From Hemileia vastatrix (Eukaryota; Basidiomycota; Pucciniomycetes; Pucciniales; Zaghouaniaceae), in assembly GCA_030280995.1 (NCBI GenBank), contig JASXTE010000008.1:24673193-24737192 (forward strand): a stretch of 64,000 nucleotides of DNA. The letters run 5' to 3'. The notes beneath the pieces are model-generated. The model made no database searches and was not told the DNA's origin. It was given only the letters and a program-made list of their open reading frames with translations. Both the position numbers and the translations under genes were made by a program. Positions 1 to 64,000 of the stretch are shown piece by piece (positions within the stretch are counted from its first letter, which is position 1; each line of letters starts with the position of its first letter).

Positions 1-132
1 TTAGGACTGGTTTATACAAACAATCAACATCTAGTTACTCAAGTCCAGTTTTCTGTGTAAAGAAGCAGAATGGGAAGCTGAGGGTGGTGCATGATCTTAG
101 GGCCTTGAATAGAGTCAGTATCAAGGATGCGG
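1..132 (+). pseudogene. Gypsy element B reverse transcriptase, left fragment
   Basis: This is the start of the RT domain of element B, cut by the insertion of element A. Translated it matches the RT of element A on the other strand (8470-8829), including the stretch KQNGKLRVVHDLR. The next bases of the same RT continue at 13504, after the A insertion. The 5' LTR, gag, protease and first part of RT of B lie to the left of the window. Confidence 0.85.
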
Positions 133-1198
133 TGTAGACAATCATATAGTACTAGCTATAGGCCTTGACCAAGGGAGTTGGAGAAATCCCAGAGAAAAAA
201 TACCCTCTCCCTTTATAAAAATAAAGTGAGATATACCTGCTACAGTAAATTGGTTCCTGTTTTCTAAAGCCCCTTTCCAACACACTTGACTGACTGATCA
301 GCCAAGAAAGTAGTCTCCAGACAGACAACCAAACAAAAGAACTGAAATTTAGACCAATTTCTACACCAGAGAAAGCAATGATACTTGATGTAGGTTGCAA
401 ATCCACACCAGAGACAGTAATAATACTTGATATAGCCTGCAAGACTACACCAGAGAAACCAGTTGCCAAGTTAAGTTAAATGAAGAACTCACCTTGCAAC
501 AAACACAGCCAGTTGTGGCCAAAAAACAGTGAAAACTGAGTGAGGAACAAGGATATCACCTCCGGATGGTTTTATGATAATTAAATTTGCCCCAAACTGT
601 CTTATCTACTATCTAAGAGCCCATGCACAGCAACAAATCTGGCATTTCTGAGTGCCAAATTGCATAAAACCCCTCTAGAACGACTTCCCACCCTTCTAGC
701 ACCAAGGCAGGAAGTCTGCCTGCCTGAGGCCTCCAGACCACCCTGAAGTCAGAAAACCACCAAAAACCTCCAAAAATACCCAAAATACTTATAAAAATCT
801 ACTACAACTACTAAAACCTTTAAAACACATAATTAGGCTATAACAAAGTTGGGACATGGAATGTAGAGAAAAATTAGCCCATTCTAATGTTACTAAGAAC
901 TTAACCCTAAGACTTAAGTTTAGCCCCTAAAACGTGAAAAACAAAATTAAACAGCTATCTTTTAAAATGAAAAATGAGAAATAATCCCTTAAATACTTAA
1001 AACCTTAAAAATTTCAAGAAGACATAAAATATAGAGAAAAACTGGGGCTATCCAATTGTAATACCCACATCCCCGCAGTCCCAATATTTGCTGAATAATT
1101 ACAGAAAAGACCCCAATTATTAAACAATGCCATTTTAGACATATCAAAACAATTCCAAACAGACCAACAAAGCACTCTGTGAATGTTGGAAGACCACA
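133..1198 (-). repeat. LTR of element A (3' LTR on the minus strand)
   Basis: This 1066-bp block is closely similar to 12401-13499 and, in reverse orientation, to the LTRs at 14853-15933 and 21679-22759. On the minus strand it begins TGTGGTCTTCC and ends ATTGTCTACA. It is about 33 bp shorter than its partner; one visible gap lies near 12880-12900 of the right LTR. Small open frames inside it are not genes. Confidence 0.92.
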
Positions 1199-1210
1199 TC
1201 CTCCCTCCAA
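1199..1210 (-). other. Polypurine tract of element A
   Basis: On the minus strand the purine run GGAGGGAGGA directly precedes the LTR start. The same run precedes the LTR of B at 21669-21678, and a close variant (GGAGGGACGA) precedes the LTR of C at 47896-47905. Confidence 0.8.
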
Positions 1211-1246
1211 TAGAGATTTTCCACATTCTACTACATCACAACCACC

Positions 1247-1820
1247 ATGTTCAGTTTTCTTTCCAAATCTGCTACTGACATGAGTCCTTGCCAATACTGC
1301 ATTGATAACAATCTCATCAGTACCATCACACCACCGGCTCTTCCCTACAGAATCTCTTGTGATGCCTGTCACTCTAGGAAGAAGACTTGTTTCAGACCTG
1401 GTCCATTTTCCTCTTCAACATCTTCTCCTCCTCCACAACCTGATCCACCTTCTACCAGAACCAAAAGATCCAGACCATCCATCCTGATCCCCAGACTGGT
1501 CAACAAATTACAACCTTTGAAAAAGAGTGCCAACCCCACTACAACCACTAGCTCTACCATCTCTGGTCATTCTGATGGTAAGCCCAATACTTCTTTATAC
1601 TGAATTTATATCTGTCAAATTTACAGTTCATTTCCATCCAAACAGTGATGATGACAATGTGGTAACCATTGAAATACCCCCACCTAATCCATTGTCCACC
1701 ATCAAAGACAAATTCCAACAAAATTCTTCTCAACAGAAGCATCTCATTCTATATAACTTCCAATCCACTCTTGCCAGAAATTCACAGGACCTTGAGAAAA
1801 GGAAGAACCTCATTCATTAG
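1247..1820 (+). CDS. Antisense accessory gene 1 of element A, Cys-rich protein
   Basis: The gene lies just inside the 3' LTR and is transcribed against gag-pol. Exon 1 is 1247-1577, intron 1578-1626 (GTAAG...TTACAG, 49 bp), exon 2 1627-1820, giving 174 aa in frame. The N-terminal half holds a Cys pattern: CQYC near residue 15, then CDAC-x5-C about 25 residues later in a Lys/Arg-rich stretch, recalling but not matching a fungal Zn2Cys6 cluster. A Ser/Thr/Pro-rich middle and a Gln/Lys-rich charged tail follow. The intron and both exons are kept in element B (21630-21126), and a diverged copy is in C (47755-47083), which argues for a real gene. The function is unknown; a nucleic-acid-binding or regulatory protein is a guess. 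I do not recognise the family. Confidence 0.6.
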
Positions 1821-1904
1821 TTAAAAGCCAATGCTGAACATTTTGTTACATCTCTTAATTCTTTTCTGTAATTGCTTCTTGCCTGAAAATCTCTATTTAT
1901 AAAT

Positions 1905-2400
1905 AAAGAAAAAAATATTTTTGTCAGTTTAAAGTCTTGGGGGACTAATCCTCAGTTTTAAGTCTTGGGGGACTAAAAGCCCTCATTTTATAGTCTTGGA
2001 GGACTCAAAAACCCTTAGTTTATAGTCTTGGGGGACTCCAGAACCTGAATAAAAAAGACAGAACCAGAGATCAAAACATTAAAGACCAAAGAAACAAATT
2101 GAAATTCTGGGGTAACTGTTCTACAGAGCAGCCAGCCGATCAGTTACGCCCACACTTGCCTTAACAAAATTCAGAGACTCCCACTTGGATTCCCTCTGCT
2201 AGAATCACACCAACTCCCATTATCAGTTTGTAGTCCTGAAATACTCACCCATTAAACCATACTCAGTTTAAAGTATTGGGGGACTATACCATTCTTCAGC
2301 TTAAAGTCTTGATAGACTGGCCACAGTGTTCAGTTTAAAGTCTTGACGGAATTCTCAGTGTTCAGTTTAAAGTCTTGATGGACTAAAACACATTTTGCAT
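1905..2400. repeat. Direct-repeat cluster and hairpin between the accessory genes of A
   Basis: The spacer holds repeated copies of a ~20-22 bp unit with core AGTTTAAAGTCTTGGGGGAC or variants, in two groups (about 1929-2050 and 2262-2385). Between them at 2108-2150 is a 42-bp inverted repeat, GGGGTAACTG against CAGTTAC.CCC. The same unit plus hairpin layout recurs in B (20490-20960), and weakly in C (46160-46335). Function unknown. Confidence 0.75.
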
Positions 2401-2533
2401 ATAAGGGCGGAGCCACCTTCATGCTCAATGATCCACAGCCAACCTGCTGAACTTCCACTCTTTCCTCATCATCTACACATCACTGATAAAATTTTCATTC
2501 ATCTCTTTTCTCTTCATTATTGTTCCATCACAG

Positions 2534-3302
2534 ATCATGCCTTGATCCCCAGATTTTGACCCATCAGACCTTCCCTGTTTCACCACTCCAAAGGACTAAG
2601 CTTGTAAACAGTGCATCCACATGTGCAGACCTTTCACTTTCACTCTTCCTACTCCTCAGTCCAAATTCTATAACAGTGCCTGTGATTCTTGCAACCCTAA
2701 AAAGAAAAGATGTGACATAGACCCCAGCTATCCAATACCTCGGCCTTCACCTTCCCATAAATATATTTCCAGATCTCATACCAGGTTGCCAGAACTTAAA
2801 CCTTCTTCCTCTTCTTTATCTTCCACTCCTTCCAGAAGATCATGCCATTCTATTCCCAAAACACTCCCTAAAAGACCTGCTTTATCTTCTCAAAAATTCT
2901 CTTTTGCCTCAGCATATTTAGCCAAATCAGCTTCAAAATCAGCTCCCAGGCTGCTAAACCGCGTCCAGGAGGCCCGCCTGCATTGCCAGAAAGCAAAAAT
3001 CAGGCTCAAGACTCCCAAATTCAGCCAGATTGAAACTACCTTAACTCTGGATTACATATATGAAAAAACACCTAAGCATGAGGTGTTCAAACATGCTTAA
3101 GGCCTTCCAACACTCTCTCCCCGCTTATTCCACTTCTTCCCAAAATTTACCCCCTACTCTGGTCCCTGACCATTACAACCCATATATGCTTTCTAGCCGC
3201 CTACATCACAAAGAACACAGGTCTTCCACCAATCCTAACAAAAAGCAAAAAAGCCTCCATAATCCAGACCAACCTCCAGAGGATTCTTCTTCCAGACATT
3301 AA
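2534..3302 (+). pseudogene. Antisense accessory gene 2 of element A, broken
   Basis: The copy in B (20333-18816, minus) shows where the gene should start, but in A the third codon is TGA and a further stop (TAG) follows before the first Cys pair. The readable part (2621-3100) has CKQCIHMC, then CDSC-x6-C in a Lys/Arg-rich stretch, then a long Ser/Pro-rich region. The end (about 3045-3302) matches the helical and Ser/Asn-rich C-terminus of the B copy in a shifted frame. Relative to B about 600 bp are missing between the Ser/Pro-rich part and the C-terminal part. The function is unknown, and the Cys pattern resembles that of accessory gene 1. Confidence 0.55.
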
Positions 3303-3376
3303 TATTAAAAATAAATTAATAATTCACTAACTAGAAAGAACAATAATAATTAATATTTATATAATTAAAATTATTA

Positions 3377-4618
3377 ATTTTTATTTTATTTTATTTTATT
3401 TTTTTTATTTTTTATTTTTATTTTTATTTTTATTTTTATTTTTATTTTTATTTTTATTTTTATTTTTATTTTTATTTTTATTTTTATTTTTATTTTTATT
3501 TTTATTTTTATTTTTATTTTTATTTTTATTTTTATTTTTATTTTTATTTTTATTTTTATTTTTATTTTTATTTTTATTTTTATTTTTATTTTTATTTTTA
3601 TTTTTATTTTTATTTTTATTTTTATTTTTATTTTTATTTTTATTTTTATTTTTATTTTTATTTTTATTTTTATTTTTATTTTTATTTTTATTTTTATTTT
3701 TATTTTTATTTTTATTTTTATTTTTATTTTTATTTTTATTTTTATTTTTATTTTTATTTTTATTTTTATTTTTATTTTTATTTTTATTTTTATTTTTATT
3801 TTTATTTTTATTTTTATTTTTATTTTTATTTTTATTTTTATTTTTATTTTTATTTTTATTTTTATTTTTATTTTTATTTTTATTTTTATTTTTATTTTTA
3901 TTTTTATTTTTATTTTTATTTTTATTTTTATTTTTATTTTTATTTTTATTTTTATTTTTATTTTTATTTTTATTTTTATTTTTATTTTTATTTTTATTTT
4001 TATTTTTATTTTTATTTTTATTTTTATTTTTATTTTTATTTTTATTTTTATTTTTATTTTTATTTTTATTTTTATTTTTATTTTTATTTTTATTTTTATT
4101 TTTATTTTTATTTTTATTTTTATTTTTATTTTTATTTTTATTTTTATTTTTATTTTTATTTTTATTTTTATTTTTATTTTTATTTTTATTTTTATTTTTA
4201 TTTTTATTTTTATTTTTATTTTTATTTTTATTTTTATTTTTATTTTTATTTTTATTTTTATTTTTATTTTTATTTTTATTTTTATTATTATTTTTATTTT
4301 TATTTTTATTTTTATTTTTATTTTTATTTTTATTTTTATTTTTATTTTTATTTTTATTTTTATTTTTATTTTTATTTTTATTTTTATTTTTATTTTTATT
4401 TTTATTTTTATTTTTATTTTTATTTTTATTTTTATTTTTATTTTTATTTTTATTTTTATTTTTATTTTTATTTTTATTTTTATTTTTATTTTTATTTTTA
4501 TTTTTATTTTTATTTTTATTTTTATTTTTATTTTTATTTTTATTTTTATTTTTATTTTTATTTTTATTTTTATTTTTATTTTTATTTTTCTTTTTATCTT
4601 TATTTTTATTTTTGTTTT
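3377..4618. repeat. 1.2-kb (TTTTTA)n microsatellite
   Basis: After a few TTTTA units the sequence is an almost perfect TTTTTA hexamer repeat for about 200 units, with one visible interruption near 4286 and decay at the right end. The equivalent place in element B (about 18597-18690) has only a short impure A/T-rich repeat, so this is an expansion specific to A. No gene. Confidence 0.95.
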
Positions 4619-5810
4619 AAACTACTAAAATACTAAAAAAAAACTTAAAAATAATAAGCAAAATTAACCAAAAATATGAGAGTTGAAAAAAAAATAAAAT
4701 GAAATGAATAATAATAATAATAAGATGAAATAAGTAATAGTTACAAACAGTATCCCCCAACCAATTGATGAGCTGATCCCCTGATACCTTACCCACATGC
4801 AAGTGCACCTTGATGTGGACACACTTTTAAATAATTTTTAAATGAATTGAGATAAAATAAATTAAGAAAAATAATATAAATAAAGAAAATACGAAATAAA
4901 TAGAAATCAAAGAAAATAATAAAAAATGAGATAAAGATATAAAAGAAAATAGCATTGTCCGGCCATTTGGTGAGCCTTTCCCCACCAATGCTTGCCTAAA
5001 TCCAAGTGACCCTGATGTGGTGACACCATATAATATAATTTGTGATTTTTTCTGCTTTTATATCATAATAACCCCCATAAAAAATAAAAAGAAAAAAGAA
5101 AAAAATCTAAAACTACTATCTAACACAACCATAGACACAAAAATTAATGAAAAGAAAATGAAGAAGTACAGCTTCATAAAAGGTCCAGTCCAAGGAATTG
5201 ATCACTGGGTCGGCTCCCACCAATAAGTAAAAAAGATGGGAGACCACCAGTGATCCACCATCAATCCAATTAGACCAAAGAAGCCAGTTTAAAGTCATAG
5301 TGGACTTGAAAACTGAATAAAAAAACCAGAAGTAGGATTCAACTAGGACAAACAAAATACTTTAAACAGACATTATGGGGTAACTTTTCTACAGAGAAGC
5401 CAGCTCATCAGTTACCCCCACACTTTCGAAAATAAAATCTAGAAGGCCCCCTGGGTACTTTCTAAAAAAACAAAAAAATCCAACACAATGAACCAAAAAC
5501 AATAAGAGTGAAGAGTCCAGCACTTGAAGACCAAACGAACTTCCAGTTTAAAGTCATAGAGGAATAAACCTGTGAAGAAAAACCAATACTAGGGTTCAAC
5601 CAAATTAAGAGAAGAGGTTGGAAACAGAAAATCTTGAATAACTGTTGATAGAGCAGCCAGCCCATCACTTACCCCCCAACTTTCCAAAAAAAAATCTAGA
5701 AGCCCCACCCATGGGTACCTTCTAACAAAAAGGTTCCATCAAAACAGATGCATACCATCACCAAAATCCAAAATTTAAAGAATTTTTAATAGTATATCCT
5801 CATTGCGGAG
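4619..5810 (-). other. Non-coding region downstream of pol in element A
   Basis: There is no gene here. It matches 17380-18600 of element B in reverse. It has three structured blocks: an inverted repeat GATCACTGG...CCAGTGATC at 5200-5255, and two copies of the GGGGTAAC...GTTACCCC hairpin at 5377-5417 and 5636-5675. Two related blocks of about 75 bp, with the sense reading CACTTGGATGTGGGTAAG or a variant of it, lie near 4740-4830 and 4955-5030. Confidence 0.7.
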
Positions 5811-7544
5811 TCAATCTTCTTCACTTCTAGTGCTTCTAGAGTAAAATCTCTTCACCTGATCAGCAGCCACTCTCTTCTTTAAGACTTCACCATCTAACTC
5901 CTCCAAAACATAAGAACCTCCAGATACCTGAGATCTGACTCTTTAAGGTCCATTTCATCTGTCAGAAAATATATTTCCCCACTGACTTTCCAAACTTCTA
6001 TTATACACCAAAACCAAACAACCAGTTTTCAAGGAATTCCTGAGTCTATGAGCCAACTTCTTGCCCCAGTATCTGACTGATCGATTTCTTATCTTCATCA
6101 TTCTAGAGTATGCCTTCTCTTGACACTCCTCTCTATGTTCCAACTGTTGCATCCTGGCACAGAGGAAATCTTCAGTTGAGCACACATCATCCCAATCAAT
6201 TCCAAGATAAGATACATCTTCCAAATCAACTGGTAGAACAGCTTTCTGCCCAAACATTAAATTATAAGGGGAATAGCCAGTTTTCCTTTTCAAAGTGACC
6301 CCAGAAAATAACACCAAGGGTAAATAATACCTCCATTTTTCAGAACTATCTCCACACATTTTCACCAAAGCATTTTTGATTACTTGATGGACTCTTTCCA
6401 TAATGCCTTCAGCTTCAGGATAATAAGGTGTAGCCACTCTGACTTTAGAAGCAATACTTGCCACAGCTTCTTTAAATTCAGCTCCAAACTCTGCCTCACC
6501 ATCAACAGTCACGAAATTCATTAACCCATACCTAAATAAACATTCCTTCTTCAAAAATTCTGCCACATTTTTGGCAGTCAAATTAATCAGAAGCACTGCC
6601 TCAACCCAGCCAGATGATTCATCCCTGGAAACATTCAAGTACTTATACCTTCCCTTGTTAATATTGACAGCATCCAAACTGACTCTTCCAAACACATTTG
6701 ATTCACCAGTAGCACAGCCAACCTCTTTAGGCTTTAAGTGACTTCTTCTTTGACATTCTTCTCAAGATTGAACCCAACCCTGCACAGACAACTTCATACC
6801 TGGCCACCAAAATATATCTGCTTCTCTTCTATAAGTCTCCCCAAAGCCTCTATGACCAAGGTCTTCATGAAAATACTTCAACACCAACCCTTGACCCTTC
6901 TCCTGATTCACCACTAATTGAGGATTTGGATGTCTCCTCCTCATCAACCTCCTTCCTGACACATAGAAGCCAGGACTTTTCTTCTTGATTGACACCAAAG
7001 TATCATCCTCACAAATATCTGGCCTCTCCAAGGTTCACAGATACTCAACCATAATAAAATAAAACCCTAATTGATCCCAAGTCTCACCTTCAAATTCAAA
7101 CAACACAACATCCAAGGGTACAAACCTTTCATTAAAATCAGCAGTGTGCACATGAGCAACACGACCGGCCCAACCAAGACATCAATCCCTAAATTTTGGA
7201 ACCTTCTTTACCTTCCACTGAATCTTATGAGAAACCAGTTCACCAACAAAAACACCAAATTCTAATGTTAAGGCATCCCAAAAAAGAGCCCCATCTTCAA
7301 CAAAAAAAACATATTGATCACCAGAATCAAGATCAGAACCATCCAGTCTAACCTCTTGGTGGAGGAGAGAACAATCATCCAGTTTGGCCTCTTGGGGGAG
7401 GAGGGAAAAATCTTCAGCACCCTTTGTGCTGGCCCTAACCACTGGAAAATCTTCATCAAATTCTTCATTATCAGAATCTTCATCTTTAAGTGGTCTTCTT
7501 GATAATCCATCTGGCATCGTAAATTTTTTACCTGGCTTGTGCAC
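5811..7544 (-). pseudogene. Integrase of element A with upstream linker
   Basis: The reading runs from a Ser/Asp-rich linker (7544-7182) through an HHCC-type zinc finger (HEDLGHRG, then S-stop-EEC with the first Cys replaced by TGA near 6760) to the DDE core. Visible core motifs are VSLDAV (first Asp), VTVDGEAEF (second Asp) and EGIMERVHQVIKNAL (Glu). The C-terminal part (RYWGKKLAHRLR, SLESQWG) is the usual tail of this pol type, ending at 5811. Another TGA interrupts the tail at 5955, where C has Trp. Integrase would insert the cDNA into the genome; this copy is dead. Confidence 0.88.
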
Positions 7545-8829
7545 CAGGTCAAAAAAAATTTTGAATAAATGCCACCTACCTAGTTATTAAAGCATTTGGA
7601 AGACTAGGTGTATTGATCATTTGAATCAGAGATTCAGCCTCCACCTGCAGCTCAAAATTGTGTCACCACAAAATGGTTTGTTTCTTCTTCAAAATTTTTG
7701 CTACACCACACAATTCCAACTTAGGCTGAGAATACCTAGATTCCATCTCATTAAAAACTACAGACTCACACCTTACTGGCCTGACCTTCCCAGCTTTATC
7801 TTCCTGAGAAAGAACAGCACCAGAAGCAATATAACTTGATTTTACCGCCAGATAAATTTTTCCAGCCTCCCTTCAATAATCCAACTTGTGAAGAATAATA
7901 TCTTTACCTACCACCTTCTTCAACTTCTGAAAAGCCTTTTCACACTCTTCAGTTTATTCCAACTCAACATCTTTCCTGGTCAACCTTCTTAAAGGTGAAT
8001 CTAACAAAGAATAATCTTAAATAAAAATCATGATGTACACACAAACTCCCAAAAATCCCCTAAATTAAGTATTATTTTTGGGCCTTGGCCATGACTGAAT
8101 TTTATTAACTTTCTTCTTTGCCCTAATCCTTCCCTCCTTACATACAACATGACCCAGGATTTCCAGAGCAGGAATACAACAACAAAACTTTGACCCAGAA
8201 ATGGTCAAACCAGCCTATTCAATTCTAAACAATACTCTCTCTAGAGTAATTGCATATTCCCAAACAAATCTCCTTATACCTGGGTTCTCCTTCAGCACCT
8301 CATTTCAAAAATCAGTGAAGGGTCCTTTGATTCCAGCTTCATCAATAAAAATACCAGCATGAGTGGTAACTTCATCCTGTAAAATCCAAGCCATTTGAGC
8401 TTGATATACAGCTACTGAATTACTTGCCCCATGAGGCAACCTAGTGAGCTGAAATCTTCCCAGAGGAGTCTAAAATATTGTGAGTGGCCGTGAATTGGTG
8501 TGAAGTTCCCTTTCATCATAACCACCCATAAAATAACCCAAACCATAACACACCCTTCCAGCAAAAGCTTCCACAAAATCCTCTGCACTTGGCAGCATCC
8601 CCGCATCCTTGATAGTGACTCTTTTCAAGACCCTAAGATCATGCACCACCCTCAATTTCCCATTCTGCTTCTCAACACAGAAAACACGACTTGAGTAACT
8701 AGAAGTTGATTGTTCATACAATACTGTCCTGACTCTTTCCCTAAAATTCTCCAAAAAATCATCCCTAATAGCAGCTGGAATTTTAATAGGTTTGATTTGC
8801 CAAGGCTTATGACAAACCACAGGAATCAA
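7545..8829 (-). pseudogene. Reverse transcriptase and RNase H of element A
   Basis: RT starts near 8829 (KQNGKLRVVHDLR, then CYGLGYFMGGYDERELH) and continues with a shift through the catalytic box, which reads FIDEAG at about 8350 instead of FIDDGG, so the second catalytic Asp is Glu. RNase H follows (near 7840-7545), ending HKPGKKFTMPDGLSRRP. The frame changes relative to both protease and integrase, so several small indels are present. The order and motifs are those of Ty3/Gypsy pol, which copies the RNA into cDNA. Confidence 0.85.
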
Positions 8830-9964
8830 TTAAGGTTCCCCATAAGAGTGTTTCAAAACACCCTGTTCCACTTCAACAAATGCCACCGCTTTCTCCCTGA
8901 GCACAATAACGTTCAACAACAACTTCTTTTCCTCATAAGAAAACCACCCATCAGGACCAAAATTAATAACTTTCAACCTTTCCACAGTCGCCCGAGTGGT
9001 TTCCACAAAATCAGGAGGATTATTCATCAGAGGAGTACAGTACAAATTTCTTGAAAAAGGATGTCTCTTCAAAGGAGGATTAAAACCTCCAGGAATAGGC
9101 TCATTGACAAGCCTTATCTTCTGCACCACCTTCTTGTACTTTGTGGCTCAACTGTCAACTTGAGGGATCTTCAGAACATCTTTACCACCAGACCTGGAAC
9201 AAAAATCAAGGGTTTCCCTATTGCTCACATGTGTGGCACAGGTAATGTTTTTGAAAGGTGTAGAAGAAACCCTAGCGGTGCACAATTGGGAGGACTTACT
9301 TTTAGACCCCAATCTCACCACTCCCCAACTTTTCCTAAATTTCAGATCTTCATCCTCACTTTCATCTTCTAAATCTTCAAATCTTGATTCATCTTTTGAA
9401 TCACATTTTCTAAAATTATGCAATTATCCTTATGCTGGAGGCCCAAAAATTGATCTTGATGATCTTTACAAAAATAATTCTTTTCTTCTTTTTTGATTAT
9501 CTTCAGATTTTTTTCTTACTTTTCTTCAGTTATCTTGAAATTTTCATCTTCTTTTCTTGAGTTTTCTTCCATCCTACAAAAATAGCCAGCGTTTACCTCA
9601 ATGGTCACAGACGTGGCCAAGGTAATTTTTTTTTAAAGGCATAGAAGAAACTTTAGCGGTGCACAATTGGAAGGACTTACTTTAAGACCTTAATCTCACC
9701 ACTCCACAGCTTTTCCTCATATCTTTCAATAAAGATATATAACCCTTCTTCTTTTTTGAATTAGAGTTAATATTAATTGAAATTCTTGAGAAAGAACCTA
9801 TACTTGATAAAAAACATGAAGAATACTTGCAGAGAAGAGAAACATTAAAAAGAGAAAATTGAAAATCCACTTGGTATATCTCCAAGGGAGCTGACCTGCT
9901 ACAACCTGGGTTTTCCTCATCTTGGGGAGAGGTTGTAGCACTAGGAAAATCAGCACTAATCACT
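8830..9964 (-). pseudogene. Protease-RT spacer of element A with internal duplication
   Basis: The part 9129-8830 is open and joins the RT frame (contains ERLKVINFGPDGWFSYEEKK and a Pro-rich lead). Upstream, a block around the phrase GGTGCACAATTGG occurs twice (about 9235-9345 and 9600-9710), a direct duplication with a period of about 360 bp. C has a larger duplication at the same point of the polyprotein. No enzymatic domain recognised. Confidence 0.6.
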
Positions 9965-10620
9965 CTAAAAAAGACAGACTCTCACTAGAGCCTGAGCCAC
10001 ACTCCAAAAACCAGAGGCGGCACCTACTTCTTTTCTTCTCCTACAACAATCCATGCACTGGCAAATTGAAGACAAGCCGGGCCTTTTCTCCCAACCATCA
10101 TCTCCAGGAGATGATAACCTCATGTGAAGCCTCCTTTCATCTTCACCGGTCAACTCCAAACTGATTCCAATATCAAACTGATAACCAATTATTGCTTGAA
10201 AATCCATCAAGAATGGTCCACCCAAAACAGCTCTTACATTACCTTTTGCAATGTAAAAATGAGCCTTACCTGAGGCTCCACCAACATCTAACTTCACAAA
10301 CTCAGATGTTCCAACCAATTCAGTGACATGGGCACCAATCCCTCTCAAGTTTCCACCAATACCTGTTCTTATGGGAAGGCCTAGATGAGTAGCCTCAAGA
10401 AAAGAAATCAGGTTAATCTAAGAACCTGAAGTCACCAATGCCCTAGCCTCCCTACCATTCAGAGTGAAATTGACATAACCCAGAGGTTCAGAAAAATGAG
10501 TTTCCAACCCCTCACCAAATTTATCAGCAGAATCACAAATGTATTCTACCTCCCCAGAAGAAACCCTTCTCCTGGTAAACAACTTTTTCTGCCTATCAGC
10601 CAACCCAGGACTGATAGAAT
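9965..10620 (-). pseudogene. Retropepsin-like protease of element A
   Basis: The frame 10603-9965 contains the retropepsin fold landmarks: the active-site loop region ALVTSGS, then GGNLRGIGAHVTELVG and the second motif VRAVLGGPFLMDF. The catalytic loop should read D-S/T-G; here Asp is replaced by Thr and the next codon after SGS is a stop (10418). C has VDSVS at this place. The enzyme would cut the Gag-Pol polyprotein; this copy cannot. Confidence 0.8.
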
Positions 10621-12340
10621 AAAACTACCCATAAGTAAGGGAAACCTGACCCTGATTCATCCTTTCCAGGACAGAGTCCATAACATTAACTTGGCCAGAA
10701 ACCACTGGCCTCTCAAAGCAAGCTCTTTGCTTCACTACCTTGGCCCTAGAAGATTCTTTAGGACCAGAACAACCAACAGATTTTCCATAAACAGGAAACA
10801 AACCCAATCACTCACCAGACCCTATAACTCCAGCAGGCTTTGGCAATGAAGAAAAAGGGACATCCTTGTCAGAGTCAGAATCAACAACCATAGGCATAGA
10901 CTCACAATTCATGTCCGATGCACCAAAACTAGGGGGGCCCATATCAGTAATCTTCTTCTGCATCTTGTAAAGCTCCTCTTTTCTGTACTTCCTCCTAGCT
11001 GCACTCAGCTTAGGATCCAACTTTGAAGCCTTAGGCTTTGGTTTGGCCTGAGAAATGCTCTGAGTCCTTCCCACCTTTCCATATTCTACATCATAGACAC
11101 CAGCCAAGCATTCACCACTTGACTTTCCACCACAAGAATACAACTCCAATCCACCAAAGTAAGTAGAAAAAGAGACCTTATTAACCTACTTCCCTTTTCC
11201 CTTGACATCATGATTTGCCTTAGCAGAAGACTGCCCCTTATTGGGAATCTCCTCAAACCTTGGCCTCTTCTGACTGAGACCACTCCTTCTCCTGACAAAA
11301 TCAACAGGCGCCTGCCCCTCACTGGGCTTCACAAATGAACCATAAGGGAACTTGAACACCCTGCCATCAAACTCCACATTTCCCTCTGAAACATCTCTGT
11401 TCAGAGCCCAACAATCATTGGAGTTGTGCTCCCTCCTGCTTCAATAAGAGCAGACCCAAGGATCACTCCTACCAGCCCTCCTATCAAAAGCTCTAGGCTG
11501 AGAAGGAGCCTTATTGGATTTCTTAGCCTCCTAAACAAAAATATGTAGCTGTTTTTTCAGTTCAGCCAACTGCTCCACCACTGGGTCCCTCTCCAGTTTG
11601 GGAACCTTCATCATATACTTATCTTCCTTATTTACTCTATTCTCCTCTTCAGCCAAAGCCTCACTGACTTTGCTGACATATATGGCACACACCTTCTGAT
11701 AGGTGTCCACAGAAAATAACCCCAAATGGGCCTCAACAGCCTCCTTCACCTTGTCCAAGGAAGGAAACTTCTGATCCCCATTGGAAAGAGTCTTCATCAA
11801 GTCCTTCCTTGGTAGCTCCTTCATCACATCCATCCTGACATCTCCAGCCAAGTCAAACCAAAAAACATCCTTGGCATAATTTTCATATTCCAGCTCCTCC
11901 ACTTCCACAAAATATTCCTCCACAGGATCAAACTGTAGCAGAAACTTCCTGTAACTGTGCAAGTTACTAAAACCACCATAAGACTGCCATTCACTGACAA
12001 CCTTAGTCAGATCTACCATAGTGAACCTGACACCCCATCTATCCACCATCTCACTACACAATAGCTTCCAGTCCATCTTCTTGTAACCAGACATGGCCAC
12101 AACCTTCTTCTCCACTGCCCTATCACCAATGAAGAAAATAATCTGCTTCACCATGTCCAGGTAAGAAGCACCATCCACAACAGCAGCAGTTTCATACTTC
12201 TCCAGAAGCCACTTCACATTGTCACCATTAAACTTGGTACCATCTCAAGTTTTAATCCTAACACACTCCCTAACAATCACAGCAGGAGGACCTTTCCCCC
12301 CACTGACAGTCACCACAGGAATAGATGACCCAGAAGCCAT
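10621..12340 (-). pseudogene. gag of element A
   Basis: The first ATG after the primer-binding site is at 12340. The frame reads MASGSSIPVVTVSGG and has a TGA at codon 32 (12245). The long open part 12217-11531 is the helical capsid-like core (contains YVSKVSEALAEEEN). A single CX2CX4HX4C zinc knuckle follows near 11450-11410, whose second Cys is a TGA (11441). Lys/Arg-rich stretches continue in the same frame down to the protease. Gag would form the virus-like particle and bind RNA. Three or more in-frame stops make this a pseudogene. Confidence 0.85.
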
Positions 12341-12380
12341 TCAAAAACAACAGAGATTCCAAAGAACTAACAGGTTCCAC

Positions 12381-12397
12381 CCCACGTTGGGCACCAG
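12381..12397 (-). other. Primer-binding-site candidate of element A
   Basis: Three bases from the LTR end on the minus strand is TGGTGCCCAACGTGGGG, beginning TGG as expected for pairing with a tRNA 3' CCA end. The tRNA was not identified. Confidence 0.7.
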
Positions 12398-12400
12398 AAA

Positions 12401-13499
12401 TGTAGACAATCCTATAGTATTAGCTATAGGCCTTGACTATGGGAGTTGTAGAAAACCCAGAGAGAAAATACCCTTTCCCTTAAGAAAAATAAAGTGAGAT
12501 TTACCTGCTACAGTAAATTGGTTCCTGTTTGCTAAAGCTCCTTTCCAACACACTTGACTGCCTGATCAGCCAAGAAAGTAGTCTCCAGACAGACTACCAA
12601 ACCAAAGAACTGAAATGTAGACCAATGCCCACACCAGAGAAAGCAATGATACTTGATTTAGGTTTCAAATTCACACCAGAGACAGCAATAATACTTTATT
12701 TAGCTTGCAAGACTACACCAGAGAAACCAGTTGCCAAGTTAAGTTAAATGAAGAACTCACCATGCAAAAAGAATAGCCAGTGGTGGCCAAAAAACAGTGA
12801 AAACTGATTGAGGAACAAGGATATCAACTCCAGGTGATTGTATGATAATTAAAGTTGCCCCAAAGTGTCTTATTCACTATATATACTCAGACCACTATCT
12901 AAGATCCCATGCACAGCAACAAATCTGGTGTTTCTGAGCGCCAAATTTCATAAAACCACTCTAGAAACACTTCCCAGTCTTCTAGAACCAAGGCGGGTGG
13001 TCCGCCCAACGTGGGGAGGCCTGCCTGAGGCATCCAGACTACCCTGAAGCCATAAAACCACCAAAAACCTCCAAAAATACCCAAAATACTTACAAAAATC
13101 TACTACAACTACTAAAACCTTTAAAACACTTAATTAGGCTATAAAAACTTTGGGACATGAAATGTAGAGAAAAATTAGCCCATTCTAATGGTACTAAGAA
13201 CTTAACCCTAAGACTTAAGGTTATTCAGTAAAATGCAAAAAACAAATTCAAACAGCTATCTTTTAAAATGAAAAATGAGAAATAATCCCTTAAATACTTA
13301 AAATCTGAAAAATGTCAAGGGGACATAAATTATAGAGAAAACCCGGGGCTATCTAATGGTAATACCCACATTCCAGCAGTCCCAATATTTGCCGAATAAT
13401 TCCAGAAATACACCTAATTATTACACAATACCATTTAAGACATATCAAAACAATGCCAAACAGACCAACAAAGAGCTCCGCCAATATTGGAAGACCACA
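12401..13499 (-). repeat. LTR of element A (5' LTR on the minus strand)
   Basis: This 1099-bp block matches the left LTR, with ends TGTGGTCTTCC and GTCTACA on the minus strand. It is followed by the duplicated target GCGG and the RT of element B. Confidence 0.92.
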
Positions 13500-13503
13500 G
13501 CGG

Positions 13504-14848
13504 GGATGCCACTCAGTGCAGAGGATTTTGTGGAAACTTTTTTTGGAAGGGTGTGATATGGTTTCGGAGATATTTTTGGTTGTTATGATGAAAGGGAACT
13601 TCACACTGATTCACAGCCACTTACAACATTTGAGACTCCTCTGGGAAGATTTAATCTCACTAGGTTGCCTCAAGGAGTAACTAATTCAGTAGCAGTAAAT
13701 CAAGCACAAATGGCTTGGATTTTACAGGATGAGGTCCCTACTCATGCGGGTATTTTTATTTATGTTGGTGGAATCAAAGGACCCTCCACTAATTATGGAA
13801 AATCAGTGCTGAAGGAGAACCCAGGTATAAGGAGATTTGTTTGGGAATATGCAATTACTCTAGAGAGAGTATTTTTTAGGATTGAAGAGGCTGGTTTGAC
13901 CATTTCTGGGTCAAAGTTTTGTTGTTGTGTTCCTGCTATGGAAATTCTGGGTCATGTTGTATGTAAGGAGAGAAGGATTATGGCAAAGAAGAAAGTTATT
14001 AAAATTCAGTCTTGGCCAAGACCTAATAATACTACAGAAGTCAGGGGATTTTTGGGGGTTTGTGTTTACGTCAGAATTTTTATTAAAAATTTTGCTTTGT
14101 TGGATTCACCTTTGAGGAAGCTGAGCAGGAAAGTGGTAGAGTGGGTTTGGACTTAAAAGGTGAAGAGGCTTTTCAGAAGTTGAAAAAGGTGGTAGGTGAA
14201 GATATTATTCTTCACAAGTTTGACTATGGTGTTGGTGCAGGAAGAATTTATCTGACAGTGGCTCCAGTTATATTGCTGCTGGTGCTTTTTTGTCTCAGGA
14301 AGATAAAACTGTGTGGGTCAAGCCAGTAAGGTATGAGTCCGTGGTATTTTAATGAGGTTGAAGCTAGATATTCTCAACCCAAGTTGGAATTGTGTGGTGT
14401 AGCAAAAATTTTGAAGAAGCTGCAAACTGTTTTGTGGGGGCAGCATTTTGAGCTGCAGGTGGATGTGAAATCTCTGGTTCAAATGATCAATATACCTGGT
14501 CTTCCAAATTCTCCAATGACTAGGTGGGTGGCATTTATTCAGCATTTCTCTTTTGACCTGGTACACAAACCTGGAAAAACTTTTACAATTCCTGATGGAT
14601 TATCAAGGAGACCACCATGGATGAAGATTCAGACTCTTAAGAGTTTGATGAAGATGTCCCAGTGGTTAGGACCAGGAAAAAGGGTGCTGAAGATTTTTCT
14701 TTCCTCCCCCATAAGGCTAAACTGGTAGATGGTTCTCTCCTCCACCAAGAGGTTAAACTGGCTGGTTCTGATCTTGATTCTGGTGATCAGGATGTTTTTG
14801 TTGATGAAGATGGGGCTGTTGTTTGGGATGTCTCAAAATTGGAAAATG
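13504..14848 (+). pseudogene. Reverse transcriptase and RNase H of element B
   Basis: This continues the RT left at 132. The frame from 13665 reads PQGVTNSVAVNQAQMAWIL, then the catalytic box as FIYVGG, so both Asp residues of FIDD are lost. Later motifs match A and C (EILGHVVCKE, EVRGFLGVCVYVRIF). A frameshift lies near 14150. RNase H follows (SQPKLELCGVAKILKKLQ) and ends HKPGKTFTIPDGLSRRP near 14610, with its first catalytic Asp region altered (14258-14290). The linker to integrase continues until the solo LTR. Confidence 0.88.
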
Positions 14849-14852
14849 GTGT

Positions 14853-15933
14853 TGTGGTCTTCCAACATTGGCAGAGGCCTTTGTGGTTCTTTTTGGTGCT
14901 GTTTTGTATGTCTTAATTGACATTGGTAGAATAATTATGTTTTGTTCTGGTTTCACTCAGTGAGTATTGGTACTATGAGTATGCGGGTACTACCATTGGA
15001 AGTCCCTGTTTTTTCTCTATATTTAATGTATTTTTGACATTTTTTATATTCTAAGTTTTAAGGGGTCATTCGCTCACTTTTCATTCCTAAATGATAGCTG
15101 TTTAATTTTGTTTTTTGTGTTTTATGGGCTAAACTTAAGTCTTAGGGTTAAGTTCTTAGTACCATTAAGTAGAGCTAATTTGGCTCTATATTTTATGTCA
15201 CAATGTTGTTATAGCTTCATTTTGTGTTTTAAGGGTTTTAGTAGTTGTGGTGGAATTTTCTAAGTATTTTGGGCTTTATTGGAGGTTTTTTGTGGTTTTC
15301 TGGCTTCAGGGAGGTCTGGCTGCTTCTAGGCGGGCCCCCTGCCTCAATTATAAAAGGCTGGGGAGTGCTTCTAGAGGGTTTTTATTCAATTTGGCTGCCA
15401 AAAGCACCAAATTCGTTGCTGTGCGTGGATTTTTTAGATGGTGGTCTGTGTGTACATACTGAATATGACAGTTTGGGGCATCTTTAATTATCATAAAACC
15501 ATATGGAGGTGTTATCATTGTTCTCACTAAGTTTTCACTGTTTTTTTGGCCACAATTTGCTGTGTTTTTTGCAATGTTAGTTTTTCATTTAACTCAACTT
15601 TGGCAACTGGTTGCTCTAAGGTAGCTTTGAAACCTGCATCAAGTATTATTTCTGTTTTCTGTGCAACAAGTTCACAGTGTTTGTTTTTCTGGTGTGGATC
15701 TTTCGTCATTTCAGGTTTCTGGTTCTTTGGTTCTCAGTGGTCTGCTATTGGCTACTGTCTTGACTTGTTAAGCGGTCAAGAAGTGTGTTGGAAGGGGTAT
15801 AGTAATAGTCTCTAATTTGCTGTAGCAAATAAATTTCACCTGGTATTTCTCAATGGGACAGGGGGTTTTCTCTCTATTTTTACTCCAAATCACTTGGTCA
15901 AGGCCTATAACTAGTACTATAGGATTGTCTACA
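14853..15933 (+). mobile_element. Solo LTR of the A/B Gypsy family
   Basis: This is a 1081-bp LTR, TGTGGTCTTCC...GATTGTCTACA, in the linker between RNase H and integrase of B, flanked by the 4-bp duplication GTGT (14849-14852 and 15934-15937). Removing the LTR and one GTGT restores the sequence seen in A (TGGTGTTTTTGTTGGTGA). It is the product of recombination between the two LTRs of a past insertion. Confidence 0.93.
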
Positions 15934-15937
15934 GTGT

Positions 15938-17379
15938 TTTTGTTGGTGAGCTGGATTCTCTTAAGATTCAGTGGAAGAAAAAGGATGTACCAAAATTTAG
16001 GGATTGGTGTCCTGGTTTGGGTGGTCAAATGTCTCATGTGTACACTGGCGATTTTGATTACAGGGTTGTACCCTTAGATGTTGTTTTGTTGTATTTTGAA
16101 GATGAGACCTGTGGTCAGACTGGGTTTTTTTATTATGGTTAAATAGATGGTAACCTTGGAGAGGCCAGATATTTGTGATGATAATACCCAAGTGTCAATC
16201 AAGAAGAAGAGTCCTGGCTTCTATGTGTCAGGAAGGAGGTTGATGAGAAGGAGACATCCAAACCCTCAAGTGGTGGTAACTCAGAAGAATGGTCAAGATT
16301 TGGTGTTAAAGTCTTTGCATGAGGACCTTGGTCACACAGGCTTTGGGGAGACTTATAGGAGTGTAGCAGATAGATCTTGGTGACCAGGTATGAAGTTGGC
16401 TGCTCAGGGTTTGGTTCAATCTTGTGAAGAATTTCAAAGAAGAAGCCACTTGAAAACTAAAGAGGTTGGCCGTGCTACTGGTGAAACAACAGTGTTTGGA
16501 AGAGTCAGCTTGGATGCTGTTTATATTAAAGTAGTCAGGTATAAATACTTGATTGTTGCCAGGGATTATTTTTCTGGTTAGGTTGAGGCAGTGCCTCTGG
16601 TTAATTTGACTGCAAAAAATGTGGCAGAATTTTTGAAGAAGGAATCTATGTTTAGATATGGGTTGATGAAGTTGATAACTGTTGATGGTGGCCCAGATTT
16701 TGAATCTGAATTTAAAGAAGCTGTGGCAAGTATTAGTTCTAAATTCAGAGGGGATACACCTTATTATCCTGAAACTGAAGGTATGATAGAAAGAGTCCAT
16801 CAAGTTATCAAAAATGCTTTGGTGAAAATGTGTGGAGATAGTTCTGAAAAATGGAGGCATTATTTACCCTTGGTGTTATTTTCTGATAGTGTCACTGTGA
16901 AAAGGAAAACTGTTTATTCCCCTTATGAATTAATGTTTGGGCAGAAAGATTTTCTACCAGTGGATTTGGAAGATGTCTCTTATCTTGGAATTGATTGGGA
17001 TGATGTGTGCTCAACTGAAGATTTCCTCTGTGCCAGGATTCAACAGTTGGAATTTAGAGAGGAGTGTCAAGAGAAGGAATACTCTAGAATGATGAAGATA
17101 AGAAATCAATTATTCAGATACTGGGACAATAAGTTGGCTCATAGACTCAGGAATTCCTTGAAGCCTGGTTGTTTGTTTTTGGTGTATAATAGAAGTTTGG
17201 AGAGTCAGTGGGGAAAGATGTTTTCTGAAAGATTGAATGGACCTTACAGAGTCAGATCTCAGGTGTCTAGAGGCTCTTATTTTTTGAAAGAGTTATATGG
17301 TGGCGTCTTTAAGAAAAGAGTGGCTGCTGATCAGGCAAAGAGATTTTACCCAAGAGGCACTAGAAGTGAAGAAGATTGA
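15938..17379 (+). pseudogene. Integrase of element B
   Basis: The zinc-finger part (16147-16440) reads HEDLGHTGFGETY and SCEEF, with the last Cys changed to Phe and a stop at 16381. The catalytic core is VSLDAV, VDGGPDFESEF and EGMIERVHQVI. A TAG at 16579-16581 interrupts the core where A and C have Trp. From 16591 to 17379 the reading is open for 262 residues to the natural end (GTRSEED). This is the best preserved integrase tail of the three elements. Confidence 0.9.
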
Positions 17380-18815
17380 CTAGCAATGAGGATATACTAT
17401 TGACTATTCTTTGAATTTTGAATTTTTGTGATGCTGTGCATCTGTTTTATTGGAATCTCTTTTGTTGTTAGAAGGTACTTATGGGTAGGGCTTCTAGATT
17501 TTATTTTGGCAAGTGTAGGGGTAACTGATGAGCTGGCTGCTCTGTAGAACAGTTACCCCGGACTGTCTGTTTCCAGCCCCTTTTCTTAATTTGGTTGAAC
17601 CCTAGTATTGGTTTTTCTTCACAGGTTTTAGTCCTCTATGACTTTAAACTGGAAATTATTTTGGTCTTCAAGTGTTAGACTCTTCATGCTTATTGGTTTT
17701 AGTTTATTGTGTTGGATGTTGCGTTTTTGTTAGAAGGTACCCAGGGGGGCTTCTAGATTATATTTTGGAAAGTGTGGGGGTAACTGATGAGCTGGCTGCT
17801 CTGTAGAACAGTTACCCCATAATTTCTGTTTCAAGTATTTTGTTTGTCTTAGCTGAATCCTAGTTCTGGTTTTTTTATTCAGGTTTCAAGTCCACTATAA
17901 CTTTAAACTGGCTAACTGGCTTGGACTGGCTTCTTTGGTGTAATTGGATTGTTGGTGGATCACTGGTGGTCTCCCATCTTTTTTACTTATTGGTGGTAGC
18001 TGACCCAGTGATCATTTCCTTGGACTGGATCTTTTATGGAGCCGGACTTCTTCATTTTCTTTTCTTTAATTTTTGTGTCTATAGTTGTGTTAGATAGTAG
18101 TTTTAGATTTTTTTCTTTTTTTCTTTCAATTTTTTATGGAGGTTATTAGGATATAAAAGCAGGAAAAATCACAATATATATTATATGGTGTCACAACATC
18201 AGGGCCACTTGAATTTGGGCAAGCATTGGTGGGGAAAGGCTCACCAAATAGCCAGACAATGCTATTTTCTTTTTTATCTCCATCTCAATTTTTATCATTT
18301 TCTTTTACTTCTATTTATTTCATCTTTTCTTATTGATATTATTTTTCTTAATTTATATTTTTTAATCTCAATTCATTTAAAAATTATTTAAAGATGTATC
18401 CACATCAAAGTTCACTTGGATGTGGGTAAGGTATCAGGGGAAAAGCTCATCAATTGGCTGGGGGATACCATTTGTAATTATTATTTATCTCATCTTATTA
18501 ATATTATTCATTTCATTTTAATTTCTTAGCTCTTATATTTTTTGGGAAATCTTGTTTAATTATTTTCGAGTTTTTCTTAGTATGTTAGTAGTTTAAATAA
18601 AAATAAAAATTAAAATTAAAATTAAAATTAAACCTAAAATTAAAATTAAAAAAAAAAATAATAATAATAATAATAAAAATAAAAATAAGCACATTTTTTA
18701 TGTATATCTGCTAATTATTATGGTTCTCTTTATTTAGTGAATTATTAATTTCTTTTTTTTATTTAATTAAATTTCTGGAAGAAGAAGCCTCCGGTGGTTG
18801 GTCTGGATTATGGTG
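17380..18815 (+). other. Non-coding region downstream of pol in element B
   Basis: There is no gene. Two copies of the GGGGTAACTG...CAGTTACCCC hairpin (17518-17559 and 17777-17818), the GATCACTGG...CCAGTGATC inverted repeat (17958-18013) and two ~75-bp related blocks (about 18185-18260 and 18395-18472) are visible. They correspond one for one with A (4619-5810), and several also with C (36900-37400). The right end is a short A/T-rich simple repeat. Confidence 0.7.
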
Positions 18816-20333
18816 TCATTTTTTCTTTTTGTTAGGATTGGAGGAGGAACTGTGTTCTTTGTGGTGTAGGTGGCTGGAAAGATTATATGGGTTGTAATGG
18901 TCAGGAACTTGATTAGAAGGTAATTTTTGAGAAGAAGTGGAAGAAGCGGGGATAGAATGTTGGAAGGTGTGCTTGATTATTCTAGACATCTTCCAGTGGT
19001 CATCAAGCAGCTTCTTCTTCAGATTCTTTTGAAACTCATTCAACGGACCATGAAGATCAATGGTTTTAAGCACATTAGAACACATCATGCTTAGGTGTTG
19101 TTTCATGTCAGCATAATCCAGCGTTAAGATAGTTTCTAGAGGTTGGCCAAACCCAATTGAAGTTTTAGGAGGTGGGGTTCCAACTAAACAGAATAGTTGG
19201 ATCAGTAATTGTTCTCTGTTAAAGAAATTGGATTTATTAATTTGATACTTCCAGATTGGGAGCTCATCAAATTTGTAAGCAGCTGGTATTTGGGCTGTTG
19301 AAGAGTTCTGCATGCAAGTTGCAGGAGTATCAACCGGATGGAGGTATGGATTCTCATCATCATTCTCTAAGTGGTGTTGAGAAGATGAACCAGAAAAAGG
19401 ACGTTCCTGTGGCCTGGTTGGAGTAGCAGAGCTTCTGTTGTTGTTTTTAATATTATTTCTTGGTGCAGGTTGGTTGGATTCTGATGGAGGAGTACCAGGT
19501 TGATTGTAGTAAAGACCAGGAGAAGGGGCCTTAAAGCTGATTGGGATCTGCTAGATGAAGATCTGGAAGAAATGGAACTATCAAACAAGTAATTGGCTGC
19601 CAGAGGAGAGGTGTAGTTGATTCTTCTTGTTTGAGAAGGAGATTTTTGTTTGGGAGCAGTGTTTGGAGCTCTGGTGTCTTTTTGAGGTCCTCTGGAAGGT
19701 GTTATACAATTTTTAGAATTTTTGGAATTTTCTGATGAAGAAATTGTTGTGGGCATGGCTTTCGGAGAACTAGGAGGTTTTTGTGTGGAGTTGTTGTTGT
19801 TACTGGTGGATTTTAGCTGTTATCTGGCTTAATTTGGAGGTTTTGAGCCTGATTTCCACTTCCTAGCAAGGGGGGCAGGATGACCTACATCAAGTTGGCC
19901 ACCTGGACGCAGTCTAGCAGCCTGGGAGCTGATTGTGAAGCTGTTTTAGTGCGATTTGCTGAGATAAAGGCAGTTTCTTGATATGATAAAGCAGGTCTTT
20001 TGGAGTGTGTTTTAGGGATGGAGCAACATGATATTCTGGAAGGAGCTAAAGATAGAGAAGAGGAAGCAGGACCTAGTTCTGGGGATATGGTAGGAGACCT
20101 AGATATGTATTTTTGTGAAAGTGAAGGTAGTGGTATAGGATAATTTGGGTCTCTGTCACATTTTTCTTTTTGGAGTTGCAAGAATCACAGTTCCTTTTGT
20201 AGATTTTAGCTTAAGGAGTTGGAAGAGTGAAAGTGCAAGGTTTTCACATGTGGATACACTGTTTGCAAGTATAGTCCTTGGGAGCAGTGAAACAAGGAAG
20301 GTCTGATGTGTCAAAATTTGGGGATCTGGCCAT
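18816..20333 (-). pseudogene. Antisense accessory gene 2 of element B
   Basis: The ATG at 20333 starts MARSPNFDTSDLPCF, then CKQC, an early stop (TGA), a second stop, and CDSCNSKKK. After the Cys-rich part comes a long Ser/Pro-rich region in pieces (20181-19885 and 19756-19367) and a C-terminal part (19313-18816) with predicted helices (KFDELPIWKYQINKSNFF, then LKKKLLDDHWKMSRII) and a Ser/Asn/Lys-rich tail. Stops and frameshifts break it. It is the fullest copy of this gene; A lacks its middle. The function is unknown. Confidence 0.55.
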
Positions 20334-21125
20334 TATCTGTGATGAAACAACAAGGAAGAGAAAAAGAGATAAAAGAGAAAATTTTATATCAGTGATGGGT
20401 AGATGATGAAGAGATAGTGGAAGTTAAGTAGGGTAATTGCGGATTATTGTGCATGGAATAGGCTCTGTCCTTTTTATGGAAAGTTTTTAAAGTCTGTCAA
20501 GACTTTTAACTGAACACTGTGGTCAGTCCATCAAGACTTTAAACTGAACACTGTGGTCAGTCCATCAAGACTTTAAACTGAAGAATGGTATAGTCCTCCA
20601 AGACTATAAACTGAGGATGGTTTGTTGGTTGAGTCCTTCAGGACTATAAACTGATAATGTGATGTTGGTGTAATTCTGGCATAGGGCATCCAAAGGGGGA
20701 GTCTCTGAATTTTGTTAATGAAATTGTGGGGGTAACTGATGAGCTGGCTGCTCCAAGAACAGTTACCCCAGAATGTTAGTTTATTTTCTTTGGTCTTTAA
20801 TGGTTTGATCTCTGGTTCTGTCTTTATGATTTAGGTTTTGAGTCCCCCAAGACTATAAACTGAGGGTTTTTGAGTCCCCAAGACTATAAAATGAGGGCTG
20901 TTAGTCCCCCAAGACTTAAAACTGAAAATGAGTCCCCCATAACATTAAACTGAGGAATTTTTTTTATTTTTTTATTTCTAAAGAATAAATTTCAGGCAAG
21001 AATCAATTACAGAAGAGAATCAAAAGATGAAACAAAGTGTTCAGCATTAGTCTTGAACTGTTAAACGAGGTGTCTTCTTTTCTCAATTTCCTGTGGATCT
21101 TTAGCAAGAGTGGATTGGAATTAGT
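20334..21125. repeat. Direct-repeat cluster and hairpin between the accessory genes of B
   Basis: At about 20490-20660 and 20835-20960 there are repeated units reading AGACTTTAAACTGA with GTCCCCCAAG or GTCCATCAAG. Between them at 20729-20769 is the GGGGTAACTG...CAGTTACCCC hairpin. The layout is the same as in A (1905-2400). Confidence 0.75.
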
Positions 21126-21630
21126 TCAGAATGAGATTTTTTTTTGAGAAGAGTGTTGTTGGAATTTGTCCTTGATAGTGGGAAATTGATTGGGTGGTGG
21201 TGTTTCAATGGTTCCCACATTGTCATCATCACAGTCTGGATTGAAATGAACTGGAAATTTGTCAGCTAAAATTTCAGTATGGAGAAGTAGTGTTTTTACC
21301 ATCAGAAGGACCAGTTATGGTAGAGCTAGTGGCTGTAGTGGCGTTGGCACTCTTTTTGGAAGGGTGTAACTTGTTAATTAATCTGGGCATAAAGATGGAA
21401 GGCCTAGATCTTTTGGTTTTGCTGGAAGAAGGACCAGGTTGAGGGGGAGGTGAATCTGTTGCAGAAGAAAATTTACCAGGTCTGGAGCAAGATTTCTTTC
21501 TGGAATAGCAGGCATCACAAGCATATCTGTGTGGATGATCTGGGGGTGTTATGGTACAGATGAGGTTATGGTCAATACAGTATTGACAGGGGCCCATTTC
21601 AGAGATGGATTTTGAAAAATGTGTGAACAT
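21126..21630 (-). CDS. Antisense accessory gene 1 of element B, Cys-rich protein
   Basis: Exon 1 is 21630-21300, intron 21299-21251 (49 bp, GTAAAA...TTCCAG), exon 2 21250-21126, giving 151 aa. Exon 1 is exactly as long as in A (331 bp) and the intron is also 49 bp. Cys pattern: CQYC, a single Cys, then CDACYSRKKSC. The B protein ends about 23 residues earlier than that of A because of a stop after an A-tract, which may be a truncation. It lies next to the 3' LTR and is transcribed toward pol. Function unknown. Confidence 0.6.
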
Positions 21631-21668
21631 GGTGGTTTTAGTGAAGGAGAATGTGGAAATTCTCAATC

Positions 21669-21678
21669 GGAGGGAGGA
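21669..21678 (+). other. Polypurine tract of element B
   Basis: GGAGGGAGGA directly precedes the LTR start at 21679. Confidence 0.8.
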
Positions 21679-22759
21679 TGTGGTCTTCCAAAATTGGCAG
21701 AGGCCTTTGTTGGTCCATTTGGCACTGTTTTGATATGTCTTAAATGACATTGTTTAATAATTGGGTGTTTTTCTGGATCAATTCAGCAAATATTGGGACT
21801 GTGGGAATGTGGGTACTACCATTGGATAGCCTTGAGTTTTCTCTATATTTATGTCTTGTTGAGATTTTTCATATTCTAAGTTTTAAGGGCTCATTTTCTC
21901 ACTTTTCATTTCTAAAAGACAGATTTTTAATTTTGTTTTTTTTGTTTTATGGGCTAACCTTAAGTCTGAGGGTTAAGTGCTTGGTACCATTAAGTAGAGC
22001 TAATTTGGCTTTATATTTTATGTCACAATGTTGTAATAGCTTAATTTTATGTTTCAAGGGTTTTAGTAGTTGTGGTGGATTTTTCTAACTATTTTGGGCT
22101 TTATTTGAGGCTTTTGGTGGTTTTTTGGCTTCAGGGAAGACTGGCCGCTTCTAGGCGGGCCACCTGTCTCAATTATAGAAGGCTGGGGAGTGCTTCTAGA
22201 GGGTTTTTATTCAATTTGGCTGCCAAAAGTGCCAAAGGCATTGCTATTCATGGATTTTTTAGAGGGTGGTCTGTGTGTACATACTGAATAAGACAGTTTG
22301 GGGCAACTTTAATTATCATACAATCATTCAGAGGTGATATCATTGCTTCTCACTCACTTTTAACTGTTTTTTGGCTACAATTGGCTTTGTTGTTTGCAAG
22401 GTTAGTTCATCATTTAACTCAACTTTGGCAACTGGTTTCTCTGGTGTAGCTTTGAAACCTGCATCATGTATTATTGCTGTTTTTTGTGCAACAAGTTCAC
22501 AGTGTTTTGTTTTTCTGGTGTGGATCTTTCTGCATTTCAGGTTTCTAGTTCTTTGGTTCTCAGTTTCCTGCTATTGGCTACTTTCTTGACTTGTTGAGAA
22601 GTCAAGAAGTGTGTTGGAAGGGGTATAGTAACAGTCTCTAATTTGCTGTAGCAAATAAATCTCACCTGGTATTTCTCAAAAGGACAGAGGTTTTTCTCTC
22701 CAGTTTTACTTCAACTCCCTTGGTCAAGGCTGATAGCTAGTACTATAGGATTGTCTACA
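21679..22759 (+). repeat. 3' LTR of element B
   Basis: It is 1081 bp, TGTGGTCTTCC...GATTGTCTACA, the same length as the solo LTR at 14853. The sequence to its right is gag of another element (C), so B was inserted into C. The left LTR and left target duplication lie outside the window. Confidence 0.92.
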
Positions 22760-23640
22760 GCGTATTTAAAATTAATGACTTTGGACAAGTCTCAAGAGTC
22801 CTGCACTCAATATGTTAGCAAGGTTAGTGAAGGTTTGTCCAAAAATAAGGATATTATGGTCAAGGCTCAAGAAGAAAAGAAGGCTCAGCTGGGTCAGCTT
22901 GTTTCTAAGGTTAAGGGGATGTTTATAATAAAATGGTGGATCATTTAGCCGATTTAATAAAGCAGCTCAAAATGTTTTTTCAGGAAACTCAGAAGGCCAA
23001 CAGAGCACCTGTTGCTCAAACTTCAACATCTTCTTCCTATCAATCTAGGGGTTATGAGAAGAGGAACTATGGCTTTAATTCAAAGAAACTTTTTTAATGG
23101 GAAGGGGAATGGAAATGGTGGTAGTAATGGTAATGGTAATGGTGGAAATAGTTGTAGAGGTAGTTATGGCAAACCTAAGGTGTGCTGCTATTGTAATATA
23201 AGGGGGTGAAAAGCAGAAGATTGTTATTTTTTCAACAGGGACTTGCAGGCTGGTAGAGTAAAATTTGATGGAAGGGTTTGAAAATTCACTGATGGATCTT
23301 TCATCAAACCCTATGACAGGCAAGCACCTTCAGGTTTAGTTAGGAGGAATCTAATGGCTGAAAGGAGAGCCAGATTTGAAGAATTAACTGGTGATGATGA
23401 TGAAAATACTAAAGGTGGTAAAAAGAATGGTGGAACTGATGGTGGAAACTTAGATAAGTGTAAAGAAAAGGAGGTCAGTAAGGCCACTTTTACAACTTCA
23501 TTCAGTGAATAAGAATTGGTAATGGTTTCTAGGGTGGATGGCAGCTGTATGATTGGTGAATATGATGTTGATTCTGCTAGAAGAGAAGCTGCTACTAAAG
23601 CTAAAAGTAGTTTTTAGAGCCATATTAGGGCTAAAAAAGG
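22760..23640 (+). pseudogene. gag (C-terminal part) of element C
   Basis: The reading resembles A gag: QYVSKVSEGLSKNKD, then a Gln/Lys-rich segment and an Asn/Gly repeat (NGNGGSNGNGNGG) not seen in A, then a zinc-knuckle remnant (CCYCNIRG, stop, KAEDC). Stops and a frameshift interrupt it at about 22947, 23207 and 23278. The knuckle lacks the His at the usual place. Confidence 0.75.
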
Positions 23641-24598
23641 CAAGGCCAATATTAAAGAGATTTGGAAGAAAACTTACACTAAGCAAGAGGTTTATAAAAT
23701 TCAGAAGGTAATGGTGGATATAGGCCCTCCTGGCTCTTGGAAATTTGACTTGTATGCTGAGCCTATGCCTGTGGAAGAAGAATCTCTATCTGAGGAAGAT
23801 TTACCAATAGTTTCTCTTACCAGAACAATTTTTTTAGTCCTACTCTTATGGAGGGAGAAGGAAAGACAGTGATGGATCTGGATCAGTGAAAGAAGCTGGT
23901 GATGGAGCTATGGTTATTTTAGATGAAGATAGAAATGTGGGTCCTCAAATGGTGCCCAGGTCCAAGGTTATTAAATCAAAAGTTGAATATAAAAGTCATT
24001 AGTATCTGGCCAAGAAAATACTATTGAGATAATTTTGAGTAGAGTGAAGCAACTCCAGATTGCTTTATCTTTAGCTAAATTATTTAAAATTAGTCTGGCC
24101 CTTGCAGAAAGGCAGAAGAAGCATCTGAAAAGTAGAAGGGTATCTATTGGAGAGGTGGAATATATATGTGAAGGTGCAGAAAATTTTGGAGAGGAAGTGG
24201 AAACTCATTTTTCTGCTTTTCTAAGGTATTTAAATGTGATGTTAAATGGTAAAGAGGTAAAGGCCCTGGTGGATTCTGTGTCACAAATAAATTTAATTTC
24301 TTTAGGCAAAGTAACCATAATAGTGTTGCCAATTAAAACTGGTACTGGTGGTAATTTAAGAGGCATAGGTGGTCATTCTACTGAACTAATAGGTACAGAA
24401 GAGCATGTCAAATTATTTATTGGTGAATATATTGAAAGATTTAATTTTTTGTGTGCCCAGAGGATCAGTAAAAACGGTTCTTGGTGGGCCATTTTTGATG
24501 GACTTTGAAGCTAGAATAGCTTATCAAAGTGTTATAGGAATTTGTTTAGAGATTACTGGTGAGAATATGAGAAGGCTTCATTTACAATAATCACCTCC
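23641..24598 (+). pseudogene. Gag-protease linker and retropepsin-like protease of element C
   Basis: The linker (to about 24030) is acidic and degraded. The frame 24035-24508 has EVKALVDSVSQINLISL, where the D-S-G loop reads D-S-V, then GGNLRGIGGHSTELIG. The second motif TVLGGPFLMDF is in another frame (24405-24590), so a frameshift lies near 24450. Confidence 0.75.
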
Positions 24599-24708
24599 AG
24601 GAGATTATAGCTGTGAAAAAGGCTTGGTTTTACCACAGTGTGCAAGTGTTGTATGTGCACCAAAAAGAGGCAAATTAAATGGTCATCTTCTGGTGAATTT
24701 ATGAAAGA

Positions 24709-26940
24709 TAAGTATGAATACCCTCTTTTTTTGGGGTAGAAAGGGCTGATTGCTCTAAAGTTGCAATCTCTCCTCAAGAAGAGATCCCGGATTGAATTGA
24801 GTCAGCTCACTTGGAGATAAGTCAAGTGGATTCTCAATTATTTTCTGTTAATATTTAATTGGGATGTCATTATGTGCAGGATTTTTCTATATGTTTATCA
24901 CACTTATCAAATTTTTTTATAAAATTTAAAAATTTTTTAAAGGGAAAGATGGAATTTATTATGTTGGATAAAAGTTGGTAAGGGAATTTGCTTAATTATG
25001 GTGATATTACAGGTAGATTACTTTATGGCCTCCAGCAAGAAGATGAACTACAAGTATCACATCAAAATCAATAAAAAAATCTTAGTATAATATAATCACA
25101 AAAAAATAATATTTGTGATGATTCTATTTCTTTTCTCCAGCAAGAGGTTAAACTGCCAACTTTATTTACTGGTGATTTCATGGCTGAAAATGAGGGGGAA
25201 AAAGGTGTTGGAAAATTATATGACAAATTAGACAAAGTAAAAGGGGGTGGTAATGATATTAATAAAAATATTGAAAATAAAAATTATGTTTCAACTTACA
25301 CTATTTCTGATTTGGGTTCTGAAGCTAAAGAAAATTTTTATGACAAATTATATAATGGAGAAACTATAATGGATCAAGTATCTCAAGTAAAAGTATTTGT
25401 TGGTGTGGAAAAATATAAAAAGGTAGAAAATGAAATTAGGCCAATTAATGAAGCTCTGTCAGATGAATTAAATCTGCCTTTGAGAAGACCAAATTTATAA
25501 AGAGATCTATATTACTTTCCTGTAATCAAGAACCCACCTGAATTTTCTGAAACTTACAGGATCACTTTCAAGAGATTAGAGGTTGTTGATTTTGGACCTG
25601 AAGGATGGCTGTCAGGTGAAGAAAAAATGTTGTTGTTGGATGCAATGGTTAAGAGGGAGAAGGCTATTACATATGTGAAAGATGAGAGAGGTGTGTTAAA
25701 GCATTCTTATGGAAGCCCTACAAGATTCAGTTGTTTGCGATGAAGCATGGCAACAGAAGCCAATTCCAATACTCACCCCTTTAAAAGAAGGTTATATTGA
25801 AGTTATTAGAGAAAAAATTCAAACGTATGAATACCCTCTTTTTTTGGGGTAGAAAAGGCTGATTTCTCTAATGTTGCAATCTCTCATCAAGAAGAGATCC
25901 CAGATTGCAATAGTTTAGCTCACTTGGAGATAATTCAAGTGGATTCTCAATTATTTTCTGTTGATATTTCATTGGAATTTCATTATGTGTTGTATTTTTT
26001 TATATGTTTATTAACTTTGTCAAATTATTTTATAAAATTTAAAAATGGTTCAAATGGAAAGATGGGATATATTTTGTTGGATAAAAATTGGAAAGGGAAT
26101 TCGGTTAATTATGGTGAACTTAGTGATGGATAAATTTATGGCCTCCAGCATGAGGATAAAATGCATAATTTGGGCCTCCAGCAAGAGGATAAACTGCAAT
26201 GATCACATCAAAATCAACAAAAAAATCTTTGTATAATTAATTCAAAAAATAATAATATTTGTGATGATTCTATTTATTCTCTCCAACAAGAGGTTAAACT
26301 GCAAACTTTATTTACTGGTGATTTTGTGATGGAAGATGAAAGGGAAAAAGGTGTTGGGAAATTATATGGTAAATTAGACAAAGGAAAAAGGTGTAGTAGT
26401 GATAAAAATAAAAATTATGTTTCAACTTACTTTAGTTCTGATTCTGGTTCTGAAAATGAAGAAAATTATTATTACAAATTATATAATGGAAAAAATATAA
26501 TGGACCACGTATCTTAAGTCAAAGTGTACATTGAAGTGGCAAAATATCAAAAGGTAGCAAATAAAATTAGGCCAATTAATGAACCTTTTCCAGCTGAATT
26601 AAATCTGCCTTTGAGAATACCAAAATAATCAAGAGATTCATATGACTGTCCTTTATTCAATAATCCACCTGGATTTTCTGAAACTTCCAGAATCACTGTC
26701 AAGAAATTAGAGGTTGTTCATTTTGGACCTGAAGGATGGCTGCCAGGTGAAGAAAAAAGTTTGTTTTTGGATGTAATGGTTAAGAGGGAGAAGGCAATTT
26801 CATTTGTAGAAGAGGATAGAGGTGTGTTAAAGCATTCTCATGTGGAGTCCTACAAGATTCCAGTGGTTTTCCATGAACCATGGCAACAGAAACCTATTCA
26901 TATATCTGCCACTTTAAAGGAAGATTATATCAAAGTCATT
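24709..26940 (+). repeat. Tandem duplication of the protease-RT spacer in element C
   Basis: The segments about 24709-25822 and 25823-26940 are similar end to end. Both start TATGAATACCCTCTTTTTTT, contain CTCACTTGGAGATAA and run through the acidic region into the lead of RT (VDFGPEGWLSGEEK and its second copy). The unit is about 1.1 kb. Only the second copy continues into RT. Confidence 0.85.
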
Positions 26941-28230
26941 AGAGAAAGAATTTGAACTGGATTATATGAAAAATCATCATCAATTTATTCAAGTCCAGTA
27001 TTATTTATTAAAAAACCTAATAGCAAGCTTAGGGTAGTTCATTATTTAAGGGAACTAAATAGGGTTATAATATAAGATGCAGGAATATCAACTAGTACAG
27101 AGAAGTATGTAGAAATTTTTTAGGGATAGTGTGTTATGGTTTAGGAGACATAATGGGGGGATATGATAAAGGAGAGTTTCATCTAGACTTAAGAGAACTT
27201 ACAACTTTTTTTATGCCACTTGGACAAATGCAGCTAACACAATTACCTCAAGGAGTAAAAATTTCAGTTGCTTTTTATCAAGCTCAGATGGCATGGATTC
27301 TACAGGACTAAATTCCACAATATTCTGGTATATTTATTGATGATGGTGGAATAAAAGGACATTCAACAGATTATGGTAATGAAGTTTTGGAGGAGAATAC
27401 AGGAATACAAAAATTTATCTTGGAATATTCTGTAATTCTAGAGAGGATTTTGTTTAGGATATAAAAGGCTGGTTTAAAGACTTCAGGATCCAAATTTTCT
27501 TGTTGTGTGCCAGCTTTGGAAATCTTAGGTAATGTGGTATGTAGAGAGGGTAGGATTATGTCAAAGAATAAAGTAAATAAAATTCATTCCTGGACAAGAC
27601 CCAAGAGTAAAACCAAAGTCAGAGGGCATTTAGGTGTATGTGTTTATATTAGAATGTTTGTCAAGGACTTTTTTTCATTGGCTTCTCCTTTGAGATTTTT
27701 GACTAGGAAGATTCTGATTGGGAGTGGGATGAGGAGTATCAAAAGGCATTTATTAGGTTAAAGAAAGTAGTTGGGGAAGACATTATCCTGCACACAATAC
27801 ATTATTGGAAAGATGCCGGCTAGATTTATTTAGTAGTGGATTCAAGTCAGACTTCTGCTGGGGCAGTTCTGTCTCAAATGGATAAATTTGGTAATATTAG
27901 ACCGGAAAGGTATGAATCAGTAGTTTTTAATGAGGTGGAATCAAGATATTCTCAACCAAAATTAGAGCTTTGTGGTGTGGTAAAAATTTTAAAGAAACTT
28001 CAAAATATTTTATGGGGACAACACTTCAAGTTGTAAGTTGATTCAGAATCTTTGATTAAAATGATTAGTTCCCCTAGTTTACCAGATGCGCCCATGACTA
28101 GATGGGTAGCTTTTATTCAGAATTTTTCTTTTAATTTAGTTCACAAGCCAGACAAGACATTTTCTGTGCCAAATGGCTTATCAAGAATACCACCTACTGA
28201 ACAGGTTTCTAACTCAGATGAATTCAATGA
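26640..28230 (+). pseudogene. Reverse transcriptase and RNase H of element C
   Basis: RT motifs in order: EPWQQKPIHISA, CYGLGDIMGGYDKGEFH (27131), LPQGVKISVAFYQAQMAWIL and the catalytic FIDDGG at about 27336, intact in this copy, unlike A and B. Then EILGNVVCREGRIM and RNase H (VDSSQTSAGAVLSQMDKFG, SQPKLELCGVVKILKKLQ, HKPDKTFSVPNGLSR). Several stops (for example 26953, 27309, 27462) and frameshifts break it. Confidence 0.88.
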
Positions 28231-28845
28231 AGATATACCTGCAATCAAGGCCAGTACAATAGGTGCTGAAGACTTTCCTTACCTCCCCCATGAGGTTAGA
28301 CTGGCAGGATTAATATCTTTGGATATAGATGATGATTACCTCCATCATAAGGATAAACTTGAGAATAACATAAATATGAAAAATTTTATGCTTTAAGAGT
28401 TTGATGATGGTGTAGATAAATTTGGTAAAAAAGTGGTTGGAGATGTTGTCTATATGGATGAGGATGAGGATGGTGAAATATTGTGTGATAGTAAAAATTT
28501 GGTGAATGGTGTATATGTTTGAGTTTTAGAAAGTTTGGTTAAAGAGAGGTTGGGTGTTAAAAATTTGGTTAAAAAGAGGTTAAAAAAAGATGAAGATGAT
28601 GATGCTAAAAAAGGTAAAGAAGGAAAGAAGAAAATGTGGTTTCTAAAAGGTTGGAAGGTTAAAAGATGGAAATTTCAAAACTCTTTTATAAGAAAAGGCA
28701 AAGTTAAGGTTTAAGTTTATTTTCTCATTTATGTGCAGGTGATTTAGGAGATAGGGGAGTGCCTGTTGAAATAATATTAATAGATTTTCAATATGATGTC
28801 TGGGGACAGACAGTATTCTATTATAAAATGGTCAAATAATTATTA
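28231..28845 (+). other. RNase H-integrase linker of element C
   Basis: The sequence encodes acidic, Lys-rich low-complexity stretches with stops. It matches the linker of A and B in position. No domain recognised. Confidence 0.5.
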
Positions 28846-29522
28846 ATGTTACAAAGACCGGATAATAGTGATAATGATGAATGGGTAGATATAAAAAGAA
28901 AGTCACTGGAATTTTATCTCTCCAGAAAAAGATTAATGAGGAGGAGGTATTCAAATCCTCAAGTAGTTATTACTCAAAAGAAAGGGAAAGAATTGGTTAT
29001 GAAATCACTGCATGAAGATCTTGGGCATAGAGGAGTTGGTAAAACTTATAGACAAATTTCTGATAGATTTTGGTGGCCTGGTATGAATCTTTCTGTTAAA
29101 AAATGGGTTCAGTCATGTGAATAATGTCAAAGGAAAAGTAATTTAAGGCATAAAAAACCTGGACATGCAACCAGTGAAAACACTCTTTTTGGTAGTGTTA
29201 GTTTGGATGCTGTTCATATGAAGAAGGTGAGATACAAATACTTGATTGTAGCCAGAGATGACTTATCTGGTTGGGTAGAGGCAGTGCCTCTTATCAATTT
29301 GAATTCAAGGAATGTGGAAGATTTTTTGATGAAAAACTGGGTATATAGATATGGAGTGATAGAGTTGGTAACCATGGATGGAGGTCGTGAATTTGGGACA
29401 AAATTTAGAGATGCTATATCAGGAGTTGGATAAAAGGTTAGGGTAGCAACCCCATATTATTGCAAAGCTGAAGGAATGATAGAAACATGTAATTAAGTTA
29501 TCAATAATGCTTTAGTTAAAAT
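28846..29522 (+). pseudogene. Integrase of element C, N-terminal part
   Basis: The zinc finger reads HEDLGHRGVGKTY and SCE-stop-CQRK. The DDE core reads VSLDAVHMKKV, VTMDGGREFGTKF and EGMIE. Stops are at 29122 and 29431. The domain is cut after INNALVK by Harbinger E1; the rest is at 36126-36660. Confidence 0.88.
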
Positions 29523-29865
29523 AGGGGGTGTCAGTTCTGGCAAACACGCACTTACAAATCCACACTTAAATAAGTGCGGATTTCTGAAGCACGCTAGCCC
29601 CAATACTGGTGGATTTCAAAAGTGAAAAAAGTCACTTATTTCACTCAAATCCGGACTTTCTCAACCAAAAGTGCTGATTTCACCATCAAGTCCCATTTCA
29701 CTGATTTGTCAGCATCATCCTATTCATACGCAGCACTCCACAGCATAACACTTCATAACTCAAAACATTGTACATCATTTACATCTTCATATCATATCAT
29801 ATAGAGTTATGCCTTCCTCACTTTCAAATCGTGATAAATTACATAAAGAAATGACTTTCAAGGCT

Positions 29866-31074
29866 CTTTAGCTGCTCTTGCAATCTGATTGCGATTCTGA
29901 TTCTGATCTAGAAGAAGATTTTGTCTTTTTATTAAAAATGGCCACAAAATGTTACCTTCTTCCCAGAAAGCCTCAAGTACTTCATACCCCCAAATACACC
30001 ATCCAAACACTTCTTAACCTATCTACACCCAGTTTTAGACAGCTGTTCAGGACTTCTCAGGAATGTTTCCTTAAATTTCTTGAGCTTATTCAGGATCATC
30101 CCATATTTCACAATAATTCTCAAAAAGAACAACGACATCCTTCAATTCAATTGGCCATCACACTATGTCGTTTGGGTTCAAATGGTAATGGAGCCGCTTT
30201 GAAACGTTTAGAAAATGTCTTTGATTTAGGGTATGGTTCAGTTAACACTTATACCAAACGATGTATCACTGCCATCAACTCCTTGGAATCTCAACTTCTC
30301 ACCTGGCCAACAAAAGAAGAGCAACTTGAATCATCTCAGGTTATGCAAGCAGAGGGCTTCCCAGGATGTATTGGTTTTGTTGATGGTACTACTATTCCTT
30401 TGAGCCAGAAACCTGCTCAAGGTGGAAACAATTACTTTGACCGTAAAAAGAGGTAGATTATTTTTAACTCCTTTCATTCTCTTTGAAACTAACACAAACA
30501 AATATATCTTCTTTATAGATATTCATTTTCCGTTCAGCTTATATGTGACGTAAACAAAAAATTTATATCATTCTTTGCTGGCTATCCTGGCTCATGTCAT
30601 GACTCCTACGTCTTTGAAAGAATGCAAATTTCAAATGAACCTGAAAAATTCTTTGATGAAGATCAGTATCTTCTTGCAGATTCTGCTTTTGTGAATGGAA
30701 AGTATGTACTTCCTGCTTTTTGGGGAGCAGCTTCAGAAGACAGTCAAAATGCCAAGTTCAACAATCATTTGGCAAAGTCAAGAGTCCGTATTGAAAATTC
30801 TATTGGAATCTTGAAAGGCTGTTTTTCTAGTTTAAGGGAATTAAGAAGTCCTCTTAGAAATAAATCTGAAATGGAGGCAGTGATCAACTGGATTCTGTGT
30901 TGTACTATACTTCATAACCTACTTGCTGACCTCAAAGATCAATGGTTAGAGCTGTATGAAGATGAACAAGTTGATTCACCTCCCACTATATCCAACACTT
31001 TTATTTCTCAATCAACTAGTATAAGGGCAAAAATTCTTCCAATAACACTCCAACATTTTTCAATGCAATTTTAA
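29866..31074 (+). CDS. HARBI1-type DDE transposase of E1
   Basis: Exon 1 runs to 30452, intron 30453-30518 (66 bp, GTAGAT...TTATAG), exon 2 30519-31074. The start is unclear: an ATG at 29851 is followed by a TAG six codons later, while the E2 copy is open at this place, so the N-terminus may be damaged. From 29878 on the frame is open. The nuclease fold shows the triad: GFVDGTTIPLSQKP (Asp), GYPGSCHDS (Asp) and RVRIENSIGILKG (Glu). Upstream is a helical region (FRQLFRTSQECFLKFLELI, then LAITLCRLGSNGNGAA) as in HARBI1 proteins. It would cut and move the element, normally together with a Myb/SANT-like partner, which is present at 34440-35753. Apart from the start this copy looks intact. Confidence 0.85.
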
Positions 31075-31539
31075 TTTTTTTTTTTCATTCTCTTCAAATG
31101 ATCAATTTGCATGTGTTATTCACTGATAATGGTAATTTTTTTTGCATATTTTTTTGGTTTTTGAATTTGCTGTTAAAGTCTTATTTTTTTATCTCTCTGT
31201 GTTTTCTTTCATCAACTCAACATGAAATCGCATATTTTCTGCAAATGCATTTTTTTTCAGTCAATCTCTTTTTTTTCTTCACTCATATCCGTTTTCTCCT
31301 CTCTTCCTTCATCACTCAAAAAATTTCATATATATTTCTTTTTTCTAAACTCATCTCTCCAGGTAAGTCATTTTATCTTTTTTACTTAATTTTTTGCTAA
31401 TTTTTTTTTTTTTTTGGTTTTTTGGGTTTTTTTTTTTTTTTTTTTGTAAGTGGTTTTTTTTAATTTATAGGTAAAATTAACTTTTTTCTCTCTCTCTCTC
31501 TCTCTCTCCCTCTTTTCTCTAATTTATCCTATTCTTTAT

Positions 31540-32340
31540 CCCCCCTTGGCCTGGGCTTGTTCCCATCTTTACCCTCTCCTTGGAATGGATACATCCCCCT
31601 TTTCCCCCCTTTGGCTGCCTTATTCCCCCCTCCTTGGCTCACTCTAAACTTCCTTTTCTCCCTCTTTGGTCTCATCTCTCCCTTCCTCCCCCTTGTTGGT
31701 GTCCTCATTTCCTCCCCTCATTCCTCTCCAACCCCCCTCCAAATTCCCTGAATCACCCCTCAAAATCCCCTCAAAACCCCCTCCAAACTCTCCTAATCAC
31801 CCCCTCCAACCCCCCTTCCAAACCCCCCTTCAATCCGTTCCTAACCCCCCCTCCTACCCCCCTCCTTTCCCCCTCAAAACCCCCCTACCCCCCCCCTTAA
31901 AGGTTCCTTAACAATTTGCTATTGATTTGTTAAGTTAATGAACGATTTTTAGCAATTGTTTGTTATCTTAATGATTTGCTAAAAAATTGTTAATTTAATG
32001 AACGATCGTTAGCAATTGTTTGTTAACTTAACGAATCGATAGCAAATTGTTAAGTAACTTTGAGGGGGGGATTGGGGGGGTTTGGAGGGGGTTTGGAGGG
32101 GGAGGTTAGGGGGGATAGAGGTAGATTGAAGGGGGGGTTGGAGGGGGTTTGGGGGTATTGAAGGGGGGTTTGGAGGGGGATTTGGAGGGGGGTTTTGAGG
32201 GGATTTGGAGTGGGGTTTGGAGGGGGGGGTTTGGGGCAGATTGAAGGCGGGTTCGGAAGGGGGTTTGGAGGGGTTTAAAATGGGATGTGAATAGGTTGGA
32301 GGGGGGGTTTGTACAAGGGTTTTGGGGAGGTGGGAATGGG
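31540..32340. repeat. Large C-rich/G-rich inverted repeat of E1
   Basis: A C-rich arm (about 31540-31905, runs like CCCCCCTCC) is followed by an AT-rich palindromic core (31909-32057, starting CTTAACAATTTGCTAT and ending as its near reverse complement) and a G-rich arm (about 32060-32340, runs like GGGGGTTTGGAGGGGG). The strand could form a very large hairpin, and the G-rich arm has many G-runs able to form quadruplexes. E2 has an analogous structure at 39690-40420. Pro/Ser-rich open frames in the C-rich arm are not genes. Confidence 0.85.
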
Positions 32341-32553
32341 GAAGTGATAAAAAAAATTGAAAAAATTCCCAGTTTTTTGACTTTTTTTTGGTTTTTTTAA
32401 TTTTAGAGAAAAATATTCATCAAGTTCAAGTGAAATAAAAAAAATTCTTATTAGTCTTTTGAGGATTTTTTTTTAATTTAAATTAAGTGAGTTTTTTTTT
32501 ATTGTATAATTTTGGATGTTTGAAAAGTAACATATTTTTAAGTAGAAAAATAC

Positions 32554-33740
32554 ATGTCTTTAACTTCAGATTCACCACTTACCTCATTCTCATCTTCTTT
32601 AACTTCATTATCATCTTCAAATTCAACTTCTTTTCAATCATAATCTAAAACATTGACGAAAAATGAACAGTATCAAAATAAAAGAAATTTAAAAAAAAAT
32701 TCACTTGGATCAAATATTTGGCCATATTTCAAAAATCAAGTACTATAAAACTAAAGTTGAAAAAAAAACAATATCCAAAAACATTACCTGATAATATACA
32801 TTATTTAACTGAAACTGGAGGTGATGAAGTTAGAGCTGTTATTAATAATACTTTCAAACCTCAATTTATTTACAAAAACCATTCTTTTAATGGTTTAAAA
32901 GTTGAATCATTTAATCAACTCTGCAATCTCATCATAACACTCTATCAAATGGCTTTGGTTCACTTACCTTTAAGGAATAAGAATTTGTTGGGTGGAATCA
33001 TGATTGGTATTGGATGGAGACCAGGATTTGATAAAGTATTTTCTCTTGGTATGTTTAAAAATTTTGCTGGATTTTTTAATATCATTTTACTGAATTTAAT
33101 ACAAATAGGAATATATTCTTTACTCATATCTTTATCTAAAGCTGAATTAGATAATGATTTTTGAAAATGGAATACTTTACCTTCATTTAATTCATTTCTC
33201 GCTCTTTGACTTATAAAACTCTGTAATAAAGCTTTTGAAAAAAATCATGAAGTTGCTACGAGACTTGGAATACCAAATTGGTGTGACTCTGAATGGGAAG
33301 ATATTAGCAGTGAATATCTAATGTTTTCAAATGTTATAATCACTCATTCTGGATTTCATAACCAAATTCACACCGACTCAAATGATTCCAATTACCTCAC
33401 TTATGGAATTTTCACATTTATTAATCCTATCACTGGACAACCTATTCCGTCACCTGCAAAAATTAAAGGACATGGATTATATTTCCCCGATCATAGATTT
33501 ATAATCAATTTTGGATTAGGAAATGGAATCATCAAAACAGTTTGGAATTCTTCTTACAATAATCACCAAACCACAAAGGCTCCTCCAGGTTTGGAATCTT
33601 GTCAAGACTTCATGCATTTTGGTTGCTCTTTCCAGATCAGTCAAAAGTTAATCCAACAAATAAACAAGTTAAAAAAAGAAGAAAAAGGTAATAAATTTAA
33701 AAATTCTTTAGGTAGATCCAAAAAGTATGGGGATTTGTAG
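32554..33740 (+). pseudogene. TET/JBP-like 2OG-Fe(II) oxygenase of E1, with premature stops
   Basis: The ATG at 32554 starts a Ser/Thr-rich leader as in E2. The domain begins at about 32750 (NIHYLTETGGDEVRAV, then LIITLYQMALVHLPLRNKNL). An intron is likely at about 33048-33110 (GTATGT...AATAG), as in E2. The core 33240-33740 has HNQIHTDSND with the HxD iron ligands, YFPDHRFIINFGLGNG, NHQTTKAP with a candidate second His, and HFGCSFQIS. This matches the Tet-like 2OG-Fe(II) oxygenase family of basidiomycetes, whose relatives oxidise 5-methylcytosine or thymine in DNA; the substrate here is inferred. Stops: a TAA in the leader, and TGA at about 33162 and 33208; E2 has CGC and CGA there. Confidence 0.8.
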
Positions 33741-34439
33741 AGTCACCAAATATTTAATAAATAAATATGATATTTCAATTTATGAAATTAAAGTAATGGG
33801 CCAACGACCTTGTGTTGTATAAAAGGTAATCATGATAACATTAATTTTTTTCATGGGGTTCCTCTAGCCTATACCTGTGGAAAGTCCCAAACCTAGTTTC
33901 TAGACTTGATCTGCATTTTGGCATGAGGAATTGTCATTACTTTAAAAGTAGTAAATTTGACATATCTTATTTATATATTAATTAATTTATGTAATTATAT
34001 TAAATTTTGATGACTTTCACCCTTTACTTCAATAAAATGCAGGGGAGAGTATTGCCAATTTTTTAAATCTGACATGTGAAATTGATGACTTAGAAAAATT
34101 TGGTGGTACACACCCCTTGTTTCAATAAAATTCAGGGGAGGGTATTGCCAAATTTTCAAAAGAGATATTGGATTTTATTGACTTAGAAGTATTTATTTAA
34201 GCAAACTTATTGACTTGAAAGTAAAGATAGAAAATTTTTATTATAATTTCAAATTTTTGTCAAAATAAAAGTATAAGCAAACTTATTGACTTGAATGTAA
34301 AGATAGAAAAATTGTATGATATTTTCAAAAATTTGTCAAAAATAACGTACTATATCCAAGACCTTTTATAAGTCAGCATATAAGAAAATATTACCAAAAA
34401 GAAATCAAACAAAATTAAATTAACTAGGAAAACAATTTA
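33741..34439 (+). repeat. Conserved block and short tandem repeats downstream of the E1 oxygenase
   Basis: A block at about 33790-33960 is very similar to 42350-42520 of E2 (for example CATGGGGTTCCTCT). Then come two units with CTTCAATAAAATGCAGGGG or TTCAATAAAATTCAGGGG (34018-34200), and two shorter units with GCAAACTTATTGACTTGAA (34200-34345). No intact gene. Confidence 0.6.
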
Positions 34440-35753
34440 TCAATTGAAAAGGTCAAGTAATTTTTTAATGTCCTCATAAGATTGGTCATTTTTTACACAT
34501 TCCATAATGAAATCTTTTTTTTAAAACTCTGTTGTTTTTCCAATTCACAAGTAGCCATTTCTCTTTGAAATTTACGGTCATTTACTCTTTCCATCTGCTC
34601 TGCCTCAAATTTTTTTTCTTCCAAATCTAAGGCTTGCTGATCTTTCCTTAGCATATGATCAAACTTCATCTTCTGAAAGTCAAGGGCATTTTTCGCAATA
34701 GTTGATTTTGCTGAGAAAATTAAATTGAAATAAATAAATAAATGAGTTAATGTTTAAGATATATAGTAAACAAATCTTACTTATATCTTTTTTTTCAAAA
34801 TAATCCTCAAGGGAGCCAACTGAGCTTGTAGAAGTATTACCACGTTTCAATAGATGGTTCAAGTTCATTGAAGTTGAGGCTCGATGCTTTAGTTTGGAGT
34901 TTGAACAAGAGGCTTCAGGAAGTTCATCTAAAGCAGCTTCTAAAGTGGGATTCACATTTCCAGAATTGAGATTATTTAATGGAGATTGAGTTTGAGTAGG
35001 AGGAGACTAGAATGAAAGAGAAATTCAGAGAAGAATTGAAGAAAAAACAAAAAGTAAACATACATTTAAATTTTAGGCCTCTGAGTATTCAGATATGCTG
35101 CAATATAATTGTTCTGCTTGATAGTCAGGATCATCTTCAGCTGAACCATGGTTAGAAGGTGGAGGGGATTGATCCTGTTGATGTACAGGTATTTCAGGAG
35201 GATTAATTGATGGTTGAGATCCAGAGGGTATATGCTTAGAAGTATTGTGTAGAAACCAAGGGTTTACATCAACTCGGGAGCCAAAAAGATTATCCATTTC
35301 CTCATAGAAAGGACACATGACAATGAGATTTTCGGAAACAGTAGTAATTCCAATCTCCAAATCATCATCGTCAATACCAAAGCCAGTTTCATTTGCAGCA
35401 TGATGAGCCTTTTTATATTTTGATTGGTAACTCTTAAATCTCTCCTTCATTTGTTTAGGATTGATATTGATTCTCCCCCTTGTTTTCTTCCTTACTTCAT
35501 TGGCCATCAATAAGTAGCCATTAACCTTTGAAGAAGGTGGACATCCAATATGAGTGGACTTTTCACATCCAAAACATGCTTCAAAATTTGATTTTATTTT
35601 AAGGAAGTTGATTATGATGAGATAATCATCCTTTTTAAGCTGACCTGAACCTGGCTTTGATTTTTTAGGTGTAGGGCTTGCTTTACAAGGAGAATTTTGT
35701 GACAAAGCAGATTTTTGAGTTACCTTTTGAGATTTGGAATGTCCGGGAGGCAT
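34440..35753 (-). pseudogene. SANT/Myb-like DNA-binding partner of E1 with coiled-coil tail
   Basis: The ATG at 35753 starts a Ser/Lys-rich leader (MPPGHSKSQK). Then follows a helical trihelix/SANT-like block with LKKDDYLIIINFLKIKSN, SSKVNGYLLMANEVRKKT and PKQMKERFKSYQSKYKKA. An acidic Pro-rich segment ends with a TAA at 35073, before the likely intron to exon 2 (about 35000-34770). Exon 2 and the tail are rich in Glu/Lys/Gln (KDQQALDLEEKKFE), typical of a coiled coil, and end near 34440 after a frameshift in an A-tract. Harbinger elements usually encode such a protein, which helps the nuclease enter the nucleus and bind the ends. The order is the same as in E2, and the SANT assignment is by pattern, not by search. 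Confidence 0.7.
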
Positions 35754-36125
35754 TATGAAACTGGCATAACAAGAAAAAAGATTGAGAGGTAGAAGAAATA
35801 AGTAAAAAAGAATGTAAACATGCCTGTTCAAAATGTTGAAAATGTCAGGAAGGGGTGTGTGCCAAGGATTGATGGGTAGGTAGCGAGGAAGGTCAGTGTG
35901 TCACATGTGACAGGGATGGGGTAAGAAAGGAAGGGATTTTTTGTGGCCAACATGTGGTTGTGAAAAAAAACGGGAAAAAAGTGCTGATTTGAGGTCATAA
36001 CTGACACCCATTTTTGAAATAAGTGACTTTTTTGCAAAATTTAAGTGCTGATTTGTAAGTGCTGATTTGGTTAGAAATCTGCACTTAAGTTAAGTGCAGA
36101 TTTGCCAGAACTGACACCCCCTAAT

Positions 36126-36660
36126 GTGTGGCTCAAGTGCTGAAAAATGGAGGCACTATTTACTATTAATTTATTTGCTAAAAAAATCACTGCCAAAAGG
36201 ACAACTGGATATTCACCATATGAAAAAGTTCTTAGGCAGAAAGCTGTTTTACCAGTTGATTCAGAGGCTGAATTATATATTGGAGCAGATTGGTATATGG
36301 ACAAAACTACTGAAGAATTATTATGTGCAAGAATGGTTCAGTTAGAAAAGAAAGAAGAAACTCTAGAAAAGGCATATTCAAAAATGATAAATATTAGGAA
36401 TCAGTCAGTCAGATATTGGGATAAGAGGTTGGCTCAAAGGTTACAGAATCCTTCAAAAACTGGAGATATTGCCTTGGTGTATAATAGCAGTTTGGAAAGT
36501 CAGTGGGGAAGAATGTTTGCAGATAGGTGGAATGGACCATACAAATTAGAGTACATGTATCTGGTGGCTCATATGTATTAGAAAATTTGAATTGAGTTGT
36601 TTTGAAGAAGAGGGTAGCTGCTGATAAAGTTAAGTAGCTCTATCCTAGGGGCACTGGGTG
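36126..36660 (+). pseudogene. Integrase of element C, C-terminal part
   Basis: This continues the integrase interrupted at 29522. From 36147 it reads KRTTGYSPYEKVLRQKAVLP, then RNQSVRYWDKRLAQRLQ and SLESQWGRMFADRWNGPYK, the same tail as in A and B. The frame is open to a TAG at 36579, a little before the natural end. One shift near the start separates it from the N-terminal frame. Confidence 0.85.
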
Positions 36661-37530
36661 TGCCAAAGTTTAACTCTGAAATGAGGATAAACTATCTAAC
36701 ATTGTTTATGAATATTTCCTCTGAAATGAGGATAAACTACTTTATTATTGCTTGAAAGAAGATTTACTCTGCAACAGAGTATAAACTAAAACTATCATTG
36801 AAACTATCAATCATTAAATTTGAAAATTAAAAGTTTATGGTGAAGGATTTAGTTGGAATGTAATTATTTCTGGTAGAAGTGTTCACAGGGGAACCTTCTC
36901 AATATAATATTGGAAAGTTTGGGGGTAATTAATGGGCTGGCTTTTCTATACACAATTACCCCACAATTTTCATTACCATAGTTTCCCTGTTTCTAGTTGA
37001 ATCCTGGCTTTAATTTTGTTATATAGGAAGTCCACTAAGGCTATAAACTGGATTAAAACAATGTTAAAATGATTATGCTCATTTGAAGCTGGATTCATAG
37101 TTTTTTTTATGTTTTATTTTTGATTTATAAAATTTTATTTTTGAATTTTTTTATTTTCATATTGAGTTTATTAAAAATAGTGGTTTCAGAGATAATGATC
37201 ACTGGTGGTCTCCAATAATTTTTATAAATTGGAGGGAGCCCACCCAGTGATCATTTCTATTTTTGTTATTATGTTTTTGAAAAATTTTCAAAAATAATTT
37301 GTGATATTTGTTTAATTTTTTTCTTGTGTATCCCACATCAAGTTGCACTTGGATGTGGGTATTATTTCAGGGGTAAAACTCATTAAATGGCTGGGGAGAA
37401 TCTTTTAAATTTTTTTTAATTTCAATTTTTAAATCTTAGAACAATTTTTTATATATATACATCAATTTTTTTAATTTCAAATTACAAATTTCATAAATAA
37501 TAATTATTATTACTAAATAATAATAATAAT
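36661..37530 (+). other. Non-coding region downstream of pol in element C
   Basis: There is no gene. The GGGGTAAT...ATTACCCC hairpin (36922-36962), the TGATCACTGG...CCAGTGATCA inverted repeat (37196-37252) and a block with CACTTGGATGTGGGTA (37330-37400) match A and B. The region ends in an ATA/TAA microsatellite into which E2 inserted. Confidence 0.7.
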
Positions 37531-37910
37531 AGGGGGTATCAATGTTCAGGGATCCACAATTAGGGATCAGGAATTTTTTTTCCCGGGATCAGACATTATT
37601 AATTGCGGAAGATTCTTATCCACTAGCCCCAGGGCTAGTGGATAATAAATCCACAATAATTCATTATCCCGCCTCTTATACCCCAATTTCCATTCCTAAT
37701 TCCTGATCCCAAACTCATCTCATCCATGATAGATTTTTAAGAAAGTCACATGACTTATAATTGCTGATGCCATCCTTAAGTATTTCCTCACTCTATGCTA
37801 CTTAATTTTGGTGGCGAACACTTAAGTTTTTTTTCTATCTACACACCCCAACTGCACATTTGGCGGTGAATTCCCACTTCCCTCATCACATAACCCTTCC
37901 ACCAGCAACA

Positions 37911-39170
37911 ATGAAACACCTCTCTACTAGGAAGCTACTTCACTCAACAATGAATGCTATTACTTTTCTTTTAGTTCCTTACTATAAATCTGACTCTGAT
38001 TTGGAAGATGCTTTAGCTTATATGTGTTTTCTTTCCAAAAAGTGTTACATCATCACCAGGGGGGCAAATCTTTATCATGATCCCCAATATGATCTGGCCT
38101 ACATTCTCAACATTCCTCATTTAAACTTCACACAACTTTTTAGAACTTCTCCCGATTCTTTCTTCAAACTTTATCAACTCATCTCCGATCATCCTATCTT
38201 CCATAACAATTCTCATAACAAACAGCGTAATCCTGCCATCCAACTTGCTGTTGCTCTATGTCGCTTTGGCTCAAATGGAAATGGTGCTGCCATAAGACAT
38301 TTGGATAATCTCTTTAACATAGGATATGGTACCGTGATATTATACACCAAGCGCTGTATGATTGCTATCCTTTCCCTCAAGTCTCAAACTCTTGCTTGGC
38401 CAACTCCAGAACAGCGACTTGAATCCTCTCAAGTAATGCAAGCTGAAGGTTTCCCTGGCTGTATAGGTTTTGTTGATGGCACAACCATCCCTTTGAGTCA
38501 AAAGCCAGCTCATGATGGCAACCATTATTTTGATTGCAAAAAAAGGTTTCTTCAAAATCATCTCCAAGTTCTCATCTTTCACAATCTAACTTTTAATCTT
38601 CTTTCTAGATACTCTATTGCGATTCAACTTGTATGCGATGTCAATAAAAAATTTATTGCTTTTCACAGTGGCTGCCCTGGATCATTTCATGACTCTTCCG
38701 TCTTCCAAAGAATGAGGATTTCTCAATCCCCTGAATCATACTTTGATGAATCTCAGTACCTCCTTGCAGACTCAGCATATGCAAGTGGAAAGTACATTAT
38801 ACCTGCTTTCCGTGGTGCAACTTCAGAAAATGACCCCAAAACTAAATTTAATTATCACCTTGCACAATCAAGAGTACAAATTGAACATGCTATAGGTATT
38901 TTAAAGTGACGATTTTCTAGTCTTCGGGAGCTCAGAATCCAATTTCAAAAAAAATTGGAGATCAAAACTGCAAATCATTGGATCTTGACTTGCGTAATAC
39001 TCCACAATATTCTAGCTGATTTAAAGGATGAGTGGAATGATCTTTATGAAGAAGAGGATCCTGAACCACCACTGGCACTCCCCTCCCTTGATTCACAAAT
39101 CATTCAATCAACCGGCATACGCCCCATTATAATGCCAATTACTCTCCAACATTTCTCTTCACCCTTTTAA
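37911..39170 (+). pseudogene. HARBI1-type DDE transposase of E2, one in-frame TGA
   Basis: The ATG at 37911 starts MKHLSTRKLLHSTMNA. Exon 1 runs to 38545, intron 38546-38608 (63 bp, GTTTCT...TTCTAG; it is a multiple of three and has no stop), exon 2 to 39170. The triad is present: GFVDGTTIPLSQKP (Asp), GCPGSFHDSS (Asp) and RVQIEHAIGILK (Glu). Directly after that a TGA (38907-38909) stands where E1 has Gly/Cys, before RFSSLREL. The rest (39170 end) is open and matches E1. Either the copy is dead or it is truncated after the Glu. Confidence 0.85.
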
Positions 39171-39517
39171 TTTTTAATTTTTATGTTTTCATACTTTCCA
39201 AATTTCCTCTTTGTGTACTTTAATCACTTGGTTTTGTATTTTGGTTTGTTGCATATTCATTTTTTTTTTGAATTTACGGTGAATATCTTTTTTTTGGATG
39301 GCTCATTGGTTTTCTTTCACTTCCTCAACATGAAATCGCATATTTTCTTATATCGCATATTTTGTCAGTGATTTTTTTTTTCATTAATCACTCATATCCT
39401 TTTCATCCTCTCCTCAAACATCCCTCAAATATTTTGGTTGCATTTATTTTCTCAACTCAACTCACCAGGTAGGTCATTTTTTTTCTTTTTTCATGGTTTT
39501 TTATTTGCTAATCATGA

Positions 39518-39548
<31 letters not shown>

Positions 39549-39689
39549 TGCTTTTTTTTTTGGTTTTTTTGTTTTTTTTGTAAGTGCTTCTATTATTTTT
39601 GTTCTAGGGTAAACTAATTTTTGTTTTGCTTTTTTCTCTTTTTTATCTTTTTATTTTTTTGTTTTTTTTCTCTCCTTCACCTCTCTTTA

Positions 39690-40420
39690 TGATCCTCAAG
39701 GCCCCCCTTTTTCCCTCTCTTTACCTGTCTCTGACCCCCTTTTTACCCCCTTTTTAGCTGCCTCAAATCCCCCTTTCCCCCCTCTTTAGGTCCCTCATCA
39801 CCCCCTTTCCCCTCTTTTTAGGTGCTTCAATACACCCCCCTTCCCCTCTCTTTATGTCCCTCAAACCCCCCCCCTTCACCTCTCTTTACCCACATCAAAC
39901 CCCCCCTTTCCCTCTCTTTAGGCGCCTCAAACACCCCCCCTTCCCCCCCTTCTACTCACTTTACCCCCCTACCTAATCATTATATCCTCCTCTACCCCCC
40001 CCCCCCCCTGTTTATTAACGAACGATCGTTATAGATCGTTCGTTAACATGGAGGTGGGGGGGGGGGTGGGTGTTGGGGAAAGGGTTTGGGAGGGGGTAAG
40101 GAGATTGGAAGGGGGGGGTTTGAGGTGCCTAAGGAGAGGGGAATGGGGGGGGTTGAGGCGCCTAAGGAGAGGGGAATGGGGGGGGTTTGAGGCGCCTAAG
40201 GAGAGGGGAATGGGGGGGGGGGTTTGAGGCGCCTAAGGTGAGGGGAATGGGGGGGGTTTGAGGCAGCTAAAGAGGGGGGAACGGGGGGGTTTGAGGCAGC
40301 TAATGAAGGGGGAAGGAGGGTGATGAGGGACCTAAAGAGGGGGGAAAGGGGGGTATTTCAGGGGGATTTTGAGGCAGGCAAGGAGAGCATTTGAGGGGGA
40401 AAAGGGGACTTTAATGGGAG
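39690..40420. repeat. Large C-rich/G-rich inverted repeat of E2
   Basis: The C-rich arm (about 39690-40008) and G-rich arm (about 40047-40420) flank a perfect short palindrome with a 6-base loop at 40014-40046 (arms GTTCGTTAAC and GTTAACGAAC type). The G-rich arm is made of about 40-bp tandem units with GAGGCGCCTAAGGAGAGGGG; the C-rich arm holds their complements (TCTTTAGGCGCCTC). It lies between the transposase and oxygenase genes, as in E1. Confidence 0.85.
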
Positions 40421-41022
40421 ATAAAGATGGGTTACTAACTTTCAAATAAAGATACTAAAAAATTTTTGTTTGTAATTTTGATTATTTTTTTTATTTTTTT
40501 TGCAGTAATATAGAAAAAAAAAAATTCTTGCTGATAAGGACTGTCCCTCTTATTTACAAAACAAAAAAGGTTTATAATTTTATTTTTATTTTTTCTATAA
40601 TTAATTTTTGTGATTTTGATTTTAATTAAATAATTTTTTTATTTTTTATTTTTATTTTACTGATTATTTTTTTTTTTCATGATCTTGTGAGAAGGTTTTT
40701 AATAACCAATCTTCAGGTTCACTTTTAATTTTTTTTTTTTTTTTTTGTGTTTTAATTCTTACTGAAATTTTTTTTTTGAATGAATTTAATTATTAATTTT
40801 TTTAATAGTATTTTGCTTTGATTGTGTTTTTTAAAATAAAACCTCAGGTTTTTTTATTATACTTTTTTTTTTGGAAAAATTTTTACTGATTTTTTGGTTT
40901 TTTTTTCAATTTTATTTTTAAAATAAAAAAACAGCTTTTTTTATTATTAGGTAGGAATTTTTTTTAAAAAAAATTTGAGTTAAAATTTTATTGACAATTA
41001 ATTTTTTTTTCAGATCAAAAAA
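40421..41022. other. T-rich spacer of E2
   Basis: There is no gene. Poly-T runs alternate with A-rich stretches and end in a polypyrimidine-AG (TTTTTTTTTCAG at about 41002-41013) just before the oxygenase ATG, which may be the acceptor of a 5' intron. Confidence 0.4.
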
Positions 41023-42272
41023 ATGTCTTCTTCTTCTGATTCACCCCTTACTTCTCTCTTATCTTCATCTTTATCTTCTTTATCATCTTCATCTTTATCA
41101 TCTCTATCATCTTCTTTGAAATCAACTCTATCATCTTCTTTGAAATCAACTTCCATACAATCATCTTCTAAATCATCAAAAAAAATTAAAGATAATCAGT
41201 CTCATCAGAAGAAAAGATATTTAAAAAAAAAGTCTCTCTGCGAAAGTCGTTTTCTTCATATCCCAAACATTTTTTTTATAAAACTAAAGTAGATAAAAAA
41301 AATCAATATCCAAAAAAATTACCAGAAGATATCAAATATCTAACAGAATTTGGAGATGATCGAGTTGTTGCAGTTATCAGAAATGCTTTTAAGCCTCAAT
41401 TAATTTTGGAAGTTCATTCATTCGATGGTGTAAAAGATGAAGCTTTTAATCAACTATCGAATCTTATCATAACTCTTTATCAAATGGCTTTGGTTTGATT
41501 ACCTATAAGGAATAAGAATTTGTTGGGTGGTATCATGATTGGTTTTGGTTGGAGACCTGGTTTTGTCAAAGGATATTCTCTTGGTATGTCTAATAATTTT
41601 TGTTCCATTCTTAATATCATTTCACTTATTTCAATTATATAGGTATATATTCATTGCTCAATAATATCACTAAAGCACAAAAAGATGAAGATTTTCGCTT
41701 ATGGGACACTCTACCCTACTTTAATTCTTTTCTTGCTCTTCGACTCAAAAAGCTCTGTAATAAGGCATTTGAAAAAAATCATGAACATTGCAACCAAAGT
41801 TGGAATACCGAATTGGTGTGACTCCAAATGGGAAGATATCAGCCACGAATATCTTTTATTTTCTAATGTTATTATCACTCATTCTGGATTCCACAATAGG
41901 ATTCATATCGATAGGAATGATGCCAATTTTCTTACTTTTGGAATATTCTCATATATCAATCCGATAACTGGCCACCCAATACCATCTCCAGCTAAAATCA
42001 AAGGACATGGTTTATATTTTCCAGACCACCGGTGCATCATTGATTTTGGTTTGGGAAAGGGTATCATTGAAACTATTTGGAATTCTTCTAAGGATAATCA
42101 TCAAACGACCAAGGCTCCTCCTGGTTTGAAATCCTGTCAAGATTTCACTCATTTCGGTTGCTCATTTCAAATCAGTAATAAGTTGATACAAAGAATCAAT
42201 AAGGTAAAGAAAGAAGGTAAAGTTATTCGATTTAAAAAAACTTTATCTAGATCCAAAAAGTATGGGGATTAG
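41023..42272 (+). pseudogene. TET/JBP-like 2OG-Fe(II) oxygenase of E2, broken
   Basis: The ATG at 41023 starts a Ser-rich leader with repeated SSLSSLSS units and a Lys-rich end. A stop/shift lies at 41290. The domain then reads KYLTEFGDDRVVAV and LIITLYQMALV, with a TGA at about 41496 where E1 has His. The intron is about 41584-41641 (GTATGT...TATATAG). Exon 2 reads YSLLNNITKAQKDEDFRLWD and has a 1-nt insertion near 41787. The core 41808-42272 has HNRIHIDRND (HxD), YFPDHRCIIDFGLGKG, NHQTTKAPPG and HFGCSFQIS. It is close to the E1 protein, so the gene was inherited with the element. By family it should be an iron- and 2-oxoglutarate-dependent oxidase of modified bases in DNA. Confidence 0.8.
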
Positions 42273-43120
42273 AGTTGTCATCGAAAATTTTATATTTTTT
42301 CATAAATTTTTAATAAATATTTTTTATATATCGATTTTCTCAAATAATGTGATGAGCCATCGACCTTGTGTTGTATAACAGGTAATCATGATAACATTTA
42401 TTTGTTTCATGGGGTTCCTCTTTCCTATACCTGTAGAAAGTCCCAAACTTATGTTTCTCGACTTGGTCTGCATTTTGGCTTGAGGGATTGTCATTACTTT
42501 AAACTAGGGAAATTGATATATATTAGATATTTATTTAATAATTTATGTAATTATATTAAATTTAGATGACTTCCACCCCTTACTTCAATAAAATGCAGGG
42601 GGGGGTATTGCCAAATTTTCAAATCTGACATGTGAAATTGATGACTTAGAAAAATTTTGGTGATACCCACCCCTTGCTTCAATAAAATGCAGGGGAGAGT
42701 ATTGCCAATTTTTTTAAACAGATATAGAATTTTTTTGACTTGTAAATATTTTTGTGATACCCGTCCCTTACTTCAATAAAATCCATGGGGGGTTGTGCCA
42801 AAATTTTTTATAAGACTTGTGAAATTCTTGACATGTAAGAATTTTTAGGATACCGGTAAAATGCAGGGGGTAGTAAAGCCAAATTTTCATATAAAACTTT
42901 CAAAATTCATGACATGAAAGAATTTTTGTGATACCCACCCCTTACTTCAAAAAAATCCAGGGGTGGGGGATTGTCAAATTTTCAAAGGAGACTTGAAAAT
43001 TTTATTTAAAAAAAGAATATTTAACATTAAAATACGATATTTCAAGAAATACAGAAAATAATTGTAAAATTTATGTACAAATAAATATGAACACATGAAG
43101 TGTGAAAGAAATAAAAGAAA
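42273..43120 (+). repeat. Conserved block and tandem repeat downstream of the E2 oxygenase
   Basis: The block 42350-42520 matches E1 33790-33960. The tandem array 42573-43005 has about five units of 80-100 bp, each with a core like CACCCCTTACTTCAATAAAA followed by ATGCAGGGG and TATTGCCAA. The unit edges (GATACCC and GGGGTATTG) resemble the element's own end. Confidence 0.65.
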
Positions 43121-44518
43121 CTAGTCAACAAAAAATTTCATTAAAAGTTCTACTTCTTCAACAGATTTGTTTGCTTTAATGCATTCAATCAAGAAATCTT
43201 TCTTTTTAGAACTTTCTTGGAGATCATGCTTATACTTCATCTGTTCCATTAAGTTTTGATGCTCGAGTGTTTTTTCCTTATTTTTGGATTTTTCAATACT
43301 AAGAGTTAACTCAAACTTCTTCTCCTCCAAATCTTGGGCCCTACCATCCTTCTGTAAAGAGAGCTCAAACTTCTTCTCCTCCAAATCTTGGATCCGATCA
43401 TCCTTCTGTAAGGAGAGCTCATACTTCCTCTCTTCCAAATCTTGTACTCTGTCATCCCTCCTTAAAGAGAGCTCGTATTTCTTCTTTTCAAAGCTCAGTG
43501 TCTCTTTAGCAATTTCCACTTGTTCTAGAGTGAGAATAAAAATTAACATAAAGTAGAAGAAAAGCAGAGTAAAGTAATAAGAGGTATGATATCACTTACC
43601 AGCATCACGTTTCTCTAAAAACTATTCCATCGAAGAAAAAGGTGTTTGTGATGAAGTATCACTTTTTCGTCTTCTTTGGGAGAGGAAATTTAGACTATTT
43701 GAAGCCCTTCTCTTTTTGTTCAACGTAGCATTTTCCTCCTCATCATTGTCACTAGCTTCAGACTCAGTTGATTGAGGATCCTGGTTTTGTTCATCAGCCT
43801 TTTAAGAAATAAGAAAAAGATAAGTAAATAAAAAAATAGAATTGATAAGATAAAAGAAACAGACCTGAGTTAGATTGGGTTGGGTTAAATCGCCAATAGT
43901 ATCAATATCAAAGCTATCTAGATTGGTAGAATTTAGAAGAGGGGAGGCTTGAGTGGAGGAAGAGGATGGGAAAAGATTTGCTTCGACATCATGTTCGGAG
44001 ATAGGATCTTCACCATCCAACATGTTTACAGGATTAACATCGGCTCGCTCTCCAAAAATTGCATCCATCTCTTTAAAGTAAGGACATAAAGAATCAAGTT
44101 TATTATCTATGGATTTTATACCCTTAGTTATATCAATGTCAGTAACCCCAAAACCAGTGGAAGATGAAAGAGCCTTTGCCTTCTTGTATTTTGCTCGATA
44201 ATGCTTGAAGCGTTCAGACATCTGTTTAGGCAAAAGATCAATCCTTCCCTTGGTCTTATTGCGTAATTCATTTGCTATTAGAAGATAGCCATTAACTTTT
44301 GATGCGGGGGGCCGTCCTACTTTAGTGGCATACTCAGTACCAAAACAAGAATCATAGTTAGATTTGGTTTTCAGCCAGTTGATAAGAATGAGATGTTCAT
44401 CTTTTTTTAATTGAACGGTCTTTGATTTCTCAGCTGAGCGGGGGAAAGAGGAAGTAGTGGGAATTGAAGAACAACTGGGTGATGGCTGCCTTTGAGAAGA
44501 TCTAGGATGACGAGGCAT
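43121..44518 (-). pseudogene. SANT/Myb-like DNA-binding partner of E2 with repeated coiled coil
   Basis: The ATG at 44518 starts MPRHPRSSQRQPSPSC. A helical block follows (VQLKKDEHLILINWLKTKSN, SSKVNGYLLI-like ASKVNGYLLIANELRNKT, PKQMSERFKHYRAKYKKA). Exon 1 ends at 43865 with LTQ; the intron runs to 43802. Exon 2 is acidic and then basic (NKKRRASNSL), with a TAG at 43624 (SSME-stop-FLEKRD). After a second intron, exon 3 (to 43121) is a coiled coil with four tandem 18-residue units (KKFELSLQKDGRAQDLEE type). It is a homologue of the E1 gene at 35753-34440. It should bind the transposon ends with the nuclease. Confidence 0.7.
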
Positions 44519-44869
44519 GTTATTATAAATGAAGATGAAAAGGAGCAGAGACAAGCAGATGAGATAGCGAGATGAAAAGGAGAAGAATCAAATAGATGAA
44601 ATGGGGAGAAATTCTGAGCGGATAGAATGAACAGGATGGGATGAGAATGGAAGTGCGCAGCAAGGTAGAAGGCTGGGATATCCAGAAAGTTGTCCAAGAT
44701 GTGGTTATGGAAAATTGAGTAAAAAAATGTCGGATAAGAGGTGAACATTGACACGTAAAGTGTCTAATAACCCAATTATTAGCAAAAATAATTGCGGAAG
44801 ATAATTGGGGTATGCAGATTATTTTCCGCAATTAATTTAATTGCGGATTGGTCAACATTGATACCCCCT

Positions 44870-44971
44870 AATAATAATAATAAAATGAAATAAGTTGTAT
44901 GTAGTTTTTAGGATTATATATATATAAAGTTTTTTTAGTTTTTTTAAAATTTTGATCAGGAGGCTGAAGAA
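44870..44971 (+). other. Short spacer of element C right of E2
   Basis: It begins in the AAT microsatellite and continues the downstream region of element C. No gene. Confidence 0.6.
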
Positions 44972-46061
44972 TTAAAGAATTTTCTCTTTTGATGAAGATG
45001 GCACACTGAATTTTTCAGGAGAGGTTCTATGAAATCTTTCAATTTCTTCAAATTTACAACTTTGTTTATGGTCCAGCCAAGTGGCTAATTTAAAGTTACA
45101 TTTCAAAGCTTTCTCTCTGGAAAACATTTCTTCACAATCTTTTGTCAGATAATCTTTGTAATGGGACAGGTTAAATTTTAAAATAGAATATAGTTTCTGA
45201 GTGACCTCATTACATTTCACCATAGTTGAAGCGGGCTATGGATTAGGGATAAAATACATGGATGAGAATAACAGGATCCAGATGAATGTAGATCAGTTCA
45301 TCAATAAAAATATAAAGAGAAAGATTTTAAAAGAAGAATGAAAATATTAATTGCTTACTAGAGTCAACTGTGTCAATCTCAAGATTTAAAAGCAGGCCTG
45401 ACAGAAATTTTTCTTCATGAAGGGAAGAGTATGAATTTCGAATTTTGTGATATGAAGGTTGTTTTAGGAAAATCAGGATGTCTCTGGTAGGAGCAGGGAT
45501 TGGAGATCCATTAACTGAAGGAATATTTTTTTTTCTTATGGAAAACTATTGGAGGACTAAGAGATCTGGGTCTTTTTGATGATGAAGAAGGACAATGAGG
45601 GCTGCTAAATTTACGTTGAGAAAGAATAGGCTCTGTTATAGGAGGTGAAGAGAAAAAAGAAGGAGATACATCCAGAATTGATTTAGATGGATACAACATT
45701 GCTTTTGGAGCAGTAGGAGTTCTAGGGATGAAAGAAGAGAGTCTTGATTGAAGAGAAAGAGGTGGACCCAGAGACTCAGAGTCAGAAGGAATATGTATGA
45801 AGACTGATGGTGTGATAGGAGTAGGTTTTTTGGAGAAGGAGTAGAAGGCTTGCAATGAGAGGCAAAGCTGGTAGCAGGAAGGGGGAATGAGCCATATTTG
45901 AGGCCATAGAGTTTTCTCTTCTTCTCAAAGCAGTTGAAACAGGCCCTTTTGCAGTTATATCTTTTCTGGTTATAGTTAAAGGTGCACTCTTGATGGGTAA
46001 AAGAGCATTTATCACAGGCTTGATCACTAGAAGCAGTGAATTTGGAAGAATTCATCTTCAA
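44972..46061 (-). pseudogene. Antisense accessory gene 2 of element C
   Basis: The ATG at 46061 starts MKMNSSKFTASSDQACDKC. The Cys-rich part is CDKC-x6-C, then C-x3-CFNCFEKKRK, like the motif of the A and B copies but with one more Cys. A frameshift near 45850 leads into the Ser/Pro-rich region (45855-45511, PSKSILDVSPSFFSS). The C-terminal part is 45223-44972 (Lys/Glu-rich helices, YKDYLTKDCEEMF). The position, orientation and order are the same as in A and B. Function unknown. Confidence 0.5.
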
Positions 46062-47082
46062 AATTTGAAAATTAGGATGAAAAAGGATAACCTGGATAGG
46101 AAATTAGGAAAGGGAGAAAATGGTAGTGAAAATGGGCTCAAGGATAGTAGTAGACAGTTTGAATTGACACAAAATTTGGTCCACTATGACCTAAAACTTG
46201 AAATGAATTATAGTATCTGGTGCTCTATGGCCTTAAACTTGAAAAAAACAGCAAAATGTCAATCATTGGTCCCCTGAGACCTTAAACTGGAAAATTACTT
46301 TCACTTTGTCCACTAAGACTATAGACTGGCAATTGATTAAAAGTTTGGATTTCATGGATATTAGGTGGAAATGTTAATCAAGTGGGATATTCAATTCAGT
46401 CATTTTTAGTTTATCACTGGTTCATCAGTACTCAAACTAATACTCACTCATTTGGACAACTCCGTCATTAATAAAAACAGTGCAACTAACTTTAGGCAAT
46501 GGAGATGACATTGAATGGAGTTATTTAGGATTAAAGAAAGATGGAGATTTTAAAGGTTATTGATGAAGATTGTTAAAAGTAAAAATAAATAAAGGTGCTA
46601 AAATTTCTGGAAAAATATGATTTATGAAAAAAATAGGAGTGATTTTAAAGGATTGGAGAAGTATTTGAATGTTGTGGTGCTGAATCATAGGAGAAGGATA
46701 GGAATTAGACTTAGTGGGTCTTTTTGGTAGAATATTTATCTGGAAGCTTGGAGGACCTTATTGCACAAATGAAATAATAGTATTTGGATTGGGGGGAAGC
46801 CCAATGGGAATGGAATCAAAAGTATTTGGCTCATTATGGAGGCCCTCTCTCTCATGCTGCAAAGAACAATAGAGACCGGTAGAGGAGAGTATGAAGGGAT
46901 TCAAACCTTTTCTCATTAGTCAAATCATCACAAGGCAAATGCGGTGTATAAAATCTTTATTTTAAAATATGAAATTATATGACAAATAAAAAGTATTAAA
47001 ATCAACCAGACAATAACAGTTATCAGAGCCCAAAAAAAACTAAAGAATCAAAGTATTAAAATTTTAAAAGACAAGAATACAG
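46062..47082. other. Spacer between the accessory genes of element C
   Basis: Four units like CCACTATGACCTAAAACTTG or CTAAGACTATAGACTGG at about 46170-46330 are diverged relatives of the 22-bp units of A and B. No hairpin as clear as in A and B was seen. No gene. Confidence 0.5.
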
Positions 47083-47755
47083 TCAAAATAAATAATCTCT
47101 TTGAAATCTTTCAACATCATTATCAAAACTTTGCATTAAAATTCTTCTCTTCATTAAATCTTCAGTATTATTAGAAGGAGTTTCCTGAAAATAAGTTAAA
47201 AATTTACACTTTATATCATCACAAAAGTCAAGAAAGAGATATCTATGAAGCTTAGGATAGTGATTTATGTAATCATTCTGCACCTGGCCAACATCATCTG
47301 TATTGGTGATTTAAATAGCTTAGGTGTTAGAAGAGATAGTAGTTGTATTTGGAATCAGTAGGAGAGTTATTAAATTAAAATTAAAAGACTAACTTTTTGA
47401 TCCAGGAAATAATGTTTCAGAAAAACTGAATGGAGAAACTGGCATAATAGTATTGGGATCTTGAGATGGAGGAGTAAGCTCAGGATTGGGATTTTTAGAA
47501 GAAAAAGCTTTTATGGCCTTTATATTACAAAAGAAGGTGGGAATTTTTGATAATCTCTTTTTAGGAACAGTAGGATCAAGAAGAGTGGCTGTTCCAGTAT
47601 AGACATTAGTTCTGGAAGGTGCAATTGGACAATTAAACTGGATTTTCTTAAGCCTGAAAAGATCACAGGCAGTTCTTACCAGGGTTAGAAATTAGACAAG
47701 GGACCTGGTATTTGGCGCCAATTTCACATGGGACATTGAGGTCTTTTGATGACAT
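47083..47755 (-). pseudogene. Antisense accessory gene 1 of element C
   Basis: Reading from the ATG at 47755 gives MSSKDLNVPCEIGAKYQVPC, a stop near 47670, then in another frame CDLFRLKKIQFNC and a Ser/Pro/Lys-rich part open to about 47391. The next open part 47283-47083 ends KRRILMQSFDNDVERFQRD, similar in composition and position to exon 2 of A. Assigned mainly by position next to the LTR and by the Cys pattern. Confidence 0.45.
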
Positions 47756-47895
47756 ATTGATGATGATATTGATTTAAAAATAAAAGCTGAAATGTTTCAG
47801 GACTAGTGAAGGTAAAAGGTTAAAGAGGATAAAGAGAGGATGAAAATTTGTTTAATCAATTATGCAAATTTAATATAATGGGGAAGTTCTTCATT

Positions 47896-47905
47896 GGAGG
47901 GACGA
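47896..47905 (+). other. Polypurine tract of element C
   Basis: GGAGGGACGA directly precedes the LTR start TGTGGTAGTC at 47906. Confidence 0.7.
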
Positions 47906-49025
47906 TGTGGTAGTCAAAAGTTTAGTATGGCACTCAAGTTTATAGTAAAAGATTTTTATTGAATTATTGTTGAGATTGGAAAGTCCAATCTAATTTTAAA
48001 ATGGTTGTATTAAATAAATTAGTTATTAAAAGTTTTTAAAAGGAGTTGATTTTACTATACAAAATTTAACAAATAATTACTTTGTAGGAAATGTAAGTAT
48101 AGGTCTAAAAATGGATTGAAATCTAGTTCAGGAGTCGTAAGAACCTTTGGGAATTTTTCTTGAATTTTTACTATTTTTCTGCTATTTTTAATAATTTTAC
48201 AAAAAAAATTTGATTTTTTTGATTTTTCATAATTTACTTAACTTTGATAATTTTCATGAGGTGAATAGGCTGTGCAGAATACAAAAATTAGAATGGAATT
48301 TAAAGGAGAGGTAGCACTATCATCTGTAATCTTTCTAGATTTTTACTTAATATTTCAAAGGTTCTAATTGAGTCCAGAAGTGTGTACAAGCTCCAGAATA
48401 CTCCAGAAAAGCCCCATACAAACTCTGGAGATCTTGGGAAAAGCTCTGGAATTCTCTGGTTAGGGAAAGTAGGGAACGTGACATACTATGCATATAAAGC
48501 CTGTATACTGGAAACTAGACATCATAGAACTTCATAAATCATACAACCACCAACAGCCAACAATTCTTATAAAATAATCATTAATTATTTTTTATAAAAA
48601 ATTATAAAATTGTAATACCCTTATAAATATGAAACTTTTACATAAAAATATATTGAATTCACTCATAATCATAAATATTTACTTATAGGGTACTATTTTA
48701 ATGGTCTCATCACCAGGGATCTGATTGCAACAACTAAATCTCATAAAAAATAAAAATTTCATAAAAATATATTATTCAATCATTTATATAACTTTTCAAG
48801 ATACAGCTACACTGTTGTGTTTATCAATCTCATTATAAAGAACACAGATTCTACATCTCAACAACATTAATAACAAATATTTTATTAGTTATTTCTTATC
48901 AAGTAGAGGTTATAGCTTAGATAATTGTGAACTCTCTATTTATTTAAAGGGGCAGGGTTTTCTTAGGTTTATCCAACTCCCTTGGATTTCGCTTACAGAA
49001 AGGCAACTTTAAGAGTATTTCTACA
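47906..49025 (+). repeat. 3' LTR of element C
   Basis: It is about 1120 bp, starting TGTGGTAGTC and ending TTTCTACA. Near the end, CCAACTCCCTTGG matches CAACTCCCTTGG of the B LTR. It is diverged from the A/B LTR, so C belongs to a related but separate family. The 5' LTR is outside the window, so the right end rests on the match with the B LTR only. Confidence 0.75.
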
Positions 49026-49240
49026 ACTTGTGGAAAATTCAGACAGTATGTGGCCAGTACGCAGAAGCCATTTCAGGCATAAAAAACACAAAATTTGAAA
49101 AGTGTTGTTTTTATGGATTTGAGTGGCCAAATCAATAGTCCTAATTAAGACAAATTGATCTTTTAAGGCGCATTTTTAATATTATTAAATTTATAGTGTA
49201 TATTTTCAACTTTTAATTGATTTAAAGCACACACCACACA
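49026..49240. other. Spacer right of element C
   Basis: AT-rich sequence without a gene. It may be the flank into which C inserted. Nothing recognised. Confidence 0.4.
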
Positions 49241-49244
49241 ATAT

Positions 49245-49479
49245 GGGGGGCGGACTTGCTAGCAAGTCCGCAACCTTGGACCCAAACTCACCATAGATTG
49301 AACACACATTGAGCTATTGATAAAGGAACCATACAATCAGGGATGAACACCACTCAGCAGAACAGTTTTAGGTGGGTGTTCAAGTAGAGTTCAGTATGGG
49401 TTCAGTCTGAGTTCAGTCTGAGTTCCATCTGAGTTCCATCTGAGTTCAGGTTGAGGACTTGCTAGCAAGTCCACCCCCT
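49245..49479. mobile_element. 235-bp MITE with palindromic terminal repeats
   Basis: Both ends carry GGGGG.GGACTTGCTAGCAA-type inverted repeats, and each end is itself a palindrome around TTGCTAGCAA (49251-49270 and 49455-49472). The duplicated flank is ATAT (49241-49244 and 49480-49483). The interior has direct repeats of GAGTTCAGTCT or GAGTTCCATCT at 49388-49450. No coding capacity, so it would move with the enzyme of another element. Confidence 0.8.
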
Positions 49480-49789
49480 ATATTGCGTAGTAAAATTTCT
49501 TGTTTTTTGAATAAAACAATGAAAACAACAGCTTTAAGTCTAGTTTAAAATTATGTAGCCTTTTGTTTGAGGTTCTTAATATTACCATTCCATATTGCAA
49601 GTAAAAACTAAGTACCTAAGATCTTTAAAAGGTTGATATATGCATGTATATAAGGTTTTATAATGGCATATATTGTATTTTATCATACTTTTCACTTATG
49701 TATATAACTTGTGTACCTTTATTTATTGTTCCCAGGTATACTAATTGTGTTTAAAATATTTTAGAAGTAATTTTCACTCAGTCCTGGGA
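49480..49789. other. AT-rich spacer
   Basis: There is no gene. The sequence is AT-rich and no repeat is recognised. Confidence 0.4.
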
Positions 49790-52700
49790 ATATCCAGGCT
49801 GACACTTTTTATTTTCCTTTTTTCTGTTTATTTTATTTTCCTTTTATATTTTTATGCTACTTTTTTGTTCTATTTTTTCCATTTTCATTTTTTTCTTGTA
49901 TTCTCCATTTCTTTTGTTTCTTTCTTATTTTAGTTTTTTATTTTTATTTACTTTTTTTATTTTTCTTTCTTTTTCTTTACTTTCTTTTTTCTTATTTTTT
50001 TCCTTTTTTTTCCATTATTTTTTTCCTTTAATTTATTTCATATTATTTTGTTTCTTTTATTTTCCTTTTTTATTTTTTATTTCCTATTTATTTTATTCTT
50101 TTTTTAGTTTCTTTTCTTTTTATTTCTTTTTATATTTTCAACTTTTAATTTTCTCCATATTTATCTTTTTAGTTTTTTTCTTTTTTATTATTTTTTTTTC
50201 TTTTTTTCTTTTTTCTTTTGTTTTTTTGTTTCTTAATATTTTTTTCTTTTTTTTGTTTCTATTCTTTTTTTTTCTTTTTTTTATTTATTTTTGATTTTTC
50301 AAATTTAATTTTTCTCTTTTTTTCCTTTTTCTTTTAATTTTCCATTTTATTTTCCTTTTTTTTATTTGTTTTATTTATTATTTTCCTTTTTTTTCCTTTT
50401 TTATTATTACCCTTTTTTTAATTTTTAATTTTTTTTATTTCTTTTATTATCTTTTTTTATATATTTTACATTTTATTTTACATTTTTTTTAATTTTTTTA
50501 CAATTTTTTCCATCTTTTCATTAACTTTATTTTTTTACTGTTTTATTTTTTCCTTGTTCTAATTTTCCTTTATATTTTATTTTATTTTATTGTTTAAATA
50601 TTTTTTTTCCTTTAATTATATTTTAATTCCTTTTTTATTTAAATTTATTTTCATATTTTCCTGTTATTTTTCATTTCCATTTTTTTGTTATTTTTTTGCA
50701 TAATTTTTGTCCTTTAATTTTTAATTTTACTCTTTAATATTATTTTCCATTTTTCCCCTAATATTTTTTTTCTTTTCTCTTGTTACTTTTTTTCCTTTAA
50801 TTTTTTTTTTTTTTTTTACTTTTTTTTTATTTATTTTTTCCCACTTTTACATTTTCCTTTTTTATTTTTTCATTCTTTTATTTTCCTTTTTAATTTTACT
50901 TTTTTCACCTTATATTTTTTACCTTTTCTATTTTTTTAATTTTTAAATTTTCTTATTTTGCTTTTTTCACTCTTCTTTTATTTTCCATTTTTATTATTTT
51001 CCTTTATTTTTTATTAAATTTTTTTTTATTTATTTTGTTTTTTTTTTCTTTTTTTTCAATTTTTTTCATTTAGATTTTTCATTATTTTTTTCCTTTTTTC
51101 TTTTTTTGTTTAATTTAATTTTTTTTGCTTGTTTTTTCCATAATTTATTTTGTTATTTTTTTCCTATTTTTTACTTCTTAAAGTTTTATTTGTATTTTCC
51201 TTTTTATTTTTTTTATATTTTCCTTTTTTTTTGCTTCTTTTTTTTACATATATTTTTTTAGATTATTTTTTTCTTTATTTTAAATTTTTCTTTCTTTATT
51301 GTTTTCCTTTTATTTTATTCCTTATTTCCATTTCTTTTTCTTCATTTTTTTCAATTTCATTTATTTTTTTATATTCCTTTTATTTTTATTTACTTTTACT
51401 TTTTTTCATTTTCCTTTCCTTTTGTTTTTTCTTTTTATTTCATTTTACTTTTAGTTTTATTATTAATATTATTATTTTTGTTTTATTCATGTCCTTTTTT
51501 TTTCTTTTTTCTTTTAATTTTTAATTTTTGATTTGTTTTACTTTTTTATTTTTCTCATTATTTACTTCTCTTACTTATTTTTCTTATTTTTTATTTTAGT
51601 TTTTTTTCCCTTTTTTAATTTACCTTTTAAAGTGTTTAATTTTAATTCTATTTTATTTTACTTAAATTTTCCTTATAATTTTTATTTTAACTTTCTTTTT
51701 CTTTCTTTTCCTTCATTTTTTATATATCCTTATATTCTTTCCTTTTTTTTCCTTTTTTTCCTTCTCTTTTTCTTTTCCATTTTTCATTTTTCCTTTTTTT
51801 TATATTAGTGTTTTTTTCTTCTTTTTTCAATTTTTTTGTTTCCTTTATTATTATTTTATTCAATTTTATTTTATTTCCTTTTTTAAACACTATTTTTTTA
51901 CTTTTTTCTATGTTACTTTTTTTTTATACTTTTTATTTTTTACTTTAATTTTTTTGCTTTAATTTTTTGCTTCTTCAACTTTAATTTTCTTTTTTATTTT
52001 TCTTTTTTGTAATTTTTATTTTATTTTATTTTTTTACATTTTTTTATTTTATGTTTACTTTTTTTGTTTTTCTTATATTTTATTTATTTTATATTTATTC
52101 TGTTATTTTCTTTAAGTTTTGTTGTTTTTTTACTTTTTTTTATTTTAGTTATTCATTTTTTACTTTTTTGTTTGTTTCTTTAATCTTCCTTTTGTGCTTT
52201 TTTTTGTTCATTTAATTTTTTTCCTTTTTCTTTTCACTCTTTTATTTTTATCCTTTACCCTTTTTTCATCTTTTTAATTCTTTTTTTTTTACTTTTTACT
52301 TTTCTTTATTATAATTCTTTTTATTTTCCTTTTTTATTTTTTCTATTTTCTTTCTATTATTTTCCTTTTTCATTTACTTTTCTTTTTTTTTAATTTTTTC
52401 CTTTTATTTTTTGAGCTGTTATTTTATTTTTTTATTTATTTTTTATGTTACTTCATATTTTTCATTTGTTTTTCATTTTTTTGTTTTTATTTCATTTTAA
52501 TTTTTTTTCTTTATTTTTTTACTTTTTAATAATCAAATTTTTATTATCCTTCTTTTTTTTTTACCTTTTTTTATTTTCATTTTTTTTTGTTTCTTTTATT
52601 TTCCATTTTTCTTCTTTTTTCCATTTTTCCATTTTTTTTTATTAATTTTCCTTTTTATTTTCATTATTTTGTTTTTATTTATTTTTACTTTTTCTTTTCC

Positions 52701-54482
52701 TTGAAGTTTTTTTCTTTTATTCAATTTTGTCATACCTTTTTTCATTTCTTTTATTTTACTATTTTTTTCTATATTTTCCTTTTTTTTAATTTTGTTTTAT
52801 TATATTTTTCATTTTATTTTTTTATATTATATTATAATTTTATATTTTATTTTAAGTTTCATTATCTTTTATTTTCCTTTTCTTTCCCTCCTTTTTCTCT
52901 TTTTCCCTTTTTATTTATTTATTTTACTTTTAATTTAAATATTATTATATAAATTTATTTTGTTTCATTTTACTTTTATTTTATTTGTTTGTTCATAATT
53001 TATTTATTTTATTTATCTTTTATAATTGTATTATTTCTTTTTTTGTTTTTGTTTCTTTTATTTTATCTTATATTCCATTTTTCTATTTTTTAATAATATT
53101 TAAATTTCCTTTTTAACATTTTTTTTCTTCTTTGTTTTTAATATTTTTTTACTTATCACTTTATTTATTTCTTTTCTTCCATTTTTTTCCATTTTTTTAT
53201 TTTATTTTTTATTTACTTCTGTTACCTTTATTTCCATTTTAATTTTTTCTTTTATTAACTTTTTTCCTTGTTTTACTATTTGTTTTTTTTTTTTTTGGTT
53301 TAGTTTTAGTTTTTTTTAAAAAAACCTTTTTTTATTTTAATTTAATTTTCCTTTTTTAATTTTTTTTTACTTACTATTTTAATTCCTTTATTTTATTTTA
53401 TATTTATTTTCTTTTTTTATTTTTATCCTTTATTTTTCTTTTTTTTCTTTTTTTTCTTTTTTTTTCTATTTTTTGTTTCTTTTTGTGTCTTTTTTTATTT
53501 TTTTCCTGTTTTCCTGTTCTTGCATTTTTTCATTAGTTTTAATACTTTAAATTTTTCTTATTTTCTTTTTTACTTTATTTTTCATTTTTTTCATTTATTT
53601 TTTTTCTTTATTTTCCTCCTCCGGTTTCTTTGACTTTTTTTTTATTTTTTTTGTTTAATTTTTTTTTTACTTTTTTTTATTTTTTACATTTTTATTTTAT
53701 ACTTTCATCTTTTTAATTTTTCTATTTTTCTTTTTTCATTTTATATTTTTTGCTTCTTCTTTTTTTTATTTTTATTTTTTTCATTTTTTCATTTCAACCT
53801 TTGTTTCATTTATTGACTTTTTTGACTTTTTTTCTTTATTTATTTTCCTTTTGTTTTTTTCCTCTCTGTAAAATATTTTTTTTATCTTTCAATTTTTTAC
53901 TTTTTTATTTTTTTTATTTTTAATTTACTCTTTAATTTTAATTTTTTGTTCCTTTTATTATTTTTTCTTAATTTTTTTGTATCTTTTTTTTTTCTTTTTT
54001 TTTTTTTAGACTTTTTTTTTTATTTTTTTACTTTTTTGATTTTTACTTTTTTTTGTTTAGTTTTTTATATCTCAATTTTTTTACTCTTTTCTTTGTTTCT
54101 TTTTATTCTACTTTTCTATTTTTATTTTATTTTCTTTAAATTTTATTATTTTTTTTCCTTTAATTTTTTTTTGTTTTCTTTTCCTTTTTTTCTTTCCTTT
54201 TTTCTTATTTATTTTTTTCCTTTGTTTTGATTCAATGGTTTCCCTTTTTTTTACTTTTTTTTATTTTTTTCACTTATTTTTTTTGTTTCTTTGATTTTTT
54301 TACTTTATTTTCCATTTTATTTTCATTTTTCTTTTATTATCTTTTCTTTTCTTTTATTTTTCATTTTATTTTTATTTTCCTCCATTTTTCCTATTATTTT
54401 TTTCCTTTATTTTTTTTGTTTCATTTATTTTTCTTTTTTATCTTCCATTTTTTCCATTTTTCACTCTTTAATTTTTTACCTT
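49790..54482. repeat. 4.7-kb T-rich, G-poor low-complexity tract
   Basis: The plus strand is almost only T with C and A, and G is rare, over about 4.7 kb. There is no fixed period, but short units such as TTTTTCTTTT or TTTTATTTTC recur. The open frames inside encode only Phe/Leu/Ser/Tyr/Ile-rich strings expected from the base composition. It starts near 49790 and stops abruptly at the Harbinger end fragment at 54490. Confidence 0.9.
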
Positions 54483-54489
54483 TTCATTT

Positions 54490-54848
54490 GGGGGTATCAA
54501 TGTTCAGGGATCTGCAATTAGGGATCAGGAATTTTTTTCCCTGGTATCAGACATTCTTAATTGCGGAAGATTCTTATCCACTATCCCCAGAGCTAGTGGA
54601 TAAGGAGTCCACAATAATGCATTATCCCGCCTCTTATACCCCAATTTCTGTTCCTAATTCCTGATTCCAAACCCATCCCATCCATGATCAATTTTTAAGA
54701 AAGTCACATGACTTATAATTGCTGATTCCATCCTTAAGTCTTTACTCACTCTATGATACTAAATTTTGTGGCAAAAACATAACTTTTTTTCTCATACTTA
54801 TGTGTCTCTTCACTGTATGATACTTAATTTTGGTGACAAACACATAAT
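54490..54848 (+). mobile_element. Left-end fragment of an E2-type Harbinger element
   Basis: The sequence GGGGGTATCAATGTTCAGGG and the following ~300 bp match the left end of E2 (37532-37840), including the subterminal palindrome (54590-54620). It carries an internal duplication with ACTCTATGATACT and ACTGTATGATACT. No transposase or right end is present. Confidence 0.85.
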
Positions 54849-55054
54849 AGGGGGTATCAAAGCTAGAAATCCTCCATTTCAAAATACCTCTTTTTTTCCC
54901 CAAATCAACCATGATTATTTTTTAAAATATGCCATGTTGTGCGCTTAAAACAGCTTCTTACTGAGAATTGGTGTCAAGTTTGTGGCTTTCTTTTGGCATT
55001 ATGAAATACTTTTAAAATAATTACAAATTTCTAAGTTTGATACTATCGAAGACC
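54849..55054 (+). mobile_element. Second Harbinger-type left-end fragment
   Basis: AGGGGGTATCAAAGCTAG begins directly after AAT (54846-54848), the usual target for this group. After about 12 shared bases the sequence is unlike E2. No right end was found, so it is a truncated piece of another subfamily. Confidence 0.6.
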
Positions 55055-55559
55055 CTTTAAGTTATTATCAGAGACTTGTTAGTATAATAGCCTCGTTAAC
55101 TGTTTTAATAGATATTCAATCACCTGTCCCAAGTGATTGTCAAGTAAAACAGTTATTTAGCGATTAACACAAATGTCAATATAATAAATTAAAGAATAAG
55201 AGAAAAAATATTGAAAACAATCAATCAGTTTTCAATAATGAAAAGATATGAGATTGGATTGCAGAGTTTTAAATAGTAAAACACAATAACACAATACCTT
55301 TAAGTTATTATCAGAGACTTTTTAGTATAATAGCCCCATTAACTGTTTTAATAAATATTTAATCACCTAACAAATATACTAATGTTAGTCCTAGTAACCA
55401 TATTAGTAATATAGCATAAATACCTGTCCCCAGTGATTGTCAAGTAAAACAGTTATTTAGTGATTAACACAAATGTCGATATAATAAATTAAATAAGAAG
55501 AGAGAAAATATTGAAAACAATCAATCAGTTTTCAATAATGAAAAGATATGAGATTGGAT
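55055..55559. repeat. Two direct copies of a Copia LTR-like segment
   Basis: The segments 55055-55259 and 55298-55559 are near identical. The second has an extra 55-60 bp (with CTAACAAATATACTAATGTT) that the first lacks. They lie next to the Copia fragment, so they are probably LTR pieces, the first being a deleted or duplicated part. Confidence 0.6.
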
Positions 55560-55740
55560 AAAGAAACTAAGAAAACAGTATCTACTATATATAATCCCAG
55601 AATATCACAATACACCCTGATTGTTTAATCACACTCTAAGTTGATACTCAGTATACATCAATCAATGTGTTAAGCACGAATTAGAAGGCTAGAGAACATA
55701 TATATATCCCTAGCAACCAGTGTCCTTCAATACCCCCCCT
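55560..55740 (-). repeat. Probable LTR end and polypurine tract of the Copia fragment
   Basis: On the minus strand the RNase H frame ends with a stop just after a G-run (GGGGGGG at about 55733-55739), then TGAAGGACACTGG, a plausible LTR start. The far end of this LTR was not fixed. Confidence 0.5.
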
Positions 55741-56168
55741 GCTTCAGACATGATTAGATTTAGACATTTTTTGTCTTTTTCATAACGAATTCGAGTTTGT
55801 TGCTTAGTAAACATATCAGCAAGCATATCAGCTGTAGGAAAATAAACAATTCGAATTTTGTTGCGTCAAACTTTTTGTTGAAGCCAATGATAGCGCACAT
55901 CAATGTGTTTTGAATGTTCATTAATTTGAGCCTCTTTGGACAAGAAAATAGCACCACTGTTATCGCAAAACAAATCAGGCTCATTGATACGACTGAGAAT
56001 TTGAGGAGTCGCCATATGAATATTGAGAGAGAAAAAAAGTTTTGAGAGCCAAACCAGCGTCTTTGCACATTCACACATAGAAATATATTCAGCTTCAGTG
56101 ACTGAGAGTGTTACAACCTTTTGCCGTCTGCTCCGCCAAGAAATAGGACTATCCACCACAGAAAATTT
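55710..56168 (-). pseudogene. Ty1/Copia RNase H, 3' end of pol
   Basis: The minus-strand reading contains SWRSRRQKVVTLSVTEAEYI, CDNSGAIFLSKEAQINEHSK and HIDVRYHWLQ, the standard Copia RNase H signature with its catalytic Glu and Asp. A TGA follows (55866), after which the same frame continues as RIVYFPTADMLADMFTK, the typical Copia C-terminus, and ends near 55710. The left half of the protein is absent, because the sequence breaks at 56168. Confidence 0.92.
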
Positions 56169-56193
56169 GGGGGGGTATTGCTAGCAATACCCC
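56169..56193. other. Palindromic terminus cutting the Copia element
   Basis: Copia sequence ends at about 56168 and is followed by a G-run and a palindrome centred on TTGCTAGCAA (56172-56193). The same centre forms the ends of the MITE at 49245. Short repeats with TTGGAAAGCTG or TTGGAAGGCTG follow (about 56217-56246). This looks like the left end of a large transposon; a matching right end is not in the window. Confidence 0.55.
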
Positions 56194-57048
56194 TCATTTA
56201 AAAATGTTGGGAAGTGGTTGGAAAGCTGTTGGAAGGCTGTTGGGAGTTCATTGTGAAACCAGATTTAAATTAATTGGACAAAGATTTGGTAATCAGTTAG
56301 ACCTAGGTTCAACCAAACTCAATCACAGGTTTCTTGGAGCTTTGTAATTACTTTGATTTTGAGCTGAGCACAGATTGAGCAAAGCTTGAACATATCACTT
56401 AACATATCATAATATTCACTTTCCCATCTTGTGGAAAGCAAAATTTGATATTCGTTCTAAGAATATCTACATATATTTTCTTGCCAAGTTGGTAACAGAA
56501 GGTTAAACTGTAGTATCTCAATTATTACACTAGACTACATAGATATTTGATAAAACATACAATTCAAATCAATTTTAATATTATTGAGATCACCATAAGT
56601 GTCTTTCCAAAGACTTACAAAAAGTATGTTAGTATCAAGACATCGTTCTAGGTAGTAGTTTCAATTTGGATTTTGAACTGACATCTAAAGCATTTTACTA
56701 TTAGACAGAAACATAAATAAGTGTAATAAGAGTGAAATTATTCTATTTTGTGATTATAATGTAACAATAAAGCATATTTTTATTGAGAAAATTTTTCTTC
56801 CTCCACAAACCAAAATTTACTCTATAGGCTCAAGATTTATTTTTAAGCCATATTATTCATTTCAGTTATCATTGATTTACTTCCAATATTTACTAAAAAG
56901 ATAATAATAATACATGTGAAAAAATTATGAGCTTAGCATAGCATATGCTAAAAAGTTATTTTGTCGTTTTATTCAAAACTGATTCTTCATTTTTTGCTTC
57001 AATTCATCTTTTAACAACCACTATCTTAAGATACTATTCTTACTTAAT
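56194..57048. other. Spacer between the palindromic terminus and the SNF2 gene
   Basis: AT-rich, no gene. If 56169 is a transposon end, this is its subterminal region and the promoter of the SNF2 gene. Confidence 0.4.
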
Positions 57049-59477
57049 ATGTCAAGTCTCAGATGTGTTGGACAGTTCTCAATAACAATCGATCAAATTT
57101 ATATGAATGTAATTTCAAGATTTCAAAACTCACCGACCCCCACGATTTTACAGCGAGGCCATTCGAATGTTCATATTTTTGGACTATTTGAAGAAAGAAA
57201 ACCAACCCTTGTCGGTAATCTTTCTCAAGTGCAGAGTCAGCACATTGGACCACTATTGGGTGACATTGGCTCTGGATCTCACCATTTAAACCAAAGAAGT
57301 GCCTTGAATCCTATGAAGCCTTTCTATTTTCATGCTTACTTGGTTCCAGTTTTTGGTAATCAGTATCAACTTTGGGGATGCCTCTTTTCTTCAAGTACAC
57401 TAATCAGTCTTGCTAAAGAAGCATTTTCTTCTGCACAAATCGATTTATGTCCAATCCTGAACTACGACTCCACTATCTTTTTTAATATCCTGCATGTAAT
57501 TTTTGAAGGCTCTTTCCAAATATCTCAGAGTACTCAAGATTGGAAAGCTGATCAACTTATCCGAGGAATCAAAACAGTTCTCAAAACACATCAACTTCAA
57601 GCAATAAATTTTATGATTGACAATGAACGAATGTTAAAGGAAAAGTTGGATATCATGTGGAGGCACCAGGCCAACCATTGGCTTAGAACTGGATTCAATG
57701 ACTATAAAGATCAGTTTCCTAACAATCAATTAACGCCTGAAGGAAACGGGTCAATACTTGCTGATGATATGGGTTTGGGAAAGACACTTTCAACTCTTTC
57801 TCTTATAAGTGCAACTCAAGGTGAAGCAAGACAATTCCAGGTATCAGAAAATCAAGAAGGTATTAATCGGAGTTCAGCCACACTGATTATATGCCCCCTG
57901 GCAACACTATCGAATTGGATCAATGAAATAAGTGTGCACTTTGAAGATAATGCGCTTCCTTTCAAGGTTCTTTATGGGAAGGATTGTCAAAATACTAATG
58001 TCAATGAGCTACAGGACACTGCTATTGTTTTAATGACCTATGAAATAGCTAGCCCAACGATGTCAAAAAATCAAAGCCAAAAAAAGATACCGGTGACTCA
58101 AATGCTCTTTTGGTATAGAGTTGTTTTAGATGAAGCTCAGTTAGTGCCCATTTCTATATCTAAAACTTAAAACTTAATTTTTATAATCAATTTTTATAAA
58201 TATTCTTTTAGTTACATTAAAAATCCTTACTCGCAGAGGGCTCAAACAATATTTGACTTGGAATCCCAACACCGACTATGCTTGACTGGAACTCCACTTC
58301 AGAACAGGCCCACTGACCTTCAAAGTCTCATATTTTTTCTTAGAATCGAAAAGTGGCAAGAAGACTGGTTATGGAAGAATTTCCTTTTTCCAGGTTTTCA
58401 AAAAGGAAAGGCTGATTCTATTGAATCAATCAATCACTTAATGAAAGTCATAAGCCTACGTAGAACAAAGGATGCAATTTTGTCTCTTCCAAAAAAGATT
58501 CAAAGGGGGATATTGGTTCAATTAGCAGATCCATGGAGGTCTAAACTTGATGTGCTTCAAGAAGGATTCACTGAGCGATATGGGCCCTCCAGAAGCACTG
58601 ACTTCCCTTGGGACTCATCTGAGTTTCTAAGAGAGCTGATGATTTTAAGAAAATTCTGCAACCATCCAATCTACGAAAATCTGGATGAAACTCCAACTTT
58701 TGATTTCACCTGGCAGAATTCCGCAAAGATTTGTCATCTTATAGGCCACTTAAAAAACTTTTTGTCTGGTGAAAGGGATATAAATTTTCCAAAAGCTGTT
58801 ATATTCTCCAACTTTGCAGACTTTTTGCAGATGTAAGTGATTCTATAATGAGTTGTTTTACAAAATTGTGTTGGCTTATTAAAAACAATTTTCTAATATT
58901 TCAAAATAGAATAAAAATGGCTTTAGATGACCACAATATTAGGTATACCCAGCTTACGGGTGAACTCAGCAGGACAAAGCGAGACAAAAATATGCATGAA
59001 TTCCATTTTAATAAAAATTGCCAAGTTTTGGTTGGAACGATTCAGGCTGCAGGAGTGGGTATAGATCTCAGGTGTGCTCAAAATGTATATATAATGGTGA
59101 GCTCAATGTCTTTTATTTCATATTAAGAACAAAAATATTAAATTATTTATATGTTCAATGTTGAAATAGGAGCCAAATTGGAATCCAGCAGTTGAGCAAC
59201 AGGCTGTTGATCGGCTGTATAGAATGGGGCAGCAAAATGAAGTAAATGTTTTGACTTATTTTGTACAAGGAAGTATAGAATTCAGCGTGTATAAGATTCA
59301 AAGGAAAAAAATGGAGCTGACAATGTAAGCCAAATTTCATTTCTATAAATTTTAATGATAATAGTAATCATTAAAATTATGTTTTTGTTTTCAAGGCTAA
59401 GTGTCCCAAACAGTGGAAATGAGGAGTATGAGTGTGCAAACCTATTATTAAGGGAGTTTATCAATCACTCACATTAG
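57049..59477 (+). CDS. SNF2-family ATPase, five exons
   Basis: Exons are 57049-58139, 58212-58832, 58910-59096, 59170-59324 and 59396-59477, all with GT-AG introns of 71-77 bp, giving 711 aa in frame. Helicase motifs in order: LADDMGLGKT (Walker A, about residue 236), LIICPLATLSNW, DEAH (made by the splice at 58139/58212), LTGTPLQNRPTDLQSL, FLRELMILRKFCNHPIY, AVIFSNF, LVGTIQAAGVGIDLRCAQNV and QQAVDRLYRMGQ. The protein is most like the RAD5/RAD16/HLTF group, but no RING finger is visible between the lobes. The N-terminal 200 residues have no domain I know. ATP-driven DNA translocation in chromatin is the family role. The gene overlaps the next gene tail to tail by 17 bp. It could be a host gene or transposon cargo. 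Confidence 0.9.
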
Positions 59478-60582
59478 AGGAAGAAAGAATTTCAAGGAGA
59501 GCAGGTAAATTTATGGAATTTTGAGGATTTAAAAGTCTGAGTTGTTGAGGATTTAGAGATGCAAGATATAAGGGAGAATAACAGTCATTCGGCAAACCCC
59601 AGGGGACATGAGAAGGATTAAGGTTAGGGGATAATGTTGAAACCAAACTGATTCTTTTGTACAAGGCCAAGTCCTTTAGCACACTTCCAGAGTAGGTTGA
59701 ATTATCTCGAATATCAAAGTGTTGTTGGTCAAGATATTGTGCAACTTTAGAAAAATCTTCAGACCTCCATTGCATTAAGATACGTCTTAACGATCCATCA
59801 TTATCAATTTCGGTGTCTGAACAACACTTGATGTTTGTGAAAAGGTTGTGATAAGTTTCACAATGTGGAAGTTGTTTAAGAAGTTTAGTTCGGTTAACTG
59901 AATTCTAAGAATCTTTGTTATTAGAAATAAAGGTCATAAATAAAAACGGTTGAAAAAAAAGGGATTTTCATACTTTTTTTTTTATTCTATATTTATGCTT
60001 TCTCACTTTGATTATTTCTTGAGAGCTATGAGAATCCTTCCCAAGTCTTAATCTATCAGCATGACCTAAAAACCAACGGTGAAGAACTCCTATTTGATTT
60101 GAGAAGCTAATTTGAGTTGAGTCAATTGGATTTGCAATCAAATTATTGGTTTTTAAGGCATTGTCCCAGTGTTTAATGAGAACATTTGCCAAGACCTGGT
60201 TCCATTTGTCAAACCAATCTAGGTTCCAAGCGAAAGTTGATCCTGGGAAACCACACATGCAAAGGTGCTCAATAAAAGATTCACGGAAAATTGGTGGAAA
60301 CTTTTCCGAAACCGCTGAATTTGATTCTGGATGAGGTAGTTCAAAGGCAATGTTGCAAGAATTCATGTCGAATGATGAAAATCTGTCTAATTGCTCTTCA
60401 GTAGGGTTTTGTTTCCATCCATTTGATTCTGGTGACATATCCAAAAGTGAACGACAAAAATTGTGTATAGATCTACAAAAGTGAGAATTGAATGGAGGCA
60501 AAGTCTCATTAAAAATTCTATTAAGTGTTCTTGTGTTTGTGGGCAGGTTTCCATGAGGAAAGTAAGAGCTACTAGGGTTCAT
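59461..60582 (-). CDS. Unknown gene converging on the SNF2 gene
   Basis: Exon 1 is 60582-59974, intron 59973-59905 (69 bp, GTATGA...TTCTTAG), exon 2 59904-59461, giving 350 aa without stops. The C-terminal half has a pattern I associate with an unnamed protein found in many basidiomycetes, often near transposases: MQWRSEDFSKVAQYLD, HVPWGLPNDCYSPLYLASL and a Leu-rich end. The N-terminal half has WNLDWFDKWNQVL, which is Trp-rich. No catalytic motif is recognised. It is divergent from the Tnp2 gene across 1.07 kb. Function unknown. Confidence 0.7.
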
Positions 60583-61655
60583 AAATAATTAGATTAAGAA
60601 AGTGTTCAATTAAATTAAACAAAGAGGAAGGATAAATTGTTGAGCTCCAAAACTTTATGATCAAAGTTGATTTAAGGAGAAATATCACAAAAATTAAGAA
60701 TAAGAAATATTTCGACTTTATGGAATTATAATATGCATAAATTATATTTTTATATGCACTTGAACTCAAAAGGAATGGTATAAAATAAAGAGAATGATTA
60801 TGTGATAAAAGCAGACTCATTTAAGAAACGGATTTTTTTTTCTTTTCAAAAAATTCTTCCACAAAAATAATTTGTTAAATGTGAGGCTATGTTCATTTTT
60901 TGATTACCAAAAAATTATTTTTGGTCCAATATGATAGTAATACATATTCTATTGAGTAATTTTTTTCAACCTGAATAAATAGACTAGAGTGTCACTTCAT
61001 CACATTTATGTATGAAAAGTTATACAAGGTTTCAGCTTTTATGTAATTCTTTAAGGTTTACACTTTTGTAGCATCTATTATTTGAGTATTTTTGATTTTT
61101 TCTTTATAGAAAATTCTACCTAGTACAGACCAATTTTCAAATTGAAAGAAATATGTTTGTGATTGTTTTTTACAAAATATTAAACTTATTTTTGGGTTTA
61201 ACTTTGATTTTTGGGGTAATTTTTTAAAAATTATGTTAAAAATATGGATTACTTTTCTTATAGTCCATAACTAAGAATTTTTATCAAAATCAAATAATTA
61301 TAGGGTAGTTAGATATAACTCAGAAGGCATTTGATAGAAAAATAATTAAGATGCTTGTGCGTACAACAGAATTTTTTCTATGATAGAAAATACTCTGATA
61401 AACATGCATGCATTGTTGTACAAATGCTGAGAGTATACAGAATACAAATAAAGTAGACTGCATAACTTTAAATTAATATATAATTTATCTGATTAAAAAT
61501 TAAACATTTAAACTTAAATAATTTCAACACATATTCCATCATATTCTTTTGATAAAAAAATGTAGCTTATATTAGCTAGTGCCTTTCAAAAAAAGGAATA
61601 CCTTCAATCGGTAACTTCGAATAGCTAACTTATTCCTACAATTATCACAATTACA
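60583..61655. promoter_or_regulatory. Divergent intergenic region
   Basis: The 1.07-kb AT-rich spacer separates the divergent genes at 60582 (minus) and 61656 (plus), so it must hold both promoters. No box or repeat could be fixed. Confidence 0.4.
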
Positions 61656-64000
61656 ATGCCTCCATTTTTTCATGTATGTCAATGTCAAGATCTTGGATGT
61701 GTCAATAGAAAGTATCAAACTTCTTCTGGGTCCTTTGAAGTTGGTATGGCTTTCAAAAGCTCTAATTCTTATGCAAAACATCAAGAGGAAAGAAATAGGA
61801 AGGCCCAGATGGTTATTTCTTCCAACAATCCACTTAACATTGGAAGTTCCCGCTCCACAGAAACAGTAAGCTGTATATCTATAGTTCAATGTTAGAATTA
61901 AAGTCTTTATGATGTTTCAATGATTTATTACAAAGGGGCAGTTGCTATTGGGGGCAGAAGTATCTTCAACAGTCTCTAGAAACTCAAATCTTGGGGAACG
62001 GTATAGCCAAATAATTATGTGGCAGGCAGCAAAGCTTTCTCTGATTCATCATTTGAGCAAAGAAGGTTGTACTCAATTTTTGGATGAAGAAATTAAGAAG
62101 CTCAAACTTCTAGGTGATAGTGGAATACTGGATTCTGATAGCTTTGTCCGCCTGGTCCCACGCTCGATAGATACAGTTTTTAGTCGATTAAAGCTCAATC
62201 AATCATTTTTCACTAAAACATGCTGTCCTAAATGCTTTGCTCTTTATGAGTATAACTCTGAATCTCAACCATCTATACTATGTTGCAATCAACCATTTCT
62301 TTCATCATCAAAGCACTATTTAAAAATGTTTGGAGCAGGACAAATTGCAGTTAAATGTGATGAAAGGCTGTATTTGATGGAGGAACATCAAGAACATGTA
62401 AAATACTTATCTCTTAAAACATTTCATCACCATTCTTTTATCGACTGGCTTAAGGAAAAGATCAAACTGTTCAAATTTGAGCTTCTGATTGAGAAGAAAA
62501 CCCCTGTGGCAGAACGTGTAGAGTGTGATTTGATGAAGGATGTTTGTGATGGTTCAATTTGGAAAAACTTTCCCATAACCACTCCAGCTCTGGATAGCAA
62601 TGATGATGAATATACGATAACTTCAGGCAACTTAATGTTTACTTTATATGTCGACTGGTTTAGGCCTGGTGGCAATAGGATTGGAGGTCATCAGAAGTCT
62701 GTAGGCAATATTATGATGGTGTGTATGAACCTACCTCAAGAAGATAGATACAAAATGGAAAATCTTTTTTTGTATTCTATTATACCCGGACCAACAGAAC
62801 CCACAAGTGAACAGCTTAATCACCTTCTAAAACCACTGGTTAATGATCTGCAAACTCTATGGGATGGTATATTGATTGAAAAGACACATCTTTATCCACG
62901 AGGCCGGAAATTAAGAGTTGCATTGTTCTCTTTGATAGGTGACATTCCTGCAATACAAAAATTGGCTGGCTTTTCGAGTCACTCTGCAAAAATGTTCTTC
63001 TCTTTCTGTAATATCTCTAAAGATGAAATTAGTGAAAAGAATGTGGGTAATTTTTCATTACGGAATCATGAGGATCATATGTGCTGGGCAACAAAGTGGA
63101 AAAATTCTAAGTCACATTGGGAGCGTGTATCAATTGTTCAAAATCATGGGGTACAATGGAGTGAGCTGAATAACCTTGAATATTGCTCAATTGATGTTAT
63201 GCATTCACATATGCTTGGCAACCTAAAAGATCACAGTCTAAGATATTTTCAAATCCGAAATGCAGCAAAAGATCTAGAAAGAAAGCTGGAAAAGGATAAA
63301 AATTGGCATGTAAGAGAAGAAGATGATGATTTCTTTTCTGATACTTCACTGCACAAACATTTGAAAAAACGTAGAAGTAGCTTAAGCACCACGAATAATG
63401 ATGATGATGATACAGGACACACGAGACAGCACAAGCGGCAAAGACGTACGAGTTCAAGACAGTCATCAAGTCATCATGGACTAGATAATGAAGGATTAGG
63501 AACAAATCAATCAAGAAGCCAGAGTAGGTCATCCAGCTCCAAATTTATTCCTCCATATAGCGATGTGGCCTCAATACAGTCTCACAGCAGTGACAGTAGG
63601 AATTCATTGTATAACTTAAGGCAAAGAAGCATTAGCATATCACAGAGTGAAGGATCTCACTCATCAAATGAGACAGCTAGAGATGAAGAAAATAAAAGGA
63701 AAGGTAAGGAGAAAGAAAATGAAGGTAGTAGTAATCCACGAATCACAGCAGCAGAGCTACAGGTTGTATGGAAGATGATTGATCAAGTAAGAAGACCTTC
63801 CTGGCTAACACGAGTTCCAAAATCAGTAGGATCTAAAAAGGCAGGATCCCTCAAGGCAGCAGAATGGCACATGCTGTATACTCTCTACTTCCCTTTGTCA
63901 CTTATACCCCTTTGGTTTGAAAAATTTAAAGAATCTGAATCTTCAGCTTCCTCAGCTGATAAACCAAGAGAATATTATCTTCTCAAGTCACTTGTAACAT
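61656..64000 (+). CDS. Tnp2 (CACTA-like) transposase, N-terminal part
   Basis: Exon 1 is 61656-61865, intron 61866-61935 (70 bp, GTAAGC...CAAAG), exon 2 is open from 61936 to the window end (688 codons), so the C-terminus is missing. The N-terminus has a small Cys/His motif (CQCQDLGC, then H about 26 residues later). A zinc-ribbon-like part reads CCPKCFALY and CCNQPF. The core shows the Tnp2 pattern of basidiomycete CACTA-like elements: LYVDWFRPGGNRIGG, then LYSIIPGPTEPTSEQLNHLL, GRKLRVALFSLIGDIPA, FSSHSAKMFFSFC and DVMHSHMLGNLKDHSLRYF. A long Ser/Arg/Asp-rich, probably disordered stretch follows (about 63290-63730), then WLTRVPKSVG and EWHMLYTLYFP. It looks intact and would move its element by cut-and-paste. 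Confidence 0.88.

Follow-up and report, generated by a model that had tools for sequence, protein, structure and literature searches.

Decayed PIF/Harbinger transposons with a Tet-like oxygenase gene in the rust Hemileia vastatrix and the question of protection from CpG decay

INTRODUCTION

Transposons with a DNA-demethylase-like gene of their own offer a test of whether mobile elements directly fight epigenetic silencing. A stretch of 64,000 nucleotides from Hemileia vastatrix (contig JASXTE010000008.1; hereafter the window) raises this question, as it holds a Harbinger transposon with a Tet-like oxygenase gene between its ends. Does such a gene spare the copies that carry it?

In basidiomycetes, TET/JBP genes are carried by KDZ (Kyakuja, Dileera, Zisupton) transposons (Iyer et al., 2014, cited in PMC12730594), which are like the present elements in bearing a TET/JBP-like gene and differ in transposase superfamily, ends and duplications. 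An earlier note on this DNA offered the Harbinger partner of the oxygenase as new, but TET+ Harbingers have been reported from six rust species (Kojima, Dec 2025, PMC12730594). The combination is therefore already published for rusts, and it is the insertion signature that differs here.

STRUCTURE AND GENES OF THE TWO ELEMENTS

Element 1 (29523..36122, + strand) is a whole transposon of 6,600 bp. Its terminal inverted repeats (TIRs; left, 29523..29544, +; right, 36101..36122, -) are perfect over 22 bp, with the end sequence AGGGGGTGTCAGTTCTGGCAAA found on both strands with 0 mismatches, and 33-nt arms counted from 29522 are 91% complementary. This sequence matches the window twice, against a mean of 0.01 after shuffling, and at least two matches occurred in 0 of 100 shuffles. 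AAT stands on both flanks (29520..29522 and 36123..36125), and within the window two gypsy relatives align with the emptied site through a gapless junction with a single AAT, where a TA-type duplication would leave a 3-nt gap. The perfect ends and the AAT duplication of the earlier note are thus borne out, and the DDE_Tnp_4 transposase, the TIRs and the 3-bp duplication confirm the assignment to the PIF/Harbinger superfamily.

The transposase gene (29809..31074, +) has two exons, with boundaries deduced from the sequence, and a predicted 66-nt GT..AG intron (30453-30518). The DDE transposase is confirmed by a DDE_Tnp_4 match in 30493-31074 (E 1.1e-24; E 2.4e-26 in copy L057), and the gene has one in-frame stop close to its start. 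The oxygenase gene (32554..33740, +), with two exons and a predicted 60-nt intron (33049-33108), lies downstream of a long imperfect C-rich/G-rich inverted repeat (31723..32247). The profile search that had been suggested for it returned PF20515 (2OG-FeII_Oxy_6, 'Tet-like') in 33210-33740 (E 3.1e-23). Its HxD iron motif is present as HTD, so the domain and motif claimed earlier stand; the gene itself is broken in this copy, by in-frame stops at 33162 and 33207 in exon 2 and by an interruption of exon 1. The third gene (34440..35752, -; low end approximate) has about three exons, the last frame-shifted. Its SANT-like character comes down to a Myb_DNA-bind_4 (PF13837) match in 35073-35900(-) with E 0.0022, below the Pfam cut-off; relatives gave E 0.0019 and 0.0016, and the match is sub-threshold in both families described here.

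Element 2 (37531..44869, +), absent from the earlier note, belongs to a second, diverged family and sits in an (AAT)n target. It has the layout of element 1 and an identical gene order: a transposase with one in-frame stop (37911..39170, +), a C-rich/G-rich inverted repeat (39670..40387), an oxygenase broken by one stop and two frameshifts (41023..42270, +) and a Myb/SANT-like gene (43117..44518, -; low end approximate). Elements 1 and 2 each represent, in decayed form, a large family of the PIF/Harbinger superfamily.

TARGET-SITE DUPLICATION

The canonical PIF-Harbinger duplication is TWA. In the present families it is AAT or ATT in 31 of 32 family-1 pairs and AWT in 10 of 11 family-2 pairs; the duplications of L018 and of one family-2 pair are unequal. 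Junction-spanning matches were obtained for 16 insertions, and in six of them (L009, L012, L020, L033, L034 and L038) AWT has the advantage, by some three gap positions. For L013 and L014 TA scored slightly better, and the sole match for L037 was to TA, in each case with low-complexity or element-end matches; the remaining insertions either decide nothing or are of low quality. With its 3 bp, AWT, the duplication falls outside PHISTA as defined by TA. These ends are invariably flanked by T|A...T|A, which makes a TA reading easy to arrive at.

By its published description, PHISTA is like these elements in that a single element encodes a Tet-like oxygenase and a third protein besides its Harbinger-superfamily transposase, whereas it has TA duplications and third proteins said to be without a Myb/SANT domain (PMC12730594), against AWT and a weak Myb/SANT-like match here. 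Nuwa and canonical PIF-Harbinger elements, as described in the same source, have a 3-bp duplication and a transposase with a Myb/SANT-type protein, as here; the oxygenase and the AWT duplication set the present elements apart from them.

COPIES ACROSS THE GENOME

The host assembly (748 Mb) was searched for copies of both families, a check that the earlier note had proposed for the ends of element 1. Ends were found in thousands (about 5,800 matches per strand for family 1 and about 5,500 for family 2). Only 4 of 32 perfect-ended family-1 copies keep both oxygenase exons. Ten of the 32 are young transposase-only copies, nine of them with both transposase exons open, and another ten are mosaics with the 3' oxygenase exon only. 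The 3.4-3.8 kb class was considered as a working 'oxygenase-only' element and rejected, since it holds the 3' exon only; this exon comes from family 2 and lies in inverted orientation between ends of family 1 (three of ten mapped), and in L026 it has in-frame stops.

Open copies occur on several chromosomes. L103 has all seven exons of the three genes open, and an open oxygenase with HxD is found in L056, L103 and L104. Neither L054 nor L057 is fully open: oxygenase exon 1 of L054 has a stop, and L057 has HxN in place of HxD and a frameshift in exon 3 of its Myb-like gene. Among the top PF20515 scores, HxD is present in 20 of 20 genome copies. An identical score (410.8 bits, E 2.4e-121) was obtained for 19 of 150 scored transposase exons, on 13 contigs, which is what recent spread would produce.

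RELATION OF THE OXYGENASE TO TET/JBP ENZYMES

Placement of the oxygenase in the TET/JBP clade, as earlier proposed, holds at the level of the Pfam Tet-like family: the L056 protein scores 110.2 bits against PF20515 (cut-off 27) and covers positions 8-211 of the 211 of the profile. It was not recovered by hhalign or by PDB profile search. An alignment of 13 genome copies gave an hhalign probability of 0.1 against 27 phage Tet_JBP (PF12851) relatives, and of 3.2 in a control with 15 AlkBs; the failure says little, because the alignment is shallow (Neff 1.25). A PDB sequence search gave 0 matches, and a PDB profile search (profile A2) gave seven (E 0.36-1.9), none a TET. CcTET, NgTET1 and CMD1, proposed as structural relatives of the PU-type enzymes (PMC12730594), were thus without a sequence-level match to the oxygenase in these PDB searches. 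A search with the window's oxygenase reading in a protein database seemingly without rusts gave a score to 0 of 1380 candidates, and scans of viral contigs with oxygenase and transposase pieces gave no match. AlphaFold models of two oxygenase pieces from the window had pLDDT 31 and were discarded.

The foremost alternative to a 5-methylcytosine oxidase is a 2OG enzyme that acts on something else (6mA, thymine, RNA or protein). It would fit the lack of a match to phage Tet_JBP profiles or to the TETs of the PDB, the more so as the phage profile does reach NgTET1 (E 0.006), and other activities are left open by Kojima (PMC12730594). We hold it to be unlikely, though the least so of the alternatives, in view of the nearly full-length Tet-like match, the shallow alignment behind the failed TET match, and the HHpred and AlphaFold-DB similarity of PU-type enzymes to CMD1, CcTET, NgTET and TET2 described in that work.

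CpG DECAY IN COPIES WITH AND WITHOUT THE OXYGENASE

Decay was followed as private C-to-T changes in trios of copies, including five young TET+ copies, three of them with an open HxD oxygenase (L056, L103, L104); sample sizes are small, and copies recur in more than one trio. In all 10 trios of the five young TET+ copies, such changes fell on 4.0-6.2% of CpG sites, and the open-HxD trio had them at 21 of 474 CpG sites and 17 of 5799 other C. The 12 youngest TET-less trios comprise nine of similar age, with 4.5-5.8% at CpG, and three slightly older, with 0-2.9%. Such changes are also abundant in older full-length TET+ copies (TCG, 88/353; VCG, 118/729), and CpG C-to-T decay is strong in all three copy classes examined.

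These rates weaken the earlier proposal that the oxygenase protects its own copies. An enzyme that demethylates its carriers, so that they decay less and stay active, would be in keeping with the purifying selection described below and with a speculative suggestion in the literature that TET works against C-to-T hypermutation (PMC12730594). Young TET+ copies nevertheless decay at CpG about as do TET-less copies of similar age, and with the older full-length copies also hit, protection in cis appears improbable. That the enzyme instead raises CpG mutation, by mis-repair of oxidised methylcytosine to T, is very hard to credit: the trio L054/L056/L057 has a CpG/non-CpG C-to-T ratio of 72 based on only five non-CpG events, against much lower ratios in other TET+ trios (about 15 in the open-HxD trio) and like CpG rates in TET-less copies of similar age.

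A scan for a host cytosine methyltransferase (PF00145) gave none on chromosome-size contigs, where exons may be missed, and eight matches on C228, C561, C74 and C350, four small contigs whose origin is uncertain.

SELECTION ON THE OXYGENASE

Family-1 copies were compared with family-2 copies by dN/dS, with a frame-shifted reading as control. Oxygenase exon 2 gave 0.11-0.13 in four of four comparisons and exon 1 gave 0.29 and 0.39 (two of the four family-2 copies have exon 1), against 1.03-1.64 for the oxygenase out of frame and 0.87-1.64 for the frame-shifted control over all rows. Values were 0.09-0.12 for the transposase and 0.20-0.24 for the Myb-like gene, where not saturated. The oxygenase is therefore a selected, resident gene and not a chance insertion, a reading that the earlier note had named as fatal to its proposal, even though few perfect-ended copies hold both of its exons. 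A neutral passenger captured by chance, which would agree with both exons in only 4 of 32 perfect-ended copies and 3' exon mosaics in 10, is scarcely tenable given these ratios, the like position and order in two families, and open copies on several chromosomes. On the explanation preferred below, the common ancestor of both families already carried the Tet-like oxygenase.

PROPOSED ROLE OF THE OXYGENASE

The explanation that we prefer, while giving it no better than an even chance, is that of two Harbinger families with an ancestral, selected Tet-like oxygenase that oxidises 5-methylcytosine in trans and briefly, without lasting protection in cis. Open copies would express the oxygenase, which would oxidise a methylated base on family DNA, most likely 5-methylcytosine at CpG. 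Its action may be in trans and transient, as in relieving silencing or aiding excision when a copy moves; we infer action in trans because TET-less, transposase-only derivatives spread. The benefit would go to the whole family, including derivatives that lost the oxygenase gene, and the carrier copy would gain no lasting protection from methylation-linked mutation. Any help from the oxygenase is probably given in trans or briefly; alternatively, the oxygenase might be dispensable for recent spread. The failure of profile comparison to recover a TET/JBP relation and the confinement of the PF00145 matches to small contigs count against this explanation.

A more specific version is put forward tentatively, as possible but with the balance well against it: an AWT Harbinger lineage apart from PHISTA, with a selected Tet-like oxygenase that predates the family split and serves as a trans-acting, shared licence, paid for by a minority of full copies and exploited by transposase-only and mosaic derivatives, no copy being spared CpG hypermutation. 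In that case, epigenetic counter-defence would be a public good among the transposons of rust genomes.

With ends numbering in the thousands, siblings of similar age that are either open or gene-less, and CpG decay that serves as a clear clock, this genome would allow long-read methylation calls to distinguish protection in cis from rescue in trans and from the absence of any effect. The first comparison of TET+ with TET-less copies, based on a small number of them, tells against a lasting protection in cis.

Element 1, Its Relative in the Window and the Palindrome

The transposon at 29523–36122 (element 1) is bounded by 22-bp ends that are perfect inverted copies of each other. Its first gene from the left is a transposase matching DDE_Tnp_4. 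A T-rich stretch that contains a palindrome follows, and then come a Tet-like 2OG-Fe(II) oxygenase (PF20515) and a Myb/SANT-like gene. The element, its transposase and its oxygenase, all reported in an earlier note, are thus borne out; the SANT-like gene of that note is also present, on the opposite strand, but its likeness to Myb/SANT is weak. The host of the insertion is a gypsy element, hit beside its integrase domains. If the transposon is taken out together with one AAT, the restored site aligns gap-free across the junction with two gypsy relatives from the window; if the duplication is instead taken as TA, both alignments need a 3-nt gap. Element 1 is decayed, with one early stop in the transposase, a broken oxygenase exon 1 and two in-frame stops in exon 2.

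Self-comparison of the window revealed element 2 (37531–44869, in an (AAT)n target), a second family with related ends (AGGGGGTATCAATGTT), the same order of transposase, palindrome, oxygenase and Myb-like gene, and a likewise broken oxygenase. DNA identity between the two is about 65% in the transposase region and 77% in the oxygenase. The long imperfect palindrome, C-rich then G-rich, lies directly upstream of the oxygenase (31723–32247 in element 1, 39670–40387 in element 2). Of 22 elements, 11 have oxygenase exon 1, and 10 of these (all but L016) show the palindrome with its two strongly skewed arms; none of the 11 that lack the exon does, L017 having one G-rich arm. The palindrome may belong to a promoter or a leader intron. 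The window also holds a 1.24-kb (ATTTTT)n array with 98% matches (3377–4618) and a strongly strand-skewed 4.7-kb T-rich tract with a GC content near 14% (49806–54484), adjoined by a stretch (54490–54790) 90% identical to the element 2 left end.

Copies in the Genome

Both families are abundant in the 747.6-Mb assembly (791 contigs). The family-1 end pattern gave 5803 plus-strand and 5822 minus-strand matches at up to three mismatches (control, 1 and 0), and the family-2 end 5508 and 5537 on the two strands at up to one mismatch (control, 3 and 4). An oxygenase piece drew 14,169 first-look candidates, PF20515 10,849 (against none in 14 control genomes) and a transposase exon 10,795. These totals are of unconfirmed candidates, 150 of which were scored in each search; no stop was present in 103 of the 150 best-scoring oxygenase exons or in 138 of the 150 transposase exons. 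Low GC, the gypsy DNA and the great number of PF20515 candidates would fit a rust fungus as the host. Two further oxygenase lineages, 52–58% identical to family 1, were seen, one at L081, L083–L086, L088 and L096–L098, the other at L082 and L090.

Family 1 was sampled as 32 plus-minus pairs less than 10 kb apart (L009–L040), drawn from the 100 perfect-ended places listed in the first 12 Mb of contig C2; L041–L043, not being pairs, were left out of the counts. Such copies are probably younger than average. A 3-bp target duplication flanks 31 of the 32 (17 AAT, 14 ATT), and AAT or ATT duplications flank 10 of 11 family-2 pairs; a TA reading would need the A or T base on both sides to match by chance. 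The search for copies with the same ends, proposed in the earlier note, found the transposase and the Myb-like gene accompanied by both oxygenase exons in 4/32 pairs and by a partial oxygenase in 1/32. Oxygenase-less copies have spread as well: the transposase alone is found in 10/32 and a whole or partial transposase with the Myb-like gene in 4/32, while 3/32 are short remnants. The other 10/32 are mosaics of 3.4–3.8 kb with the 3' oxygenase exon as their only oxygenase exon (L011, L015, L021, L022, L025, L026, L027, L031, L032, L040). The three of these ten that were mapped hold an inverted family-2 piece with this exon (exon 2) inside family-1 ends, and the L026 segment is 93% identical to element 2 and 82% to family 1. 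The mosaics show a route by which pieces of the oxygenase gene move between families. In each of three family-2 elements, picked by length, oxygenase exon 2 lies together with a transposase and a Myb-like gene, and one of the three has exon 1 too.

Six further loci were selected for long open oxygenase frames. L103 has seven of seven exons open, with the HxD iron motif. The oxygenase is also open, with HxD, in L056 (Myb-like gene open, stop in the transposase) and L104 (stop in the transposase, Myb-like gene end frame-shifted). In L057 transposase and oxygenase are open, the latter with HxN in place of HxD, and Myb-like exon 3 is frame-shifted; L054 has open transposase and Myb-like genes and a stop in oxygenase exon 1, and L055 is more decayed. 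Flanks match on both sides at L056 (ATT) and L057 (AAT). Read through its intron (389 aa), the L056 oxygenase scores 110 bits against PF20515, covering positions 8–211 of the 211 in the profile.

Selection on the Oxygenase

Selection was estimated as dN/dS (NG86) between family 1 (L056/L057) and family 2, several comparisons being near saturation and three saturated. Oxygenase exon 2 gave 0.13 (element 2), 0.11 (L058), 0.12 (L059) and 0.12 (L060), and exon 1 gave 0.29 (element 2) and 0.39 (L059); where unsaturated, the transposase gave 0.09–0.12 and the Myb-like gene 0.20–0.24. As a control, shifting the reading of these codons by one base gave 0.87–1.64. Since the oxygenase ratios lie well under this control, and partial decay of family-2 copies should raise rather than lower them, the oxygenase, like the transposase, must have stayed functional once the two families had separated. 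A chance insertion, the alternative named in the earlier note, does not fit ratios of 0.11–0.39 between families, which mark a resident gene under selection. Within family 1, the ratios of single copies to the references range widely, between 0.1 and about 1.9, as expected of post-insertion decay.

Relation to Known Elements

The earlier note set the Harbinger partner beside the KDZ-type transposons to which TET/JBP genes of basidiomycetes had been linked. TET-carrying Harbingers, named PHISTA, had already been described in five Puccinia species and Austropuccinia psidii (Kojima, 2025; PMC12730594), the one publication on such elements among the papers listed by literature searches. The duplications of PHISTA are given there as TA, and its third protein as lacking a Myb/SANT domain. 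The present lineage differs in its duplication, which is either a real difference or another reading of the same flanks. Membership of the oxygenase in TET/JBP is suggested by Pfam and by HHpred and AlphaFold statements in Kojima (2025); profile tests here, on a shallow alignment, did not recover the relation.

CpG Decay and the Proposed Protection

Escape from methylation has been proposed for PHISTA (Kojima, 2025; PMC12730594), and the earlier note suggested that the oxygenase may protect its transposon from methylation or mark the copies. C>T changes were counted against class majorities at TCG, VCG, TCH and VCH sites, respectively. They came to 88/353, 118/729, 114/6564 and 164/10778 in nine full TET-carrying copies, 48/225, 41/453, 50/4205 and 37/7430 in ten mosaics, and 15/189, 23/643, 6/3202 and 16/5566 in ten transposase-only copies. 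All three classes bear a CpG mutation signature, TCG above all. Such a signature is already reported for Pucciniomycotina (via PMC12730594), and it fits the 5mCpG methylation carried by young transposons in A. psidii (PMC12774611). Another survey saw no signature of the RIP type in the transposon families of rusts, but it did identify DNMT1 and DNMT5 genes (PMC12210899).

Recently spread copies were compared in trios, which overlap in copies and so are not independent. In all 10 trios of the five TET-carrying copies L054, L056, L057, L103 and L104 (A/T divergence 0.0012–0.0018), private C>T affects 4.0–6.2% of CpG sites; for L056, L103 and L104, which all have an open oxygenase with HxD, the counts are 21/474 at CpG sites and 17/5799 at other C. 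Among the 12 youngest transposase-only trios, CpG C>T is 4.5–5.8% in nine (A/T divergence 0.0013–0.0016) and 0–2.9% in three (0.0017). As far as this small test goes, having an open oxygenase thus gives a copy no visible protection from CpG decay. The enzyme would oxidise 5mC, and its action would be in trans or transient. Genes resembling cytosine methyltransferases (PF00145) were seen solely on four small contigs, as host genes or on foreign contigs, the 3-kb stretches around them having a GC of 0.33 (C228) or 0.45–0.48 (C561, C74, C350).
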